NCBI RefSeq assembly: GCF_004122095.1
Contig: NZ_SAWZ01000001.1
Coordinates: 124,001-188,000, forward strand
DNA from: Pseudoxanthomonas composti
GTDB taxonomy: Bacteria > Pseudomonadota > Gammaproteobacteria > Xanthomonadales > Xanthomonadaceae
Length of the DNA: 64,000 nt
Direction of reading: 5' to 3'
The notes below the pieces were generated by a model. The model had not been told where the DNA came from. It saw only the letters and a list, made by a program, of their open reading frames with translations, and did not search any database. Within the stretch, counting starts at the first letter, position 1, and each line of letters opens with the position of its first letter. The position numbers and the translations under genes were made by a program. Below, piece by piece: positions 1 through 64,000 of the stretch.

Positions 1-257
1 CCGTCGAGCGGGTGCAGCGCCCTGCGCAGCGCCGCCAGTTCCGGCAGGAGGGTATGCAGGTCGTCACGCATCGGCGGCCATCGCGCGGGCAGGTCCTCCT
101 GCATGATGCGCAGCCGCTGCGCATTGTCCAGCTGCGCCCAGCTGGCGATCTCCTCGCCCGTGCGCAGACAGCCCACGCACAGGCCGTCGCGCCCCAGCTT
201 GCAGATGCCGATGCAGGGCGAGAGCGCAGCTGCGGGGGTGGACACGAGCGAAGACAT
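1..257 (-). CDS. DUF1289 family cysteine-rich protein (partial, C-terminus beyond window)
   Basis: The minus-strand frame starts with ATG at 257 and is still open at base 1, so about 85 residues are visible and the 3' end is missing. The N-terminus has the four cysteines of DUF1289 proteins (C15-x3-C19-x7-C27-x2-C30, in SPCIGICKLG and CVGC), followed by a TGEEIASW segment typical of the family. The cysteines suggest a metal or Fe-S site, but the function is not established. No signal peptide is visible. The terminator of the upstream FKBP gene separates the two, so this gene probably has its own promoter in the short gap 258-283. Codon use resembles the neighbours. Confidence 0.85.
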   Translation of the reverse strand, partial: MSSLVSTPAAALSPCIGICKLGRDGLCVGCLRTGEEIASWAQLDNAQRLRIMQEDLPARWPPMRDDLHTLLPELAALRRALHPLD

Positions 258-283
258 GTCTGGAACTCGATACAAACAGGAAG

Positions 284-321
284 CCAAAAAAAGATGCGCC
301 GGCTCAAGGCCGGCGCATCTT
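284..321 (-). terminator. Rho-independent terminator of the FKBP gene
   Basis: A perfect 11-bp stem (293-303 with 309-319, loop TCAAG) extends by two A-T pairs. On the minus strand it is followed by a run of Ts (complement of the A-run 286-292). It lies about 40 bp after the stop codon of the FKBP-type gene. Confidence 0.85.
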
Positions 322-358
322 CGAACCACCTGGCGCGCATCGCTGCGCGGAAGGGGAC

Positions 359-1102
359 TTACTTGACGCTGACCAGCTTGACGTCGAACACGACCGCCTG
401 GTTCGGGCCGATCGGCGACTGCGGCGTGTTGCCGTAGGCCTTGTCCGCCGGAATGACCACTTCCCAGCGCGAGCCGGCCGGCATCTGGGTCAGCGCTTCG
501 CGCAGGCCCACCAGCGGGATCTCGCTGAGCTTGATCGCCATCGGCGCCGGGGCCGGCTGACCGTTCTGGCCTTCGAAGGTGTTCACGAAGGTGCGGCCGT
601 CGGTCAGCGAGCCCTTGTACTGCAGGGTCACTTCGCTGGCCTGCGCCGGCTTGGCGCCGGTGCCGGTCTCGACGATGCGGTACTGCACGCCGCTCGGCAG
701 GGTCTTCACGCCCGCCTTGGCCTTGTTCTGCGCGACGAAGGCATCGGACTTGGCCTTGTTCTCGGCCGAAGCCTTGTCAAACTGGGCCTTGGCCTTTTCC
801 ATCTGACGCTTCTGCATGGTCTCCACGGCGGTGCGCAGCTGCTCGACCGGAACGGTGGGGTCCTTCTTCGCATAGCCTTCCTGCAAGGCCTTCTGGACGG
901 TCGCCAGATCGACGGACTCGCCGCTTTCGATCAGGTTGCGGCCCAGGTCGTAGCCGAGCGCGTAGCTCAGGGCATTGCGGTCGGGGGCCGGCGTCGGGCC
1001 CTGCGCAGCGCGCGGGGCGGAAGCGGGAGCGGTCTGCGCGGCGGCGGTGCCTGCTGCCAGAGTCATGGCCAGCACGCTGGCTGAAAGCAAACGCAACTTC
1101 AT
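359..1102 (-). CDS. FKBP-type peptidyl-prolyl isomerase-like periplasmic protein
   Basis: 247 residues. ATG at 1102 is chosen because GGAGG lies about 10 nt upstream and it begins a clean signal peptide (MKLRLLSASVLAM, cleavage near TAAAQ); the frame is open further upstream but without a signal. Residues about 40-145 form a charged, Lys/Ala/Gln-rich helical region like the N-terminal dimerisation domain of Mip/FkpA proteins. Residues about 150-247 are an FKBP fold (LPSGVQYRIVETGTG, then MPAGSRWEVVIPADKAYG and VVFDVKLVSVK). Family members isomerise Xaa-Pro bonds and act as periplasmic chaperones. The usual F-D-S-S and V-I-x-G-W active-site segments are replaced by TFVNTFEG and SEIPLVGL, so isomerase activity may be weak or lost. 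Single gene with its own terminator. Confidence 0.92.
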   Translation of the reverse strand: MKLRLLSASVLAMTLAAGTAAAQTAPASAPRAAQGPTPAPDRNALSYALGYDLGRNLIESGESVDLATVQKALQEGYAKKDPTVPVEQLRTAVETMQKRQMEKAKAQFDKASAENKAKSDAFVAQNKAKAGVKTLPSGVQYRIVETGTGAKPAQASEVTLQYKGSLTDGRTFVNTFEGQNGQPAPAPMAIKLSEIPLVGLREALTQMPAGSRWEVVIPADKAYGNTPQSPIGPNQAVVFDVKLVSVK

Positions 1103-1267
1103 GTTTCGACAAACCTCCAAGATGGGAAAGGGCGGTAAAACCGCCCTAGCAGGACGGGTTAGCATAGCGCTCCGCTGACTTAACGGCCAGTGAGGCGACG
1201 GCGTTGGGACAGCCCATCCGTCGAGAAGTTCCACTTTACTTTTTCTTTACTTTCCGAAGGTCCTGCC

Positions 1268-2050
1268 ATGACCGACAGCGTCGTGCTCACCCACCTGCAG
1301 GATGCGGTGCTGCGCATCACCGTCAATCGCCCGGACAAGCTTAATGCGCTCAACGCGCAGACCTTGCAGGCCCTGCACGCCGCGTTTAATGACGCCGCCG
1401 ACAACGCCGAGGTCCGCGTCATCGTCCTGACCGGTGCCGGCCTGAAGGCCTTCGTGGCCGGCGCGGATATCGCCGAGATGTCCAAGCTGACGCCGGTGCA
1501 GGCACGGGAGTTCTCGTTGCGCGGCCAGCGCCTGATGCGCGCCATCGAGACGCATCCCAAGCCGGTGATCGCCATGATCAACGGCTTCGCGCTCGGCGGC
1601 GGGATGGAACTGGCGCTGGCCTGCCATCTTCGCCTCGCCTCGGACACCGCCAAGCTGGGGCAGCCGGAGATCAACCTCGGCCTGATTCCCGGCTTCGGCG
1701 GCACCCAGCGCCTGTTGCGGCTGAGCGGGCGCGCTGCGGCGCTGGAGCTGTGCCTGCTGGGTACGCCCATCGACGCGCAACGCGCGTTCCAGTTGGGCCT
1801 GGTCAATCGCGTGGTGCCGGCCGATCAGTTGGAATCGCAGACGCTGGCCCTGGCGCAGCAATTGGCGGCGGCCGCGCCGCTGGCCCTGCGCGGCATCCTC
1901 GATGCGATCGTCCACGGCGGCGAATGCGCGATGGACCAGGGCCTGCAGCTGGAGACGGCGCAGTTCGGCCTGGTGTTCTCTACCGAGGACATGCGCGAGG
2001 GCACCCAGGCATTCCTGGACAAGCGCAAGCCCCAGTTCAAGGGCCAGTGA
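1268..2050 (+). CDS. enoyl-CoA hydratase/isomerase family protein
   Basis: 260 residues, a usual length for a single-domain crotonase. ATG at 1268 has GAAGG about 8 nt upstream; the open frame extends upstream but loses similarity. The oxyanion-hole segments are clear (AGADIAEM near 65-71 and NGFALGGGMELALAC at 105-119). Both catalytic glutamates of true hydratases are present: E114 in GGGMEL and E134 in GQPEINLGLIPGFGGTQRL. It should therefore hydrate trans-2-enoyl-CoA in fatty-acid or branched-chain amino-acid breakdown in the cytoplasm. It is followed almost immediately by a small unknown gene and nth; the three genes appear co-transcribed although functionally unrelated. Confidence 0.93.
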   Translation: MTDSVVLTHLQDAVLRITVNRPDKLNALNAQTLQALHAAFNDAADNAEVRVIVLTGAGLKAFVAGADIAEMSKLTPVQAREFSLRGQRLMRAIETHPKPVIAMINGFALGGGMELALACHLRLASDTAKLGQPEINLGLIPGFGGTQRLLRLSGRAAALELCLLGTPIDAQRAFQLGLVNRVVPADQLESQTLALAQQLAAAAPLALRGILDAIVHGGECAMDQGLQLETAQFGLVFSTEDMREGTQAFLDKRKPQFKGQ

Positions 2051-2058
2051 CCGCGGCC

Positions 2059-2427
2059 ATGCAGCAATCGCGACACGACTGCGCGCAGGCCGAACACCTG
2101 TTTGCCCTGCTGGAGCGCGACGCGCTGGATGCGGCCATCGACGCCGGGCTGATGCAGTTCGTCGGCGCGCACTGCACGCAGTGCCCAGCCGGATGGCTGG
2201 CGCGCATCGCCGCCGCGCAGCGGCAGCTGCAAACCGCCTGGGACGCACGGCAGCGCTATCGCGCCCGCCAGGCCCGCCTGCAGCAGCGCGCCGAGGCCCG
2301 TGCCCGCGCGCGCCTGCAGCGCACCGACCCGGCACGGTCGACCAGTCCCAACCCCCCTGCCCTGCCGCCGGCCGTGGCCGCCGTGCTGGCGCGCGCCAAG
2401 GCCAGGGCCGCCGGACGCGCCACGTGA
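2059..2427 (+). CDS. small conserved-type hypothetical protein between ECH and nth
   Basis: 122 residues from ATG 2059; an in-frame GTG at 2047 that overlaps the hydratase stop (GTGA) would add four residues. I do not recognise a named family. The first half is helical (AEHLFALLERDALDAAIDAGL) and carries a short HCTQC pair. The second half is a basic Arg/Ala/Gln helix (residues about 50-95), probably a coiled coil or nucleic-acid-contacting helix. No signal peptide. The gene's stop codon overlaps the GTG start of nth, so the two are translationally coupled, which argues that it is a real gene. Confidence 0.72.
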   Translation: MQQSRHDCAQAEHLFALLERDALDAAIDAGLMQFVGAHCTQCPAGWLARIAAAQRQLQTAWDARQRYRARQARLQQRAEARARARLQRTDPARSTSPNPPALPPAVAAVLARAKARAAGRAT

Positions 2428-3083
2428 GCAAGACCCAACGCAGTCGCCTGACCCGGGCGCAGATCGAAGACCTGTTCTCGCGCCTGGCCGAGCTCAACCC
2501 ACACCCGAAGACGGAACTGGAGTACCAGACGCCGTTCGAGCTGTTGATCGCGGTGATCCTGTCGGCGCAGGCCACCGATGTCGGCGTCAACAAGGCCACG
2601 CGCCGGCTTTACCCGGTCGCCAACACCCCCAAGGCCATCCTGGAGCTGGGCGAAGCGGGCCTGAAGTCCTACATCAGCACCATCGGCCTGTTCAACGCCA
2701 AGGCCAAGAACGTGATCGCCACCTGCCGCATCCTGGTGGAACAGTACGGCGGAGACGTGCCGCGCGACCGGGTGGCGCTGGAAGCCCTGCCCGGCGTCGG
2801 CAGGAAGACCGCCAACGTGGTGCTCAACACCGCTTTCGGCGAACCCACCATGGCGGTGGACACGCACATCTTCCGGGTCGCCAACCGCACCGGCCTGGCG
2901 CCTGGCAAGGATGTGCGCGCGGTGGAGGACCTGCTGGTCAAGGCCGTGCCCGCCCATTACCTGCAGGATGCCCATCACTGGCTGATCCTGCATGGGCGCT
3001 ATGTGTGCAAGGCGCGCAAGCCGGACTGCCCGCAGTGCGTGATCCGCGACATCTGCCGCTTCAAGGACAAGACTGTCTGCTGA
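2424..3083 (+). CDS. nth: endonuclease III (DNA glycosylase/AP lyase)
   Basis: 219 residues, close to the 211 of E. coli Nth. The GTG start at 2424 overlaps the previous stop (GTGA). The helix-hairpin-helix LPGVGRKTANVV (122-133) contains the catalytic Lys (K128), and D146 in AVDTHIFRV is the second catalytic residue. The C-terminus has the [4Fe-4S] ligand pattern C195-x6-C202-x2-C205-x5-C211. The enzyme removes oxidised pyrimidines and nicks the resulting abasic site in base-excision repair. All key residues are intact. No obvious T-rich terminator follows; instead a large palindrome lies about 70 bp downstream and may serve as the transcript end. Confidence 0.97.
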   Translation: MSKTQRSRLTRAQIEDLFSRLAELNPHPKTELEYQTPFELLIAVILSAQATDVGVNKATRRLYPVANTPKAILELGEAGLKSYISTIGLFNAKAKNVIATCRILVEQYGGDVPRDRVALEALPGVGRKTANVVLNTAFGEPTMAVDTHIFRVANRTGLAPGKDVRAVEDLLVKAVPAHYLQDAHHWLILHGRYVCKARKPDCPQCVIRDICRFKDKTVC

Positions 3084-3489
3084 GCGGGTGCGTGTTTGCG
3101 AAATGTGACTCGCCTTCGGCATGACCGCCTTGGTTCCCTGACTTCGCCAAACAGCCTGGACCTGAGCCGGGCATGGCTCCTCGGCTCGGTCAGCCCTCCA
3201 TGGCTGACTTGCCGCCGCGGGCCATCCTGGCCCGCTTTCCGCCATACCCGGCTCAGGACCAGGCCCGCAACCTGATGGGTCTGGAGTTCTTCTGTCCGAA
3301 GCCTAAAACATCACGCGTGCAGCAGCGGCCCGGCGGCCGGTCGCTGCGGCAAGCGAGGCAGGACTCCGAGCGCATTGAGGCAGGGCAAGATGCCCTGACC
3401 GAGGGACGAGCGGCTACCGGCTTGCGGACCGCTGCCCTCCGAACGTTAGAAAGCGACGCGCACGCTGCTGCTCTTCGTTTGCGACGAGC
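3084..3489. other. non-coding interval between nth and the SulP gene, rich in palindromes
   Basis: There is no convincing gene in these 400 bp. Besides the large palindrome at 3155-3263, the segment 3340-3470 contains further imperfect inverted repeats, for example CAGGGC...GCCCTG around 3391-3405 and complementary GCCGGT/ACCGGC-type arms around 3330-3440. A plus-strand frame covering 3173-3790 runs into the SulP gene antisense and has no domain. Confidence 0.6.
3155..3263. repeat. large palindrome able to form a three-way junction
   Basis: Outer arms 3155-3176 and 3242-3263 are complementary at 20 of 22 positions. Inside are two perfect 7-bp hairpins: 3189-3195/3202-3208 (loop CTCCAT) and 3218-3224/3228-3234 (loop TCC). 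The element starts 72 bp after the nth stop codon. It could be a repetitive extragenic palindrome, a structured RNA or an mRNA-stabilising 3' structure; the sequence alone does not decide. Confidence 0.7.
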
Positions 3490-3524
3490 AAAAAAAAACC
3501 GGAAAGCGATCCATCGCTTTCCGG
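3490..3524 (-). terminator. Rho-independent terminator of the carbonic anhydrase/SulP operon
   Basis: A perfect 12-bp stem CCGGAAAGCGAT/ATCGCTTTCCGG (3499-3510 with 3513-3524) is followed on the minus strand by a run of nine Ts (complement of 3490-3498). It lies about 45 bp beyond the SulP stop codon. Confidence 0.9.
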
Positions 3525-3566
3525 CACTACCAACTGGCTCAAGTCGAATGCGGAGTTACGGGTGCG

Positions 3567-5111
3567 TCAGGCAGGTTGATGCTGGGCCGGCCCTTCCACG
3601 CGCCGGCCGAGTTCCTTCCAGTCCACGATCATCTCGCTGCCGCGCGCGCCGGCGTTGCGGTGGAAATCGCGCAAGAGCTCGATGTAGGCGTGATCGACAT
3701 GCTGCAGGCGTTCCACGTCCAGGTGCAGCTTGGTGCCCGGCGGCAGGCGCTCCAGCGTGCGCGCCATTTCCGGCACACGCAGGAAGGTAGCCGAGCCCTC
3801 CAGCGACATGGTGACCTTGCCGTCGTTGTCGCCGTCCTTGACGCCGATCTTCAGCTTGGAGGACTGCAGCGACAGGCGGAACAGCGACAGCGCAAAGCCG
3901 ATGATCACACCGGTCAGCAGGTCGGTGGCGACGATGGCGAAGGTGGTCGCCAGGTACACGAACGCAGTGCCCTTGCCGTAGGCCGCCAGGTCCTTGACCT
4001 GCCCCAGCTTGATCATCTTCACGCCAGTGAAGACCAGGATGCCGGCCAGGCAGGCCACCGGGGTCATGCGCATCAGCCACGGCAGCAGCATGGCGAACAC
4101 CAGCAGCCAGCCGCCGTGCATGATGGTGGACATGCGGGTGGCGGCGTTGGCCTGCACGTTGGCCGCGCTACGCACGATCACGCCGGTCATTGGCAGGGCG
4201 CCGAGGAAGCCGCAGATCATGTTGCCCACGCCCTGCGCGGTCAGCTCGCGGTCGAAACGGGTGCGCGGACCATCGTGCATGCGATCCACCGCCGCGGCCG
4301 ACAGCAGCGTTTCGGCGCTGGCGATGAAGGCGAAGGTGATCGCCGCCAGCAGCAGGGTCGCATCGAATACGCCCAGGATCTCGCCGACGCTGGGGATGGA
4401 CACGGCCGAGAACAGGTTGGCCGGCACGTCGACCCGGTTCACCGGCAGGTTCTGCAGCTGCACCACCGCAGTGATGATCACCACCGCCAGCAGCGCGCCG
4501 GGCACGAACTTCAGCTTGGCCGGGCGGAGTTTTTCCCAGCCCAGCATGATCGCGATGGTGCCAAGGCCGACCATCAGCGCGGTGCTGCCGGCGCCGCCGG
4601 TGACGGCCTCCCACAGCACCGCCGGCAGCGCGGCGAAGTTTTCAAGGCCTCGTGCCTTGGGCGCCGCATCCATGAGCACGTGCGACTGCGAGGCCACGAT
4701 CAGGATGCCGATGCCCGACAGCATGCCGGCCACCACGGCCGGCGAGGTCATGCGGAACCAGACACCGACCCGGCACAGGCCGGCGATGAGCTGGATCAGA
4801 CCGGCCATCAGGATGACTGGCCCCAGGGCGGCGGCGCCATGCTCGCGGACGAGCTCGAACACCAGCACGGCCAGGCCCGCTGCAGGTCCACTGACCTGCA
4901 GCGGCGAACCGGCGATGAAGCCGACCACCAGACCGCCTACGATGCCGGTGATGAGACCGGCTGCCGGGGGCATGCCCGACGCGATCGCGATGCCCATGCA
5001 CAGCGGCAGCGCGACAAGGAACACCACGACCGAGGCCAGCAGGTCGCGCCCGAAGAAGCCCTGGGCGAAGTAGCCGCTGGTGGCGGTGGAGGAAGCGGTG
5101 GAGGTCGACAT
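3567..5111 (-). CDS. SulP-family anion transporter with STAS domain (probable bicarbonate/sulfate)
   Basis: 514 residues; ATG at 5111 with GGAG six nt upstream. The first ~400 residues are the multi-span SulP transporter core, beginning FFGRDLLASVVVFLVALPL with the downstream SGMPPAAGLITGIVGG and SPLQVSGPAAGLAVLV signatures. Residues about 425-500 form a STAS domain (TMSLEGSATFLRVPEMARTL...), used for regulation in this family. It starts 10 nt after the carbonic anhydrase stop. That pairing is known for SulP proteins proposed to carry bicarbonate, so import of bicarbonate coupled to its interconversion with CO2 is the best inference; sulfate or another anion cannot be excluded. Confidence 0.92.
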   Translation of the reverse strand: MSTSTASSTATSGYFAQGFFGRDLLASVVVFLVALPLCMGIAIASGMPPAAGLITGIVGGLVVGFIAGSPLQVSGPAAGLAVLVFELVREHGAAALGPVILMAGLIQLIAGLCRVGVWFRMTSPAVVAGMLSGIGILIVASQSHVLMDAAPKARGLENFAALPAVLWEAVTGGAGSTALMVGLGTIAIMLGWEKLRPAKLKFVPGALLAVVIITAVVQLQNLPVNRVDVPANLFSAVSIPSVGEILGVFDATLLLAAITFAFIASAETLLSAAAVDRMHDGPRTRFDRELTAQGVGNMICGFLGALPMTGVIVRSAANVQANAATRMSTIMHGGWLLVFAMLLPWLMRMTPVACLAGILVFTGVKMIKLGQVKDLAAYGKGTAFVYLATTFAIVATDLLTGVIIGFALSLFRLSLQSSKLKIGVKDGDNDGKVTMSLEGSATFLRVPEMARTLERLPPGTKLHLDVERLQHVDHAYIELLRDFHRNAGARGSEMIVDWKELGRRVEGPAQHQPA

Positions 5112-5121
5112 GGGGGGCTCC

Positions 5122-5805
5122 TTAAGCCGCGGCCTTCTCGCCCTTCACCAGCGACAGACGCGCCGGCGGAGTGGCTTCAGGCGTGCGGCCGTTGTCGGAC
5201 AGCAGGGGCGCGAACTTGCCGGTCGCAGCATCGAAGGCGCGGATTTCGCCATGGCCGATGTCGTAGATCCAGCCGTGGATGCGCAGGCTACCCGTGGCAA
5301 GACGGGCAGCGACCACCGGCTGCGTGCGCAGGTGGTCCAGCTGCGAGACCACGTTCTCTTCGGTCAGGCAAGCCAGCTCGCCGTGCGGGTGCTCGTGGGC
5401 GTGCTCGGCGGCGACATGGCGCGCGGTCTCGGCGTGACCCAGCCACTTGGCCACGGTCGGCACGGCGCTGAGCGAGGACGGGTTGAGTACGGCCTTCATC
5501 GCGCCGCAATCGGAGTGGCCGCAGATGACGATGTTCTTTACGCCAAGCACCGCCACGGCGTACTCGATGGCCGCCACCACGCCGCCCTGCTGGGAGAACG
5601 GCGGCACGATGTTGCCGATGTTGCGATAGACGAACAGCTCGCCCGGCTGGGCCGAGAAGATCAGCTCCGGCATCACACGCGAGTCGGCGCAGGTGATGAA
5701 CAGCGTGTGCGGGCTCTGGCCGGACGACAGCTCCTGAAAGCGGGCTTCGTGCTCGGGATAGACGTTGTTACGGAAGTGATCGTAACCCTCGACAAGACGT
5801 TCCAT
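5122..5805 (-). CDS. beta-class carbonic anhydrase
   Basis: 227 residues, typical for a beta-carbonic anhydrase. ATG at 5805 has GAGG about 8 nt upstream. The zinc site is complete: C39 and D41 in ITCADSRVM, H97 and C100 in VICGHSDCGA; the D41-R43 dyad is present. It interconverts CO2 and bicarbonate in the cytoplasm. First gene of a two-gene operon with the SulP transporter. There is no signal peptide. The C-terminal ~25 residues (GRTPEATPPARLSLVKGEKAAA) are an unstructured tail outside the conserved fold. Confidence 0.95.
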   Translation of the reverse strand: MERLVEGYDHFRNNVYPEHEARFQELSSGQSPHTLFITCADSRVMPELIFSAQPGELFVYRNIGNIVPPFSQQGGVVAAIEYAVAVLGVKNIVICGHSDCGAMKAVLNPSSLSAVPTVAKWLGHAETARHVAAEHAHEHPHGELACLTEENVVSQLDHLRTQPVVAARLATGSLRIHGWIYDIGHGEIRAFDAATGKFAPLLSDNGRTPEATPPARLSLVKGEKAAA

Positions 5806-5940
5806 GGATGGACCTCAGGTAGGTAGTAAAAGAAAATTGGCAATGGACGGCCGCGCTGACCCGTGCGGGACAGTGGGCAAGAAGCGATGAATGCGCGTGC
5901 GAGGGGCGAAGCGATCGGCTTCGCCGCGTGACGCGGGAGG

Positions 5941-6321
5941 TCAGGCGATGGGAGGCCTGTGGCCAGGTGTCGGCGTCAGCGACGCGCGTTGCGGCTCACG
6001 CCGGCTGTCGTACGCGTGCAGCGCCAGGCCGGTGTGCAGTGCGCCCATGTACCAGAGCGTGGCATGGTCGTCGAAGCCGGCGAAATCGTAAGGCGTCGGC
6101 GGATCCTGGGGGTCTTCGAGATCGCCTTCCGGATCGGTTTCCTTCTCGGCCAGCATCGCCAGGACCCAGCGCGCGTCGTCCGCGGCGCCGTCATTGGCGC
6201 CGATCTGCACGCCCGCACGCGCGCTCAGCGGCATGATCCCCAGGAGAAAGAGGATCGCCACAGAGAACAGCCACTTGCTGGCGAGGGAGACGGGCATGCC
6301 AGGAAATTGCCAGAGGCCCAT
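5941..6321 (-). CDS. exported hypothetical protein
   Basis: 126 residues from ATG 6321; an in-frame ATG at 6297 gives a cleaner signal peptide (MPVSLASKWLFSVAILFLLG, cleavage after PLSARA). Neither start has a clear ribosome-binding site. The mature part is small and acidic (EKETDPEGDLEDPQDPPTPY) with an aromatic segment FAGFDDHATLWYMG, and has no cysteines. I recognise no family. It lies between the carbonic anhydrase and the oxygenase genes on the same strand, with spacers over 100 bp on both sides, so it is probably transcribed alone. Reading frame and third-position GC look like a real gene. Confidence 0.6.
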   Translation of the reverse strand: MGLWQFPGMPVSLASKWLFSVAILFLLGIMPLSARAGVQIGANDGAADDARWVLAMLAEKETDPEGDLEDPQDPPTPYDFAGFDDHATLWYMGALHTGLALHAYDSRREPQRASLTPTPGHRPPIA

Positions 6322-6438
6322 GCCGATAACAAGCGCGCTGGGGCGTTTATGTCGGCAATGTAATGCTGTGTTCGGGTTCCGTTCGGATAACCGCCGCGCG
6401 CGGCCAATTCACCTGCGCGGCGGCGGCGCGCTGGCTAA

Positions 6439-7287
6439 TCAATAAGTCGACTGCCGCAGCCACTTGGTGGCGATCCACTTCTCGCCCGCGACCACGGGCG
6501 AGCCTGCGTGCAGCGAGCGTGTCACCGGGTGCGGGCGGTCGTAGCTGAAGAACACCGCATTGCCTTTGACCGCGGCCACTTCCATGTGCGCATCGGGGAA
6601 CGCGGTGGAGCCGCCGCGCTCGGGGGTGTTGAGGTACATGACCAGCGAGGCCACCCGCTGCCCGCCGCGCTGGACCACGACTTCCGTCCCTGGCGCCTCG
6701 GGGTCGAAATAATCGTAGTGCGGCCGGTACTCGGCGCCCACGCCATAGCGCAGCACCTGCAGGCCCTCGCCGCGGTCGACCGGCCAGTCCAGCAGCCGTG
6801 CGATGCGCGCCTCGATGGCGGCGCACAGGGCGTTCTCGCCACGGGTGAAGAACATGCTGTCGCTGGTGCGCGCGGCGTGGACGGAGTTGGCCCCGGTGGC
6901 GGGGTCGACCGTGGTCGAGCGCGCCAGGCGCTTGCCGGCCAGCTCGCACAGGCCATCGCATTCGGCATCGCTCAGCAGGCCGCCGAACAGGGTCACGCGT
7001 GGCAGCAGCAGGTTCATCAGCACCTGTACCTGGTGGCCGTCCACGGCGATCGCCGACACGTCGTTGAAGCCGACCGGCGATGGCACCGGGTGCGCAGGCG
7101 GCAGGCCCTGCTCGGCGGCGCGGCGCTCGACGTGCTCACGCACCACCGTTTCGATCGCATCGATCGCGGCCTGCTCGTCCCAGCCCTGGGCCTGCATGGC
7201 CTCCAGGACTTCCTGCGGCGCACGGCCGGCGCTGGCTTGTTCGATCAGCCATTGGGTCAACTCGGGGGTCAGGTCGGGTCGGCTCAT
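6439..7287 (-). CDS. 2-oxoglutarate/Fe(II) dioxygenase, prolyl 4-hydroxylase-like
   Basis: 282 residues; ATG at 7287 is chosen because the sequence upstream is Arg-rich and unlike the family. The C-terminal ~180 residues are a P4Hc-type oxygenase. Iron ligands H190 and D192 (YRPHYDYFDP) and distal H260 with the 2-oxoglutarate lysine K270 (LHAGSPVVAGEKW) are all present, and GGSTAFPDA is typical. The substrate is unknown; relatives hydroxylate prolines in proteins or small molecules. Residues about 5-55 (LTQWLIEQASAGRAPQEVLE and following) look like a small three-helix domain resembling UBA/CUE folds, perhaps for binding a protein partner. A GC-rich hairpin (6391-6399/6415-6423) follows the gene but lacks a T-run. 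Confidence 0.9.
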   Translation of the reverse strand: MSRPDLTPELTQWLIEQASAGRAPQEVLEAMQAQGWDEQAAIDAIETVVREHVERRAAEQGLPPAHPVPSPVGFNDVSAIAVDGHQVQVLMNLLLPRVTLFGGLLSDAECDGLCELAGKRLARSTTVDPATGANSVHAARTSDSMFFTRGENALCAAIEARIARLLDWPVDRGEGLQVLRYGVGAEYRPHYDYFDPEAPGTEVVVQRGGQRVASLVMYLNTPERGGSTAFPDAHMEVAAVKGNAVFFSYDRPHPVTRSLHAGSPVVAGEKWIATKWLRQSTY

Positions 7288-7477
7288 CGTTGGATTGTGA
7301 CGGTTTGCGGGCAGGGAGACGACAGGATGCCGGCGCCGTGTGACAGCCAGCGCCATCTGTCGCGAAGGCGTCATACAGCGCCCCTATAAAGCCGCAGGGG
7401 ATTTTTAGCTCTCGTTCACTCCGAGCGGGCAGCCCTCGTCCAGCCATCGAACCGGAACCACCCTGGAGACCTTGAGC

Positions 7478-8959
7478 ATGTCCGTTCGCAACAACACCAA
7501 GACCCTGCTGATGACGTTCGGCGCCGCCCTGGCGCTGTCGGCCTGCGGCGGTGGCGCAGACCGCGTCGCCTCGCCGGGCGAAGGCGCGTTCCCGCCGGCG
7601 CCGACCCCCACCCCGACGCCCACGCCGACCCCGACCCCCACGCCGAGCCCGTCGCCGGGCACCCCGGCGGCCGACTGCCCGACCGGCACGGCCAACGTGG
7701 GCACCGTGGCCAATGGCACCCTGCGTGCGTGCCAGCTGCCCAGCCTGGTGACCGGCAACCTGGTGCTGCCCAAGCGCAGCGGCACGGTCTACTCCATCAG
7801 CGGCCGCGTCAACGTCGGCACCGATGCCGGCGGCAACATCAACGCACCGGTCAGCGGTTCCCAGCAGGGCATCCTGACCATCGAGCCGGGCGTGACCGTC
7901 TACGCCTCCTCGGGCAACGACTACCTGGTGGTCAACCGTGGTTCGCAGCTGTACGCCAACGGCACGGCGACCAGCCCGATCATCTTCACCGCCCGCCAGG
8001 ACGTGGAAGGCACCATCGCCGACAAGACCAATGCCATGGGCCTGTGGGGCGGCATCGTGATGCTGGGCCGCGCGCCGATCAACAACTGCCAGGGCACCGC
8101 GGTCTCCGGCACGCCGGAATGCCAGGCGCTGGTGGAAGGCACCGAGGGCTTCTACGGCGGCAACGCGCCGGCCGACAACAGCGGCTCGCTGACCTATGCG
8201 CAGGTGAAGTACTCCGGCTTCACCATCTCGCCCAACAACGAACTGCAGGCCATCACCTTCGGCGGCGTCGGCAACGGCACCCGCATCGAGTACGTGCAGA
8301 CGCACAACAGCTCCGATGACGGCATCGAGTGGTTCGGCGGCACGGTCAATGCCAAGCACATGGTCATCACCGGCGCGGACGACGACTCCTTCGACACCGA
8401 CGCGGGCTGGAGCGGCGGCATCCAGTACGGCATCGTGATCCAGCGCGCCGGTGGCGGCGACCGCACCAACGAGTGGAGCGCGCTGAACCGCACCCCGGCA
8501 TCGATGCCGAAGGTGGCCAACATCACCTACGTGGGCAACGCCCTGCGTGGCGCGATGATCTTCCTCAACCAGGGCACCAACGCCTCGTTCTACAACAGCG
8601 TGTTCACCCGCCCGGCCGGCGGCACCGGCGATGGCCTGGTGTGCTTCAACATGGATACGGCCAACGCCGCGACCACCGCCACGTTCCACTCGGTCTTCTT
8701 CGCCTGCCCGACCGCGTTCGGCAACACCACGGCGCAGAACCTGTTCAACGCCGGCACCAACAACCTCTCCAACGGCACCTCGACGCTGACCAACGTCTTC
8801 ATCAACGGTGCCAACGAAGCCGCGCGCCCGGCCTACGGCAACCTGAAGGCCACGTACTCGTTCTTCGACCAGGTCGACTACATCGGCGGCGTGCGCAACG
8901 CCAACGACACCTGGTGGCAGGGCTGGACCTGCGGCCTGCAGGCCGATCGCCCCTGCTGA
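7478..8959 (+). CDS. secreted right-handed beta-helix lipoprotein
   Basis: 493 residues. ATG 7478 has GGAG 10 nt upstream; a TTG two codons earlier is too close to it. The signal peptide ends in a lipobox L20-S-A-C23. Residues about 42-60 are a Thr-Pro/Ser-Pro repeat linker, then a ~430-residue domain of repeated short beta-strand turns (such as ITFGGVGNGTRIEYVQTHNS and DDGIEWFGGTVNAKHMVITG) typical of parallel beta-helix surface proteins. Two cysteine pairs are conserved in style (CQGTAVSGTPEC; CGLQADRPC at the end). Followed at 9047 by a TonB-dependent receptor on the same strand, a pairing I recall from xanthomonads and Bacteroidetes. Function unknown; a surface substrate-binding partner of the receptor, or a cargo of the nearby secretion system, is an inference. 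Confidence 0.85.
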   Translation: MSVRNNTKTLLMTFGAALALSACGGGADRVASPGEGAFPPAPTPTPTPTPTPTPTPSPSPGTPAADCPTGTANVGTVANGTLRACQLPSLVTGNLVLPKRSGTVYSISGRVNVGTDAGGNINAPVSGSQQGILTIEPGVTVYASSGNDYLVVNRGSQLYANGTATSPIIFTARQDVEGTIADKTNAMGLWGGIVMLGRAPINNCQGTAVSGTPECQALVEGTEGFYGGNAPADNSGSLTYAQVKYSGFTISPNNELQAITFGGVGNGTRIEYVQTHNSSDDGIEWFGGTVNAKHMVITGADDDSFDTDAGWSGGIQYGIVIQRAGGGDRTNEWSALNRTPASMPKVANITYVGNALRGAMIFLNQGTNASFYNSVFTRPAGGTGDGLVCFNMDTANAATTATFHSVFFACPTAFGNTTAQNLFNAGTNNLSNGTSTLTNVFINGANEAARPAYGNLKATYSFFDQVDYIGGVRNANDTWWQGWTCGLQADRPC

Positions 8960-8971
8960 TGCGGCACCCGG

Positions 8972-8998
8972 CGCCGGGGCGGATCCTTCGCCCCGGCG
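8972..8998 (+). terminator. GC-rich hairpin between the lipoprotein and TonB-receptor genes
   Basis: A perfect 10-bp stem CGCCGGGGCG/CGCCCCGGCG (8972-8981 with 8989-8998) with a 7-nt loop begins 13 bp after the lipoprotein stop. Only TTGT follows, so termination is probably partial and the receptor may be expressed at a lower level from the same transcript. Confidence 0.5.
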
Positions 8999-9046
8999 TT
9001 GTCGTGTCCTACCACCCACAGCTTCAGCGGACTCTGGTCACCCCCC

Positions 9047-11677
9047 ATGCGCAACGCTTCCCACGCTCCCACGCTCCACACCGGCCTGTTCCTGGCCATC
9101 TCCGCCCTGCTTGCGCCCAGCGCAGCACTGGCACAGAACACCGCTGATGCCGGCCCGGCCGTCGATCAGCCCACCCAGCTCGACCAGATCACCGTGCGCG
9201 GTGAATTCATCCCGGCCCCGATGGCGCAGACCTCGGAAGTGGCCTCCTTCATCACGCGCGAGGATATCCAGCGCACCGGCGACAGCGACGCGGCCGCGGC
9301 GCTGACCCGGGTCACCGGCCTGAGCCTGATGCGCGGCAAGTACGTGTACGTGCGCGGCCTGGGCGAGCGCTATTCCTCCGCCTTGTTCAATGGCTCGCCG
9401 CTGCCCAGCCCGGAGCCGATGCAGCGCGTGGTGCCGCTGGACCTGTTCCCCAGCGAGGTGCTGCAGCAGGTCACGGTGCAGAAGACCTACTCGGCAGATT
9501 ATCCCGGCGAGTTCGGCGGCGGCGTGATCGACCTGAAGTCGCTGGACATCCCGGACGAGCCCTTCCTCAACCTCACCCTCGGCGGTGGCGGCAACAGCAA
9601 GACCACCGGCGAGAAGGGCCTGACCTACTACGGCTCGGAAGACGACAAGTGGGGCATGGACGATGGCACCCGCAAGATCCCGGTCGCGCTCAAGGACGCC
9701 ATGGCCACCGGCCAGCGCGTGGACCTGGGCAACTTCTCGCGGGAAGACATCCGCCGCATCGGACGCAGCATGAACGATGCGAACCTGTACCTGCTGCAGG
9801 AAAACGACAGCATCAACCCGGACTTCAAGGCCGGCGCCAGCGCGGGCTATGGCATGGACATCGGCCAGGCGCGCCTGGGCGTGGTGGCCGTGGCCAAGTT
9901 CGACAACCAGTGGCGCACGCGCTTTGGCGAGCAGCAGGATGCGATCTTCACTGGCGACACGGTGTCCTACAACTCCGATTACGACTTCCTGGCCACCCGC
10001 AACCAGGTGCGCAGCAACGGCATGCTGGGCCTGGGCTGGGAATACGGCAACCACAAGATCGGCTGGACCACGCTGTACGTGCAGGACACGCTCAAGGAAA
10101 CCCGCAGCCGCAGCGGCCGCGACGAGCTGGCCGGCATGGACGTGCGCGACGATTTCACCGAGTGGTACGAGCGCCAGCTGGTGGACAACCAGCTGCGCGG
10201 CTCGCACAGCTTCGGCGAGTACCAGGACCTGAAGATCGACTGGCGTGGCTCGGTGGCGCGCGCCAGCCGCGACGTGCCCTACCAGACCGGCATTCGCTAC
10301 GAGAACGTCGAGGGCTACTGGGCCCATGACGCCTCGCGCGTGCAGAACTACACGCGCTTCAGCGGCGTGGAAGACCAGATCGCCAGCGGTGGCGTGGATG
10401 TCACCTGGCGCCTGCCGATCGACCGCGAGCTGACGCTGAAGGCCGGCCTGGCCTATTCGGACAACGACCGCAGCGCCTGGAGCCGCGAGTTCCGCCTGCT
10501 GGCGCTGGATAGCCCGCTGCCGTTCTACAACCAGTTCCAGCGCGTGGACTACCTGTTCTCGGACTACAACCTCAGCAACGACCTGCTGCGCCTGCGCGAG
10601 ACCACCGGTGCATTCGGCGCGGCCGCCTACGACGCCACGCTCAAGACCAAGGCGGCCTACGTCCAGGCCGAAGGGGAGATCGTGCCGGCCCTGCGCGCCA
10701 CCCTGGGCCTGCGTTACGAGGACGCCACCCAGGCCGTGCACCCGTATGACATTTTCACGGGCGCGCGCGAGCCCTCGCCCGCGCCGCTGCGCAACGACTA
10801 CCTGCTGCCGGCGCTGACCGTCACCTGGAACTTCGACGACAACCGCCAGATCCGCTTCGGCGCGTCCAAGACCATCGCCCGCCCGCAGTTCCGCGAAATG
10901 GCGCCGCAGCAGTACCAGGACCCGGATATCGACCGCCAGTTCTTCGGCAACCCGTTCCTGGTGGACAGCGAGCTGGTGAACTTCGACACGCGCTTGGAAT
11001 GGTTCTTCGGCGAAGGCGAGTACTTCGCCGCCGGCGCCTTCTACAAGCAGATCGATCGGCCGATCGAGGCGCTGGTGAACGATGCGCCGGGCGGCGGCAT
11101 CATCCAGACCTACATCAATGCGCCGGAGGCCACGCTCTACGGCGCGGAGATCGAGGCCAAGAAATACTTCGACCTGCCGGTCCAGGCCAGATGGTGGGGC
11201 GACAACCGCCTGTTCGTGTCGGGCAACTACACCTACACCAGCTCCGAGGTCAGCGCCTCGGCGGGCGACACCGTGCACCCGTACGGCTTTGCCGACCCGG
11301 TGGATGCCACGCTGTTCGTGCGCGACGGCAGCCGCCTGCAGGGCCAGTCCGACCACATCGCCAACCTGCAGTTCGGCATCGAGAGCCAGGCCACCAAGTC
11401 CCAGGCCACGCTGGTGGCCAACTTCGTGGGCGACCGCATCTCGGCCCGCGGCCGCCCCGGCCAGCCGGACTACATCGACCACCCGGGCACCACGCTGGAC
11501 CTGGTGATCAACAAGGGCTTCAACATCTCCGGCACCGAGATGCAGTGGTCCTTCTCCGCGCGCAACCTGCTGGACACCAAGTACCAGGAGTTCCAGGAGC
11601 GCGGTGGCCAGAAGGCCTATCTGTACCGCTACGAGCCGGGCGTCACCTACGACATGAGCCTCACCGCGCGCTTCTGA
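9047..11677 (+). CDS. TonB-dependent outer-membrane receptor
   Basis: 876 residues. ATG 9047 gives a signal peptide (cleavage after SAALAQ); a TTG 16 codons upstream is in frame but implausible. The TonB box region is DQITVRG, followed by the plug domain (EVASFITREDIQRTGDSDAA, then GLSLMRGKYVYVRGLGERYS) and a large 22-strand barrel ending in the aromatic C-terminus YDMSLTARF. Such receptors import siderophores, vitamins or carbohydrates using proton motive force. No substrate can be read from the sequence. The plug motif YVRGLGERYSSALFNGSPLP belongs to the subgroup commonly paired with beta-helix proteins. A strong terminator follows at 11710. Confidence 0.95.
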   Translation: MRNASHAPTLHTGLFLAISALLAPSAALAQNTADAGPAVDQPTQLDQITVRGEFIPAPMAQTSEVASFITREDIQRTGDSDAAAALTRVTGLSLMRGKYVYVRGLGERYSSALFNGSPLPSPEPMQRVVPLDLFPSEVLQQVTVQKTYSADYPGEFGGGVIDLKSLDIPDEPFLNLTLGGGGNSKTTGEKGLTYYGSEDDKWGMDDGTRKIPVALKDAMATGQRVDLGNFSREDIRRIGRSMNDANLYLLQENDSINPDFKAGASAGYGMDIGQARLGVVAVAKFDNQWRTRFGEQQDAIFTGDTVSYNSDYDFLATRNQVRSNGMLGLGWEYGNHKIGWTTLYVQDTLKETRSRSGRDELAGMDVRDDFTEWYERQLVDNQLRGSHSFGEYQDLKIDWRGSVARASRDVPYQTGIRYENVEGYWAHDASRVQNYTRFSGVEDQIASGGVDVTWRLPIDRELTLKAGLAYSDNDRSAWSREFRLLALDSPLPFYNQFQRVDYLFSDYNLSNDLLRLRETTGAFGAAAYDATLKTKAAYVQAEGEIVPALRATLGLRYEDATQAVHPYDIFTGAREPSPAPLRNDYLLPALTVTWNFDDNRQIRFGASKTIARPQFREMAPQQYQDPDIDRQFFGNPFLVDSELVNFDTRLEWFFGEGEYFAAGAFYKQIDRPIEALVNDAPGGGIIQTYINAPEATLYGAEIEAKKYFDLPVQARWWGDNRLFVSGNYTYTSSEVSASAGDTVHPYGFADPVDATLFVRDGSRLQGQSDHIANLQFGIESQATKSQATLVANFVGDRISARGRPGQPDYIDHPGTTLDLVINKGFNISGTEMQWSFSARNLLDTKYQEFQERGGQKAYLYRYEPGVTYDMSLTARF

Positions 11678-11709
11678 TCCGCGCGGCGGCAGGCGCTTGC
11701 GGCACGCCC

Positions 11710-11739
11710 AGTCCGGTCCTTCGGGGCCGGACTTTTTTT
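11710..11739 (+). terminator. Rho-independent terminator of the TonB-receptor gene
   Basis: A 10-bp stem (11710-11719 with 11724-11733, one G-T pair) is closed by a TTCG tetraloop and followed by seven Ts (11733-11739), starting about 30 bp after the receptor stop codon. Confidence 0.95.
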
Positions 11740-11767
11740 GGGTCTTCCGATTGCCCAAGACAGCGCC

Positions 11768-12139
11768 GTAGGGTGGATGGCGCTTTTCCATCCACCATCG
11801 CCGCGGAAGGGACGTCGGGGGCATGTCGCCGTCGCAGGCTCGGGCGCCGCGGACCTCTTGGTGGACAAGCTTCGCGTTGTCCACCCTACGTGGGGTGGAT
11901 GGCGCTTTTCCATCCACCATCGCCGCGGAAGGGGCAACACGCGCATGTCGGCGTCTCACGTTCGGCCGCGGCGGGCGTCTTGGTGGACACGCTTCGCGTT
12001 GTCCACCCTACGTGGGGTGGATGGCGCTTTCCCATCCACCATCGCCGCGGGAGGGGCAACGCGGGCCATGTCGGCGTCCCACGTTTGGTCGCTGCGGGCG
12101 TCTTGGTGGACAAGCTTCGCGTTGTCCACCCTACGTGGG
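11768..12139. repeat. three tandem 122-bp units of paired GTAG-type palindromes (BIME-like)
   Basis: Units start at 11768, 11890 and 12012, and a truncated fourth starts at 12135, giving periods of 122, 122 and 123 bp. Each unit has a palindrome of type a (GGTGGATGG...CCATCCACC, e.g. 11772-11796), a variable spacer of ~60 bp, and an inverted palindrome of type b (GGTGGACAA...TTGTCCACC, e.g. 11860-11885) ending in CTAC. The GTAG head at 11768 and the CTAC ends mark repetitive extragenic palindromes of the kind mobilised by REP-associated transposases. The head of units 2 and 3 has decayed to GTGG. The array fills the space between the TonB-receptor terminator and the type II secretion operon. 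Frames running through it are not genes. Confidence 0.9.
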
Positions 12140-12231
12140 AACATTGTGACAACTGGCCGCAGGTGTCTCTGTACGGTCACATTTCTGTCGCATCCTGCCC
12201 GCGTCCACCGGATCCATCACGCGGAGTCGAC

Positions 12232-13026
12232 GTGCCCAGCCTTTCACGCCTGCCGCTGCCGACCTGGCCGAGCAAGGAGCGCCTGCGTGTCGTGGCCGAG
12301 GTGGCGTTGCTGCTGGCGTTGGCGCTGCAGGCGGCGCGCCTGCTGTGGCTGGCGCTGGCGCCGATCGGCCCGATCGGCGTGCCCGCTGCGGCGGGGTCCG
12401 CGCAACACGCGCAGCGTCTTCGCGGGGAGCTGCTGTTCGCTGAGGCGACGATTCCGGCCGCGAGCCTGGAGGGCTACACCCTGCACGGCGTGCGCACCGG
12501 CGTGGGCGGCGGCAGCGCCATCATCGCCGGGCCGGACAAGCTGCAGCGTGCGTATCGTCGTGGCGATGCGCTCGCCCCGGGGCTGCGGCTGGAGCGGATC
12601 CAGGCCGATCACGTCATGATCAGCAGCGGCGCAAGCCAACGGCGCCTGGACCTCGACACCACTGCATCGGCCAACACCGCCGCACCAGCCGCGCTCGCAT
12701 CCACACCGCAGCTGGCTGCCAACGTCCCCGCCGCAGCACCGACCAACGCCGATGTCTCGCCGGCTCAGCTGTTGGACCAGGCCGGGCTGCGTGCCAACAC
12801 GCGCGACGGCAAGGTCGATGGCTACACCCTCATGCCGCGCGGCGACGACGCCCTGCTGCGCCAGGCCGGACTGCAGCCCGGCGATGTGCTCACCAGCGTC
12901 AACGGCCTGGCCCTGGATGCCGAGCATCTGCAGGAAGTCCAGGCGCAGCTGCGCGACGGCGGGCAAGCCCGCATCACCTATCAACGCGACGGCCAGAGCC
13001 GCGTCCTCACCCTGAAGGCCCCATGA
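12232..13026 (+). CDS. gspC: type II secretion protein C (inner-membrane clamp with PDZ domain)
   Basis: 264 residues from GTG 12232, with GGAG 5 nt upstream. Order: short cytoplasmic N-terminus, one membrane helix (about 22-42, VAEVALLLALALQAARLLWL), a homology region (about 65-140, ATIPAASLEGYTLHGV and following), an Ala/Thr-rich linker (~145-180), and a C-terminal PDZ domain (about 190-264, including LQPGDVLTSVNGLAL). GspC connects the inner-membrane platform to the secretin and helps select substrates. First gene of the gspC-N operon; its stop overlaps the gspD start (ATGA). The presence of a PDZ-containing GspC and a GspN suggests the xcs-like rather than the xps-like system of xanthomonads. 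Confidence 0.92.
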   Translation: MPSLSRLPLPTWPSKERLRVVAEVALLLALALQAARLLWLALAPIGPIGVPAAAGSAQHAQRLRGELLFAEATIPAASLEGYTLHGVRTGVGGGSAIIAGPDKLQRAYRRGDALAPGLRLERIQADHVMISSGASQRRLDLDTTASANTAAPAALASTPQLAANVPAAAPTNADVSPAQLLDQAGLRANTRDGKVDGYTLMPRGDDALLRQAGLQPGDVLTSVNGLALDAEHLQEVQAQLRDGGQARITYQRDGQSRVLTLKAP

Positions 13027-15089
13027 TCGCGAACCGCTTCAAGGGCGTGCTGCTCGCCGGCGCGCTGCTGTCCGCTGCCCCGCTGCCCGTGCCGGCGCAG
13101 CAGCAGAACGCCATGCGCCTGCAGAACGCCGACATCAAGGCCTTCATCGAGGACGTGGCGCGTTCCACCGGCACCACCTTCATCGTCGACCCGCGCGTGC
13201 AGGGCACGGTCAACATCAGCCGCGACCAGTCCATGGACGAGGCCGACCTGCTGGGCACGCTGCTGGCCGTGCTGCGCGCCAACGGATTGATGGCCGTGCC
13301 GGCCGGGCCGGCGACCTACCGGGTGATCCCCGACGACACCGGCGCGCAGCAGCCCGGCGCGGCAGGCGGGGCACAGGGCTTTGCCACGCAGATCCTGCCG
13401 ATGCAGCGGGTGGATGCGCGCGTGGCGGCCGAGACGCTCAAGCCGCTGGTCGGCCGCGGCGGGGTCATCACTGCCACCGCGCAGGGCAACAGCCTGCTGA
13501 TCGCCGACTACGCCGACAACATCCGCCGCATCCGCGGGCTGGTGGCGCAGATCGACCAGGATCGCGCCAGCATCGACACGGTCACCCTGCGCAACACCTC
13601 CGCGCGCGAGCTGGCCAACACGCTCAACGGCATCTACGCCAACGGCGGGCAGCGCAACGCGCTGCTGTCGATCCTGCCGGTGGAGAGCAGCAACTCGCTG
13701 GTGATCCGTGGCGATGGCAGCCAGGTACAACAGGTGGCGAAGATGGCCCGCGACCTGGACCAGCGCGCCGAGCGCCGCGGCGATGTCAGCGTGGTGCGCC
13801 TGCAGCACGCCAGTGCCGAACAACTGCTGCCGGTGCTGCAGCGCCTGGTGGGGCAGTCCGGCGATGCTGGCCAGGCCGGGGACAACGCACAGGCTGGCGG
13901 CAGCGCCGTGGCAAGCGCGGGCGGCAGCGGCGATGTCGCCCGCGATGCCCAGGTCATCACCCCCGCTGGCGGCAAGCGCCCGACCATCGTGCGCTACCCC
14001 GGCTCCAACGCGCTGGTCATCAGCGCCGACCCGGACACCCAGCGCGTGCTGATGGATGTGATCCGCCAGCTGGACGTGCATCGCGAGCAGGTGCTGGTGG
14101 AGGCCATCGTGGTGGAGATCTCCGACAGCGCCGCCAAGCGCCTGGGCGTGCAGCTGATCGCCGCCGGGCGCAACGGCAACGCGCCGCTGCTGGCCACCCA
14201 GTACGCCGGCGCGCCGGTGGGCATCAATGCGCTGGCCGGCGCGGTGGCGGGCAGCCGCGGCAACAACCGCAACGACGACGATGAGGAAGGCGACTCGGCG
14301 CTGGAGCTGGCCCGCAATGCCGCCGCGCAGTCGCTGCTGGGGTTGAGCGGCAGCCTGATCGGCCTGGGCGGCCAGACCGACGACCACGTCTTCGGCATGA
14401 TCATCGACGCGGTCAAGAGCGACACCGGCTCCAACCTGCTCTCCACCCCGTCGATCATGACCCTGGACAACGAGGAGGCCAGCATCCTGGTCGGCCAGGA
14501 AGTGCCGATCACCACCGGCGAGGTGCTGGGCAACGCCAACGACAACCCCTTCCGCACCATCCAGCGCAAGGACGTGGGCATCCAGCTGCAGGTCACCCCA
14601 CAGATCAACAGCGCCGGCGGCATCACCTTGAAGATCAAGCAGGAGGTCTCGGCCATCGCCGGCCCGGTCAGCAGCGGCTCGAGCGAGCTGATCCTCAACA
14701 AGCGCGAGATCGAGACCCGCGTGGTGGCCGCCAACGGCGCCATCGTCGCGCTGGGCGGCCTGCTGGACCAGAACGAGCGCGGCACGGTGGAGAAGGTGCC
14801 GCTGCTGGGCGACATCCCCGGCCTGGGGGTGCTGTTCCGGCACAAGTCGCGCGAGCGCGAGAAGACCAACCTGATGGTGTTCCTGCGTCCGACCATCATC
14901 GGCAACGAGGTCGATGCCCAGCGCATGACCGCCGCGCGCTACGACAGCATCCGCAGCCAGCAGCTGCGCGATGGCAGCGGCGAAGCCGCACTGGATGCGT
15001 TGGTGCGCGACTACCTGCGCACCAACCCGCCGGTGGCGCCGCCCGTCGGTGCGACGGCGCCCGCCACCACGCAACCGCGGACGCCCTGA
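13023..15089 (+). CDS. gspD: type II secretion outer-membrane secretin
   Basis: 688 residues with a signal peptide cleaved near VPAQ. N0 domain (NAMRLQNADIKAFIEDVARS) is followed by N1-N3 KH-like domains with two Ala/Gly/Gln- and Asp-rich insertions (about residues 280-310 and 410-430). The secretin barrel then begins with VLVEAIVVEISDSAAKRLGV and contains the signatures VGQEVPITTGEV and VPLLGDIPGLGVLFR. GspD multimers form the gated pore through which folded exoproteins leave the periplasm. Start overlaps gspC by 4 nt. No pilotin gene (gspS) is present nearby, so assembly may rely on a protein encoded elsewhere. Confidence 0.97.
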   Translation: MIANRFKGVLLAGALLSAAPLPVPAQQQNAMRLQNADIKAFIEDVARSTGTTFIVDPRVQGTVNISRDQSMDEADLLGTLLAVLRANGLMAVPAGPATYRVIPDDTGAQQPGAAGGAQGFATQILPMQRVDARVAAETLKPLVGRGGVITATAQGNSLLIADYADNIRRIRGLVAQIDQDRASIDTVTLRNTSARELANTLNGIYANGGQRNALLSILPVESSNSLVIRGDGSQVQQVAKMARDLDQRAERRGDVSVVRLQHASAEQLLPVLQRLVGQSGDAGQAGDNAQAGGSAVASAGGSGDVARDAQVITPAGGKRPTIVRYPGSNALVISADPDTQRVLMDVIRQLDVHREQVLVEAIVVEISDSAAKRLGVQLIAAGRNGNAPLLATQYAGAPVGINALAGAVAGSRGNNRNDDDEEGDSALELARNAAAQSLLGLSGSLIGLGGQTDDHVFGMIIDAVKSDTGSNLLSTPSIMTLDNEEASILVGQEVPITTGEVLGNANDNPFRTIQRKDVGIQLQVTPQINSAGGITLKIKQEVSAIAGPVSSGSSELILNKREIETRVVAANGAIVALGGLLDQNERGTVEKVPLLGDIPGLGVLFRHKSREREKTNLMVFLRPTIIGNEVDAQRMTAARYDSIRSQQLRDGSGEAALDALVRDYLRTNPPVAPPVGATAPATTQPRTP

Positions 15090-15090
15090 C

Positions 15091-16572
15091 ATGAACCAGT
15101 TCGGCGCCCTGCTCGCCTATCCCTTCGCCAAGCGCCATGGGGTGTTGCTGCTCGATGCCGGCGAGCCTTCGCGCGCGGCCCTGCGCGAGGGCGGCGATGC
15201 CGCCGCGCTGGCCGAGGTGCGGCGCGTGGCCGGCTGCGCGCTGGAAGTCGAGGTGATGCCGCGGGCCGTGTTCGATCGCCGGCTGTCGGAGATCTATGCC
15301 GATGCGGCGGGGCTGGACGAGACCGCCGGGATCGACCAGCTGGAGCGGCATGGCACGCTGGATGCGCTGGTGGAGGACATCCCGGCCACCGCCGACCTGC
15401 TGGAAAGCCAGGACGATGCGCCGATCATCCGCCTGATCAATGGCGTGATCGCCGAGGCCGCGCGCCTGGGCGCCTCGGATGTGCATATCGAGCCATTCGA
15501 GAACACCTTGAAGGTGCGTTTTCGCGTGGACGGCATGATGCGCGAGGCGGTGACCCTGCCCAGTCGCATCGCGCCGCTGCTGGTCTCGCGCGTGAAGGTG
15601 ATGGCGCGGCTGGACATCGCCGAGAAGCGCGTGCCGCAGGACGGTCGCGTGTCGCTGGCGATGGGCGCCAAGGTGCTGGACGTGCGCGTGTCCACCCTGC
15701 CCACCCGCGGTGGCGAGCGCGTGGTGCTGCGCATCCTGGACAAGGAACAGGGCGCGCTGTCGCTGGCCCAGCTGGGCATGCCGCCGCCGGTGCTGACCGC
15801 GCTGCACAAGGCGCTGGCCCAGCCCAACGGCATCATCCTGGTGACCGGGCCGACCGGCTCGGGCAAGACCACCTCGCTGTATGCGGGGCTGGGCCTGCTC
15901 AACGACGGCGCGCGCAACATCCTCACCGTCGAGGACCCGGTGGAATACGCGGTGGAGGGCGTGGGCCAGACCCAGGTCAACAGCCGCGTGGGCATGACCT
16001 TCGCCGCCGGCCTGCGCGCGATCCTGCGCCAGGACCCTGACGTGGTGATGGTGGGCGAGATTCGCGACGTGGAAACCGCGCAGATCGCGGTGCAGGCCAG
16101 CCTGACCGGCCACTTGGTGCTGTCCACCGTGCACACCAACGATGCCGCCGGCGCCATCACTCGCCTGCGCGACATGGGCATCGAGCCCTTCCTGCTGGCC
16201 TCCAGCCTGCGCCTGATCCTGGCCCAGCGCCTGGTGCGTCGCCTGTGCCCGCACTGTCGCGCGCCGCGCGTGGAGGGCGAGACGGTGGCCGGCACCGGTT
16301 TCGACGTGCCGCAGTATCGGGCCGTGGGCTGCAGCGCCTGCCACCACACCGGCTACGCCGGCCGCATCGGCCTGTACGAGGCGATCACCGTCGATGAGGG
16401 CCTGCGCCGCCTGATCGGCGAGAACGCCGATGAGGATGCCCTGGCGGCGCACGCCTTCGCGCAGTCGCAGCGCCTGGCCGCTGCCGCGCGCGCGGCGGTG
16501 GCCAGCGGCCTGACCACGCTGGAGGAAGCGCTGCGCGTGACCCGACAGGAGGACGCCGATGCCGACGTTTGA
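15091..16572 (+). CDS. gspE: type II secretion ATPase
   Basis: 493 residues; ATG 15091 is one base after the gspD stop. After an N1E-like region of ~100 residues come Walker A GPTGSGKT (253-260), Asp box, Walker B DPDVVMVGEIRD (315-326) and His box. A tetracysteine zinc motif (CPHC, then CSACHHTGYAGR) is present near residues 385-425. GspE hexamers power pseudopilus assembly from the cytoplasm. All catalytic motifs are intact. The reading frame overlaps gspF by 14 nt. Confidence 0.97.
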   Translation: MNQFGALLAYPFAKRHGVLLLDAGEPSRAALREGGDAAALAEVRRVAGCALEVEVMPRAVFDRRLSEIYADAAGLDETAGIDQLERHGTLDALVEDIPATADLLESQDDAPIIRLINGVIAEAARLGASDVHIEPFENTLKVRFRVDGMMREAVTLPSRIAPLLVSRVKVMARLDIAEKRVPQDGRVSLAMGAKVLDVRVSTLPTRGGERVVLRILDKEQGALSLAQLGMPPPVLTALHKALAQPNGIILVTGPTGSGKTTSLYAGLGLLNDGARNILTVEDPVEYAVEGVGQTQVNSRVGMTFAAGLRAILRQDPDVVMVGEIRDVETAQIAVQASLTGHLVLSTVHTNDAAGAITRLRDMGIEPFLLASSLRLILAQRLVRRLCPHCRAPRVEGETVAGTGFDVPQYRAVGCSACHHTGYAGRIGLYEAITVDEGLRRLIGENADEDALAAHAFAQSQRLAAAARAAVASGLTTLEEALRVTRQEDADADV

Positions 16573-17743
16573 CTATTCGGCGCTGGACCCGCAGGGCCGC
16601 CCCCGCAACGGCAGCATCCAGGCCAACGATGCGCAGCAGGCGCATGCGCGGCTGAGCGGGCGGCGGCTGTTGCCGCTGCAGGTCAAGCCGGCCGTGCCGC
16701 GCCGGGTCGGGCGCTTCCGCACCAAGGAACTGGTGCTGTTCACCCGCCAGCTGGCCACGCTGGTGGCGACCACGCCGCTGGAGGAGGCCCTGCGCACCAT
16801 CGGCAGCCAGTCCGAGCGCCGTGGCCTGCGCGAGGTGACGCTGGCCACGCATGCGCGGGTGGTCGAAGGCTTCCGCCTGTCCGAGGCGATGGCGCGCCAG
16901 GGCCAGGCCTTCCCGCCGCTGTACCGGGCGATGGTGTCGGCCGGTGAGAGTTCCGGCGCCCTGCCGCAGATCCTGGAGCGCCTGGCCGACCTGCTGGAGC
17001 GCCAGCAGCAGGTCCGCGCCAAGCTGCAGACCGCCCTGGCCTACCCCATCGCGCTGGCGGCCACGGCGGTACTGGTGGTGATCGCCTTGATGACCTTCGT
17101 GGTGCCCAAGGTGGTGGAGCAGTTCGACTCGATGGGGCGCGCCCTGCCGCTGCTCACGCGCATCGTCATCGGGCTGTCCGATGTCTTGGTCCATGCCGGC
17201 GTTCCGCTGCTGGTCGCGCTGGTCGCGGCGGGCATCGCGCTGGGGCGACTGCTGCGCCGCCCTGGCTTCCGCTTGGCCTTCGACCGCGGCCTGCTGCGCC
17301 TGCCGCTGCTGGGCCGGCTGCTGCGCGATGTGCACGCCGCGCGCATGGCGCGGACCCTGTCGATCATGGTCAGCAGCGGCCTGCCGCTGATGGAAGGCCT
17401 GGCCATCACCGCGCACACGGTCAGCAACCGCGTGCTGCGTGCGGCCACCGAGACCATGGTCGCCTCCATCCGCGAAGGCGGCAGCGTGTCCTCGGCGATG
17501 CGTCGCGCCGCCGTGTTTCCGCCGACCCTGCTGTACATGGTGTCCAGCGGCGAGAACAGCGGGCGCCTGCCGGAGATGCTCGAGCGCGCGGCCGACTACC
17601 TGGAGCGCGAGTTCAACACCTTCACCAGCGCCGCGCTGAGCCTGCTGGAGCCGGCCATCATCGTGCTGCTCGGCGGGGTGGTGGCGGTGATCGTGCTGTC
17701 CATCCTGCTGCCGATCCTGCAGTTCAACACCCTGGTCGGATAA
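16559..17743 (+). CDS. gspF: type II secretion inner-membrane platform protein F
   Basis: 394 residues, usual length ~400. The protein begins PTFDYSALDPQGRPRNGSIQ as GspF/PilC proteins do. Two T2SSF domains are visible (about 65-190 and 265-390), with membrane helices near 165-190, 215-235 and 370-392, and the repeated signatures AGESSGALPQILERLADLLE and SGENSGRLPEMLERAADYLE. It anchors the ATPase to the membrane platform. Start lies inside the end of gspE (14-nt overlap), implying translational coupling. Confidence 0.97.
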   Translation: MPTFDYSALDPQGRPRNGSIQANDAQQAHARLSGRRLLPLQVKPAVPRRVGRFRTKELVLFTRQLATLVATTPLEEALRTIGSQSERRGLREVTLATHARVVEGFRLSEAMARQGQAFPPLYRAMVSAGESSGALPQILERLADLLERQQQVRAKLQTALAYPIALAATAVLVVIALMTFVVPKVVEQFDSMGRALPLLTRIVIGLSDVLVHAGVPLLVALVAAGIALGRLLRRPGFRLAFDRGLLRLPLLGRLLRDVHAARMARTLSIMVSSGLPLMEGLAITAHTVSNRVLRAATETMVASIREGGSVSSAMRRAAVFPPTLLYMVSSGENSGRLPEMLERAADYLEREFNTFTSAALSLLEPAIIVLLGGVVAVIVLSILLPILQFNTLVG

Positions 17744-17787
17744 GCCCCGCTGCGTCTCAGAACGTTTTTTTCCTTGAGGTTTCCGTC

Positions 17788-18237
17788 ATGCCCACACCCG
17801 CCCGCCACCTCACCAAGCGCCGCAGCACCGCCGGTTTCACCCTGGTGGAGCTGATGGTGGTGATCGTCATCATCGGCCTGCTGGCCACCGTGGTCATGAT
17901 CAACGTCATGCCCAGCCAGGACCGCGCCATGCAGGAGAAAGCGCGCGCCGACGTCTCCACGCTGGAACAGGCGCTGGACACCTATCGCCTGGACAACCTC
18001 AGCTACCCCACCACCGAGCAGGGCCTGCAGGCGCTGCGCCAGGCGCCGAGCGGGCTGGCACGCCCGGAGCGCTACCGCAGCGGCGGCTACATCCGTCGCC
18101 TGCCGGACGATCCGTGGGGCCATCCCTACCAGTACCGCACGCCCGGCCGCGAAGGCGCCTTCGACGTGTTCTCCCTGGGTGCCGACGGCGCCGAGGGCGG
18201 CGATGGCGACAACGCCGACATCGGCAACTGGGGCTGA
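17788..18237 (+). CDS. gspG: major pseudopilin
   Basis: 149 residues. A basic leader (MPTPARHLTKRRSTAG) is followed by the prepilin site G-FTLVELMVV with Glu at +5 and a hydrophobic helix. The C-terminal half has the GspG signature, YPTTEQGLQALRQAP...RRLPDDPWGHPYQY, with a calcium-site-like acidic tail. It polymerises into the pseudopilus. Separated from gspF by 44 nt with its own GAGG ribosome-binding site, the only sizeable gap in the operon; this may allow higher translation of the major subunit. The prepilin peptidase is not encoded in the window and would be shared with type IV pili. Confidence 0.97.
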   Translation: MPTPARHLTKRRSTAGFTLVELMVVIVIIGLLATVVMINVMPSQDRAMQEKARADVSTLEQALDTYRLDNLSYPTTEQGLQALRQAPSGLARPERYRSGGYIRRLPDDPWGHPYQYRTPGREGAFDVFSLGADGAEGGDGDNADIGNWG

Positions 18238-18243
18238 GCCCAC

Positions 18244-18744
18244 ATGGCCGCCACCACGCGCATGACCAGGCACGCAGCGCCTTGCGCGCGGTCGCGGCAT
18301 GCGCGTGGCTTCACCCTGATCGAGCTGCTCGCGGTGCTCACCATCCTGGCCCTGTCCGGCGCGGCCATCCTGCTCACGCTGCCCGACGAGGGCGCGCGCC
18401 TGCGCCAGGACAGCGAGCGGCTGGCAGCCTACCTGGGCCATGCGCGCGATGAGGCCATCCTCAGCCTGCGCACGGTGGAAGTGGTGGCAGGCCCGCGTGG
18501 CTACCAGGTGCGCCATGAGGATCACGGCCGCTGGCAGCCGCTGACCGACAAACCCTTCCGCGCACGCAGCTGGGAAGACGGCGTGCGCCTGCTGCTGCCG
18601 CGCGGGCAGGCGCAGCTCAGCGTGCGCTTCGACCCCACCGGCATGACCGAGCCGCGCAGCGTGGCGCTGGCCATGGGCGCGCGGCAGGCGCGGGTGACGG
18701 TGGCAGCCGATGGCCAGGTGAGCATCGATGACTCGGCGCACTGA
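18244..18744 (+). CDS. gspH: minor pseudopilin H
   Basis: 166 residues starting 6 nt after gspG. Leader ends ARG before the prepilin motif FTLIELLAVLTILAL (Glu +5), followed by a GspH-like soluble domain (RLAAYLGHARDEAILSLRTV and VRFDPTGMTEPRSVAL). Minor pseudopilins initiate or cap the pseudopilus. It overlaps gspI by 17 nt. Confidence 0.93.
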   Translation: MAATTRMTRHAAPCARSRHARGFTLIELLAVLTILALSGAAILLTLPDEGARLRQDSERLAAYLGHARDEAILSLRTVEVVAGPRGYQVRHEDHGRWQPLTDKPFRARSWEDGVRLLLPRGQAQLSVRFDPTGMTEPRSVALAMGARQARVTVAADGQVSIDDSAH

Positions 18745-19117
18745 CGTGCGGTGCCTGCCGCGCCAGGCCGCGGGCTTCTCGCTGCTGGAGATGACCGTTG
18801 CCATCGCCGTGTTCGCGCTGGCGGTGCTGGCCCTGCTCAATCTTTCCGGCGAGTCCACGCGGACGGCGGCGCAGCTGGAGGAGCGCACGCTGGCGAATAT
18901 CGTGGCCGACAACCAGGCCGCCGAGGCCAGCCTGATCGCGGGCGATGCCGCGGTGCCCGCCCAGGGCGACGTGGAGCTTGGCGGACGCCGCTGGCGCTGG
19001 TCGCGGCGCGCCGAGGCGACCGGGCAGGATGGCCTGCTGCGGGTCGATGTGGAGGTCACCCCGGGCGACACCGCGCAGGTGATCGGCACGGCCACGGTGT
19101 GGGTGGCACCCCCATGA
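18728..19117 (+). CDS. gspI: minor pseudopilin I
   Basis: 129 residues. Leader RCLPRQAAG precedes the prepilin motif FSLLEMTVAIAVFALAVLAL, and the remainder matches GspI in length and style (QLEERTLANIVADNQAAE). GspI forms the tip complex with J and K. Its start is within gspH and its end overlaps gspJ by 4 nt. Confidence 0.93.
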   Translation: MTRRTDVRCLPRQAAGFSLLEMTVAIAVFALAVLALLNLSGESTRTAAQLEERTLANIVADNQAAEASLIAGDAAVPAQGDVELGGRRWRWSRRAEATGQDGLLRVDVEVTPGDTAQVIGTATVWVAPP

Positions 19118-19725
19118 ACCACCGTTTTGACCGGCCCACGCAAGGCGGCTTCACCCTGATCGAGATGCTGGTCTCGCTGGCCCTGTTCGCGCTGCTCGGC
19201 GCGGCGGGGGTGTTCGTGCTGGCGCAGTCGCTGGACGCGCGCGAGGTGGTCGATGCACGCGTGGCGCGGCTGGGCGAACTGCAGCGCGCCCGCGCCCTGC
19301 TTCGTGCCGACCTGGCGCAGGCGGCGGTACGGCGCACGCGCCGCGAGGACGGGGCCACCGAGCGCAATGCCTTCAACGCGCAGCCGGCCGGCGCCAGCGG
19401 GCCGCTGCTGTCCTTCGTCCGTCGCGGCTGGAGCAACCCCGACGGCGCCCCGCGCGCCTCGCTGCAGCAGGTGGAGTACCGCATCAGCGAGGGCCGGCTG
19501 GAGCGGCGCACGCGCCCGCTGCTGGACGGCGCACCGGCCAGCGCACCGCTGGTGCTGCTGCGCGACGTGCGCGAGGTGCGCACCTTCTTCTACGACTACG
19601 CGCAATGGAGCGATGGCTGGGGCGGCGGTGCCGAGCGACTGCCCGCGGCTGTCGCATTGGAAATGGACGTGGCCCAGTTCGGCCGCATTCGCCAGGTGTT
19701 CCTGCTGCCGGGGGGGCGCCAGTGA
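19114..19725 (+). CDS. gspJ: minor pseudopilin J
   Basis: 203 residues; ATG 19114 overlaps the gspI stop. Leader ending GG is followed by FTLIEMLVSLALFALLGAAG with Glu +5. The soluble part contains the GspJ-like GPLLSFVRRGWSNPDG and LQQVEYRISEGRLERR segments. Part of the I-J-K tip complex. Confidence 0.94.
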   Translation: MNHRFDRPTQGGFTLIEMLVSLALFALLGAAGVFVLAQSLDAREVVDARVARLGELQRARALLRADLAQAAVRRTRREDGATERNAFNAQPAGASGPLLSFVRRGWSNPDGAPRASLQQVEYRISEGRLERRTRPLLDGAPASAPLVLLRDVREVRTFFYDYAQWSDGWGGGAERLPAAVALEMDVAQFGRIRQVFLLPGGRQ

Positions 19726-20717
19726 GCCGCGCCCGCCACCAGCGCACCCAGGGCGGCATGGCCCTGCTCGCGGTCCTGCTGCTGGTGGCCACCATCGCCG
19801 TGGTCATCACCGCGCTGCTGGAGGACATCCGCTTCGGCCAGCGCCGCACCGGCAACATGCAGGCCATCGAGCAGGCCCAGCGTTACGCGCTGGGCACCGA
19901 GCTGCTGGCCAGCCAGCGGCTGACGCGGCTGATGCAGGCCCATGCCGGCGCGATGCCGCCTAACAGCGGCTGGAACGACAAGCCGATGGCCTATCCCATC
20001 GATGATGGCCTGATCCGCATCCGCCTGCGCGATACCGGCGCCTGCTTCAACCTCAACGGCGTGGTCCAGGGCGCGATCGGCATGTGGGCGCGCAGCGACC
20101 TGGGCGCGCGCCAGTATGCGGCGCTGCTGGAAGCGGTGGGCATCGAGCCGGCGCGCGCCCAGGCGCTGAGCGACACCCTGGTGGACTGGATCGACAGCGA
20201 CCAGCGCAGCCAGGCGCAGGGGGCCGAGGATGACGCCTACGCCGACGGCCTCGCGCCTTATCGCACCGCCGATACGCTGTTGGCCGAGGTCAGCGAGCTG
20301 CGCGCGATCCGCGGCTACGACGCCGATGTCTATGCGCGCCTGCGCCCCTATGTCTGCGCCCTGCCCACCCCCAGCCAGTCGATCAACCTCAACAGCCTGA
20401 AGGTCGAGGATGCGCCGGTGATCGTGGCGCTGACGGCCGGGCTGGTGTCGCCGAGCCAAGCGCGGCGGGTGATCGCCTCGCGCCCGGCCAACGGCTGGTC
20501 CAGCGACGCCGCCTTCTGGGATGACGCCGCGATGCGCCAGGCCGCCGGTGCGCTGGACCAGGGCATCTACCAGCAGGTCGATGTCCGCAGCCATTACTTC
20601 ACCCTGCTCAGCGAGGTCGACCATGCCGGCGCGCAGGCGGTCATGACCTCATTGCTCGAACTCGATGGCGGCAACCGCGCCCGCGCGGTCGCACGCCGCT
20701 GGACCCTGGACGAATGA
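19722..20717 (+). CDS. gspK: minor pseudopilin K
   Basis: 331 residues from GTG 19722, which overlaps the gspJ stop (GTGA). The prepilin helix is GG-MALLAVLLLVATIAVVIT and, as is normal for GspK only, lacks Glu at +5. The large globular part contains the helix-hairpin-like SQSINLNSLKVEDAPVIVAL and the acidic calcium-site region WIDSDQ...EDDAYA. It sits at the pseudopilus tip. Confidence 0.95.
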   Translation: MSRARHQRTQGGMALLAVLLLVATIAVVITALLEDIRFGQRRTGNMQAIEQAQRYALGTELLASQRLTRLMQAHAGAMPPNSGWNDKPMAYPIDDGLIRIRLRDTGACFNLNGVVQGAIGMWARSDLGARQYAALLEAVGIEPARAQALSDTLVDWIDSDQRSQAQGAEDDAYADGLAPYRTADTLLAEVSELRAIRGYDADVYARLRPYVCALPTPSQSINLNSLKVEDAPVIVALTAGLVSPSQARRVIASRPANGWSSDAAFWDDAAMRQAAGALDQGIYQQVDVRSHYFTLLSEVDHAGAQAVMTSLLELDGGNRARAVARRWTLDE

Positions 20718-21784
20718 ACACTCGCCTGATCTTCCTGTCCGCCCAGGCCGAGGCGCCACCGCAATGGCTGCACTTGCAGCCTGGCGGGCATCGGGACCAC
20801 GGCCACGGGCTGCCCCTGCCCGAGGCCGAGCGCACGCTGCTCGTCGTGCCCGGCGCGCAGGTGCGCATGTGCTGGCTCAGCCTGCCCGCCGGCACGCCGC
20901 CCCAGGTGCACGCCGCGGCGCGGCTGGCGCTGGCCGAGCACGTGGCGCAGGACCCGCAAGGCCTGCACCTGGCGCTGGGCCAGCCCGAGGCCGGGCAACC
21001 GCGCCTGGTCGCGGCACTGGCGCCGGCGCTGCTGCGCGACTGGCTGGCGCAGGCGCGACTCTGGGGCATCGTGCCCGATACGGTGGTGCCGGACTGCCTG
21101 ATGCTGGCCCCGGCCGCCGATGGCGGCACGCGCGCGGTGGCCTGGGACGGCCGCTGGCTGCTGCGCGGACCGCAGCTGGCCGCCAGCCTGGAACCCGAGC
21201 TGGCGCGGCTGGTCAGCGGCCGGCCCGACTTGTACGCCGAAGACAACGCCCTGGCGCAGTTCGCCAGTGGCACGCCCGCGCTGGATCTGCTGCAGCACGC
21301 ATTCGCGCGGAACACCGCATCGTCTGGGCACGGGCGCACGCGCCGCCTGCGCTGGCTGGCCGCGGCGCTCCTGCTCTCGCCACTGGTGCTGCTGCTCGCG
21401 CAGATCGCCCGCTACGAGATCGGCGCGCGTGTGCTGGAGGCGCGCGCCGCAGCCCTGGTCGGCCAGGCGACCGGCCGGCCCGCGGGTGATGACCCGCTGC
21501 GGGCCTTGTCCGAGGCGCGTCGCGACGATGCCTCCGCACGTCTCACGCGACTTGGCAATGCCGTGGCCGACAGCCTGGTGGCCACGCCCGGCACGCAACT
21601 GCAATCGCTGGATTATCGGCAGGACGGGCCCATGAAACTGCAATTGCTGCACCCCGACGCTGCTGCCCTGCAGCGCCTGCGTCAGCGCCTGCAGGCCGCC
21701 GGCGTGCAGGCCAGCCCCGGGGCTACGCAAGCGGCCGAAGACGGCAACCAGCGTACGCCGCTGGACCTGGTGGAGGGCGCATGA
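20714..21784 (+). CDS. gspL: type II secretion protein L
   Basis: 356 residues. An actin-like cytoplasmic domain of ~210 residues (conserved LLVVPGAQVRMCWLSLP) precedes one membrane helix (about 213-233, WLAAALLLSPLVLLLAQIAR) and a ferredoxin-like periplasmic domain. GspL bridges the ATPase and GspM. Overlaps gspK and gspM by 4 nt each. Confidence 0.93.
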   Translation: MNTRLIFLSAQAEAPPQWLHLQPGGHRDHGHGLPLPEAERTLLVVPGAQVRMCWLSLPAGTPPQVHAAARLALAEHVAQDPQGLHLALGQPEAGQPRLVAALAPALLRDWLAQARLWGIVPDTVVPDCLMLAPAADGGTRAVAWDGRWLLRGPQLAASLEPELARLVSGRPDLYAEDNALAQFASGTPALDLLQHAFARNTASSGHGRTRRLRWLAAALLLSPLVLLLAQIARYEIGARVLEARAAALVGQATGRPAGDDPLRALSEARRDDASARLTRLGNAVADSLVATPGTQLQSLDYRQDGPMKLQLLHPDAAALQRLRQRLQAAGVQASPGATQAAEDGNQRTPLDLVEGA

Positions 21785-22245
21785 GCTCACTCGCGTCCCA
21801 GGCTACGCAGTGGTGGTCCGCGCGTGCGCCGCGCGAGCGTTGGATGCTGGGCACCATGTTCGTGCTGATCGGCGCGTTTGTGCTGTGGTACGGCGTGCTG
21901 CTGCCGCTGGACAAGTGGCGCCTGCGCAGCCAGCGCGAGTACGACCAGGCCGCCGCCCAGCTGCAGGCGATCCAGCAAGCGCTAGGCCCGCCACAGGGCG
22001 TCGCGCGTGCGCCCGTGCCGCTGGCCCGCATCGAAAGCAGCGCCAAGGCCGCTGGGCTCCAGCTGCAGCGCGATGCGCAGGGCGCCGGGCCACTGGCGTT
22101 TCGCGTCGACGGGGCCAGCGCACAGGCCGTGTTCGGGTGGCTGGACAGCTTGCGCGAGGAAGGCGCCGCGCCGCTGAGCCTGCATGTCGCACGTTCGGAG
22201 GACGGGCTGCAGGCGCGCGTGGTGTTCGCCGAGGCTGTGCCATGA
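21781..22245 (+). CDS. gspM: type II secretion protein M
   Basis: 154 residues; cytoplasmic SQATQWWSARAPRERWML, one membrane helix (about 20-40) and a small periplasmic domain, the layout of GspM. It partners GspL in the inner-membrane platform. Identification rests on topology and position more than on strong motifs. Confidence 0.9.
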   Translation: MSSLASQATQWWSARAPRERWMLGTMFVLIGAFVLWYGVLLPLDKWRLRSQREYDQAAAQLQAIQQALGPPQGVARAPVPLARIESSAKAAGLQLQRDAQGAGPLAFRVDGASAQAVFGWLDSLREEGAAPLSLHVARSEDGLQARVVFAEAVP

Positions 22246-22961
22246 CGCGCACGCGGACCCTGCTGTGCTTCGCCCTGGCCTTGGCGCTGGCGCTGCTGCT
22301 ATGCCTGCCGCTGCAATGGCTGGCCGCCCGCCTGCTGCCATCGGCCACGCCCAGCGTGACGGCACTGGAAGCCACCGGCACGCTGTGGTCGGGCCAGCTG
22401 CGCGGCGCACGCTGGAACGACATCGCCCTGGGCGATCTGGCCGTGCGCTTGCAACCACTGCAACTGCTGCGCGGTCGGGCCAGCCTGCATCTGGCCGGCG
22501 CGGAGCTGTCGGCCGAGCTGGTGCGGGGACTGCGCCGCGGCATCGACCATGCCGAGGGACAACTGGTGCTCCCGATCAGCGCACCCGAGGTCCGCGCCCG
22601 CCTGGAAGCACGCGACCTGCACCTGCTGTTCGACACCCAGGGCTGCGAGAGCGCCGGTGGCACGCTGTCGCTGCAGGTGCTGCGCATGGGGCAGGACAAG
22701 GCCGTCATCCCGCTGGCGCAGCTGGCCGGCACGCCGCGTTGCGAGGGCAGCGGCGCACGGGTGGAACTGCGCGCACCGGCCGACGCACCGCCAGGCCTGC
22801 GCGATGGGCTGCTGGACATCCTGCCCAGCGGCCGCTATCGCCTGATCCTGCATGCCGAGGCCAATGCCGCCGAGCTTGGCGCTGCCCTGCAGCTGGCCGG
22901 CTTCACGCCGACCGCCGATGGGCGGCTCGAGCGCAGTATCGAGGGGTCGTTGCTGCGCTGA
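22242..22961 (+). CDS. gspN: type II secretion protein N
   Basis: 239 residues with an N-terminal membrane anchor or signal (TLLCFALALALALLLCLPLQ) and a beta-rich periplasmic domain containing the GspN signature ATGTLWSGQLRGARW near 45-60. A cysteine pair (C127 region and ~C160) may form a disulfide. Last gene of the operon. GspN is present only in some systems and its role is not settled. No T-rich terminator follows; a decayed palindromic repeat begins about 25 bp downstream. Confidence 0.92.
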   Translation: MTRTRTLLCFALALALALLLCLPLQWLAARLLPSATPSVTALEATGTLWSGQLRGARWNDIALGDLAVRLQPLQLLRGRASLHLAGAELSAELVRGLRRGIDHAEGQLVLPISAPEVRARLEARDLHLLFDTQGCESAGGTLSLQVLRMGQDKAVIPLAQLAGTPRCEGSGARVELRAPADAPPGLRDGLLDILPSGRYRLILHAEANAAELGAALQLAGFTPTADGRLERSIEGSLLR

Positions 22962-22987
22962 GCCGTGGACGGCGTCGGCTCGACCTC

Positions 22988-23078
22988 TTGGAGCGGCTCG
23001 AGGTGGCCTGGGGGCAAGCGGCTTCGATGAGCTCGAACGGTAGAGCCCCTTCGCCGATGAATCGCTCCTACAACGACG
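22988..23078. repeat. decayed copy of the GGAGCGGCTTC-type palindromic repeat
   Basis: Contains GGAGCGGCTCGAGGTGGCC, GAGCCCCTTCGCCGATGAAT and CGCTCCTACAA, recognisable but diverged parts of the repeat family seen intact at 44577-44664. It fills the space between gspN and the convergent M14 peptidase gene. Confidence 0.6.
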
Positions 23079-23116
23079 CCGGGCGCGGGGACCCATCGCC
23101 GTCCGTGGCGGCACCC

Positions 23117-24898
23117 TTACTTTTCGACGCGAACCACCGGGTACAGGTTGAGCGCGTGCTCGGCCGAGCTGTGGCGCTTGGCGAAGAACTTCAGCCGCTC
23201 GGACGGGCTGGCGGCAAAGGCCGGGTCGCTGTCCAGGCGCTGCTGGTAGGCCTTGGCCAGCGCCGGATCGCGCAGCTGCACGCGCGCGACCTCTTCGGCC
23301 ACGTAGCCTTCCATGTACTCCTGCTGCTGGAAGCTGCTGTTGAACTGGCCCCAGGACAGCAGGGAATCCGGCCCCAGCGGCTCGAACAAGGTCACCACCA
23401 GCCGCGCGCGCGGCTGCGCGATCGGCACGAACAGCGAGCCGGCAAGCAGGTCGCGGGTGTCCGGCGCCCAGGCACCGGTCACCGTGGCGCGCTGGCGGCT
23501 TTCGAAGGTCGTCGGCGCCAGGGCCACGCTCTGCGCGCGGAAGGATTCCACTTGCGCCTGCAGGCGCGCCTGCTGCAGCCGTTCGTAGCGCACGCCGTGC
23601 AGGTCCAGCAGCGCGGCCACCTGCGCGGCGTACGCCGCCGGCACGATGTAGCCACCGGCCGGGGCGTCGGCCGACACCGCCGGCACCAGTTCGTCGTACA
23701 GCGGCACCTTCCACACCTGCGGCTTGCGGTCGTCGTAACGGGTCCACGTGCCGCCGGACACCTCCGAGGGGGTGCGCGTGTAGGCATAGCCCTGGAAGTC
23801 GATGGTGCGGAAGCGCTCGGTGGGCTTCCAATCCAGCACCACCTGCAACGGCGCGCCCTGGGCTGCACGCGCATCGGCCGCCTTGGCCTCGGCCAGCCAC
23901 CGGGCGCCCTGGCGCGCGGCCATCCCGGCCAGGTCGACGATGATGTTGCGGGCGATCTGCACGCGCTCGCCGTAGGGCTTCCACGAGTGCGTTTCCACCA
24001 GGATGCTGTAGCGGTTGCGCAGCTGGAAATAGCCGGTGGAAAAGCGCGGCGAGTACACGTTGTCGGCGAACCCGGAGGACGGGTCGTCGCGCTTGAGGAA
24101 GGTGGGATAGAACGGCAGCGGCTTGGAACCCTGCCCGCGCAGCTGCCCCAGCAGCTCATCGCTGATGCCCTGGCCCAGCTTCATCAGCGCCGCATCGCCT
24201 TCGTGCAGGGGCTCCATCTGCACGGCCACATCGTGCTGGAACTTGGCGCCATCGGTGGCGTGGATGTCCAGGTAGACGATCGGGTCCCAGCGCTCGACCA
24301 GCGCCAGCATCGCCCGGCTCTCCGGCGCGTCCTGCTTGATGTAATCGCGGTTGAGGTTGAGGTTCTGCGCGGTGGCGCGCTGGCCCATTTCCGCCGGGCC
24401 GTTCTGGTTGGGCCGGTTCCAGGCGTGGAAGCGCTCGTGGCCATCGATGTTGTAGATCGGCACGAACACGATCACCACCTTCTCCAGCGCGTCCTTGCCG
24501 GCCTTGTCTTCCAGCATCTGTCGCAGGGCGATGAAGCCGGCGTCCTTGCCCTCGATCTCCCCGGCATGGATGCCGCCCTGCACCAGCAGCACCGGCAGGT
24601 TTCGCGCGCGGGCCTCGGATGCGGTCAGCGCGCCGCTGCGGGTCACCACCATCGCCAGCATCGGCCGGCCCTCGGGCGTGGTGCCGAAGGATTCCTCGCG
24701 CACCGCTCCGGGGTAGCGCGCCTGGAACTGGGCGATCAGCGGCGCCAGTTCGGCATAGCGCCCGGTGCGGACGAAGCCGCTGCGCTCGGCCTCGGTCCGC
24801 AGGGCCTCGACCTGCGCGGCCTGCACCGGCATGGCGGCCAGCCACAGCCACGGCACGCATCGCAGCGCGCCCTGTATCACCTTCCTGCTCTTGCCCAC
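23117..24898 (-). CDS. secreted M14-family zinc carboxypeptidase
   Basis: 593 residues from GTG 24898, chosen because GGAGA lies about 7 nt upstream and it starts a signal peptide ending MPVQA; the same frame runs open much further upstream but antisense to pstS. Zinc ligands H111 and E114 (GGIHAGEIEG) and H213 (LDIHATDG), substrate residues N183-R184 (LNLNRDY) and a candidate catalytic glutamate in ILVETHSWKPYGERV are present, so the enzyme should be active. The ~280 residues after the catalytic domain are a beta-rich extension of unknown role. Family members trim C-terminal residues from peptides in the periplasm or outside the cell. Confidence 0.92.
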   Translation of the reverse strand: MGKSRKVIQGALRCVPWLWLAAMPVQAAQVEALRTEAERSGFVRTGRYAELAPLIAQFQARYPGAVREESFGTTPEGRPMLAMVVTRSGALTASEARARNLPVLLVQGGIHAGEIEGKDAGFIALRQMLEDKAGKDALEKVVIVFVPIYNIDGHERFHAWNRPNQNGPAEMGQRATAQNLNLNRDYIKQDAPESRAMLALVERWDPIVYLDIHATDGAKFQHDVAVQMEPLHEGDAALMKLGQGISDELLGQLRGQGSKPLPFYPTFLKRDDPSSGFADNVYSPRFSTGYFQLRNRYSILVETHSWKPYGERVQIARNIIVDLAGMAARQGARWLAEAKAADARAAQGAPLQVVLDWKPTERFRTIDFQGYAYTRTPSEVSGGTWTRYDDRKPQVWKVPLYDELVPAVSADAPAGGYIVPAAYAAQVAALLDLHGVRYERLQQARLQAQVESFRAQSVALAPTTFESRQRATVTGAWAPDTRDLLAGSLFVPIAQPRARLVVTLFEPLGPDSLLSWGQFNSSFQQQEYMEGYVAEEVARVQLRDPALAKAYQQRLDSDPAFAASPSERLKFFAKRHSSAEHALNLYPVVRVEK

Positions 24899-25397
24899 GA
24901 TGGTCTCCGATTTGCGCGCGTGCGACCCGACACCGCGCGGCAGCCATCGGCTGCGCCGCGTGCGGGATCGACTGAAAGTCCCCTGATGGTTCGAGGATAG
25001 GGCGACACTGCGGGGAGCGGAAGTGTGGCCGCTCCGCCGATGCATCGGCTCCCACGAAGAGCGCTCTTCTCGCGGGCAGTCAGCCTTGCGATCCATCAGC
25101 GGCTCAGGGTGGCCTAAGGCCGTCAGCCGCGAACCGGCTTTCCCGTGAAAGCCCCTTCGCCGATGAATCGGCTCCCACAAAAAGCAAGAGCGCGCTTGCG
25201 GGGACCGGGCAACAGAGAAACCGCTGCTGACTGCGAACGCGTGGATTAAAGAAGCATCTCGATAGAGCCTGGGAACGCACGCTCCGACGACACCCTGTTC
25301 GCAAGGTTCTTGCTCGATCAATCTTCCCGCACCCAGCCCAGCCGGGGCAGACGCCCGGGGGCGACCGCCAGATCGGCCGAAACATGACAGACCCGTC
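24899..25397. other. non-coding interval upstream of pstS
   Basis: Five hundred bp without a credible gene between the divergent peptidase and pstS genes. It holds a palindromic repeat (25092-25184), a fragment of the same repeat at about 25019-25062 (CCGATGCATCGGCTCCCACG), and GC-rich DNA without clear promoters until the Pho box. The start signal of the peptidase lies at 24899-24915. Confidence 0.6.
25092..25184. repeat. palindromic repeat of the GGAGCGGCTTC family
   Basis: Core GGCTTTCCCGTGAAAGCC forms a hairpin and is flanked by GCCGCGAA and TTCGCCGATGAATCGGCTCC, ending CCCACAAAAA. It matches the layout of the copies at 31033-31097 and 44577-44664. Confidence 0.7.
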
Positions 25398-25415
25398 ATG
25401 TCATGAGCTTGTAAC
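25398..25415 (+). promoter_or_regulatory. Pho box (PhoB-binding site) upstream of pstS
   Basis: ATGTCAT-GAGC-TTGTAAC contains two direct-repeat half-sites, TGTCAT and TGTAAC, 11 bp apart as in the enterobacterial Pho box (CTGTCAT-N4-CTGTCAC/T). It lies 60 bp upstream of the pstS ATG, and AT-rich DNA downstream (25416-25432) could supply the -10. Phosphate-starvation control by PhoB is inferred from this match and from the operon's content. Confidence 0.8.
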
Positions 25416-25474
25416 AAAAACATCATTTCATAGCGCCATCGCCGGCGCCGCCGGCCTTTCCCGGTGACTTTCCG

Positions 25475-26569
25475 ATGAACTTCAAGCTGGCCCGTCTGGC
25501 CCTGCTTCCGCTCTCCCTCAGCCTGGTCCTGGCCGCCTGCGGCGGCTCCGGCGATAGCGCCCCGGGCCATGGCGCCCCGCAGGCCGCTGGCGACAGCGCC
25601 GCCGGCGCGGCCAACCCCAAGGCGGCGCAGATCTCCGGCGCCGGCGCGTCCTTCATCTTCCCGCTGGTGTCCAAGTGGTCGGCCGACTATGCCGCCGCCA
25701 CCGGCAACCAGGTCAACTACCAGTCCATCGGCTCCGGCGGCGGCATCGCCCAGATCAAGGCCGGCACGGTGGACTTCGGCTCCTCGGACAAGCCGCTGTC
25801 CAGCGACGAGCTGGCCGCGGCCGGCCTGGCCCAGTTCCCCTCGGCCATCGGCGGCGTGGTGCCGGTGGTGAACATCGAGGGCGTGGAAGCGGGCAAGCTG
25901 CGCCTGACCGGCGAGCTGCTGGCCAACATCTTCCTGGGCAAGATCGGCAAGTGGAACGATCCGGCCATCGTCGCGGTCAACCCGGACCTGAAGCTGCCCG
26001 ACGCCAAGATCAGCCTGGTGCACCGCTCGGACGGCTCGGGCACCAGCTTCAACTTCACCAACTACCTGTCTAAGGTCAGCGCCGAGTGGAAGGACAAGGT
26101 CGGTGAAGGCACCTCCGTGCAGTGGCCCGGCGGGGTGGGCGGCAAGGGCAACGAGGGCGTGGCCTCGTACGTGAAGCAGATCAAGAACTCGATCGGCTAC
26201 GTCGAGCTGGCCTACGCGCTGCAGAGCGCCATGCCCTACACCGCCATGCAGAACGCGGCCGGCCAGTGGGTGCAGCCGAACGACGAATCCTTCGCCGCCG
26301 CGGCCGAAAGCGCCGACTGGGCCAATGCCAAGGACTTCAACCTGGTCATCACCAACGCGCCGGGCGAGAAGTCCTGGCCGATCACCGCCACCAACTTCAT
26401 GCTGATGCGCAAGACCGGTGGCGATGCCAAGCGCAACGCCGACACCATCGCCTTCTTCAAGTGGTCCTTCGAGCAGGGCCAGGCGCAGGCCAAGGAACTG
26501 CACTACGTGCCGCTGCCGGCGCCGCTGGTGCAGCAGGTCCAGGCGTACTGGGCTGCCGAGTTCAAGTAA
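25475..26569 (+). CDS. pstS: phosphate ABC transporter, periplasmic binding lipoprotein
   Basis: 364 residues with a lipoprotein signal (lipobox LAAC at residue ~22) and a Gly/Ala/Ser linker to residue ~50. The phosphate-binding segments are clear: SGAGASFIFPL, YQSIGSGGGIAQ, DFGSSDKPL and HRSDGSGTSFNFTNYL. It captures inorganic phosphate in the periplasm for PstCAB. The gene follows a Pho box. A strong hairpin after the stop may let pstS accumulate above the transporter genes, as is common for binding-protein genes. Confidence 0.97.
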   Translation: MNFKLARLALLPLSLSLVLAACGGSGDSAPGHGAPQAAGDSAAGAANPKAAQISGAGASFIFPLVSKWSADYAAATGNQVNYQSIGSGGGIAQIKAGTVDFGSSDKPLSSDELAAAGLAQFPSAIGGVVPVVNIEGVEAGKLRLTGELLANIFLGKIGKWNDPAIVAVNPDLKLPDAKISLVHRSDGSGTSFNFTNYLSKVSAEWKDKVGEGTSVQWPGGVGGKGNEGVASYVKQIKNSIGYVELAYALQSAMPYTAMQNAAGQWVQPNDESFAAAAESADWANAKDFNLVITNAPGEKSWPITATNFMLMRKTGGDAKRNADTIAFFKWSFEQGQAQAKELHYVPLPAPLVQQVQAYWAAEFK

Positions 26570-26890
26570 GGCCACCGGGCGCCCGCGGCTTGCCGCGGGC
26601 GCTGGCCAAGATGTCGTTCGACCCGGCCAGGGGCCGGGCCCTGGGCATTGGATCTTCCGCGGCGGCGCGCATGCGCCACCGACGCTCGGCAAGCACCGGA
26701 CTCGTCCTGCGCTGCCGAGCGAGCGGAGACGGGGCCAGCGCCCTTGCGCGCCATCAGGCGATGGTCCAGGTCCGTAAAGACCCCCGCCTGCGTCCCTGGA
26801 ACGCCTGCCGCGATTTATCGCCCGCGCGGACGCGGGAATGACATGCGCCGTTTGAATACTTCCGGACCGACGTTCCATTCCAGGCCCTCC
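26570..26890 (+). other. pstS-pstC intergenic region with stable hairpin and a small palindrome
   Basis: A 10-11-bp GC-only stem (26579-26589 with 26592-26602) starts 10 nt after pstS and lacks a T-run, so it probably stabilises the pstS mRNA 3' end or attenuates partially. At 26821-26836 CCCGCG-CGGA-CGCGGG is followed by GAATGAC, resembling the widespread GTCATTCCCGCG repeat seen on the other strand in many proteobacteria. No gene is evident in these 320 bp; the frame of pstC is open upstream of its start but Arg-rich and unlike PstC. Confidence 0.6.
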
Positions 26891-27856
26891 ATGAACTCAG
26901 CTTCGCTTCCCGCCCCCAACAGCAGCCGTGACGCGGCCGACGCGCGCGCCGACCGCCTGTTCCGCTGGGTCCTGGTGGCCACGGTGGCCTTCGTGCTGGT
27001 GGGCCTGGCCAGCGCGGCGCTGTCCATGCTCTGGGGCGGACGCCATGTGCTGATGTCGCAGGGCCTGAGCTTCTTCACCTCCGCCGAGTGGAATCCGGTG
27101 GAGAACAAGTACGGCGCGCTGGCGCCGATCTACGGCACCCTGGTCACCGCGGTGATCGCGATGGTGATCGCCGTGCCGGTGAGTTTCGGCATCGCCTTCT
27201 TCCTGACCGAGGTCGCGCCGCGCTGGCTGCGCGGGCCGATCGGCACGGCGATCGAACTGCTGGCCGGCGTGCCCTCGATCATCTACGGCATGTGGGGCCT
27301 GTTCGTGCTGGTGCCGGTGATGACCGAATACGTCACGCCCTGGCTCAACGATCATCTCGGCACCCTGCCGGTGATCGGCCGGCTGTTCCAGGGCCCGCCG
27401 CTGGGCATCGGCATCCTCACCGCCGGCTTCGTGCTGGCGATCATGGTCATCCCCTTCATTTCCTCGGTGATGCGCGAGGTGTTCCTGACCGTGCCCACGC
27501 GCCTGAAGGAATCGGCCTACGCGCTGGGCTCGACCAAGTGGGAAGTCAGCTGGGACATCGTGCTGCCCTACACCCGCTCGGCGGTGATCGGCGGCATCTT
27601 CCTCGGCCTGGGCCGTGCCCTGGGCGAGACCATGGCGGTGGCCTTCGTGGTCGGCAACAGCGTCACCCTGTCGGCCTCGCTGCTGGAACCGGGCACCACC
27701 ATCGCCGCGCTGATCGCCAATGATTTCGGCGAGGCCACCGAAACCTACCGCTCGGCCCTGCTGCTGCTGGGCTTCGTGCTGTTCCTGGTGACCTTCGTGG
27801 TGCTGGCCATCGCCCGTTACATGCTGATGCAGCTGGCGCGCCGGGAGGGCAACTGA
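26891..27856 (+). CDS. pstC: phosphate ABC transporter permease C
   Basis: 321 residues from ATG 26891. Six membrane helices are visible, with the ABC-permease EAA loop (RLKESAYALGSTKWEVSWDI) before helix five and the PstC-typical LAGVPSIIYGMWGLFVLVP. Forms the phosphate channel with PstA. Its stop overlaps the pstA start (TGATG). Confidence 0.97.
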   Translation: MNSASLPAPNSSRDAADARADRLFRWVLVATVAFVLVGLASAALSMLWGGRHVLMSQGLSFFTSAEWNPVENKYGALAPIYGTLVTAVIAMVIAVPVSFGIAFFLTEVAPRWLRGPIGTAIELLAGVPSIIYGMWGLFVLVPVMTEYVTPWLNDHLGTLPVIGRLFQGPPLGIGILTAGFVLAIMVIPFISSVMREVFLTVPTRLKESAYALGSTKWEVSWDIVLPYTRSAVIGGIFLGLGRALGETMAVAFVVGNSVTLSASLLEPGTTIAALIANDFGEATETYRSALLLLGFVLFLVTFVVLAIARYMLMQLARREGN

Positions 27857-28707
27857 TGTCCGCCTCCGCCCTCTACCTGCGCCGCCGCGTGGTCAACGTC
27901 GTGGCGCTGGTGCTGTCCTGCGCCACGGCGCTGTTCGGCCTGGCGTTCCTGGCCTGGATCCTGTGGACGCTGGTGTCCAAGGGCCTGCCGGGCATCAACC
28001 TGGACCTGTTTACCAAGAACACGCCGGCCCCGATGCAGGCCGGCGGCCTGCTCAATGCGTTCTTCGGCAGCGCGCTGATGTGCGCGCTGGCCATCGCCAT
28101 GGGCACGCCGCTGGGCGTGCTGGCCGGCACCTGGCTGTCCGAGTACGGCCATGCCCGCAAGGCCGGAACGGTGGTGCGTTTCGTCAACGACATCCTGCTG
28201 TCGGCCCCGTCCATCGTGCTGGGCCTGTTCGTTTACGCGATGGTGGTCTCGGTGATCGGCTTCTCGGCCCTGGCCGGCGCCATCTCGCTGGCCTTCATCG
28301 TGCTGCCGGTGGTGGTGCGCACCACCGACGAGATGCTGCGCCTGGTACCCACGCAGATGCGCGAAGCCGCCCTGTCGCTGGGCATCCCGCAGTGGAAGGT
28401 CACCGTGCAGGTGCTGTACCGCTCGGCCTCGGCCGGCATCGTCACCGGCATCCTGCTGGCCCTGGCGCGCATCTCCGGCGAAACCGCGCCGCTGCTGTTC
28501 ACCGCCTTCGGCAACCAGTTCTGGAGCACCAATGTGCTGCGCCCCATGGCCTCGGTGCCGGTGGTGATGAACCAGTTCGCCGGCAGCCCCTACGCCTCCT
28601 GGCAGACGCTGGCCTGGGCCGGCGCGCTGGTGCTCACCTGCTTCGTGCTGCTGGTCAGCCTGGGGGCGCGCGCCTTCCTGCTGCGCAATCGCATCTCCAA
28701 TGACTGA
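27856..28707 (+). CDS. pstA: phosphate ABC transporter permease A
   Basis: 283 residues, six membrane helices, EAA loop [20 protein letters not shown] and the PstA signature [18 protein letters not shown]. Partner of PstC. Overlaps pstC by one base; pstB starts 20 nt after its stop. Confidence 0.97.
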
Positions 28708-28726
28708 CCTCTTCCGGACCCCCGCC

Positions 28727-29557
28727 ATGAACCACACCCAGCACGCCGCGCCCACGCCGTTGATCGCCACGACGACCCACGACCGCGGCCTCCTGCCGGC
28801 CTCACCGGTGAAGCTGGAAGCCCGCGGCCTGGATTTCCACTACGGCCAGTTCCATGCGCTGAAGAACATCCACCTGCAGATCCCGGAAAAGCGCGTGACC
28901 GCGCTGATCGGCCCTTCCGGCTGCGGCAAGTCCACGCTGTTGCGCATCTTCAACCGCATCTACGCGCTGTACCCCAAGCTCAAGGCCAGCGGCGAGGTGC
29001 TGCTGGACGGGGAGAACATCCTCTCGCCCAAGTACCCGATGAACCGCCTGCGCAGCAAGGTCGGCATGGTGTTCCAGAAGCCGGTGCCGTTCCCGATGAC
29101 CATCTTCGAGAACGTGGCCTACGGCATCCGCCACCACGAGAAACTGTCCAAGGCCGACATGCGCGACCGCGTTGAGCACGCCCTGCGCCAGGGCGCGCTG
29201 TGGGACGAGGTCAAGGACAAGCTGGGACAAAGCGCGCTGGGCCTGTCCGGCGGGCAGCAGCAGCGCCTGTGCATCGCCCGCGCGGTGGCGCTCAAGCCCG
29301 ACGTGCTGCTGCTGGACGAGCCGACCTCGGCCCTGGACCCGATCTCCACCAGCCGCATCGAGCAGCTGGTGGAAGAGCTCAAGCAGGACTACACCATCGC
29401 CATCGTCACCCACAACATGCAGCAAGCCGCGCGCGTGAGCGACTACACCGCCTTCATGTACCTGGGCGACCTGATCGAGCACGACGCCACCTCGACGATC
29501 TTCTCGCGTCCGTCCAAGCAGCAGACGGAGGATTACATCACGGGGCGGTTCGGGTAG
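28727..29557 (+). CDS. pstB: phosphate ABC transporter ATPase
   Basis: 276 residues from ATG 28727; an in-frame ATG at 28700 overlapping pstA would add nine residues, and neither has a strong ribosome-binding site. Walker [10 protein letters not shown] (62-70), signature [14 protein letters not shown] and Walker [13 protein letters not shown] are intact, with the PstB-specific [20 protein letters not shown]. It hydrolyses ATP to drive uptake and, with PhoU, signals phosphate status to PhoR. Confidence 0.97.
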
Positions 29558-29562
29558 TTGGA

Positions 29563-29690
29563 GGAACGAGTGGAGAGGAACGAGAAACGAGTGGCAGCGC
29601 AAGCCCTTCACTCACTGTTCGCCTCACCGCATCCGTTGCCCGATGTATTCCGCTTCACCCTCTCGTTCCTCGTTCCTCCTCACTCGTTCC
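29563..29690. repeat. inverted repeat of GGAACGAG units between pstB and phoU
   Basis: The left arm (about 29563-29591) has three degenerate copies of (G)GAACGAG; the right arm (29660-29690) has their reverse complements (CTCGTTCCTCGTTCCTC and CACTCGTTCC). Most of the ~30 positions pair. The loop is about 70 nt. There is no T-run. It could be an mRNA processing or attenuation structure inside the operon, or a small repeat invasion. Confidence 0.7.
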
Positions 29691-29697
29691 TGAACTC

Positions 29698-30414
29698 ATG
29701 CCCATGAACAACGCCCCCCACGACCACATCGTCAAAAGCTACGACGAGGAGCAGCGCCGGCTGATCGGCGAGATCCTGCACATGGGCGAGATCGCCGCCG
29801 CGCAGCTGGAGGCCGCGCTGGACGTGGTGGAGCGGCGCGACGATCGCGCCGCGCAGCGCATCATCGGCAACGACGAGGCCATCGATGCGCTGGAGCGCAA
29901 GGTGAGCCACGACGTGATGCAGCTGGCGCTGCGCGGCCCGATGGCGCGCGACCTGCGCGAGATCCTGGCCGGCCTGCGCATCCCCACCGACATCGAGCGC
30001 ATCGGCGACTACGCCGCCAACGTGGCCAAGCGTTCGCTGGCGCTGAACACCGTGCCGCCGGTCCCGCACACCACCACGCTCAAGGCGCTGGGACACCTGG
30101 CCGTGCGCCAGCTGCGCGATGTCATGGAGGCCTACCGCGACAACGACGCGGAGAAGGCCGTGCTGGTGCGCGAGCGCGATGCCGAGCTGGATGCGGCCTA
30201 CACCTCGCTGTTCCGCGAGCTGCTGACCTACATGATGGAAGATGCGCGCAACATCACCCCGTGCACGCACCTGCTGTTCATGGCCAAGAACCTGGAGCGC
30301 ATCGGCGACCACGCCACCAACATCGCCGAGAACGTGTGGTTCCTGGTCAAGGGCGATACGCCGCTGCCGCCGCGCGAGAAGCGCGACACCACAAGCACCA
30401 CCGGCCAGCTCTGA
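29698..30414 (+). CDS. phoU: phosphate signalling protein
   Basis: 238 residues from ATG 29698 (a second ATG at 29704 is equally possible). Two PhoU three-helix bundles with the metal-site E/DxxxD motifs are visible: RIPTDIERIGDYAANVAKRS in the first and MAKNLERIGDHATNIAENVW in the second. PhoU represses the Pho regulon under phosphate excess and restrains PstSCAB. Last gene of the pst operon, 140 bp after pstB across the inverted repeat. Confidence 0.97.
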   Translation: MPMNNAPHDHIVKSYDEEQRRLIGEILHMGEIAAAQLEAALDVVERRDDRAAQRIIGNDEAIDALERKVSHDVMQLALRGPMARDLREILAGLRIPTDIERIGDYAANVAKRSLALNTVPPVPHTTTLKALGHLAVRQLRDVMEAYRDNDAEKAVLVRERDAELDAAYTSLFRELLTYMMEDARNITPCTHLLFMAKNLERIGDHATNIAENVWFLVKGDTPLPPREKRDTTSTTGQL

Positions 30415-30612
30415 ACGCCGCTCCCGGTTGCCAACGCGCGGGAGCGAGCGACATGTCTTGCCAGGATGACGGCGGCATCACCTGACTGAATCGCAGCGCC
30501 AACGCGTCGCCAGGGCTGCGCCAGGCTCTCGCCCTATTCAGGTTTCTCCGCCTAGGGTGGTTTTGCGGACGTCATCGGGGCGTTCCGCAGCTGCTCACAG
30601 GAGACTTCCGCC

Positions 30613-30957
30613 ATGAAACGCACCCGCGCGCTTGCGCTCTTGTTGGGTCTGACCATCAGCGGTTCTGCCCTGGCCGCGCCGCATGATCGTCATGACGACC
30701 ATCGCCACGACCGCGACCGCCGCCACGCGCATCACGACAAGGGCCCTCATCGCGGACCGCCCGCGCACGCCCGGGCCTACGGGCACGACTACCATCGCGG
30801 CGACCGCTACCGTGGCGATGGCTACGTGGTGGACTACCGCCGCTACCACCTGGCGCCACCGCCGCGTGGCCACGAGTGGCGTCGCGATGGCGACAAGTAC
30901 CTGATGGTGGCGGTGGCCACCGGCATCATCGCCAGCGTGATCGCCGCGACCAACTGA
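30613..30957 (+). CDS. RcnB-like small periplasmic protein, His/Arg-rich
   Basis: 114 residues with AGGAG before ATG 30613. Signal peptide MKRTRALALLLGLTISGSAL, cleavage after ALA. The mature N-terminal half is very rich in His, Asp and Arg (HDRHDDHRHDRDRRHAHHD), suited to binding divalent metals. The C-terminus has the RcnB-family pattern (WRRDGDKYLMVAVATGIIAS). RcnB in E. coli affects nickel/cobalt homeostasis; that role here is inferred. Single gene with a good terminator. Confidence 0.82.
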   Translation: MKRTRALALLLGLTISGSALAAPHDRHDDHRHDRDRRHAHHDKGPHRGPPAHARAYGHDYHRGDRYRGDGYVVDYRRYHLAPPPRGHEWRRDGDKYLMVAVATGIIASVIAATN

Positions 30958-30978
30958 GTCCGGCGTTTCTGCGAACAG

Positions 30979-31011
30979 GCGCCGCATCCGCAGGGGTGCG
31001 GCGCTTTTTTT
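30979..31011 (+). terminator. Rho-independent terminator of the RcnB-like gene
   Basis: Stem GCGCCGCA (30979-30986) with TGCGGCGC (30997-31004), extended inward by a wobble and two C-G pairs, followed by seven Ts. Confidence 0.93.
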
Positions 31012-31032
31012 GTGGATGCCGTTTGCCCTGAG

Positions 31033-31097
31033 GGAGCGCCTTCAGCCGCGAAGAGGCTTTCCCGGTAAAGCCCCTTCGCGGCTGAAGCCGCTTCCAC
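31033..31097. repeat. palindromic repeat of the GGAGCGGCTTC family
   Basis: A nearly perfect 65-bp palindrome. The left arm (GGAGCGCCTTCAGCCGCGAA and GAGGCTTT) pairs with the right arm (AAAGCCCCTTCGCGGCTGAA and GCCGCTTCC) around CCCGGT. It lies between the RcnB-like terminator and rnt. Confidence 0.85.
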
Positions 31098-31143
31098 AGA
31101 ATGCTTTCCAGGTTATTCGAGTTCGTCTGATACCCTGCGCGCC

Positions 31144-31782
31144 ATGCAGAACACCCCCGCTTCCGAGGCCACCGCCGTGTCCGTCTCGCCCCTGGCCAAG
31201 CGCTTCCGCGGCTACCTGCCCGTCGTGGTGGACGTGGAGACCGGCGGCTTCGACTGGAACCGGCATGCGCTGCTGGAGATCGCGGTGGTGCCCATCGACC
31301 TGGACGAGCGCGGCCTGCTGGTGCCGGGCCAGACCTCCAGCGCACACCTGGAACCGGCGCCGGGCCTGGACATCGACCCCAAGTCGCTGGAGATCACCGG
31401 CATCCAGCTCGATCACCCCTTCCGCCTGGCCAAGCCGGAGAAAGAGGCCCTGGACCATGTCTTCGCCCCGGTCCGCGCGGCGGTGAAGAAGCACGGCTGC
31501 CAGCGCGCGATCCTGGTCGGGCACAACGCCCACTTCGACCTGAATTTCCTCAACGCCGCGGTGGCGCGCACGCAGCACAAGCGCAACCCCTTCCACCCTT
31601 TCAGCGTCTTCGACACGGTGACCCTGGCCGGCGTGGCCTACGGGCAGACGGTGCTGGCCCGCGCGGTGCAGGCCGCGGGCATGGAGTGGAACGCCAACGA
31701 GGCGCACTCGGCGGTCTACGACACCGAGCAGACCGCGCAGCTGTTCTGCACCATCGTCAACCAGTGGCCGCGGGCCAGCTGA
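31144..31782 (+). CDS. rnt: ribonuclease T
   Basis: 212 residues, E. coli RNase T is 215. A DEDDh exonuclease: D30 and E32 in [12 protein letters not shown], Asp in [16 protein letters not shown], and His/Asp in [14 protein letters not shown]. It trims 3' ends of tRNA and other stable RNAs. ATG 31144 has no obvious ribosome-binding site. Monocistronic; it converges with the diguanylate cyclase gene 48 bp downstream. Confidence 0.96.
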
Positions 31783-31830
31783 CCCAGGCACGCACGACGG
31801 CGGCGCACCTGCCCGGCAGCGGCGACCCGT

Positions 31831-34800
31831 TTACTCGAGCTCGACGCGGTCGCGCCCGCCGTGCTTGGCGCGATACAGCAGGCGGTCGGCGCGCTGGTAG
31901 AGGTCGTGTGGCTGCGCATCACCCGCGCGCAGCTGCACCAGGCCGGCGCTGAAGGTGATCCGCATCCCGGCCACCCCGCCCCAGCCCAGCTGCGCATGGA
32001 ACAGCCGGCGCAGGCGTTCGCAGGCGCGGGCGGCCTGCTCCTGGGTGGTGTCGGTCAACACCAGGCAGAACTCCTCGCCACCGGTGCGCGCGGCCATGTC
32101 CGAGGCCCGCGAGGCCTGCAGCAGCAGGCGGCCGACCTGCTTGAGCACGGCGTCGCCCACGCTGTGCGAATACTGGTCGTTGACCTTCTTGAAGTGGTCC
32201 ACGTCCAGCGCCACCAGGCACAGCGGCCGGTCGCTGCGCTGGGCACGGGCCATTTCCACGGACAGACGTTCTTCGAACGCGCGCCGGTTCGGCAGGCCGG
32301 TCAGGGCATCCTCGCGTGCCTGACGTTCGAAGGACTCGGACTGATGGCGCAGGCGCTCCAGCAGCGTGCTCTTTTCCTGGTCGGCCTGGCGCAACCGCTC
32401 GGCCTGGGCCTGCAGGTCCTGCGTGCGCGCGGTGACCACCCGCTCCAGCCGCTCGCTGCGGCGCGCGTAGCGGCCGACGCGATAGCGGTACATCGCAAAC
32501 AGCAGCAGCCCGGCCAGCACCATGATGACGGCCTGCACGCTGCGGCGCTGCCACCACAGCGGCATGATGGAAAAGCGCAGGCGCGCTTCCTGCTCGCTCC
32601 AGCTTCCGTCCGGATGGGCCGCCGCCACGTGCAGGGTGTAGTCGCCGGGCGGCAGGCCGATGAACTCGACGCTGCGCAAGCGCCCACGCTCGATCCAGCC
32701 ATCGTCCAGGCCTTCCAGCCAGGTGCGGTAGCGGGTGCGCTCGGGCAGCAGATAGCTCAGCCCCACGTAGTTCACCGTCAGCCGGTGCCCGCCTTCGATG
32801 CGCAGCCGGCCCGGGGTATCGCGCCAGGCCACCGGCAGCGAATCCAGCGTCACCGACTCGATCACCGAGGGCGGCGCGGGCCGGGACTGGAACCAGCGCA
32901 GCCGCGACGGATCCACCGTGGCCACCCCGCCGGCGGTGGCGAACCACAGGCTGCCATCGCGGCGCACCGCGACCCCGGGGCCGGAGCTGCCGTTGCCCTG
33001 CGCGTTGGCCATGCCGTCCATCTCGTTGTAACGCGTCACCTCGATGCGCGCCTGCACGCCATCGGCCACGCGCGTCAGTTCCGCTGGGTCCACCCGCAGC
33101 ATGCCGCGGTTGCTGGTGATCCAGTCGTTGCCGGCGCGGTCTGCCACCAGCTGGAACACGGTATCGACCGGCAGGCCCTGCTCCAGGCCCACGCGCGCCA
33201 GCTTGCCGCCGCGCAGGCGGTACAGGCCGCGGTCGGTGGCGATCCACTGCGCATCGCCGATGCGGGTAAAACCGAACACCGAGCGTGCGCCGCCGATTTC
33301 GTCGAAGCGGTACTGGCTGAGCTTGCCCCCGCGCAGCACCTCGGCGCCTTCCAGCGTGCCCATCCACACTTCACCCTGTCCGGCCTGCACCGCGGTCATC
33401 AGCCCCTGCGGCATGCCGGGGACCTCGGGCACGTGTACGAGATCGTCCTGCACGTAGCGCACGCCATGCTGGGTTGCGACCCAGACGCGGTCCTGCTCGT
33501 CCACGCTGATGCCACGCAGCGTGCCTTCGGGGATGCCCTGGGCCGCCCGGAACCGGGTCACCGCCCCACTGCGCTCCAGGCGGTACAGCCCGTCGGCGTA
33601 GCTGCCGATCCACAACCTTCCCTTGCGGTCCAGCGCCAGGCTGAGCACCGAAGGCGGTTTGCCGGTGGAGGTCGGAAGCGGCACGTCGTGCAGCGCGCGC
33701 CGCGCGTCCAGGCGCTGCAGGCCGATGCTGGTGCCGATCCACAGATCGCCGTCCGGGTCCTCGATGACCGCGCGCACGTAGTCCGAATGCAACCCGTCGC
33801 GGGTGGTGGTGTTGGTGAACAGCGTCTCGCGCAGGCGTGCCAGGCCGCCGTTGATGCCGATCCAGATGCTGCCCTCGCGGTCCTCCTGCAGGCTCACCAC
33901 GCGCCCCTGGGGCATGGCCTGGGCCGGGCTCAGGCGTTCGACGCCGTGGCGGCCGGCGCGCAGGACGCCGTTGTTCTCGGTGCCGATCCACAGCTCGCCA
34001 TGGCGATCCTGCAGCAGCGCGGTCAGCCGGCCCATGCCCTCCAGGCGGTGCACCAGCACCGCGCGCTCGCCCTCCAGGCGGTAGATGCGGTCTTCGACCA
34101 CCAGCCACAGCGTGCCGTCGCCGGCCAGGTAGGGCCAGGCGTAGCCGGGCGGCAGGCCGAGTTCATGGGAGGCGTTGTGCACGCGACCGTCGGTGTCGCG
34201 ATACGCCGCCCCCTGCAGGGTGCCCACCCAGATGCGCTGACGCGCATCGATGGCGATGCGCATGTAGGTGTCGTTGAGCGGCGACTGCGGCGGTGGCGCC
34301 TGGTAGACGTAGTCGCCTTCAGGCGTCAGGTAGCCCAGGCCGCTGCCGTCGTACAGCAGCCATAGCCGGCCCTGCGCGTCCATCGCCATGCCCTGGATCA
34401 GCACATTGGGCACCTTGGCCGGACGCGGCCACACCTTGATCCGGCCATCGGGCGAATAGCGGCTGACATTGCCGCGCGAGTCGCTCAGCCACAGCGCGCC
34501 ATGCGGGTCGACATACAGCGCGCCGACGCCGTTGTCGGCCAATGCAGGCTTGCTCTGGCGGTCGAACAGGGTGAAATCCAGGCCGTTGTAACGGGCCACG
34601 CCCTCCCAGGTGGCGAACCACAGATAGCCATCGCGGGTCTGGGCGATATCGCGGATGGAGTTATGCGGCAGGCCCTCACGCGAGGTCCACACGTCCAGCG
34701 CATAGTCGCGCAGCGGCGGCGAAGGGGGCTGCGCCGGCGCGGCTGCATGGGCCAGCTGGGCAGCGCCCGCCAGTGCCAACTGCAGCGCCAGCAGCAGGAC

Positions 34801-34887
34801 CAGCAGGCCCAGGCGCAGGCGCGCGCCCACGGCCAAGCGCGCGGAGATCCGCCCGTCTCGAACCTGGCTCGAATACTGCATCCCCAT
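31831..34887 (-). CDS. membrane diguanylate cyclase with beta-propeller sensor domain
   Basis: 1018 residues. Signal/anchor helix (~24-48); two-part Reg_prop beta-propeller (about 60-690) made of repeats such as IRDIAQTRDGYLWFATWEGV and SLQEDREGSIWIGINGGLAR; Y_Y_Y domain (~700-780); second membrane helix (~790-810); coiled coil (~815-850); GGDEF domain to the end. The active-site motif is GGEEF (936-940), and an inhibitory RxxD (RASD) lies five residues before it. It should therefore synthesise cyclic-di-GMP with product feedback. The periplasmic propeller presumably senses an unknown ligand. A second ATG at 34881 is possible. No neighbouring response regulator. Confidence 0.93.
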   Translation of the reverse strand: MGMQYSSQVRDGRISARLAVGARLRLGLLVLLLALQLALAGAAQLAHAAAPAQPPSPPLRDYALDVWTSREGLPHNSIRDIAQTRDGYLWFATWEGVARYNGLDFTLFDRQSKPALADNGVGALYVDPHGALWLSDSRGNVSRYSPDGRIKVWPRPAKVPNVLIQGMAMDAQGRLWLLYDGSGLGYLTPEGDYVYQAPPPQSPLNDTYMRIAIDARQRIWVGTLQGAAYRDTDGRVHNASHELGLPPGYAWPYLAGDGTLWLVVEDRIYRLEGERAVLVHRLEGMGRLTALLQDRHGELWIGTENNGVLRAGRHGVERLSPAQAMPQGRVVSLQEDREGSIWIGINGGLARLRETLFTNTTTRDGLHSDYVRAVIEDPDGDLWIGTSIGLQRLDARRALHDVPLPTSTGKPPSVLSLALDRKGRLWIGSYADGLYRLERSGAVTRFRAAQGIPEGTLRGISVDEQDRVWVATQHGVRYVQDDLVHVPEVPGMPQGLMTAVQAGQGEVWMGTLEGAEVLRGGKLSQYRFDEIGGARSVFGFTRIGDAQWIATDRGLYRLRGGKLARVGLEQGLPVDTVFQLVADRAGNDWITSNRGMLRVDPAELTRVADGVQARIEVTRYNEMDGMANAQGNGSSGPGVAVRRDGSLWFATAGGVATVDPSRLRWFQSRPAPPSVIESVTLDSLPVAWRDTPGRLRIEGGHRLTVNYVGLSYLLPERTRYRTWLEGLDDGWIERGRLRSVEFIGLPPGDYTLHVAAAHPDGSWSEQEARLRFSIMPLWWQRRSVQAVIMVLAGLLLFAMYRYRVGRYARRSERLERVVTARTQDLQAQAERLRQADQEKSTLLERLRHQSESFERQAREDALTGLPNRRAFEERLSVEMARAQRSDRPLCLVALDVDHFKKVNDQYSHSVGDAVLKQVGRLLLQASRASDMAARTGGEEFCLVLTDTTQEQAARACERLRRLFHAQLGWGGVAGMRITFSAGLVQLRAGDAQPHDLYQRADRLLYRAKHGGRDRVELE

Positions 34888-35035
34888 TACGCCGATTCCC
34901 CAACCAGCACGCCGTCGCCCAGCCCCTGTCTAGTTCCGGGCGCGGCCGGGGCGGGTCTGGACGAGCGCGGACAGCGCCAGGCGCTGGCGGACGCGCCTGC
35001 CAAGCCGAGGGCGCGTCACCGGCACCGACGGTCGA

Positions 35036-35782
35036 TCAGGACGCACGCTGGCGCACCGCTTCGAACAAGGTCACCCCGGCGGCGACGGAGACGTTGAGGC
35101 TTTCGATCTCACCGGGCATCGGGATCTTCACCAGGCCGTCGCAGTGCTCGCGGGTCAGCCGGCGCAGGCCGTCGGCCTCACCCCCCAGGACCAGGGCGAC
35201 ATTGCCCTTCAGGTCCAGCGCGTACAGCGACCCATCGGCCTCGCCGGCCAGGCCGTAAATCCACACGCCCTGCTTCTGCAGCTCGCGCAGGCAGCGCGCC
35301 AGGTTGGTCACGCTGACCACCGGCAGGCGATCGGCGGCGCCGGCCGAGGTCTTGCGCACGGTCGCATTGACCGGCGCGGACTTGTCCTTGGGGATCACCA
35401 CGGCCGTGGCGCCGGCCGCGGCCGCGCTGCGCAGGCAGGCGCCGAGGTTGTGCGGGTCCTGGACGCCATCGAGCACCAGCAGCAGTGCCTTGCCTTCGGC
35501 CGCCTCCACCAGGCCGGCCAGTTCGGACTCATCCCAGGTCCGGGCCGCGGCGTAACGCGCGGCCACGCCCTGGTGACGGACCTGGCCGCCCACGCCATCC
35601 AGGGCCTGGGTATTGACGCGGCGCACGTCGATGCCCTTGCGGCGGGCGTTTTCCTCGATCTCGGTCAGCCGCGGGTTCTTGCTGCTGCCGTCGATCAGGA
35701 CCTCGCGGACGTGGTCGGCATCGTTGTCGATGGAGGACGCCACGGCGTTGACGCCGACGATCCACTGGTTCTGTTTGCTCAT
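35036..35782 (-). CDS. rlmB: 23S rRNA (guanosine-2'-O)-methyltransferase
   Basis: 248 residues from ATG 35782. An N-terminal substrate-binding domain (WIVGVNAVASSI, then LIDGSSKNPRL) precedes a SPOUT/TrmH domain with motif 1 (QDPHNLGACLRSAAAAGATA), motif 2 (VALVLGGEADGLRRLTREHC) and motif 3 (IPMPGEIESLNVSVAAGVTL). It methylates G2251 of 23S rRNA. Downstream of rnr, as in E. coli, with a GFA-family gene between them. Motif 2 has GGEADG in place of the more usual GAEGEG. Confidence 0.93.
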   Translation of the reverse strand: MSKQNQWIVGVNAVASSIDNDADHVREVLIDGSSKNPRLTEIEENARRKGIDVRRVNTQALDGVGGQVRHQGVAARYAAARTWDESELAGLVEAAEGKALLLVLDGVQDPHNLGACLRSAAAAGATAVVIPKDKSAPVNATVRKTSAGAADRLPVVSVTNLARCLRELQKQGVWIYGLAGEADGSLYALDLKGNVALVLGGEADGLRRLTREHCDGLVKIPMPGEIESLNVSVAAGVTLFEAVRQRAS

Positions 35783-35911
35783 GGGGGGGGAAGTCTTGGA
35801 AACTTGGGGCTGCGGGGGCAGGACTGCGGGCCTGGGCGCGCGGGACAGCGCGGCACCACACCATCGGCACGCGGGGCTCATCGCTGAAGCCACCCCGCGC
35901 GGCAGGCCTGG

Positions 35912-36361
35912 TCAGGTGTCGTGGTCGGGATGCTGGAAGGAGACCAGGCGGGAGCGGAACGCAAGGGAGGCGGCATCCTGCTCGAGGCGATGCTCGGGCA
36001 CCGACGGCAGCGTGTCGGTGAACGGCAGCCGCCCCTCCAGGCCGTACTGGATGTGCGGGGGAAACAGCGCCGGCGTGTCGAACGCGCCAGCGGCCAGCGA
36101 TACCCCATCGGGCGCCTCGTAGGTCAGCGGCGTGCCGCACTGGCTGCAGAAGCCGCGCTGCACCAGGTTGGAGGAGGCAAAGCGCGCGGGCTGCCCGCGC
36201 GTCCATTCCAGGGTGGCGCCCACGGTGGAGACCAGTGGCGCGTAGTACGCGCCAAAGGCCTTCTGGCACATCCGGCAATGGCAGATGGAGGCATCGTCCA
36301 GGGTGCCGCTGACGCGAAAACGCACCGCACCGCACTGACACCCGCCGCTGTACTCGCCCAT
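35912..36361 (-). CDS. GFA-family (CENP-V/GFA) zinc-binding protein
   Basis: 149 residues with the family's cysteine layout: GGCQCGAVRF, CHCRMCQKAFGAYYAPLV and FCSQCGTPLTY, enough for two zinc sites. Family members are glutathione-dependent formaldehyde-activating-like proteins, but most have no proven reaction. The start is 16 nt after the rnr stop, so it is co-transcribed with rnr and rlmB. No signal peptide. Confidence 0.92.
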   Translation of the reverse strand: MGEYSGGCQCGAVRFRVSGTLDDASICHCRMCQKAFGAYYAPLVSTVGATLEWTRGQPARFASSNLVQRGFCSQCGTPLTYEAPDGVSLAAGAFDTPALFPPHIQYGLEGRLPFTDTLPSVPEHRLEQDAASLAFRSRLVSFQHPDHDT

Positions 36362-36377
36362 GCTCGCCCTGCCCCGC

Positions 36378-38897
36378 TCAGTACTTGCGCTTTTTGCGCT
36401 TGGCCGGTGCCGCGCGCTGCGCTTGGTCGGTGTCGCTGAGCGCCGGGCCCTGCTCGCCGCGCTCTTCCACCAGCTTGAAGTCGATCTTGCGCTCCTCCAG
36501 GCTGGCCTTCATCACCACCACGCGCACGCGGTCGCCCAGGCGGAAGCTCAGGCCGCGGCGCTCGCCCGAGAGCGTCTTGCGGATCGGGTCGAAGTGGTAA
36601 TAGTCGTGCGGCAGCTGGGTCACGTGGACCAAGCCGTTGACCTTGGACTGGTCCAGCTCCACGAACAAGCCGAAGCTGGTCACGCCACTGATCACGCCCT
36701 CGAACTTGCCGCCGACGTGCTGCTCCATCCACGCCGCCCGGTAGCGCTCGTCGACCTCGCGCTCGGCCTCGTCGGCGCGGCGCGCCCGCTCCGAACACTG
36801 CAGCGACAGCGCGGCCATCTCCCGCGGCGAGTACTGGAACTTCTCAACCTTGCCGCCGGTGAGCGCGTACTTGATCGCACGATGCACCAGCAGGTCGGGA
36901 TAGCGCCGGATCGGCGAGGTGAAATGCGCGTAGGCGTCCAGCGCCAGGCCGAAATGACCGCCGTTGTCCGGCGTGTAGACCGCCAGGCTCTGGCTGCGCA
37001 GCACCACCGACTCCAGCAGCGCCACGTCCGGGCGCTCGCGGATCTTCTTCAGCAGGGCGGTGAAGTCGCGCGGGGCGACCTTGCTCCAGGGCGGCATCGA
37101 CAGCTTGAACTCCTTGAGGAATTCCAGCAGGTCGGCGTACTTGGATTCCGGTGGGCGCTCATGGACGCGATACGGCGCCGGGATGCCCTTTTCCAGCAGG
37201 AAGCGCGCGGCCTGCACGTTGGCCGCGATCATGCATTCCTCGATCAGCTTGTGCGCATCGTTGCGCACCTGCATGCCGGCCTGGACCACCTCGCCGCGGT
37301 TGTCCAGCACGAAGCGCGTTTCGCTGGTCTCGAACTCGATCGCGCCGCGCCGCTCGCGCGCCTTGGACAGCAGGCCGTACAGCTCGTGCAGGCGCTTGAC
37401 GTGCGGCAGCACGTCCGGGCCGATCTGCGCCTGCGCATTGGCATCGTCCTCGCCCACGGCCTTCCACACCTGGTCGTAGGTCAGGCGCGCGTGCGAGCGC
37501 ATCACCGCCTCGTAGAACTTCGCGCCGGTGACCTCGCCGTTCTTGTCCACCTGCATGTCGCAGACGAAACACATCCGGTCGACCTTGGGGTTGAGCGAGC
37601 AGATGCCGTTGGAGATGGTCTCCGGCAGCATGGGCACCACGAAGCCGGGGAAATACACCGAAGTCGCGCGCTTCTGCGCTTCTTCGTCCAGCGGCGTGCC
37701 GGGGCGCACGTAGTGCGACACATCGGCGATGGCCACCACCAGGCGGTAGCCGGAGCGGTTGCTGATGCGCAGGCCCTTGCGGTTGGACTCGCAATAGACC
37801 GCATCGTCGAAGTCCTTCGAATCTCCCCCGTCGATGGTGACCAGCGGCAGGTCGCGCAGATCCACGCGGCCGCCGATCATCGAGGCAGTCACCTGCAACG
37901 GCACCGCCGCGGCCTCGTCCAGCACCTCCTGCGGGAACTCGTACGGCAGGTCGTGGCCGTGGATCGCCGTTTCCACCACCAGCGAGGGGGTGAGCTTGTC
38001 GCCCAGGACCGCGATCACCTTGCCGATGGGGTCGCGGCGCCCGTCGGGCGCGTGGGTCAGCTCGCACACGACCAGCTGGCCATCGTGCGCGTCGTTGCGC
38101 GCATCGGCAGGAATCAGCAGGTTGCGCTGGATGCGCTTGTCGTCGGGCACCACGAAGCTGACGCCGGCCTCCATCGAGAAGCGGCCGATCAGGCGGCTGA
38201 CGCGACGCTCCAGCACCTCCACGATCGAGCCTTCCTTGCGCCCGCGCCGGTCCACGCCAGTGACATTGGCCAGCACGCGGTCGCCGTGCATCACCTTGCG
38301 CATCTCGAACGGCGGCAGGAACAGGTCGTCGCCGCCACCTTCAGGACGCAGGAAACCGAAGCCTTCCGGGTTGGCGATCACCGTGCCGGGCACCAGGTCC
38401 ATCTGCGCGGCAGGCGCGAACCCGCCGCGGCGGTTCTGCAGCAGCTGGCCGTCGCGCACCATCGCACCCAGGCGCTTGGCCAGGGCTTCGTAACGGTCCG
38501 GCTCGGTCAGCTGCAGGCGCACGGCCAGCTCCTCGGCCAGCATCGGGCCTTCGGAGGCGGCCAGCAGCGCCAGGATCGCCTCGCGGCTGGCGATGGGCTG
38601 GGCATAGCGCTCGGCCTCGCGCGCGGCATGCGGGTCGGCCACCGTCGTGCCCTGGCCCAGCTTGGCCTGGATCTTCTCCATGGCGGCCAGCGCCTTGGGC
38701 GAAGGGGCCGCGGCGCGTGGCATCGGGGGTCCGCCGCCACGCCCGCCGCGGCGGGGAGGCGCTGGTGGCAACCAGCCCGGCGCCTCGCTGTCCTGCTCGA
38801 GCGTGGAATTGGGCGTCTTGGTCCTGTTGCTCCGGGAACCTGCCGACGCCTTGCCCGGCGAGGCTTTGCGCCCGCCGCCTTCGGTCTTTTTCGTCAT
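36378..38897 (-). CDS. rnr: ribonuclease R
   Basis: 839 residues from ATG 38897; longer alternatives in the same frame would run into the tRNA-Leu gene. Order: low-complexity basic N-terminal extension (~1-75, with PPRRGGRGGGPPMPRA), winged-helix-like region, two cold-shock domains, the RNB catalytic domain with the metal-binding DSKDFDDAVY motif, an S1 domain (VGGKFEGVISGVTSFGLFVE) and a Lys-rich tail (APAKRKKRKY). It degrades structured RNA 3' to 5'. The Gly/Arg/Pro-rich extension is unusual compared with E. coli. First gene of the rnr-GFA-rlmB group. Confidence 0.95.
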   Translation of the reverse strand: MTKKTEGGGRKASPGKASAGSRSNRTKTPNSTLEQDSEAPGWLPPAPPRRGGRGGGPPMPRAAAPSPKALAAMEKIQAKLGQGTTVADPHAAREAERYAQPIASREAILALLAASEGPMLAEELAVRLQLTEPDRYEALAKRLGAMVRDGQLLQNRRGGFAPAAQMDLVPGTVIANPEGFGFLRPEGGGDDLFLPPFEMRKVMHGDRVLANVTGVDRRGRKEGSIVEVLERRVSRLIGRFSMEAGVSFVVPDDKRIQRNLLIPADARNDAHDGQLVVCELTHAPDGRRDPIGKVIAVLGDKLTPSLVVETAIHGHDLPYEFPQEVLDEAAAVPLQVTASMIGGRVDLRDLPLVTIDGGDSKDFDDAVYCESNRKGLRISNRSGYRLVVAIADVSHYVRPGTPLDEEAQKRATSVYFPGFVVPMLPETISNGICSLNPKVDRMCFVCDMQVDKNGEVTGAKFYEAVMRSHARLTYDQVWKAVGEDDANAQAQIGPDVLPHVKRLHELYGLLSKARERRGAIEFETSETRFVLDNRGEVVQAGMQVRNDAHKLIEECMIAANVQAARFLLEKGIPAPYRVHERPPESKYADLLEFLKEFKLSMPPWSKVAPRDFTALLKKIRERPDVALLESVVLRSQSLAVYTPDNGGHFGLALDAYAHFTSPIRRYPDLLVHRAIKYALTGGKVEKFQYSPREMAALSLQCSERARRADEAEREVDERYRAAWMEQHVGGKFEGVISGVTSFGLFVELDQSKVNGLVHVTQLPHDYYHFDPIRKTLSGERRGLSFRLGDRVRVVVMKASLEERKIDFKLVEERGEQGPALSDTDQAQRAAPAKRKKRKY

Positions 38898-38971
38898 CCG
38901 TGCATGGTACCGCGCCACCCGTGCCGGCGTCCGGTCCGGACCGGACGCAATGAAATAGTTGCGCGCAAGCG

Positions 38972-39000
38972 TTGACATTGCCGGAGGTGCATCGCACCAT
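38972..39000 (+). promoter_or_regulatory. sigma-70 promoter of the first tRNA-Leu gene
   Basis: TTGACA (38972-38977), 17-bp spacer, CACCAT (38995-39000), then GC-rich ACGCGCCCC before the tRNA. The GCGCC discriminator is typical of stringently controlled stable-RNA promoters. Confidence 0.65.
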
Positions 39001-39012
39001 ACGCGCCCCGTT

Positions 39013-39097
<85 letters not shown>

Positions 39098-39111
39098 ACG
39101 GGAAAGCTGAG

Positions 39112-39137
39112 AAGGCCTGCGCAAGCAGGCCTTTTTT
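39112..39137 (+). terminator. terminator after the first tRNA-Leu
   Basis: Perfect 9-bp stem AAGGCCTGC/GCAGGCCTT (39112-39120, 39125-39133) with loop GCAA and a T-run to 39137, 15 bp after the tRNA. Confidence 0.93.
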
Positions 39138-39194
39138 GCGTCTGGCGTCCACGCGCGTCGATCGCCGCGCAGATGTAGATATTTTCGATGCCCA

Positions 39195-39223
39195 TTGACG
39201 CCGCGTCGCGCAGCCCGCAGAAT
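39195..39223 (+). promoter_or_regulatory. sigma-70 promoter of the second tRNA-Leu gene
   Basis: TTGACG (39195-39200), 17-bp spacer, CAGAAT (39218-39223), followed by GCGCGCCC, the same stringent-type discriminator as the first copy. It lies downstream of the first terminator, so each tRNA is an independent transcription unit. Confidence 0.7.
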
Positions 39224-39236
39224 GCGCGCCCTGATT

Positions 39237-39321
<85 letters not shown>

Positions 39322-39345
39322 AACACCTTGCAGCGATGCAAACCG

Positions 39346-39376
39346 AAAACCCCGCCAGCGCGGGGTTTTTTGTTTT
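39346..39376 (+). terminator. terminator after the second tRNA-Leu
   Basis: Stem AAAACCCCGC/GCGGGGTTTT (39346-39355 with 39360-39369), loop CAGC, followed by a long T-rich tail. The A-run on the other side would also permit weak function on the minus strand. Confidence 0.93.
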
Positions 39377-39462
39377 TGCGCCCATCTGCCCGGCGCCGCG
39401 GCGCCTGCACGGCGCCCGCTGCGGCCGATGTGCGATAACCGTCTCCTGACTTCGCGCCGGAT

Positions 39463-41301
39463 GTGCCAGCTTTGGAATACCAGCAGATCCTGTTCCTGGT
39501 GATCCTGACGATCACCCTGATCCTGTTCATCAGCGAAAAGCTGCGCGTGGACCTGATCGCCATGCTGTCGCTGATGGCCCTGACCCTGACCGGCATCCTC
39601 AGCCCGCGCGAGGCCTTGTCCGGGTTCTCCAGCGAACCGGCCATCATCGTCGCGGCGGTGTTCGTGCTCTCCGCGGGCCTGGCCGCCACCGGCATCACCG
39701 ACCGCATCGGCCATGCCATTGCCCGCGCCGCCGGTGGCAGCGAGTGGCGCACGATCGCGGTGGTGATGCCGGCCACCGCCGCCCTGTCGGCCTTCTCGCA
39801 CCACCTGATGGTCACCGCGATGATGCTGCCGATCCTGATGCGGCTGGCGCGCGAGCAGAAGCTGGCGGCCTCGCGGCTGCTGATGCCGATGTCGCTGGCG
39901 GCCTCGCTGGGCACCACCCTGACCCTGATCAGCGCCCCGGCCTTCCTGCTGGCCAACGACCTGCTCAAGCGCTCGGGCAACGAGGCCCTGGACCTGTTCG
40001 CCATCACCCCGATCGGCGCGGTGCTGGTGCTGCTGGGCGCGGTGTACATGCTGCTGGGCCGCTGGCTGGTGCCCAAGCGCACCGGCGAGGCCAGCAACGA
40101 GAGCTACCTGCGCCTGGAGCGCTACTACACCGAGCTGGTGGTGGATGAGGATTCGCCCTGGATCGGCAAGACCTACGGCGAGTTCCGCGCGCATTTCACC
40201 GACCGCCTGCAGGTGGTGGACTGGCTGCGCTACGGCATGCGCCGCCGCTATCAGCAGACCGACAGCCCCCTGCAACGCGGCGACGTGCTGCTGGTGCGGG
40301 CCGCGCCGGAGGAGATCGCCTCGATCAAGGACGAGCCCGGGCTGTCGCTGCACGCGGTGAGCAAGTACGGCGAAAAGCCGCGCGAGGGCGAAGCGCGCAA
40401 GACCGAGGTGCTCGGCGAGGAACAGCTGGTGCAGGCGGTGGTGGCGCCGAATTCTGAATTCCTCGGCCGCAGCGTGGCCAGCATCGACTTCCTGCATACC
40501 CTGGGGGTGGTGGTGGTCGGCCTGTGGCGCAAGGAAGGCTGGCTGCACGGCGAGCTGGCCGAGCTGACCCTGGAGGAAGGCGACCTGCTGGTCCTGTGGG
40601 GCCGCCAGCACACCTTCGAGAAGCTGTCCCAACACCACGGCTTCCTGATGCTGATGCCGTTCCAGGCCCAGCAGCGCACGCGCAGGCGCGCCCCGCTGTC
40701 GCTGGCCATCATGGTGGCCGCGGTGGCTGCGGCGGCGACCGAATGGCTGAGCCCGCAGATCGCCTTCCTCACCGGCGCGGTGGCGATGGTGCTGACCCGC
40801 TGCGTGAACATCGAGCGCGCCTACCAGGAGATCGACGTGCGCATCTTCGTGATGATCGCCGGCGTGATTCCGCTGGGCATCGCGATGGAAAAGACCGGCA
40901 CCGCGGCCTGGTTCGCCCAGCTGCTGTCCGAGCACGCCCAGGGCTGGCAGCCGATGACCCTGCTGCTGGTGATGTTCACCGCCGCCGCGCTGCTGACCCA
41001 GATCCTGTCCGATGCGGCCACCACCGTGCTGCTGACGCCTATCGCCCTGTCCATGGCGCAGGCGCTGGGCCTGCCGCCGACGCCGTTCGTGATCTGCATC
41101 GCCATGGGCGCAGTGGCCTCGTTCCTGACCCCCATCGGCCACCACGGCAACCTGCTGATCCTCAACCCGGGCCAGTACACCTTCGGCGACTTCCTGCGCG
41201 TGGGCGCGCCGCTGACCGCCCTGATCGCCTACGCCACGGCCTGGATGGCGCGGCACCTGTGGCTGGGCGGGCCGTTGCTGCCGTTTGGCTGGGGCGCTTG
41301 A
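39463..41301 (+). CDS. SLC13/DASS-type anion permease with TrkA-C domains
   Basis: 612 residues from GTG 39463; the nearby ATG at 39461 is out of frame. About eleven membrane helices in two halves (residues 8-200 and 400-605) surround a cytoplasmic insert with two TrkA_C domains (about 215-300 and 310-390, e.g. EDSPWIGKTYGEFRA and APNSEFLGRSVASIDF). The halves carry matching signatures, ALSAFSHHLMVTAMMLP and TQILSDAATTVLLTPIA. Such proteins import sulfate, dicarboxylates or related anions with sodium or protons. The substrate cannot be assigned. Transcribed alone, downstream of the tRNA terminator. Confidence 0.9.
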   Translation: MPALEYQQILFLVILTITLILFISEKLRVDLIAMLSLMALTLTGILSPREALSGFSSEPAIIVAAVFVLSAGLAATGITDRIGHAIARAAGGSEWRTIAVVMPATAALSAFSHHLMVTAMMLPILMRLAREQKLAASRLLMPMSLAASLGTTLTLISAPAFLLANDLLKRSGNEALDLFAITPIGAVLVLLGAVYMLLGRWLVPKRTGEASNESYLRLERYYTELVVDEDSPWIGKTYGEFRAHFTDRLQVVDWLRYGMRRRYQQTDSPLQRGDVLLVRAAPEEIASIKDEPGLSLHAVSKYGEKPREGEARKTEVLGEEQLVQAVVAPNSEFLGRSVASIDFLHTLGVVVVGLWRKEGWLHGELAELTLEEGDLLVLWGRQHTFEKLSQHHGFLMLMPFQAQQRTRRRAPLSLAIMVAAVAAAATEWLSPQIAFLTGAVAMVLTRCVNIERAYQEIDVRIFVMIAGVIPLGIAMEKTGTAAWFAQLLSEHAQGWQPMTLLLVMFTAAALLTQILSDAATTVLLTPIALSMAQALGLPPTPFVICIAMGAVASFLTPIGHHGNLLILNPGQYTFGDFLRVGAPLTALIAYATAWMARHLWLGGPLLPFGWGA

Positions 41302-41401
41302 GGGCAGGAGCTTGAGGCCAGGAGTGAGCGCAGAGGAGTGAGGAGTGGGCGTGGGCGCCTGAAGCGCTCGTGGCAGCCACCGCCGAAGTGCTGGGAGGTG
41401 C

Positions 41402-41445
41402 TGTGGGAGCGGCTTCAGCCGCGAAGGAGCGTTCCCGAAAAGCCC
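41402..41445. repeat. partial palindromic repeat of the GGAGCGGCTTC family
   Basis: TGTGGGAGCGGCTTCAGCCG then CGAAGGAGCGTTCCCGAAAAGC: the left half of the element seen intact at 44577, with the right half missing. The rest of the 270-bp gap before parC (41302-41401) is G-rich with GAGGAGTGAGGAGTG microrepeats and no gene. Confidence 0.75.
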
Positions 41446-41570
41446 CCAGCGCCCCAGCTGCTGCTTCTGCTTTCCCGCCTAACCCCCGGCCTCGCCTTCG
41501 CCCCCCATCGCAAGCGCTGCGACGGGCGGGAGGCTAAAATCGACCGGTTCACTGGAGATGTCGTACCCGC

Positions 41571-43817
41571 ATGACCGACGAGACCATCCGCCCCACCTTC
41601 CACGGCTTCGAGCAGATCCCGCTGCGCGAGTACGCCGAGCGCGCCTACCTCGATTACTCGATGTACGTGGTGCTGGACCGCGCCCTGCCCTTCATCGGCG
41701 ACGGCCTCAAGCCGGTGCAGCGCCGCATCATCTATTCGATGAGCGAGCTGGGGCTCAACGCCGCCTCCAAGCCGAAGAAGTCCGCGCGCACCGTGGGCGA
41801 TGTCATCGGCAAGTACCACCCGCATGGCGATTCGGCCTGCTACGAGGCGCTGGTGCTGATGGCCCAGCCGTTCTCCTACCGCTATCCGCTGATCGATGGC
41901 CAGGGCAACTTCGGCTCCACGGACGACCCCAAGTCCTTCGCGGCCATGCGCTACACCGAGTCCAAGCTGACCCCCATCGCCGAGGTGCTGCTGGGCGAGC
42001 TGGGCCAGGGCACCACCGACTGGTCGCCCAATTTCGACGGCACCCTGGAGGAACCGACCTGGCTGCCGGCGCGCCTGCCGCACCTGCTGCTCAACGGCAC
42101 CACCGGCATCGCCGTGGGCATGGCCACCGACGTGCCACCGCACAACCTCAATGAGATCGTCAGCGCGCTGATCCGCCTGATCGACGATCCGGACGCGACC
42201 GTGGCCGACCTGTGCGAACACGTGCGCGGCCCGGACTATCCGACCACCGCCGAGATCATCACCTCCCCGGCCGACCTGCGGCACATGTACGAGACCGGCA
42301 ACGGCAGCGTCCGCGCGCGCGCGACCTTCACCAAGGAGCAGGCCAACATCGTGGTGACGGCCCTGCCCTACCAGGTCTCGCCCTCCAAGGTCATCGAGCA
42401 GATCGCCGCGCAGATGCGCGCCAAGAAGCTGCCCTGGCTGGAGGACATCCGCGACGAGTCCGACCATGAGAATCCGGTGCGCGTGGTGTTGATCCCCCGC
42501 TCCAATCGCGTCGATGCCGAGCAGCTGATGGGCCATCTGTTCGCCACCACCGACCTGGAGAAAAGCTACCGGGTCAACCTCAACATCATCGGCCTGGATG
42601 GCCGCCCGCAGGTCAAGCACCTCAAGGCGCTGCTGACCGAGTGGCTGGGCTTCCGCTACGACACGGTCACCCGCCGCCTCAAGCACCGGCTGGAGAAGGT
42701 CGAGCGTCGCCTGCACCTGTTGGAAGGCCTGCTGGTGGCCTTCCTCAACCTGGATGAAGTCATCCGCATCATCCGCACCGAGGACGAGCCCAAGCCCGCG
42801 CTGATCGCGCGCTTCAAGCTGTCCGAGGAACAGGCCGACTACATCCTGGAAACCCGCCTGCGCCAGCTGGCCCGCCTGGAAGAGATGAAGATCCGCGGCG
42901 AGCAGGACGAGCTGGCCAAGGAACGCGAGCGCCTGATCGCCACCCTGGACTCCAAGACCAAGCTGAAGAAGCTGGTCAAGGACGAGCTGCTGGCCGATGC
43001 CAAGAAGTTCGGCGACGAGCGGCGCTCGCCGCTGGTCTCGCGCCAGGCCGCCCAGGCGCTGGACGAGACCGAGCTGGTCGCCAGCGAGGCGATGACCGTG
43101 GTGGTCTCGGAGAAAGGTTGGGTGCGCGCGGCCAAGGGCGGCGATATCGATACCGCCAAGCTGTCCTACCGCGACGGCGATGGCTTGCTGGCCGCGGTAC
43201 GCGCGCGCAGCAACCACCAGGTCGCGTTCCTGGACTCCACCGGCCGCGCGTATTCGACCGCGGTGCACACCCTGCCCTCGGCGCGCGGCAACGGCGAGCC
43301 GCTGACCGGGCGCTTCTCGCCCACGGCCGGCGCCTCGTTCCAGGCGCTGGCGTCGGGCGAGAACGACACCCGCTTCGTGCTGGCCACCAGCCATGGCTAC
43401 GGCTTCGTGACCCGCTTCGAGAACCTGACCAGCCGCAACAAGGCCGGCAAGGCCATGCTCAACCTCACGCCCAATGCCAAGGTGCTGCAACCGGCGCTGC
43501 TGGCCAATGCCGCCAGCGACCGCATCGTGGCCGTCACCAGCGCCGGCAACCTGCTGGCGATTGCCGCCAGCGACCTGCCCGAGCTGGACAAGGGCAAGGG
43601 CAACAAGCTCATCGACATCCCCAAGGCCAAGCTGGCCACCGAGCGAGTGGTGGCCATCGCCGCCATCGCCCCGGGCGGCACGCTGGCCATCCACAGCGGC
43701 GCGCGGACCATGACGCTGTCGTTCAAGGATCTGGATGTGTACACAGGCACCCGCGCTACCCGCGGGATGCTGCTGCCGCGCGGCTGGCAGAAGGTGGACG
43801 GGCTGGAGGTCCAGTAA
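41571..43817 (+). CDS. parC: DNA topoisomerase IV subunit A
   Basis: 748 residues. Catalytic Tyr128 in [10 protein letters not shown], winged-helix and tower regions, coiled coil, and a C-terminal beta-pinwheel of degenerate blades ([20 protein letters not shown]). ParC rather than GyrA: the C-terminus is short and lacks a GyrA box. The quinolone-resistance region reads [12 protein letters not shown] with Ser88 and Glu92, equivalent to E. coli S80/E84, so it is wild type. It decatenates daughter chromosomes with ParE, not encoded nearby. Confidence 0.97.
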
Positions 43818-43883
43818 GCCAGCCCGTGCATGTGTGGGCATCGGCGCCACCGACCTGATCGCGTTGCCCCAGGAGGCGCTGTG

Positions 43884-44540
43884 ATGCAACCGGAGTTCTG
43901 GCACAAGAAGTGGCAAGCCAACCAGATCGGCTTTCACCAGGACAAGGTGCTGCCGCTGCTGCAGCGGCACTGGGCGTCGCTGGCGCTGCCCGCTGGAAGC
44001 CGCGTGTTCGTGCCGCTGTGCGGCAAGTCGCTGGACCTGGCGTGGCTGGCGGCGCAGGGCCACCGGGTGCTGGGGGTGGAACTGTCGCCGCTGGCGGTGG
44101 AGCAGTTCTTCGCCGAACACCGCCTCACGCCGCAGGTCCACAGGACCCGATACGGCCTGCATCACGTGGCCGGCAATCTGGAGCTGATCTGCGGCGATGC
44201 CTTCGGCCTGGATGCCGCATTGCTGGCCGACTGCGCCGGAGTCTACGACCGGGCGGCCCTGATCGCCCTGCCCGAGGCGATGCGCCAGCGCTATGCCCGG
44301 GAGCTGTATGGCGCGCTGCCCGCGCACTGCCGCGGGCTGTTGCTGACGCTGGAATACCCACAGTCGCAGAAGGCCGGCCCGCCTTTTTCCGTGGTGGCCG
44401 ATGAGGTCCACGCGCTATTCGATGCTCACTGGCAGATCGAGCCGCTGGAGCGTCGGGACATCCTCGCCCAGGAGCCCCGGTTTTCGGCCGAGGGTGTCAC
44501 TGCGCTGGACACTGTGGTGTATCGGCTGGCGCGGCGCTGA
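43884..44540 (+). CDS. tpm: thiopurine S-methyltransferase
   Basis: 218 residues; strong AGGAGG 7 nt before ATG 43884. Begins with the bacterial TPMT hallmark MQPEFWHKKWQANQIGFH and has the SAM-binding SRVFVPLCGKSLDLAWLAAQ and VLGVELSPLAVEQFF. In bacteria it is linked to methylation of selenium, tellurium or sulfur compounds; the physiological substrate is unknown. Follows parC after 66 bp, probably its own unit. Confidence 0.95.
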   Translation: MQPEFWHKKWQANQIGFHQDKVLPLLQRHWASLALPAGSRVFVPLCGKSLDLAWLAAQGHRVLGVELSPLAVEQFFAEHRLTPQVHRTRYGLHHVAGNLELICGDAFGLDAALLADCAGVYDRAALIALPEAMRQRYARELYGALPAHCRGLLLTLEYPQSQKAGPPFSVVADEVHALFDAHWQIEPLERRDILAQEPRFSAEGVTALDTVVYRLARR

Positions 44541-44576
44541 CGGTCGCGCGTGAAAAAAAGGTCCTCTCAGAAATAT

Positions 44577-44664
44577 TGTGGGAGCGGCTTCAGCCGCGAA
44601 GGGGCTTTACCGGGAAAGCCCCTTCGCGGCTAATGGCCCGAGGCCACCTGGAGCCGCTCCCACA
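44577..44664. repeat. intact cruciform repeat of the GGAGCGGCTTC family
   Basis: Outer arms TGTGGGAGCGGCTT (44577-44590) and GAGCCGCTCCCACA (44651-44664) pair at 13 of 14 positions. The inner hairpin GCCGCGAAGGGGCTTT (44593-44608) pairs perfectly with AAAGCCCCTTCGCGGC (to 44630). It lies downstream of tpm; the best-preserved copy in the window. Confidence 0.9.
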
Positions 44665-44721
44665 ACTCTCTCCCGCGGTCTTTCCGGCAGCTCATTTCCG
44701 GCAAGCCACCTGGAAAAAAAG

Positions 44722-44757
44722 AAAAACGCGACGCCTTGCGACGTCGCGTTTTTTTTT
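44722..44757. terminator. bidirectional terminator between tpm and ftnA
   Basis: A 12-bp stem AAAAACGCGACG/CGTCGCGTTTTT (44722-44733 with 44742-44753), loop of 8, flanked by an A-run on the left and a T-run on the right, so it can end transcripts from both convergent genes. Confidence 0.93.
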
Positions 44758-44805
44758 ACCACTCGGCCAGGCCGACACACGGCATGGCTCGATCGGCGAC
44801 CCGGC

Positions 44806-45288
44806 TCAGCCCGGCGTCTTGCCGTCGATCTTGGACAGCTGGTAGTTCTCCAGGCCGATCCGCTTGATCAGGCCCAGCTGCTGCTCCAGCCACCAGGCAT
44901 GATCCTCTTCGGTATCGCGCAGCTGGGCCAGCAACATGTCGCGGCTGACGTAGTCCTTGTGCGATTCGCACAGCTTCATGGCATTGGCCAGGTCGGCGCG
45001 GACCTTGTACTCCACGGCCAGGTCGGCCTCGAGCATCTCCACCACGGTCCTGCCCGGGGTGAATGCATGCGGGCGCATGTCCGGGTCGCCTTCCAGGAAC
45101 AGGATGCGGCGCAGGATGGCATCGGCGTGCTCGGTCTCCTCCTCCATTTCATGACCGATGCGCTGGTACAGCGCCATCAGGCCCTGGTCCTCGTAGCGGC
45201 GCGAATGCAGGAAGTACTGATCGCGGGCCGCCAGCTCGCCGCGCAGCAGCTCGATCAGGCAGGCGACGACTTCGGGATGACCTTTCAT
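44806..45288 (-). CDS. ftnA: bacterioferritin-like ferritin of the FtnA/BfrA type
   Basis: 160 residues. The four-helix diiron site is complete: E18, E51 and H54 ([12 protein letters not shown]), the helix C glutamate in [10 protein letters not shown], and the glutamate/histidine in DTEEDHAWW. The position of the haem-ligating Met52 of classical bacterioferritin is Thr52, and the protein closely resembles Pseudomonas aeruginosa FtnA (formerly BfrA), which binds no haem. It stores iron as ferric mineral and may co-assemble with other subunits. Divergent from the acylase gene; no bacterioferritin-associated ferredoxin gene is adjacent. Confidence 0.93.
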
Positions 45289-45457
45289 GGGCGGACTCGC
45301 ATGGAGAAACTGCGCGCATGGTGACCGATCGGCCGGCGCCGTGTTTTAAACGGAATCACTTTCAGTTGCACTGTCAACCGCGGCGGCCGCCCATCGCTGC
45401 CACACGCAGGCCATTGGCGCCGAATAGAATCAGGCCTCCTTTGCCCGGCGCCTGACG

Positions 45458-47947
45458 ATGCTCAAGTGGACGCGGCGCCTGCTGGGCGCCTGCCTGATTC
45501 TGGTGGTGCTCGCCGCCCTGTCGGTGTGGTGGCTGCTCAAGGCGAGCCTGCCCACGCTGGAGGGGGACCTGCCGCTGGCGGGACTGTCCGCGCCGGTCAG
45601 CGTGCAGCGCGACGCACTTGGCGTGGTCACCATCGAGGCCGGCAACGAGGCCGACATGGCGCGCGCACTGGGCTACGTGCACGCGCAGGAACGCTACTTC
45701 GAGATGGACCTGATGCGTCGGACCTCGGCCGGTGAACTGGCCGAGCTGTTCGGGCCGGTCGCGGTGGACGTGGACCGCCGCAACCGCCTGCATCGCATGC
45801 GCGCGCGGGTGGAGGCGCACCTGGACGCCTTTGCCGGCCCGCATCGGGACGCGCTGCGCGCCTATACCGAGGGCGTCAACGCCGGCTTGCAGGCCCTGCG
45901 TGTGCGGCCCTGGCCGTATCTGCTGCTGCGCCAGGCGCCGCGGCCCTGGAGCGAGGCCGATTCGGCCCTGACCGGCTACGCGATGTATTTCGATCTGCAG
46001 GACGCGGGCAATCGACGCGAGCTGCAACTTGCCCAGCTGCGCGCGCGCATGCCCGATGCGCTGTATCGCCTGCTGACCCATCCGGGCAGCAGTTGGGACG
46101 CGCCGCTGCTGGGCGAGGCCTTCGGCGATGCCGCGCTGCCCACCGCCACGGAGTTGGACATGCGGCGAATGATCGAGGCGCCCGCGCAGACGGTGAAGCC
46201 CGGTGCATCCGCCCGCGTGAGGCCGCCAGCTTCACGTGCGGTCACGACCGCTTCCGCCGCCCAGACCCCGGCCGCTGGCAGACCGCCCGCGGCAGAGGAA
46301 TCCGCACCAGGGAGCAACAACTTCGCCGTGGCCGGCCGCCTGAGCGCCACCGGCAGCGCCATCGTCGCAGACGACATGCACCTGGCCCTGCGCGCGCCCA
46401 ACCTGTGGTTCCGTGCCCGCCTGCGCTACGCCGATCCGCAGGCGGCGGGCGGCCAGGTGGATGTTGGCGGCTTCACCCTGCCCGGCCTGCCGGCGGTGAT
46501 CGTCGGCAGCAATGGTCACGTGGCCTGGGGCTTCACCAACGCCTATGTCGACACCGCCGACTGGTTCGCGGTGGCGCCGTGCCGCGACGGTGGCCGAGCG
46601 CCCTGCGATGCCGTCCAGCGGCACCGCGAGCGCATCCTGGTCGCCGGTGCCGCGCCGGTGGACCTGGAGATCGTCGACACCGCCTACGGCCCGGTGCGGG
46701 AACCGGCCGCCGAGCAGCCGGCACTGTCACTGCGCTGGGTCGCGCACCTGCCCGGCGCGCTGAACCTGGGCCTGATGGAGTTCCCGCGCGCTGGCGACCT
46801 GCCGCAGCTGCTGGGGATTGCCGATCACACCGCCACGCCCGCACAGAACCTGGTTGCCGGCGATGCCCGCGGGCACATCGCCTGGCGCGTGCTCGGCGCG
46901 CTGCCGCAGCGCGAGGGCGCCTGCAACACCCAGACCCTGATCGAGCCGCTGGCGCCCCAGGGTGAGCGCTGCGCCCCCTGGGGCTTCAGCCTGGCGCGCG
47001 CGCCGCAGCTGCTGGATCCGGACAACGGACGCCTGTGGACCGCCAATGCGCGCGTGGTCGATCGCGATGGACTGACGCAGGTCGGCGATGCCGGCTACGC
47101 CCTGGGGGCGCGTGCCAGGCAGATCCGTGATGACCTGCTCCAACGCGAGCGCTTCGACGAGCAGCAGCTGCTGGCAATCCAGCTGGACGACCGCGCGGTG
47201 TTCCTGCAGCGCTGGTGGGCGCTGCTGCAGCAGGAGGCGGCGCAGCCCGGCAGCCAGGCGCTGGCCCAGCTGGCGCAGGCCGCGCACCGCTGGAGCGGCC
47301 AGGCCAGCATCGACTCGGTGAGCTACCGGCTGGTGCGCGAATGGCGCGACGCGGTGCATGCGCGCGTGCTGGACGGCTTCATGGCCGCGGCCGACGTCCA
47401 ACTGGACACGCCCCTGTCCGCGCCGCAGCTGGAAGGCGTGGTGTGGCCGCTGCTGCAGCAGCGCCCGGCGCATCTGCTGCCCGCGCGCGAGGCCTGCGGT
47501 AGCGAGCCGACGCCCGCCTGCGATGCGCGCGCCGGCTGGCATGCGCTGCTGGAAGCGGCCGCGCGCGAGGTGACCGAGGGCCGTCCTGCCGCCGCACTCG
47601 GCAAGCGCAGCTGGGGCCAGCGTAACACCGCCGTGATCTGCCACCCGCTGGCCGCCGCCCTGCCCGGCATCCTGCGCCCGCACCTGTGCATGCCGGCCGA
47701 ACCGCTGCCCGGCGACATCCACATGCCGCGCGTGCAGGGGCCGAGCTTCGGTGCCTCGCAGCGCATGGTGGTCTCGCCTGGGCATGAGGCCGCCGGGCTG
47801 ATCCACATGCCCGGCGGCCAGAGCGGGCACCCGCTGTCGCCCTTCTGGGGCGCCGGCCACGAGGACTGGGTGCATGGGCGTCCCACGCCGTTTCTGCCTG
47901 GTGCCAGCGTCTATACGTTGACCCTGCGGCCTGCTGCTGGGGATTGA
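45458..47947 (+). CDS. penicillin acylase-family Ntn-hydrolase (periplasmic)
   Basis: 829 residues. N-terminal anchor or signal (residues ~8-28), an alpha chain to ~285, then the autocatalytic cleavage site before Ser286 (APG-SNNFAVAG), which becomes the N-terminal nucleophile of the beta chain. Downstream PGLPAVIVGSNGHVAWGFTN and a conserved Asn complete the active site. An Ala/Pro-rich stretch (~245-285) resembles the removable spacer peptide. Relatives hydrolyse amide bonds of beta-lactams or of acyl-homoserine-lactone signals; the substrate here is open. Monocistronic. Confidence 0.93.
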   Translation: MLKWTRRLLGACLILVVLAALSVWWLLKASLPTLEGDLPLAGLSAPVSVQRDALGVVTIEAGNEADMARALGYVHAQERYFEMDLMRRTSAGELAELFGPVAVDVDRRNRLHRMRARVEAHLDAFAGPHRDALRAYTEGVNAGLQALRVRPWPYLLLRQAPRPWSEADSALTGYAMYFDLQDAGNRRELQLAQLRARMPDALYRLLTHPGSSWDAPLLGEAFGDAALPTATELDMRRMIEAPAQTVKPGASARVRPPASRAVTTASAAQTPAAGRPPAAEESAPGSNNFAVAGRLSATGSAIVADDMHLALRAPNLWFRARLRYADPQAAGGQVDVGGFTLPGLPAVIVGSNGHVAWGFTNAYVDTADWFAVAPCRDGGRAPCDAVQRHRERILVAGAAPVDLEIVDTAYGPVREPAAEQPALSLRWVAHLPGALNLGLMEFPRAGDLPQLLGIADHTATPAQNLVAGDARGHIAWRVLGALPQREGACNTQTLIEPLAPQGERCAPWGFSLARAPQLLDPDNGRLWTANARVVDRDGLTQVGDAGYALGARARQIRDDLLQRERFDEQQLLAIQLDDRAVFLQRWWALLQQEAAQPGSQALAQLAQAAHRWSGQASIDSVSYRLVREWRDAVHARVLDGFMAAADVQLDTPLSAPQLEGVVWPLLQQRPAHLLPAREACGSEPTPACDARAGWHALLEAAAREVTEGRPAAALGKRSWGQRNTAVICHPLAAALPGILRPHLCMPAEPLPGDIHMPRVQGPSFGASQRMVVSPGHEAAGLIHMPGGQSGHPLSPFWGAGHEDWVHGRPTPFLPGASVYTLTLRPAAGD

Positions 47948-47996
47948 TGCGGCGCTTTGGTTCGGCCTGGCGTGGCCGGACGTGCTGGCTCCTCGG

Positions 47997-48176
47997 CGAG
48001 GGGTGGATGGAAAAGCGCCATCCACCCTACGGGGTTGCTGGCTTGTCTCTTGGCGAGGGGTGGATGGAGAGCGCCATCCACCCTGCGGGCTCGCTGGCTT
48101 GTCCCTTGGCGACGGTGGATGGAAGAGCGCCATCCACCCTACTGGCGTAGGGTGGACAATGCGAAGCTTGTCCACC
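47997..48176. repeat. second array of GTAG-type palindromes
   Basis: Three type-a palindromes (48001-48030, 48058-48086, 48114-48142) repeat with ~56-bp periods and end in CTAC or CTGC. A type-b palindrome in the opposite orientation (48147-48176) begins GTAGGGTGGACAAT. These are the same two palindrome types as at 11768-12139 but in a different arrangement. The rest of 47948-48323 holds no gene. Confidence 0.88.
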
Positions 48177-48323
48177 AGCGCCTGCAGCGACGGGACGCGA
48201 TGGGCGTCTCCCTAAGCCAGGGCGCCAGGCGGACGCCTAACCATTGAAGCCAGGAGGGCCGCCGAATCATCGGCGGTCCGCCTGCGCCGTCGCCCCGGGC
48301 GCGTGACGTCACCCGCCATCGAA

Positions 48324-50018
48324 CTACGAGGCGATGGCCTGCGCGTGCACGCCGGCCACGGCACGGCCGGAGGGGTCTGCGGCATTGGCGAAGCTGGCAT
48401 CCCAGGCGATGGCCGCCGGCGAGGAGCAGGCGATGGACTTGCCGCCCGGCACGGTCTCGGCCGCGGCCGGCGTCGGGAAGGCCTGCTCGAACAGCGTGCG
48501 ATAGAAATAGGCTTCCTTGGTCAGCGGCGGGTTCACCGGGAAGCGCTTGCCCGCCGCGGCCAGCTCGCGATCGCTGACCTGCGCCTCGGCATGGGCCTTG
48601 AGGCCGTCGATCCAGCCATATCCCACGCCATCGCTGAACTGCTCCTTCTGCCGCCACAGGATGGACTCGGGCAGATAACCTTCGAACGCTTCGCGCAGCA
48701 CCGACTTCTCGATGCGCTTGCGACCATCGGCACCGACGGTGATCATCTTGTGCGAGGCATCCATGCGCATGGCCACGTCCATGAACTCCCGGTCCAGGAA
48801 CGGCACGCGCGGCTCCACGCCCCAGGCCATCATCGACTTGTTGGCGCGCAGGCAGTCGTAGTTGTACAGCGCGTCCAGCTTGCGGATCAGCTCCTCGTGG
48901 AACTCGCGCGCGTTGGGCGCCTTGTGGAAGTACAGGTAGCCGCCAAAGATCTCATCGCTGCCCTCGCCGCTGAGCACCATCTTCACCCCCATCGCCTTGA
49001 TCCGGCGCGCCAGCAGGAACATCGGCGTGGAGGCGCGGATGGTGGTGACGTCGTAGGTTTCGATGTGCTTGATCACCTCCGGCAAGGCGTCCAGGCCCTC
49101 CTCAAAGGTGTACTCGAAGCCGTGGTGCACGGTACCCAGCGCTTCACCGGCGATGGCCGCGGCGGCCAGGTCGGGCGAACCCTTCAGGCCGATGGCGAAG
49201 GAATGCAGGCGCGGCCACCAGGCCTCGGTCCTGTCGCCGTCCTCGATACGGTGGCGCGCATAACGCGCGGCCACGGCGGCCACCAATGAAGAATCCAGGC
49301 CACCGGACAGCAGCACGCCGTAGGGCACGTCGGTCATCAGCTGGCGATGCACGGCGGCCTCGAAGGCCTCGCGCAGCTCCTGCCTGGACACCTCCACCCC
49401 CTCGACCGCCGCGTAGTCGCGCCAGGGACGCTTGTAGTACTGGGTCAGCTCGCCGGTGGCGGTGTCGTACCAGTGGCCCGGCGGAAACTGCGCCACATCG
49501 GCGCAATGCTCGGCCAGCGACTTCATCTCCGAGGCCACGCGCAGGCGGCCTTCGCGGTCGTGGCCCCAGTACAACGGGCACACGCCCATGGTGTCGCGGG
49601 CGATGATCGCCCGGCCGCCGGCCTTGTCCCACAGTGCGAAGGCGAAGATGCCGTTGAGGCGGTTGAGCCAGGATTCGATGCCGTCCTGGCGATACAGCGC
49701 ATTGATGACCTCGCAGTCCGAACCGGTCTGGAAGGCGTAGGGCTGCTGCAGCTCGGCCTTGAGCTCGCGATGGTTGTAGATCTCGCCATTGACCGCCAGC
49801 GCCAGGCTGCCGTCCTCGCTCAGCAGCGGCTGCGAGCCGCCGGCCGGATCGACGATGGCCAGGCGCTCGTGCACCAGAATCGCGCCGTCATCGACGTACA
49901 CCCCGCTCCAGTCCGGGCCGCGATGGCGCTGGCGCTGCGAGCACTCCAGCGCCTGGCGACGCAGCGCGCCAAGATCGTCGCCCGGTTGCAGGCCGAAGAT
50001 GCCAAAGATCGAACACAT
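48324..50018 (-). CDS. asnB: asparagine synthase B (glutamine-hydrolysing)
   Basis: 564 residues; ATG 50018 with GGAG 8 nt upstream, giving Cys as residue 2 (MCSIFGIFG), the glutaminase nucleophile after Met removal. N-terminal class II glutaminase (RHRGPDWSG, LAVNGEIYNHREL) and C-terminal ATP-pyrophosphatase domain with VLLSGGLDSSLVAA and VLSGEGSDEIFGGYLY. It makes asparagine from aspartate, glutamine and ATP. It is the last gene of the minus-strand aspartate-family block, and its leader contains an Asn-rich peptide frame and a terminator (50207-50053), strongly suggesting control by charged tRNA-Asn supply. Confidence 0.96.
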   Translation of the reverse strand: MCSIFGIFGLQPGDDLGALRRQALECSQRQRHRGPDWSGVYVDDGAILVHERLAIVDPAGGSQPLLSEDGSLALAVNGEIYNHRELKAELQQPYAFQTGSDCEVINALYRQDGIESWLNRLNGIFAFALWDKAGGRAIIARDTMGVCPLYWGHDREGRLRVASEMKSLAEHCADVAQFPPGHWYDTATGELTQYYKRPWRDYAAVEGVEVSRQELREAFEAAVHRQLMTDVPYGVLLSGGLDSSLVAAVAARYARHRIEDGDRTEAWWPRLHSFAIGLKGSPDLAAAAIAGEALGTVHHGFEYTFEEGLDALPEVIKHIETYDVTTIRASTPMFLLARRIKAMGVKMVLSGEGSDEIFGGYLYFHKAPNAREFHEELIRKLDALYNYDCLRANKSMMAWGVEPRVPFLDREFMDVAMRMDASHKMITVGADGRKRIEKSVLREAFEGYLPESILWRQKEQFSDGVGYGWIDGLKAHAEAQVSDRELAAAGKRFPVNPPLTKEAYFYRTLFEQAFPTPAAAETVPGGKSIACSSPAAIAWDASFANAADPSGRAVAGVHAQAIAS

Positions 50019-50052
50019 GGAAAAACTCCTGGAGAAAGTGGCGGTGAGCTGG

Positions 50053-50086
50053 CGAAAAAAAACCCGCATCTTGCGATGCGGGTTTT
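50053..50086 (-). terminator. attenuator terminator in the asnB leader
   Basis: On the minus strand, AACCCGCATC (50084-50075), loop GCAA, and GATGCGGGTT (50070-50061) form a perfect 10-bp stem, followed by a T-run to 50053. It lies 30 nt after the leader-peptide stop and 35 nt before asnB, so it must act as an attenuator rather than as the end of a gene other than the leader. Confidence 0.93.
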
Positions 50087-50114
50087 CTGGTTCCTTGGCT
50101 GTTCCGTTCTTTGC

Positions 50115-50207
50115 CTAGTCGCAGACCCGCATCGGCCGCGCACGATTGTTCGCGCGCAGATTGTTGCGGTCGTTGTTGTTCACGAGGTTGGCGCGGCTGG
50201 ACAGCAT
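50115..50207 (-). CDS. putative asparagine-rich leader peptide controlling asnB
   Basis: A 30-codon frame from ATG 50207 to TAG 50115, with Asn at positions 7, 10, 11, 12, 15, 16, 20 and 21 (8 of 30; start MLSSRANLVNNNDRNN). Too short for normal gene calling. It stands in the leader of an asparagine synthase and upstream of a terminator, exactly as his, thr, leu and trp leader peptides do. No clear ribosome-binding site precedes it. A weak promoter (TTGCGC, 17 bp, TTAAGT at 50220-50215) would start the transcript next to the ATG, so leaderless translation is possible. The pairing logic is given under the antiterminator entry. No homology search could be run. Confidence 0.8.
   Translation of the reverse strand: MLSSRANLVNNNDRNNLRANNRARPMRVCD
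50124..50133 (-). promoter_or_regulatory. antiterminator arm in the asnB leader
   Basis: GATGCGGGTC, inside codons 25-28 of the leader peptide, duplicates the terminator 3' arm (GATGCGGGTT) at 9 of 10 positions, so it can pair with the terminator 5' arm AACCCGCATC. A ribosome stalled at the Asn codons would leave it free, forming an antiterminator; a ribosome at the stop codon would cover it, letting the terminator form. Confidence 0.78.
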
Positions 50208-50246
50208 GGGGCGAACTTAACCCGGGCCTTTGCGGCGGCGCAACTG

Positions 50247-51374
50247 TTACGCGAGCAACCGTTGGATCAGTGCGAGGTACAGCGCTGGCAGTCGCTCGAG
50301 ATCGGCCACGCGCACGTGCTCATCGACCTGGTGGATGCTGGCATTGACCGGACCGACCTCGATGCACTGCGCACCCAGCGGCGCGATGAAGCGGGCATCG
50401 GAGGTGCCGCCGCCGGTGCTTTCTTCCGGCGGCGCGCCGGCGAACTGTCCCAACACCTCGCGGGCGACGCTGCGCAACGTGCCTTCCGGCGTGTAGAACG
50501 GCTCGCCGCTGCGGTGCCAATTCAAGGTGTACTCCAGGCCGTGACGGTCCAGCAGCGCGGCGATTTCCGCCTCCAGCTTCGGCGCATCCCAGTGCGGGTT
50601 GTAGCGCAGGTTGAACAGCACCTGCAGCTCGCCGGGGATCACGTTGCTGGCGCCGGTGCCGGCCTGCAGGTTGGAGACCTGCAAGCTGGTGGGCGGGAAG
50701 CTTTCATAGCCATCGTCCCAGTGCCGCGCGGTCAACTCGGCCAGGGCCGCGGCGGCCTGGTGGATCGGATTGCGCGCCTTGTGCGGATAGGCCACATGCC
50801 CCTGCACGCCCTTGACCACCAGCGTGCCGGTCAGGCTGCCGCGACGTCCCACGCGCAGCAGGTCGCCCAGCGTCTCGGTGGAAGACGGCTCGCCGGTGAT
50901 GCACCAGTCGATGCGCTGGCCGCGCTCGCCGAACAGCCTGGCCACGTGGCGCACGCCGTCGATGGCATCGCCTTCCTCATCGCTGGTCAGCAGCACGGCC
51001 AGCGTGCCGGGGTGACCGGGATGGGCGGCCACGTATTGCTCGGCGGCCACGACGAAGGCGGCCACGCTGCCCTTCATGTCGGCGCTGCCACGGCCATAGA
51101 GCACGCCCTGGCGCACCTCCGGCGCGAACGGATCGCTGCTCCACGCCTGGCGCGGGCCGGGCGGCACCACGTCAGTGTGGCCGAGCAGCACCAGCACCGG
51201 CGCGCCGCTGCCATGGGTGGCCCACAGGTTGTCGACCTGGCCCAGGCGCAGGTGCTCGCAGGCGAAGCCCGCGGCCTGCAGGCGCGCGGCGATCAGCGCC
51301 TGGCAGCCGGCGTCCTCGGGAGTGACCGATGGGCGGGCGATCAGGTCGCAGGCAAGTTCAAGAACGTCGGACAT
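50247..51374 (-). CDS. dapE: succinyl-diaminopimelate desuccinylase
   Basis: 375 residues, identical in length to E. coli DapE. Metal ligands H66 and D99 ([21 protein letters not shown]), catalytic E133 with E134 (LTSDEEGDA), E162 (ITGEPS) and the distal His in [11 protein letters not shown] are all present. It releases succinate from N-succinyl-LL-diaminopimelate in lysine and peptidoglycan precursor synthesis. ATG 51374 is chosen because the sequence upstream is Pro-rich and unlike the family. asnB follows 228 bp downstream across the attenuator. Confidence 0.97.
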
Positions 51375-51548
51375 GCAGGGAGACCGTTGGAAGACAAGAA
51401 AGGGGGGCGGCGCTGGCGACATTGCTGCGCCATCCTCCGGCGGCGGTTTCAGCCGCGCGCACGCCGGGCGGCAGCGGCAGTGTACGAGCGGCAACGCTGG
51501 AATCCGAGCCTGTGCCTGGCCCACCGGGCCCGCGTGCCGACGGCCATG

Positions 51549-52007
51549 TCAATCCAGCGCCCCGGCCCAGCGCATGCACTGCACACGTACCGCAAACGTC
51601 TCGTTTCCGGGCATGCGTCCGCGCTGCATCCCGGTTTCGATGAAGCCGCAGGCGCGGTAGAAGGCAAGCGCCGCCGCATTTCCTTCAAGCAGCTCCAGGG
51701 CCAGCCCCGCGGGCTGTGCGGCTTGCACCGCGGCCACCAGCGCTTGGCCAATACCGCGTCGACGCGCGGAGGGATCCACGTACAGCCAGGCCAGCTCGGA
51801 CCCGTCATCGGCGACGAAGCCGAGCACCTGGCCGTCGGACTCGGCCACCTGCACCCGGTAATCGAACAAACCTTCGCGCTCGGCCGCGATCGGCAATGGC
51901 AGGAATGCATCGGGCATCCCTGCTGCCTGCAGCTCTTCCATCCGCGCCGCATCGTGGATCGCGCAGAGCCGCTCCCAGTCTTCGGCCCGATATGGGCGAA
52001 TGTTCAC
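51549..52007 (-). CDS. GNAT-family N-acetyltransferase
   Basis: 152 residues from GTG 52007, which overlaps the arsC-like stop (GTGA). It begins NIRPYRAEDWERLCAIHDAA and has the acetyl-CoA motif WLYVDPSARRRGIGQALVAA (R/QxxGxG/A) and the helix LLEGNAAALAFYRACGF. It transfers an acetyl group to an unknown amine. Translationally coupled to the upstream gene; functional link to lysine synthesis unproven. Confidence 0.9.
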   Translation of the reverse strand: MNIRPYRAEDWERLCAIHDAARMEELQAAGMPDAFLPLPIAAEREGLFDYRVQVAESDGQVLGFVADDGSELAWLYVDPSARRRGIGQALVAAVQAAQPAGLALELLEGNAAALAFYRACGFIETGMQRGRMPGNETFAVRVQCMRWAGALD

Positions 52008-52363
52008 GCCTGACCGAAGCGCTTCTTGAAGCCATTGTCCGAGAACCCCTGGCTCAGCACGCCGTCCTCGGTGATGACCAGCGGGCGCTTGATCAGCTGC
52101 GGATACTCGCGTAGCAGCAGCTTCCACTCGGCCTGCGAGCCGGGCGCCTTCTTGTTCTCCGGCAGCTGCCGCCAGGTGGTGGAGGACTTGTTGACCAGCG
52201 TCTCGAAGCCGCCGGCCTTGTCGGCCCACTCCACCAGGGTTTCCGGCGTGGGCTTGTGGTCGCGGTAATCGACGAAGGTGTAGGCGACACCGAACCGGTC
52301 CAGCCACTTGCTGGCCTTCTTGCAGGTGTCGCAGTTCTTCAATCCGTAGAGCGTGGTGGTCAT
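52004..52363 (-). CDS. ArsC/Spx-family thioredoxin-fold protein (YffB-like)
   Basis: 119 residues. N-terminal redox motif KNCDTCKK (C11, C14) and the ArsC-family KRPLVITEDGVLSQGFS. Despite the arsenate-reductase label, the YffB subgroup lies next to dapE in many proteobacteria, including E. coli, and its role is unknown. First gene of a coupled pair with the GNAT gene. Confidence 0.92.
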   Translation of the reverse strand: MTTTLYGLKNCDTCKKASKWLDRFGVAYTFVDYRDHKPTPETLVEWADKAGGFETLVNKSSTTWRQLPENKKAPGSQAEWKLLLREYPQLIKRPLVITEDGVLSQGFSDNGFKKRFGQA

Positions 52364-52403
52364 GTGCGTTCTCGAAAGCCGATGCTTGCGAGGACGCCGG
52401 TGT

Positions 52404-53384
52404 TCACGGCAGCGGATGCGCCTTGACGCCCTCGTGGGTGATCTTCACCGGCAGGATATGGCCCTGCGCGTCGAAGGTCATGTGTTCGATGGAGGTCACC
52501 CGGTGATCGCGGGTGTTGTCCCCCAGCGGGCGACGATGGTAGACGATGTACCAGCTGTCGTCCGGCGTGTGGATGACCGAATGGTGGCCGGCGCCGCGGG
52601 CGATCTTGTCGTCCTGCTGCAGGATCTTGCCGATGCGCTTGAAAGGACCGGTCGGCGCATCGCCGATGGCGTAGGCCACCGCGTAGTCCGGGCCGGTCCA
52701 GCCGCCCTCGGACCACATGTAGTAGTACTTGCCGTTGCGCTTGAACATCAGCGAGCCTTCCACGTACTCCGGCGCCGGCGTGATCTCCTTGAACAGCGTG
52801 CCGTCGGCCATGGGCACCACGGCGGTGAAATCGTCCTTCAGCTTGACGATGTTGGCGTGCTTCCAGCCGCCGTAAATCATGTACCAGGTGCCGTCGTCGT
52901 CCTTGAACACGAACTGGTCGATCGGCTGGGCGCCGTTGTGGAACTTGCCCACCAGTGGCTTGCCGATCAGGTCGCGGTAGGGACCTTCTGGTTTGTCGGC
53001 CACCGCCACGCCGATGCCGCCGAACTCCTCATCGCTCTGGATGTCGTTGGCGCCGAAGAAGAAGTAGTACTTGCCCTTGTTCTCCACCACCGCCGGGGCC
53101 CACATGGCCTTCTTGGCCCAGGGCACGGCGGCGTTGGTGAGCACGCCAGGATGCTTGGTCCAGTTCACCAGGTCCTTGGACGAGAACGCATCGAACACGG
53201 TCTGGTCCTCGTAGGCGGCCGAGGTGGTCGGGAAGATCCAGTAGGTGTTGTCGAACACCGCCGCCTCGGGGTCGGCGTACCAGCCTGGAAACACCGGGTT
53301 GCCTGCCTGCACCGGCGCACTGGCCAGCCCCAGGGACAGGAACACCGCACCGGCCACGGCCGTCACCGCACGCATCGCCTTCAT
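52404..53384 (-). CDS. secreted GH43-family glycoside hydrolase
   Basis: 326 residues; GGAGGAG before ATG 53384 and a signal peptide cleaved after PVQA. Five-bladed propeller catalytic residues are recognisable: the Asp base in FPGWYADPEAAVF, the pKa-tuning Asp in AQPIDQFVFKDDDGTWYMIY, and the Glu acid in YVEGSLMFKRNGKYYYMWS. It probably removes arabinose or xylose residues from plant polysaccharides. It separates dapD from the arsC-like gene, where I would expect direct adjacency, and has its own leader with a possible LacI-type operator. Confidence 0.9.
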   Translation of the reverse strand: MKAMRAVTAVAGAVFLSLGLASAPVQAGNPVFPGWYADPEAAVFDNTYWIFPTTSAAYEDQTVFDAFSSKDLVNWTKHPGVLTNAAVPWAKKAMWAPAVVENKGKYYFFFGANDIQSDEEFGGIGVAVADKPEGPYRDLIGKPLVGKFHNGAQPIDQFVFKDDDGTWYMIYGGWKHANIVKLKDDFTAVVPMADGTLFKEITPAPEYVEGSLMFKRNGKYYYMWSEGGWTGPDYAVAYAIGDAPTGPFKRIGKILQQDDKIARGAGHHSVIHTPDDSWYIVYHRRPLGDNTRDHRVTSIEHMTFDAQGHILPVKITHEGVKAHPLP

Positions 53385-53415
53385 CCGACTCTCCTCCCAA
53401 CGTGAGGCCCGATCC

Positions 53416-53427
53416 TAAAACGATTTA
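53416..53427 (-). promoter_or_regulatory. possible LacI-family operator upstream of the GH43 gene
   Basis: TAAAACGATTTA, a CG-centred near-palindrome fitting the AAnCGnTT pattern of LacI-family operators, 32 bp before the gene start in a rare AT-rich patch. No regulator gene is nearby, so this is tentative. Confidence 0.35.
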
Positions 53428-53501
53428 AACCGGGAGGGAAAGACGCGCTGCGCAAAACGCCGCGCAAGCACCAGCGCGTTTCGGGGCGCGCCGGATGGCA
53501 A

Positions 53502-53533
53502 GACGCCGGCGCTTCCTGGGGAAGGCCGGCGTC
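53502..53533 (-). terminator. hairpin downstream of dapD
   Basis: GACGCCGGC (53502-53510) pairs with GCCGGCGTC (53525-53533), with an inner CTTCC/GGAAG extension, starting about 27 bp after the dapD stop. The T-run is weak. It separates dapD from the GH43 unit. Confidence 0.5.
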
Positions 53534-53559
53534 GAAGGTCGCTTCAGAAGAGGCGGCGC

Positions 53560-54399
53560 TCAGTCGGCCAGGCCGCGCAGCAGCTCGTTGACGCTGGTCT
53601 TGGCGCGGGTCTTCTCGTCGACCTGCTTGACGATGATGGCCGCATACAGCGAGTGCGAGCCGTCCTTGGCCGGCAGCGAGCCGGAGACCACCACGCTGCC
53701 CGGCGGCACGTAGCCGTAAGAGATCTCGCCGGTGGCGCGGTTGAAGATGCGGGTGGACTGGCTGAGGAACACGCCCATGCCGATCACGCTGTGGTGGCCG
53801 ACCACCACGCCCTCCACCACCTCGGCGCGGGCGCCGATGAAGCAGTGGTCCTCGATGATCGTGGGCGCGGCCTGCAGCGGCTCAAGCACGCCGCCGATGC
53901 CGGCCCCGCCGGACAGGTGGCAGTGCTTGCCGATCTGCGCGCAGGAGCCCACCGTGGCCCACGTATCGACCATGGTGCCCTCGCCCACGTAGGCGCCGAT
54001 GTTGGTGAAGCTCGGCATCAGCACCACGTCCTTGCCGAAGTAGGTGCCGCGACGGGCCACCGCGCCGGGCACCACGCGCACGCCGCCAGCGCGGAACCTG
54101 TCGGCGTCGTAGCCGGCGAAGCGGGCCTCGACCTTGTCCCAGAACGGCGCCGGCTGCGCGTCGATCACCGCCATGTCGTTGACGCGGAAGTACAGCAGCA
54201 CCGCCTTCTTCAACCACTCGTTGACCTGCCAGCCGCCCTCGGCCTTGGGTTCGGCCACGCGCAGGGTGCCCGCCTCCAGGCCATCGATGGCCGCGTAGAC
54301 GGCCGGGCGCACCTGGTTCTGGATCTCGTCCTGGCCAAGTTCGGCGCGGCGCTCGAACGCGCTTTCGATAAGGGACTTCAGCTCGGGGGTTGCGGACAT
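53560..54399 (-). CDS. dapD: tetrahydrodipicolinate N-succinyltransferase
   Basis: 279 residues; E. coli DapD has 274. N-terminal helical domain ([20 protein letters not shown]), then a left-handed beta-helix of hexapeptide repeats ([36 protein letters not shown]), then the C-terminal region [20 protein letters not shown]. It transfers succinyl from CoA in lysine/diaminopimelate synthesis, two steps before DapE. 32 bp after glnD. Confidence 0.97.
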
Positions 54400-54431
54400 G
54401 GGGGGGTTCCTGCGGGTTCGAATGGATGAAA

Positions 54432-57062
54432 TCAGAGGGTGGGAGATGGATCGAGCGCGGCGTGCAGCGCATCGCGCAACGCCCGCTGGGTCTCCGGGGA
54501 CAGCGGCTGGTCGTGCTCGTCGCTGATCTCGAACACGTCCTCGGCGCGCTCGCCGAAGGTGGCGATGCGCGCATCGTGCACGCGCAGCTGCAGCTGGCGC
54601 AGCACCAGCGCCACCTGGGCCAGCAGGCCCGGGCGGTCGGCGGCCACCAGCTCCAGCACCGTGCGTTGTCCATCGCGCGTGGGCTGGAACTCCACGCGCG
54701 AGGGGAAGCGGAAATGCTTCAGCTGCCGCGGCAGCGCGCGCTGGCTGGCGCGCACCCGCTCCAGCACGCCGGCCAGCGCCTGGCGCAGGGCCGCGGCGGC
54801 CTGCCCGGGGTCGCGGGTGGCGTAATCCACCGTGGGCAGCACCTCGAAGGTATCGAACACCGTGCCGTTGGGCCCGACCAGCACGCGCGCCTGGTGGATG
54901 CCCAGGCCAAGCCGGTCCAGGGTGGCGACGATGGCCGCGAACAGCCCGTCGCGGTCCGGCGAGTGCACGAACACCTCCATCGCCTCGGCATCGTCGGCGA
55001 TGTGTCGCGCCCGCACCAGCGTGTCGCCGGCCTGCACGTGCACCAGCGCCGCGGCCTGCCAGGCCAGCTGCTCGGGCCGGAAGCGCATGAAGCTCTCGGC
55101 CGGCATCTCCACGAACTGGCGATTGATGGTGGCATCGTCGAAGCCCTGCATGGTCATCAGCGCATGTGTGGCCTGGCGCCCTTCGGCCACGTGCGCCTCC
55201 ACCGCCAGCGGCTGCTCCAGGCCCTCGCGCAGCACGCGGCGGGTGGCGAAGTACAGGTCCGCCAGCAGCCGGTCCTTCCAGGTGTTCCACAGCTTGGGGC
55301 TGGTGCCGGCGATGTCGGCGCAGGTCAGCAGGTACAGGTAATCCAGGCGCTCGCGTGAGCCGGTGGCCTGGGCGAAGCGGTGCACCACCTCCGGGTCGGC
55401 AATGTCCTGCTTCTGTGCGGTCACCGACATCTTCAGGTGCTGCTCCACCAGCCACACCACCAGTTCGGTATCGGGCGCGGCCACGGCGTGGGCCAGGCAG
55501 AACTCGCGCGCATCCACCGCGCCCAGCTCCGAGTGGTCGCCACCGCGCCCCTTGGCGATGTCGTGGAACAGCCCGCCCAGCAGCAGCAGCTCCGGCTTGC
55601 GCAGGCGCGGCCACACCTCGTGGGCGATGGAAAAGCGCTCATCGGCGCGCCCACTGGAAAACTGCGCCAGGTTGCGCAGCACCATCAGTGTGTGTTGGTC
55701 GACCGTGTAGACATGGAACAGATCGAACTGCATGCGCCCGGAGACGCGGGCGAAGGCCGGGATCCACTGCCCCAGCACGCCCAGCCGCGCCATCCGCGTG
55801 AGCGTCTGCACCGCGCGCGGGCCGCGCAGCAGCGCCATGAAGCCCGCACGCTGGGTCTCGGTGGCTTCCTGGAAGGCCGGCAGCCGCGGCAAGGCCTCGG
55901 CCAGCGCGCGCGCGGTGCCCGAATGCAGGCCGCGCACCTCCGGGTGCTGGGCCCAGGCGGCAAACAGCGCGAACACCTCGCCGACATCGCGGCGCGGCCA
56001 GTAGGCCTCGCGCGCGGTCAGGTAGCCGCGGCGCAGCTCGAAGCGCGCATCGAGCACCTCCGGCGCGGCCTCGCCATCAAACTGTTCCTCGAAGCGCTGC
56101 AGCAGCCGGTCGGTGACCCGGCGCACGATCGAGGCGCTGCGGTAGAAGCCCTGCATCATCTTTTCCACGCCCAGGCTCTGCGCGTCGTCGGCAAAGCCCA
56201 GGCGGGCGGCCAGCATCTTCTGGTAGTCGAAGCCCAGGCGCTCCTCCGGCCTGCGCGCCGCCAGGTGCAGGCCGTAGCGCAGCCGCGAGAGCTGATGGCG
56301 TTCGCGGCTCAGGGCGATGGCCTCGTCCGGGCCCAGGTGGCCCATGCCCACCAGCGGCTCGATCTCGCTGACGCCGAAGGCGCGCAGCGCCATCCAGCCC
56401 AGGGTGTGCAGATCGCGCAGGCCACCAGGGCCTTCCTTCAGATTGGGCTCCAGGTTGTCGGAGGTATCGCCGAAGCGCGCATGCCGCGCGGCCATCTCCT
56501 CGCGCTTGACCTGGAAGAACGCGCGCGCCGGCCACACCCGCTCCGGGGCAATGGCGCTGGCCAGCCGCGCGGTGGCCTGTGCATCGGCGATGAGCGGGCG
56601 CGCCTCCAGCAGCGCGGTCATCACGGTCTGGTCCTGCGCCGCCTGGGTGCACTGCGCGGGCGAGCGCACCGCATGGCCCAGCTTCAGGCCCAGGTCCCAG
56701 ACCATGGCGAAGAAGCGCCCCAGCGCCTCGTGCCAGCGCGTCTGCGCCTCGGTCTGCGCCAGCACCAGCAAGTCCACGTCCGACTGCGGGAACAGCTCGC
56801 CGCGGCCGTAGCCGCCCACGGCGAACAGCGACAGCTGCGCGTCGGCCGGCAGGCAGCGCCGCCAGGCATCGACCAGCAACTGGTCCACCGCGCGGGCGCG
56901 CAGGGCCAGGATGCGCTCGATGTCGTCGCTATGGTCGTAGCGGCGCGAGAGCCGCGCGTCGGTGGCCGCCAGCTGGGCCTTGGCCTGGGCCGACCAGTCG
57001 GCGTCGGCCAGGCCGGGGCCGGCGGAGGTGTCCGCCTCGTGCGCGGCCCGGAACGTGCTCAC
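54432..57062 (-). CDS. glnD: bifunctional uridylyltransferase/uridylyl-removing enzyme
   Basis: 876 residues from GTG 57062, overlapping the map stop (GTGA). Nucleotidyltransferase motif [19 protein letters not shown] (about 93-111), central helical domain, HD domain ([20 protein letters not shown]) and two C-terminal ACT domains ([40 protein letters not shown]). It uridylylates PII proteins when glutamine is low and reverses this when it is high, so it is the nitrogen sensor. Lying in the same block as asnB, it ties the region to nitrogen assimilation. Confidence 0.97.
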
Positions 57063-57835
57063 AGATCGTTGTCGTCGCCCGGCACCCGGGTCAGGATCTC
57101 CACGCCGTCCTCGGTGACCGCCACGGTGTGCTCCCACTGCGCCGAGAGCTTGCGGTCCTTGGTCACCACGGTCCAGCCGTCGGGCAGGGTCTTGGTGTGG
57201 CGCGCGCCTTCGTTGATCATCGGCTCGATGGTGAAGGTCATGCCCGGCTTGAGCACCACGCCCTCGCCCGGCCGGCCGTAGTGCAGCACCTGCGGCTCGT
57301 CGTGGTAGACCTGGCCGATGCCGTGGCCGCAGTACTCGCGCACCACGCTGAAGCGCTCGCCCTCGGCGTACTGCTGGATCGCATGGCCCACATCGCCCAG
57401 GGTGGCGCCCGGCTTGACCGCGCGGATGCCGCGGAACATCGCCTCGCGGGTGACCTCCACCAGGCGCTTGGCCATCACCGAGGGGGTGCCGACCATGTAC
57501 ATGCGGCTGGTATCGCCATGCCAACCGTCCTTGATGACGGTCACGTCGATGTTGAGGATGTCGCCGTCCTTCAGCACCTTGGCCTCGCTCGGGATGCCGT
57601 GGCAGATCACGTTGTTCACCGAGGTGCAGACCGTGGCCGGGAAGCCGCGGTAGCCGACATTGGCGGGGATGGCGTTCTGAACCTTGACGATGTGGTCGTG
57701 GCAGATGCGGTCCAGCTCGGCGGTGGTGACACCCGGCTTGACATGGGGGGCGACGACCTGCAGCACCTCGGCGGCCAGGCGGCCGGCGACGCGCATCTTT
57801 TCCAGGTCCGCGGCAGTCTTCAGTTTGATGCTCAT
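57059..57835 (-). CDS. map: methionine aminopeptidase, type I
   Basis: 258 residues. All metal ligands and the catalytic His are intact: H79, D97, D108 (NIDVTVIKDGWHGDTS), H171 (YCGHGIG), E204 (TIEPMIN) and E235 (SAQWEHTVAV). It removes initiator methionine from nascent proteins. Head gene of the minus-strand block. In many proteobacteria rpsB is divergent from map; here the fimbrial cluster occupies that place. Confidence 0.97.
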   Translation of the reverse strand: MSIKLKTAADLEKMRVAGRLAAEVLQVVAPHVKPGVTTAELDRICHDHIVKVQNAIPANVGYRGFPATVCTSVNNVICHGIPSEAKVLKDGDILNIDVTVIKDGWHGDTSRMYMVGTPSVMAKRLVEVTREAMFRGIRAVKPGATLGDVGHAIQQYAEGERFSVVREYCGHGIGQVYHDEPQVLHYGRPGEGVVLKPGMTFTIEPMINEGARHTKTLPDGWTVVTKDRKLSAQWEHTVAVTEDGVEILTRVPGDDNDL

Positions 57836-57994
57836 GGCGCCATTATCGCCGATTGGGCGCTGCTGAATGCAGGGGTCCGGACAGGACCCGCTGTCGCGGT
57901 TTCCGGCGCGCGCCTCGTCGGACTTCCGCCACCGCCCGTATGAAGCGGATTGTCTTTCGCATCAAAAACTTGCGCTCCATCCCGCACCGCAAAG

Positions 57995-58009
57995 TGGCAT
58001 GTCCTTTGC
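57995..58009 (+). promoter_or_regulatory. sigma-54 promoter of the fimbrial operon
   Basis: TGGCATG-TCCT-TTGC matches the -24/-12 consensus (TGGCACG-N4-TTGC) at all but one position, with the invariant GG and GC exactly 10 bp apart. Transcription would start near 58021, about 38 bp before the first pilin gene. An enhancer-binding activator is expected; none is encoded in the window. Confidence 0.8.
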
Positions 58010-58058
58010 CTCGTGCAGGCCAGGCGCGGAGCCCCGTGCCCCTTCACGAGGAACGACC

Positions 58059-58562
58059 ATGAGCAAGTTTTCCCGCCTGTTGCTGGTACTGGTGCTGTCC
58101 GGCGGCAGCGCCACCTGCCTGGCCCAGGGCAGCGACTCGCGTACCTTCAACGTGCGCATCCAGATCAACAGCATCTGCGACATCCAGACCGCCCCCACCG
58201 ACGTGGACTTCGGCGCGGTCAATTCCACCGCCACGGCGATCAACACCACCGGCACGTTGAATGTGCGGTGCACCACCGGCACGCCTTACAACATCGCGCT
58301 CAACCCCGGCACCGGCACCGGCGCCACCGTGAGCACGCGCACCATGGGCAGCAGCGACGCGACCAACACCGCGCGCGTGCCCTACGCGCTGTACCGCGAC
58401 TCCGGCCGCAGCCAGAACTGGGGCTCGACCATCGGCACCGACACGCTTTCCGGGACAGGCAGCGGCGCATTGCAGGCCCTGACTGTGTACGGTCGGGTCC
58501 CGAGCGCCAACTATCCGGCCGGCACCTACAGCGACGTGGTCACTGCCACGGTCACCTGGTAA
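58059..58562 (+). CDS. Csu-type fimbrial major subunit (spore coat U domain)
   Basis: 167 residues; GAGGA 6 nt before ATG 58059 and a signal peptide cleaved after CLAQ. One SCPU domain: IQINSICDIQTAPTDVDFG at the start, YALYRDSGRSQNWGSTIGTD in the middle, and the C-terminal YPAGTYSDVVTATVTW strand. It resembles CsuA/B, the pilus rod subunit that is completed by donor-strand exchange. First gene behind the sigma-54 promoter. Confidence 0.92.
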   Translation: MSKFSRLLLVLVLSGGSATCLAQGSDSRTFNVRIQINSICDIQTAPTDVDFGAVNSTATAINTTGTLNVRCTTGTPYNIALNPGTGTGATVSTRTMGSSDATNTARVPYALYRDSGRSQNWGSTIGTDTLSGTGSGALQALTVYGRVPSANYPAGTYSDVVTATVTW

Positions 58563-58587
58563 ACGGCGCGCTTGGAGGAGTCAGGGC

Positions 58588-59319
58588 ATGGCACGTTTCC
58601 GGCTTGGTCGCTCCCTGTGGATGCTGCCGCTGCTGCTTGTCACGGGGCAGGCATTGGCCGCCAGCCTGCAGGTGGCACCCACCTCGCTGCGCCTGAGCGC
58701 GCAGGAGACCGCGCAGGGGCTGTGGCTGAGCAATACCAGCGATGCGCCGCTGCACGCGCAGGTACGGGTGTTCCGCTGGCGCCAGATCGAGGGCGAGGAC
58801 GTGCTGGAACCGACCGAGGAGGTCGCCATCAGCCCGCCGATGCTGCAGCTGGCCCCGCACTCGCAGCAGCTGGTGCGGGTGGTTCGCCTGTCCGAAGCTC
58901 CGGCCGCGACCGAGGGCAGCTATCGCGTGCTGGTGGATGAACTGCCGGTCGAAGGCGCCGGACGCCAGGCGGCCTCGGGCCTGCAGTTCGTGCTGCGCTA
59001 TTCGGTGCCGGTGTTCGTGGCGCCGACGGCCGCCGAGGCCGCCCCCCGCCTGTCCGCGCAGGTGGTGGTGGAGGACGGCAAGCGCATGCTGGAAGTGCAC
59101 AACACCGGCGGCATGCACGCCCAGCTGGTGGACCTGGAGCTCGCCCCGGCCGCCGGCGGCAGCCAGCGCATCGTCGCCGGGCTGGCCGGCTACGTGCTGC
59201 CCGGCACGCACCGGCGCTGGCCGCTGCCGGAGGCCGCTCCAGACGATGCCCAGGCCAGCTTCAAGGCCAAGATCAACGGCGAGGCACAGGCACGTGACCT
59301 GGGCAGCAAGGCGCAATGA
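58588..59319 (+). CDS. periplasmic fimbrial chaperone (CsuC-like)
   Basis: 243 residues with GGAGGAG upstream and a signal peptide cleaved after ALAA. PapD-like immunoglobulin domains: SLRLSAQETAQGLWLSNTSD, then YRVLVDELPVEG and LRYSVPVFVAP, with the subunit-anchoring basic residues in the usual places. It folds pilins in the periplasm and delivers them to the usher. 25 bp after the pilin gene. Confidence 0.95.
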   Translation: MARFRLGRSLWMLPLLLVTGQALAASLQVAPTSLRLSAQETAQGLWLSNTSDAPLHAQVRVFRWRQIEGEDVLEPTEEVAISPPMLQLAPHSQQLVRVVRLSEAPAATEGSYRVLVDELPVEGAGRQAASGLQFVLRYSVPVFVAPTAAEAAPRLSAQVVVEDGKRMLEVHNTGGMHAQLVDLELAPAAGGSQRIVAGLAGYVLPGTHRRWPLPEAAPDDAQASFKAKINGEAQARDLGSKAQ

Positions 59320-61624
59320 ACTCCTGCTCGCCGCTGCCCTGCCCTGGATGCTGGCCGTGCCGGCCAGCGCCCAGCAGGGCGCGCCCAGCCTGCAGTCCGA
59401 AACGCTGTTCCTGGAAGTGACGCTCAACCAGACCCGCAAGCCCGGCCTGTATCGCTTCCAGCGCGATGGCCAGCGCCTGTCGGCCACCGCGCTGACCCTG
59501 CAGCAGCTCGGCCTGCGCCTGCCCGACCACGCACCGCAGGACCTGGTGGCCCTGGACGCGCTGGGCGGACTGCATTTCGCCTACGACGCGGCGCTGCAGC
59601 GGATCGGGATCGATGTGCCGGTGGCGCTGCTCGATGCCGCCGTGACCCGGCTGGCGCCGCAGGCGGACCCCTTGCAGGCCGGCGCGACCAGCTCGCCGGG
59701 CGCGCTGCTCGACTACGACCTGTTCGCCAGCCACCAGCAGGCCGCCAGCAACCTCACCGGCGCGGCAGAACTGCGCGCGTTCGGCTTGGGCAACGGTTTG
59801 TTCCGGCAATCGGCGATTGCCGGCACCTCGCGGACCGCCGGCCAGGCCTGGCACGGCCAGATGGTGCGCCTGGACACGCAGGGGCAGTGGAACTTCCCCG
59901 AGCGCATGGTCACGGTGACCGTGGGCGATACCTTGAGCAGCAGCCTGTCCTGGAGCCGCACCCTGCGCCTGGGCGGCCTGCGCATCGGTCGGGATTTCGG
60001 CCTGCAGCCGGCGCGCAGCATCAGCCCGCTGCCCGAATTCCTCGGCGAGGCGGCCGTGCCCTCCAGCGTGGACCTGTACATCAACGGCATCCGCCAGTAC
60101 GGCGCGCAGGTCCCCGCCGGGCCGTTCCAGCTCGGCGGCATCCCGGGCGTGGATGGCGCCGGCAATGCGCAGCTGGTGATCACCGATGCTTTCGGCCGCA
60201 CGCGCACGATCGATTTCCCCTTCTACGCCAGCCAGGACCTGCTCGATGGCGGGCTGAGCGACTGGTCCTTTGCCGTCGGTCATGTGCGCCGTGGCTATGG
60301 ACTGGACTCCTTCGACTACGACCGCCGCCTGGCGGCCTCGGCCAGCTGGCGGCGCGGGCTCAGCGACCGCCTGACCGCCGAAGCCCATGCCGAGGCCAGC
60401 GGCGCAGTCGCCAACGCCGGGGCCGGCGCGATCTGGCTGGTCGAGCGCGCTGGCGTGTTCAGCGCCTCGCTGGCCGGCAGCCAGGCCGATGGCCGCTCGG
60501 GCCAGCAGTACGCCCTGGCCTGGCGCTGGAACACCGGTCGCTACAACCTGGCGCTGGATACCCAGCGCACCCGCGGCGACTACCGCGATGTGGCCTCCCT
60601 CCACGGCGCCGCGCCGCCACAGGTGAGCGAGCGCGCCCTGGCCGGCGTCAACGTCGGCGGACTCGGCAACTTCAGCCTGAGCTATGTCCGCGCCCAGTAC
60701 GCGGGGTTGGACCGGGCCCGCTATGCCAGCCTGTTCTGGTCGCGCAGCCTGTTCGATACCAGCGCGGTCAACTTCTCGCTCAACCAGAATCTGGAAGACC
60801 GCCGCGACCGCAGCCTCTACCTGGGCTGGACCATCGCACTGGGCACGCAGCACCAGGCCGGCGCCTCCTGGCAGCGGGCCAACGGGCGCGATGTCCTGGC
60901 TGCCGACGTCAGCCGCGCCACCCCCACCGACGGCGGCCGCGGGTGGCGCGTGCAGGCCCGCGCAGGCGCAGGCAATGCCGGCGGCCTGGCCGAATCGCGC
61001 TGGCGCCTGCAGCACGGCAACTACGCCGCCGGCATCGCCAGCCTGGGCGGGGACACTTACGGCTATGCCGAGGCCTCCGGCGGCCTGGTCGGCATGGGCG
61101 GCCGCTGGTTCGCCAGCCGCGAACTGGACCAGGCCTTCGCACTGGTGGAAACCGGCGTGGCCGGAGTGCCCGTACGCCTGCAGAACCGCACCATCGGCGT
61201 GACCGACCGCGAAGGACGCCTGCTGATCACCCCGCTCAATCCCTGGCAGCGCAACGAGGTGTCGATCGACCCGATGGACCTGCCCCTGGAGCTGCGGCCG
61301 GAACGGGTGCAGCAGGTCGTGGTCCCGCGCGGCGGCACCGGCACGCGCGTGCAGTTTCCGATCCGCCGCGTGCATGCCGCGCTGATCGTGCTGCACGATG
61401 CCCAGGGCCAGCCACTGCCGGTCGGCAGCCAGGTCGCCGTGGAGGGAGGCGGTGGCACCTCGGTGGTGGGCTACGACGGGGAAACCTACCTGGAGTTCCT
61501 CGGCGATGGCAGCACCCTCCTGCAGGTCGAGCTGCCGCAGGGGCGTTGCCAGGCCCGCTTCGACTATCCAAAAGCCTCGGGCCTGCCGCGCATCGGCCCG
61601 CTGCGCTGCGAGGCCACGCCATGA
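59294..61624 (+). CDS. outer-membrane fimbrial usher (CsuD-like)
   Basis: 776 residues. Start taken as GTG 59294, inside the chaperone gene (26-bp overlap), with GAGG 9 nt upstream. It gives a proper signal peptide (VTWAARRNELLLAAALPWML, cleavage after PASA). The ATG at 59348 would leave almost no signal, and the ATG at 59316 is in another frame. N-domain (ETLFLEVTLNQTRKPGLYRF), 24-strand pore with plug (VDLYINGIRQYGAQVPAGPF), and C-terminal domain (VGYDGETYLEFLGDGSTLLQ, ending with a cysteine pair). Its stop overlaps the next start (ATGA). Confidence 0.93.
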   Translation: MTWAARRNELLLAAALPWMLAVPASAQQGAPSLQSETLFLEVTLNQTRKPGLYRFQRDGQRLSATALTLQQLGLRLPDHAPQDLVALDALGGLHFAYDAALQRIGIDVPVALLDAAVTRLAPQADPLQAGATSSPGALLDYDLFASHQQAASNLTGAAELRAFGLGNGLFRQSAIAGTSRTAGQAWHGQMVRLDTQGQWNFPERMVTVTVGDTLSSSLSWSRTLRLGGLRIGRDFGLQPARSISPLPEFLGEAAVPSSVDLYINGIRQYGAQVPAGPFQLGGIPGVDGAGNAQLVITDAFGRTRTIDFPFYASQDLLDGGLSDWSFAVGHVRRGYGLDSFDYDRRLAASASWRRGLSDRLTAEAHAEASGAVANAGAGAIWLVERAGVFSASLAGSQADGRSGQQYALAWRWNTGRYNLALDTQRTRGDYRDVASLHGAAPPQVSERALAGVNVGGLGNFSLSYVRAQYAGLDRARYASLFWSRSLFDTSAVNFSLNQNLEDRRDRSLYLGWTIALGTQHQAGASWQRANGRDVLAADVSRATPTDGGRGWRVQARAGAGNAGGLAESRWRLQHGNYAAGIASLGGDTYGYAEASGGLVGMGGRWFASRELDQAFALVETGVAGVPVRLQNRTIGVTDREGRLLITPLNPWQRNEVSIDPMDLPLELRPERVQQVVVPRGGTGTRVQFPIRRVHAALIVLHDAQGQPLPVGSQVAVEGGGGTSVVGYDGETYLEFLGDGSTLLQVELPQGRCQARFDYPKASGLPRIGPLRCEATP

Positions 61625-62640
61625 CCCTGCCGCGCGCCCTGGGCTGGCTGCTCGCGCTGGCCTTGAGCCTGCTGGCCTTCGATGGCCAGGCCACCACCAC
61701 CTGCAGCGCCCAGGTCAGCACCGTGGCCTTCGGCAACGTCTCGGCCACGGCCAGTACCGACACGACTGCGGCGATCACCGTGACCTGCACCACTGGCGCG
61801 GTCTCGGTGCTGGGCGCGGTGATGGTGCGCATGTGCCTGAACATCGGCGAGGGCGCGCAGGGCGGCGGCCTGGGCATCACCCCGCGCCGGCTGGTCAACG
61901 CCCAGTCCGACAGCCTGCAGATGCAGCTCTACAAGGACGCGGCGCGCACGCAGGTGTGGGGCAGCAGCCTGGTCGGCGCCTCGGCCACGCCCTTGCAGTT
62001 CGACCTGGGCTACGCGGTGCCCTTGCTCGGCGGCAGCGGCAGCATCAGCCAGACCCTGTATGCGCGCATTCCGCTGCAGGCCGGACTTGCCGTGGGCAGC
62101 GATTACCTCAACCAGTTCGCAGGCGGCACCACGCTGCTGCAGTACCAGTACAACGAGCCCCTCATCGGCGGTGCGCCCATCCCGGCCAGTTGCACCGCCG
62201 GCGGCCTGGGCGGCGGCAGCGCGGCGGTGGCCTTCAACGCCACCGCCGGCGTGCCCAGCCTGTGCAGCATCTCGGCAGCCAGCGACCTGGACTTCAGCGC
62301 CCAGCCAGGCATCTTCGCCACGAACCGCGACTACACCTCCACCCTGTCAATGAACTGCCGACGCCGCACCGCCTGGCAGATCGGGCTGAACAACGGTCAG
62401 AACGCGGCCGGCACCACCCGGCGCATGGCCAATGCCGCCAAGACCGCCTTCGTGCCCTACGAGCTGTATCGCAACAGCCCACGCACCCAGCGCTGGGGCA
62501 ACACGCTCAACACCGACACGCTCAGCGGCACCGGCAGCGGCGGCAGCGAGAACTTCATCATCTACGGCCGCGTCCCGGGCCCGCAGAACCTCGCGCCGGG
62601 CAGCTACAGCGACGTGGTCACGGTGACGGTCACGTACTGA
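61621..62640 (+). CDS. two-domain SCPU protein, probable fimbrial tip adhesin (CsuE-like)
   Basis: 339 residues with a signal peptide (cleaved near GQA). Two SCPU domains in tandem: residues ~25-165 (TTTCSAQVSTVAFGNVSATA, opening like a pilin without a donor strand) and ~190-339 (SLCSISAASDLDFSAQ and onward, ending SYSDVVTVTVTY). This is the layout of CsuE, the tip adhesin that contacts abiotic surfaces. The second domain resembles the major pilin encoded at 58059. Translationally coupled to the usher. Confidence 0.9.
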   Translation: MTLPRALGWLLALALSLLAFDGQATTTCSAQVSTVAFGNVSATASTDTTAAITVTCTTGAVSVLGAVMVRMCLNIGEGAQGGGLGITPRRLVNAQSDSLQMQLYKDAARTQVWGSSLVGASATPLQFDLGYAVPLLGGSGSISQTLYARIPLQAGLAVGSDYLNQFAGGTTLLQYQYNEPLIGGAPIPASCTAGGLGGGSAAVAFNATAGVPSLCSISAASDLDFSAQPGIFATNRDYTSTLSMNCRRRTAWQIGLNNGQNAAGTTRRMANAAKTAFVPYELYRNSPRTQRWGNTLNTDTLSGTGSGGSENFIIYGRVPGPQNLAPGSYSDVVTVTVTY

Positions 62641-62739
62641 CCTGCGCGGCCTGCCGGTCATCCGCGGGGCGCTGGGACGGCCTTCAAGTTCCTCCGGGCC
62701 GCGCCGTTAACCTGGGCATCCCTTCCCGCCGGCGCCCGG

Positions 62740-63063
62740 ATGAAACCCTCCGCACGCATGTCCCCAGCGCTCGCCTGGGCCCTGCTGCCCACCCTGGCCG
62801 CCTCCGGCGTCGTCCTGGCCCAGGACGGCAGCCAGGCCGCCGGCAGCGCGATCTTCCGGATCGGCATCACCCTGGTGCGCTCTTGCGAGCTACGTACCGA
62901 TCCGGCCGCCGCGATCACCTGCACGCGCCCGGTGCCCTACCGTCTGGGCCCCCAGCCGCAGGCCGCGCTGCCGCAGCTGGACGCGCTGACGCCGCCATCG
63001 CCCCAGCGCCCGCCACAGGCGGACGCCGGCACCGAGTCGCGCTTTGACACCTTCACCTTCTGA
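62740..63063 (+). CDS. small exported protein, possible miniature pilin
   Basis: 107 residues with a signal peptide cleaved after VLAQ. The mature start (GSQAAGSAIFRIGITLVRSC, then a second Cys) resembles the first strand and disulfide region of the SCPU pilins. It then diverges into a Pro/Gln-rich segment (PQPQAALPQLDALTPPSPQR) and ends in FDTFTF. It may be a truncated pilin remnant or a short specialised subunit. 15 bp before the second chaperone. Confidence 0.6.
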   Translation: MKPSARMSPALAWALLPTLAASGVVLAQDGSQAAGSAIFRIGITLVRSCELRTDPAAAITCTRPVPYRLGPQPQAALPQLDALTPPSPQRPPQADAGTESRFDTFTF

Positions 63064-63077
63064 CGGACCGGGCCCCC

Positions 63078-63794
63078 ATGCACCGACGCTCACGCGTACG
63101 CCTGTCGGCCCTGCTGCTGGGCGCAGCCCTGGCGCAGGCCCAGGCCGCCGGCGTGCGCGTGGCGCCGATCACCGTGAACATTCCGGCAGAAGGCGACCAG
63201 GCCAGCGTCTGGTTGAGCAACGGCCAGGCCGAGCCCTGGCATGCCGAGGCCCGGCTGTACCGCTGGCGGCAGCACCAGGGCCGTGACCTGCTGGAACCGG
63301 CCACCGATGTGGTCCTCAGCCCGCGCTGGCTGGAGATTCCCGCCAACGGCCACCAGCTCGTCCGCCTGGTCCGGACCACCGCCGCACCGGACCAGACCGA
63401 AGGCGCCTATCGCCTGGTGGTGGAAGAGCGCAGCGACCCGCAGGTCGTGGGCAGGCGCCTGATCCGCTACTCGGCGCCGGTGTTCGCCCTGCCCACGACC
63501 GCACTACCGGCGCTGCCGACGCTGGAGACCCGGGTGGAGGAGAATGCCGAGGGCGCGGCGGTGATCATCCGCAACAGCGGGCGCCAGCATGCCCGGATCG
63601 CCGATCTCAGCTTCCACGGCACCCGCGGCACGCAGCGCCTGCTCTTCCCCAGCCTGGCCGGCTACGTGCTTCCGGGCCAGGAACTGCGCTGGCCCCTGCC
63701 CGGCCCGGCCGAATCCTTCGCCGGCGGCCATTTCAATGCCCGCGTCAACGGCCAGCCCGACGCGCAGGACCTGCCCTCGGCCCAGGCGCGCTGA
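63078..63794 (+). CDS. second periplasmic fimbrial chaperone
   Basis: 238 residues, signal peptide cleaved after QAQA. The same family as the CsuC-like protein: VRVAPITVNIPAEGDQASVW, YRLVVEERSDP, IRYSAPVFALP and SLAGYVLPGQELRWPLPGPA. Clearly diverged from the first, but of similar length and motif order, so it arose by an old duplication. No second usher accompanies it. Confidence 0.93.
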   Translation: MHRRSRVRLSALLLGAALAQAQAAGVRVAPITVNIPAEGDQASVWLSNGQAEPWHAEARLYRWRQHQGRDLLEPATDVVLSPRWLEIPANGHQLVRLVRTTAAPDQTEGAYRLVVEERSDPQVVGRRLIRYSAPVFALPTTALPALPTLETRVEENAEGAAVIIRNSGRQHARIADLSFHGTRGTQRLLFPSLAGYVLPGQELRWPLPGPAESFAGGHFNARVNGQPDAQDLPSAQAR

Positions 63795-63802
63795 CCCCCG
63801 GT

Positions 63803-63832
63803 TTGCAGCGGATCGGCCGCGCCGGCTATACT
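63803..63832 (+). promoter_or_regulatory. sigma-70 promoter reading out of the window
   Basis: TTGCAG (63803-63808), 18-bp spacer, TATACT (63827-63832). The -10 is unusually good for this genome. Transcription would start near 63839. Confidence 0.7.
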
Positions 63833-63838
63833 TCCGCG

Positions 63839-64000
63839 GCTGAGTGGGCCGATCCCTATCCCGCTCAGCGCGCCGACACCGGGCGTCACCGGTGAATTCA
63901 CACCTGCTACCCCCTACCCGCGCCGGGGTGCTCGACATCAGTCGGGTTCGGTCGCGTCAGGCAGCAGGGAGGCCCAACCCCGGAACCATCAGGACCGCAC
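63839..64000 (+). ncRNA. structured 5' leader of a gene beyond the window (possibly rpsB)
   Basis: After the promoter, GCTGAGTGGG (63839-63848) pairs with CCCGCTCAGC (63860-63869). Further complementary stretches (ACCGGGCGTCACCGGTG, CCCGCGCCGGGG) follow, with no frame starting before 64000. A leader of over 160 nt with such structure and the nearness of map suggest an autoregulated ribosomal-protein mRNA, rpsB being the usual neighbour. The gene itself is not visible. Confidence 0.45.

Follow-up and report, generated by a model that had tools for sequence, protein, structure and literature searches.

Between dapE and the asparagine synthase gene asnB of Pseudoxanthomonas composti lies a short open reading frame (ORF) crowded with asparagine (Asn) codons, and the question raised by this locus is whether the frame governs expression of the gene behind it. 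Leader-peptide attenuators of the his, trp, leu and thr type are known in Proteobacteria, and some of them constitute Rfam families. The asnB locus follows their general plan: a short ORF in which codons for the product amino acid abound, a terminator and an antiterminator that exclude each other, and a biosynthetic gene behind them. We consider it very probable that the locus is a ribosome-mediated transcription attenuator, which senses charged tRNA-Asn and controls asnB. The case is built from the parts of the element, their conservation, selection on the Asn codons, co-variation in two alternative helices and the geometry of ribosome stalling; from these we infer a leader transcript, its translation, stalling and a response to asparagine. 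The analysed stretch of 64,000 nucleotides is called the window below.

The leader of asnB and its counterparts in relatives

The initial annotation described a 30-codon minus-strand frame with eight Asn codons between dapE and asnB, followed by a terminator and by asparagine synthase. Direct reading confirms the frame (translation MLSSRANLVNNNDRNNLRANNRARPMRVCD; Asn at codons 7, 10-12, 15-16 and 20-21, that is 8/30), the hairpin is found at 50088-50057, and the gene behind it is identified as asnB by model NF006949 (Table 1). Stop-free 30-codon stretches with at least seven Asn codons occur at two places in the six frames of the 64 kb, the leader ORF and the vicinity of position 8,700. The latter stretch (8700-8800) is situated within a long plus-strand ORF, 7472-8959. 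The end of the leader ORF carries a copy of a terminator arm, GATGCGGGT (50133-50125), and when C50134 is included, ten pairs with ACCCGCATCG (50083-50074) can be formed. The 10-bp hairpin that can be folded around Asn codons 20-21 is absent from some of the leader folds inspected.

The N-terminus of AsnB, MCSIFG (from 50018), agrees with the N-terminal cysteine of class II amidotransferases. An in-frame ATG at 50069, inside the terminator hairpin, could lead automatic annotation to place the asnB start 17 codons early. At the other end of the gene, a tandem repeat (47991-48146; 56-bp unit, 2.8 copies) separates the 3' ends of asnB and of a convergent acylase-like gene.

Table 1. Coordinates of the asnB leader and neighbouring features in the window
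Feature	Position	Strand	Basis or remark
dapE, gene upstream of the leader	50247..51524	-	TIGR01246, 541.7 bits (cut-off 361.8)
dapE stop codon	50249-50247	-	
-35-like TTGCGC of the putative leader promoter, just past the dapE stop codon	50238..50243	-	conserved position
-10-like TAAGTT, 6 nt before the leader ATG	50214..50219	-	weak TAnnnT match, backed by conservation
Leader peptide ORF, 30 codons, 8 Asn	50115..50207	-	direct reading and ORF list
Segment 1, GACCGCA, codons 13-15; predicted partner of part of segment 2 if no ribosome covers segment 1	50165..50171	-	minimum-energy fold; inference
10-bp hairpin CTGCGCGCGA-ACAA-TCGTGCGCGG around Asn codons 20-21, possible pause hairpin	50136..50159	-	fold
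Asn codons 20-21, last Asn codons at which a stall would leave segment 2 free	50145..50150	-	geometry
Segment 2, putative antiterminator strand CGATGCGGGT, within the ORF end	50125..50134	-	pairs with 50083-50074; permutation, co-variation, fold z -4.25
Segment 3, terminator 5' arm AGAAAACCCGCATC	50075..50088	-	
Terminator loop GCAA	50074-50071	-	
Segment 4, terminator 3' arm GATGCGGGTTTTTT	50057..50070	-	runs into T-tract to 50055
asnB (asparagine synthase B)	48324..50018	-	NF006949, 867.6 bits (cut-off 499)

In the mechanism that we propose, RNA polymerase would start at the A of the leader ATG, so that a 70S ribosome could load on the 5' end at once. With ample Asn-tRNA, the ribosome would reach the stop codon and cover segment 2, the 3:4 terminator would form and transcription would end before asnB. 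With scarce Asn-tRNA, the ribosome would stall at an Asn codon and leave segment 2 free; 2:3 pairing would then block the terminator and asnB would be transcribed. Asparaginyl-tRNA synthetase (AsnRS) is found above cut-off in all 21 genomes searched, P. composti included, so that the supply of free asparagine can determine how much tRNA-Asn is charged, as the model requires.

Conservation was followed in 213 loci of the order: that of P. composti, 40 from public contigs, retained out of the 80 best of at least 590 matches, together with 172 from further genomes, picked to spread over genera in batches of 30, 23, 30, 29 and 60. Two of the batches drew on genomes with an asnB match (329 of 395 and 243 of 398), part of which entered the set. 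At the limits used, no asnB match was present in 66/395, 155/398 and 11/28 genomes. The 213 loci include duplicates; a usable frame is present in 212, of which 199 are nonidentical.

A frame with at least four Asn in 20 codons is present within 450 nt upstream of asnB in 204 of the 213 loci, as compared with 13 of 1065 shuffled sequences and 3 of 213 antisense strands. Five of the nine misses have a frame of the same kind with three Asn (L021, L078, L203, L242, L243). L168 comes without upstream sequence, L195 and L196 belong to family f9, and L183 has lost the element: neither leader nor terminator precedes its asnB, while six other genomes of the same genus (g4) have the leader. Among seventeen extra loci, the leader is present in eight (seven with at least four Asn, one with three) and missing from nine. 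Of these nine, two are divergent asnB genes (63% identity) in family f1 and the remaining seven belong to different families of the order. Both the asnB genes of other families (L374, L375, L378-L382, L195, L196) and the two divergent f1 copies (L376, L377) have at most three Asn in 20 codons upstream. Within the loci examined, the element thus occurs in families f1, f2 and f12, and public records carrying it include Xanthomonas, Stenotrophomonas, Lysobacter, Luteimonas, Rhodanobacter, Dyella and Frateuria. The leader of P. kalamensis (L005) is identical to that of L093, from the same genus. No such leader precedes three further asnB copies (73-83% identity), which their labels excluded from the 213 loci. 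The labels read Holophagales (L017), Rhodococcus (L031) and Deltaproteobacteria (L045), which points to gene transfer or mislabelled contigs.

Predicted start of the leader transcript

Promoter signals were sought in 130 nonredundant sequences of the 187 with a usable ATG and at least four Asn; five more lack an ATG before the Asn cluster. Anchored on the leader ATG, the 130 sequences show peaks at -36/-35 (TT), -13 to -7 (TAnnnT) and -2/-1 (CC), position -1 being C in 91%. In 101 of them, a TTGC begins 35-37 nt ahead of the ATG. TTG[AC] lies at -38 to -33 in 104, and 24 more have it relative to another upstream in-frame ATG or GTG, which leaves two with neither. In 76/130, the hexamer that best fits a -10 element has its end 6 or 7 nt ahead of the ATG, and 51 of these read TAnnnT. 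A motif resembling the Shine-Dalgarno (SD) sequence precedes just 12 of the 130 leaders, as against 116 of the 130 asnB genes. Transcription is predicted to start at the A of the leader ATG (50207), and the leader mRNA is probably leaderless.

It is unlikely, yet worth weighing, that the attenuator is real and nevertheless not leaderless, with transcription starting farther upstream or reading through from dapE and with the leader ORF initiated in some other way. The -10 match is weak, a simple sigma-70 scan finds no promoter at the leader, and dapE, which is encoded on the same strand, ends 40 nt upstream. The -10 scan used as a control before asnB also shows a lesser cluster, 29 of 130 at 4-5 nt, but no TAnnnT there and only 5/130 at 6-7 nt. 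Against a distant start stand the fixed footprint of -35 and -10 relative to the leader ATG, the nearly constant C at -1 and the scarcity of SD-like motifs.

Codon selection, alternative pairing and predicted ribosome position

Where Asn codons of the leader ORFs differ, the difference is mostly AAC against AAT. In 656 close leader pairs (2-9 differences in the last 20 codons; the pairs are not independent), single-base differences in Asn codons are synonymous in 604 cases and nonsynonymous in 226, whereas the same pairs show 395 synonymous and 1030 nonsynonymous differences in other codons. This synonymous pattern at the Asn codons is what favours translation of the leader ORF. AAT makes up 149/350 of Asn codons in leaders (43%) compared with 83/458 in the same asnB genes (18%). 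The Asn residues are also unevenly placed. Over 81 nonredundant leaders, Asn takes up 0-4% at the six codons nearest the stop, 19% at the seventh and 5% at the eighth, 32-65% at codons 9 to 17 before the stop, and less farther out.

A hairpin is called before asnB in 197 of the 199 nonidentical loci and starts 19-34 nt past the leader stop in 193 of the 197, beyond the reach of a ribosome at the stop codon. The calls are poor or wrong in L173, L183, L192 and L223; on reading, L173 and L192 show a hairpin and L223 an interrupted one. The T-tract is weak (at most 5 T in the 12 nt tested) in 25/197.

Pairing of segment 2 with the 5' arm scores 20.1 on average, compared with 12.7 for shuffled sequences; it reaches the 95th percentile in 173/197 leaders and stays below it in 24. 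Among the 81 nonredundant leaders, segment 2 fits its own 5' arm (18.85) better than permuted ones (16.60, sd 0.27), the maximum of 2000 permutations being 17.7. Typical pairs differ by group: GATGCGGGT/ACCCGCATC, GCGGGCC/GGCCCGC or CGCGGGC/GCCCGCG.

Co-variation was measured on an alignment of 78 of the 81 leaders (L173, L192 and L223 left out). The terminator helix 3:4 is 93.0% paired and has 121 cells changed on both sides, compared with 42 in shuffled alignments. The putative antiterminator 2:3 is 76.6% paired, falling to 32-42% when slid by 1-3 columns, and has 64 cells changed on both sides versus 39 shuffled. Two of the five measures for 2:3 are not above shuffles, namely pairs with a change on both sides (6; reached by 129/500 shuffles) and further pair types (16; reached by 434/500). 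The 2:3 core GCGGG/CCCGC is nearly invariant. Pair 34/103 is particularly informative: it is G-C in 73 and A-U in 5 of the 78 rows (L028, L170, L171, L177, L204), and in the five A-U rows the terminator keeps G opposite, resulting in U.G. The ORF segment thus follows the 5' arm and not the 3' arm, which is not expected of a mere duplicated sequence. The five rows come from related genera and may represent few events; the same A-U/U.G pattern recurs in L367, L369 and L370 of genus g4.

Folding of the window sequence gives z = -4.87 for the whole leader and z = -4.25 for the part that spans segment 2 through the 5' arm. Over 75 leaders, the mean fold energy is -24.9 kcal/mol for the antiterminator piece and -22.5 for the terminator, the antiterminator being lower in 52/75; RNAalifold predicts the terminator as the sole structure of the whole alignment. 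Pairing of segments 1 and 2 is possible in the window, and in Lysobacter-type leaders the bases past the last Asn codons can pair with segment 2. Averaged over the 75 leaders, the fold of the 1:2 part is barely more stable than that of shuffled sequences (mean z about -1.0), and protector pairing can be drawn as a weakly supported part of the model.

Stall positions were modelled with the leading edge of the ribosome set 15 nt past the first P-site base, in 75 of the 81 leaders (six without clear segment 2 were dropped), counting Asn from the start codon. With an Asn codon in the A site, segment 2 would be left wholly free at 446 of 467 Asn codons. Asn accounts for 377/750 of the ten nearest permissive codons versus 21/664 of the non-permissive ones, and the last permissive Asn leaves 0-4 nt in 64/75 leaders. 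The gap between the end of segment 2 and the stop codon is 6-7 nt in 46/75, at which distance a terminating ribosome would cover the segment, and at most 9 nt in 57/75; such cover is less sure in the 18/75 with a gap of 11-21 nt. By geometry, then, a stall at the sensor codons would free the antiterminator strand and termination at the stop codon would mask it.

These results uphold what the initial annotation had proposed for the mechanism: that the ORF end can pair with the terminator 5' arm (ten pairs, with permutation and co-variation over relatives), that a stall at Asn codons would free this arm copy and a ribosome at the stop would mask it (in agreement with the geometry of the 75 leaders), and that the parts of a classical his/trp-type attenuator are assembled around the matching amino acid, which gains support at the sequence level. 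Asn clusters, terminator and co-varying duplicated arm are all kept in relatives.

Attenuation is not the sole role that could be imagined for such an element. The peptide or the terminated leader RNA might act in trans, with the Asn content serving that role and the terminator just ending a small transcript. The trpL leader peptide of S. meliloti does act in trans, according to the portion of PMC7298713 consulted. As a replacement for attenuation, this is quite improbable. Counted from the chosen ATG, leaders are 19 to 47 codons long, and their first halves are not alike from group to group; the parts that recur are the Asn clusters and the pairing end. A trans role also leaves the 2:3 co-variation unexplained. 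As a role added to attenuation, trans action could exist. Far less probable still is a constitutive partial terminator accompanied by a chance Asn-rich ORF. CCCGC/GCGGG terminators are common, and a covariance model of the element (see below) matches many of them elsewhere in the class, with scores of about 26-43 bits among the matches listed, but chance does not account for the conserved Asn codons (frequent in the loci, rare in shuffles and antisense strands), the synonymous pattern, the co-varying segment 2 and the geometry, and we reject it.

The asnB-type genes of Firmicutes have T-boxes, yet a T-box or metabolite riboswitch in place of the leader peptide is barely credible here and was rejected, given that Rfam yields no match at gathering score. 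Seven sub-threshold matches were obtained, the best by bits being Leu_leader (22.7, threshold 50), ncS011 on the other strand (22.0, threshold 48) and Thr_leader (21.5, threshold 55); at these scores, membership in Leu_leader or Thr_leader was rejected as well. Thr_leader exceeds its threshold in 0/26 genomes of the genus. In the whole window, two tRNA matches and nothing else pass the gathering threshold. The window contains two tRNA-Leu (CAG) genes (39013-39097 and 39237-39321) on the same strand, about 220 bases apart.

Similar leaders and known attenuators

A covariance model of the element, R1, was run against 274 genomes of the class, of which three belong to this family. It returned three asnB leaders at 77.6-80 bits; the next matches among those listed score 43.2 and 40.3 bits, and the listed matches are largely plain terminators. 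Plasmid records gave no match. Of 40 asnB loci labelled as lying outside the order, 21 have at least four Asn in 20 codons, but their upstream regions contain 31-47% G+C, so that Asn codons are common there and the count is not telling; these loci were rejected as Asn leaders. Five loci outside the order that were inspected (L076, L084, L070, L079, L058) have no Asn ORF with a clear terminator hairpin behind it, and 17 others (L262-L278) have 2-5 Asn per 15 codons in their most Asn-rich short ORF, the value of 5 coming from L273. Upstream of hisG, 15 loci have no ATG ORF with at least four His in 12 codons, and no leader with at least four Asn in 12 codons precedes asnS of P. composti itself.

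R1 also matches just upstream of ilvC in three genomes of the family. The ilvC pattern, consisting of TTGACA starting 35-37 nt before an ATG, a Leu/Val/Ile-rich ORF and a similar hairpin, is found in 8 of 25 loci, while 17 do not fit it strictly. In P. composti, outside the window (L337, 1199-1344), a Leu/Val/Ile-rich ORF has a TTGACA that starts 35 nt ahead of its ATG and a terminator hairpin behind it, a probable second leaderless attenuator. The ilvC leaders are like the asnB leader in the distance of TTGACA from the ATG, in a run of codons for the products (Leu/Val/Ile) and in a similar terminator core, and differ in that they would sense branched-chain amino acids. The likeness of the ilvC leaders suggests that the leaderless layout may be general in this family.

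Judged by those features that were tested at the sequence level, the asnB element is a leader-peptide attenuator. It differs from the his, trp, leu and thr attenuators in that it would sense asparagine, lacks a Shine-Dalgarno sequence, is probably leaderless and falls below the Leu_leader and Thr_leader thresholds. Attenuator ORFs of the leaderless kind are known. Mycobacterial polycysteine short ORFs are reportedly leaderless, cysteine-responsive attenuators, a likeness drawn from the title of a 2020 report by Canestrari alone; they are alike in leaderless layout and differ in amino acid (cysteine) and phylum (Actinobacteria). In the trpL/rnTrpL attenuator of S. meliloti, the leader ORF starts at the RNA 5' end as well (PMC7298713, in the portion consulted), the differences being tryptophan and an alphaproteobacterial host. 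The ilvBNC leader peptide of C. glutamicum is likewise formed without a ribosome binding site and discussed as leaderless in the portions of PMC4046766 and PMC11857589 consulted, here for branched-chain amino acids and again in Actinobacteria.

The initial annotation knew of no well-documented proteobacterial asparagine attenuator, and our literature search agrees: no asparagine leader-peptide attenuator was found in open-licence papers. The string 'asparagin' is absent from the main text of PMC2965389. Xanthomonas AsnB2 appears in PMC3771888, in the portion consulted, as a gene unaffected by the small RNA sX13, which has no bearing on the attenuator. As far as these searches show, what is new is the amino acid that would be sensed and, within the same literature, the probable leaderless state in this order.

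A tentative and rather unlikely extension is that Xanthomonadales possess a set of leaderless amino-acid attenuators (asnB, ilvC and perhaps more), in which transcription and translation start at the same point and the leader RNAs, once terminated, act as small leaderless mRNAs or as trans-acting regulatory RNAs. For the asnB attenuator itself, the 2:3 pairing, the stall position and the codon choice are sharp predictions of the model. The leaderless layout would also raise a clear question on the coupling of transcription and translation, in a transcript whose first nucleotide already belongs to the first codon. If the model is true, asparagine would join the amino acids sensed by leader-peptide attenuation, and the control of asnB would be explained across a large bacterial group.
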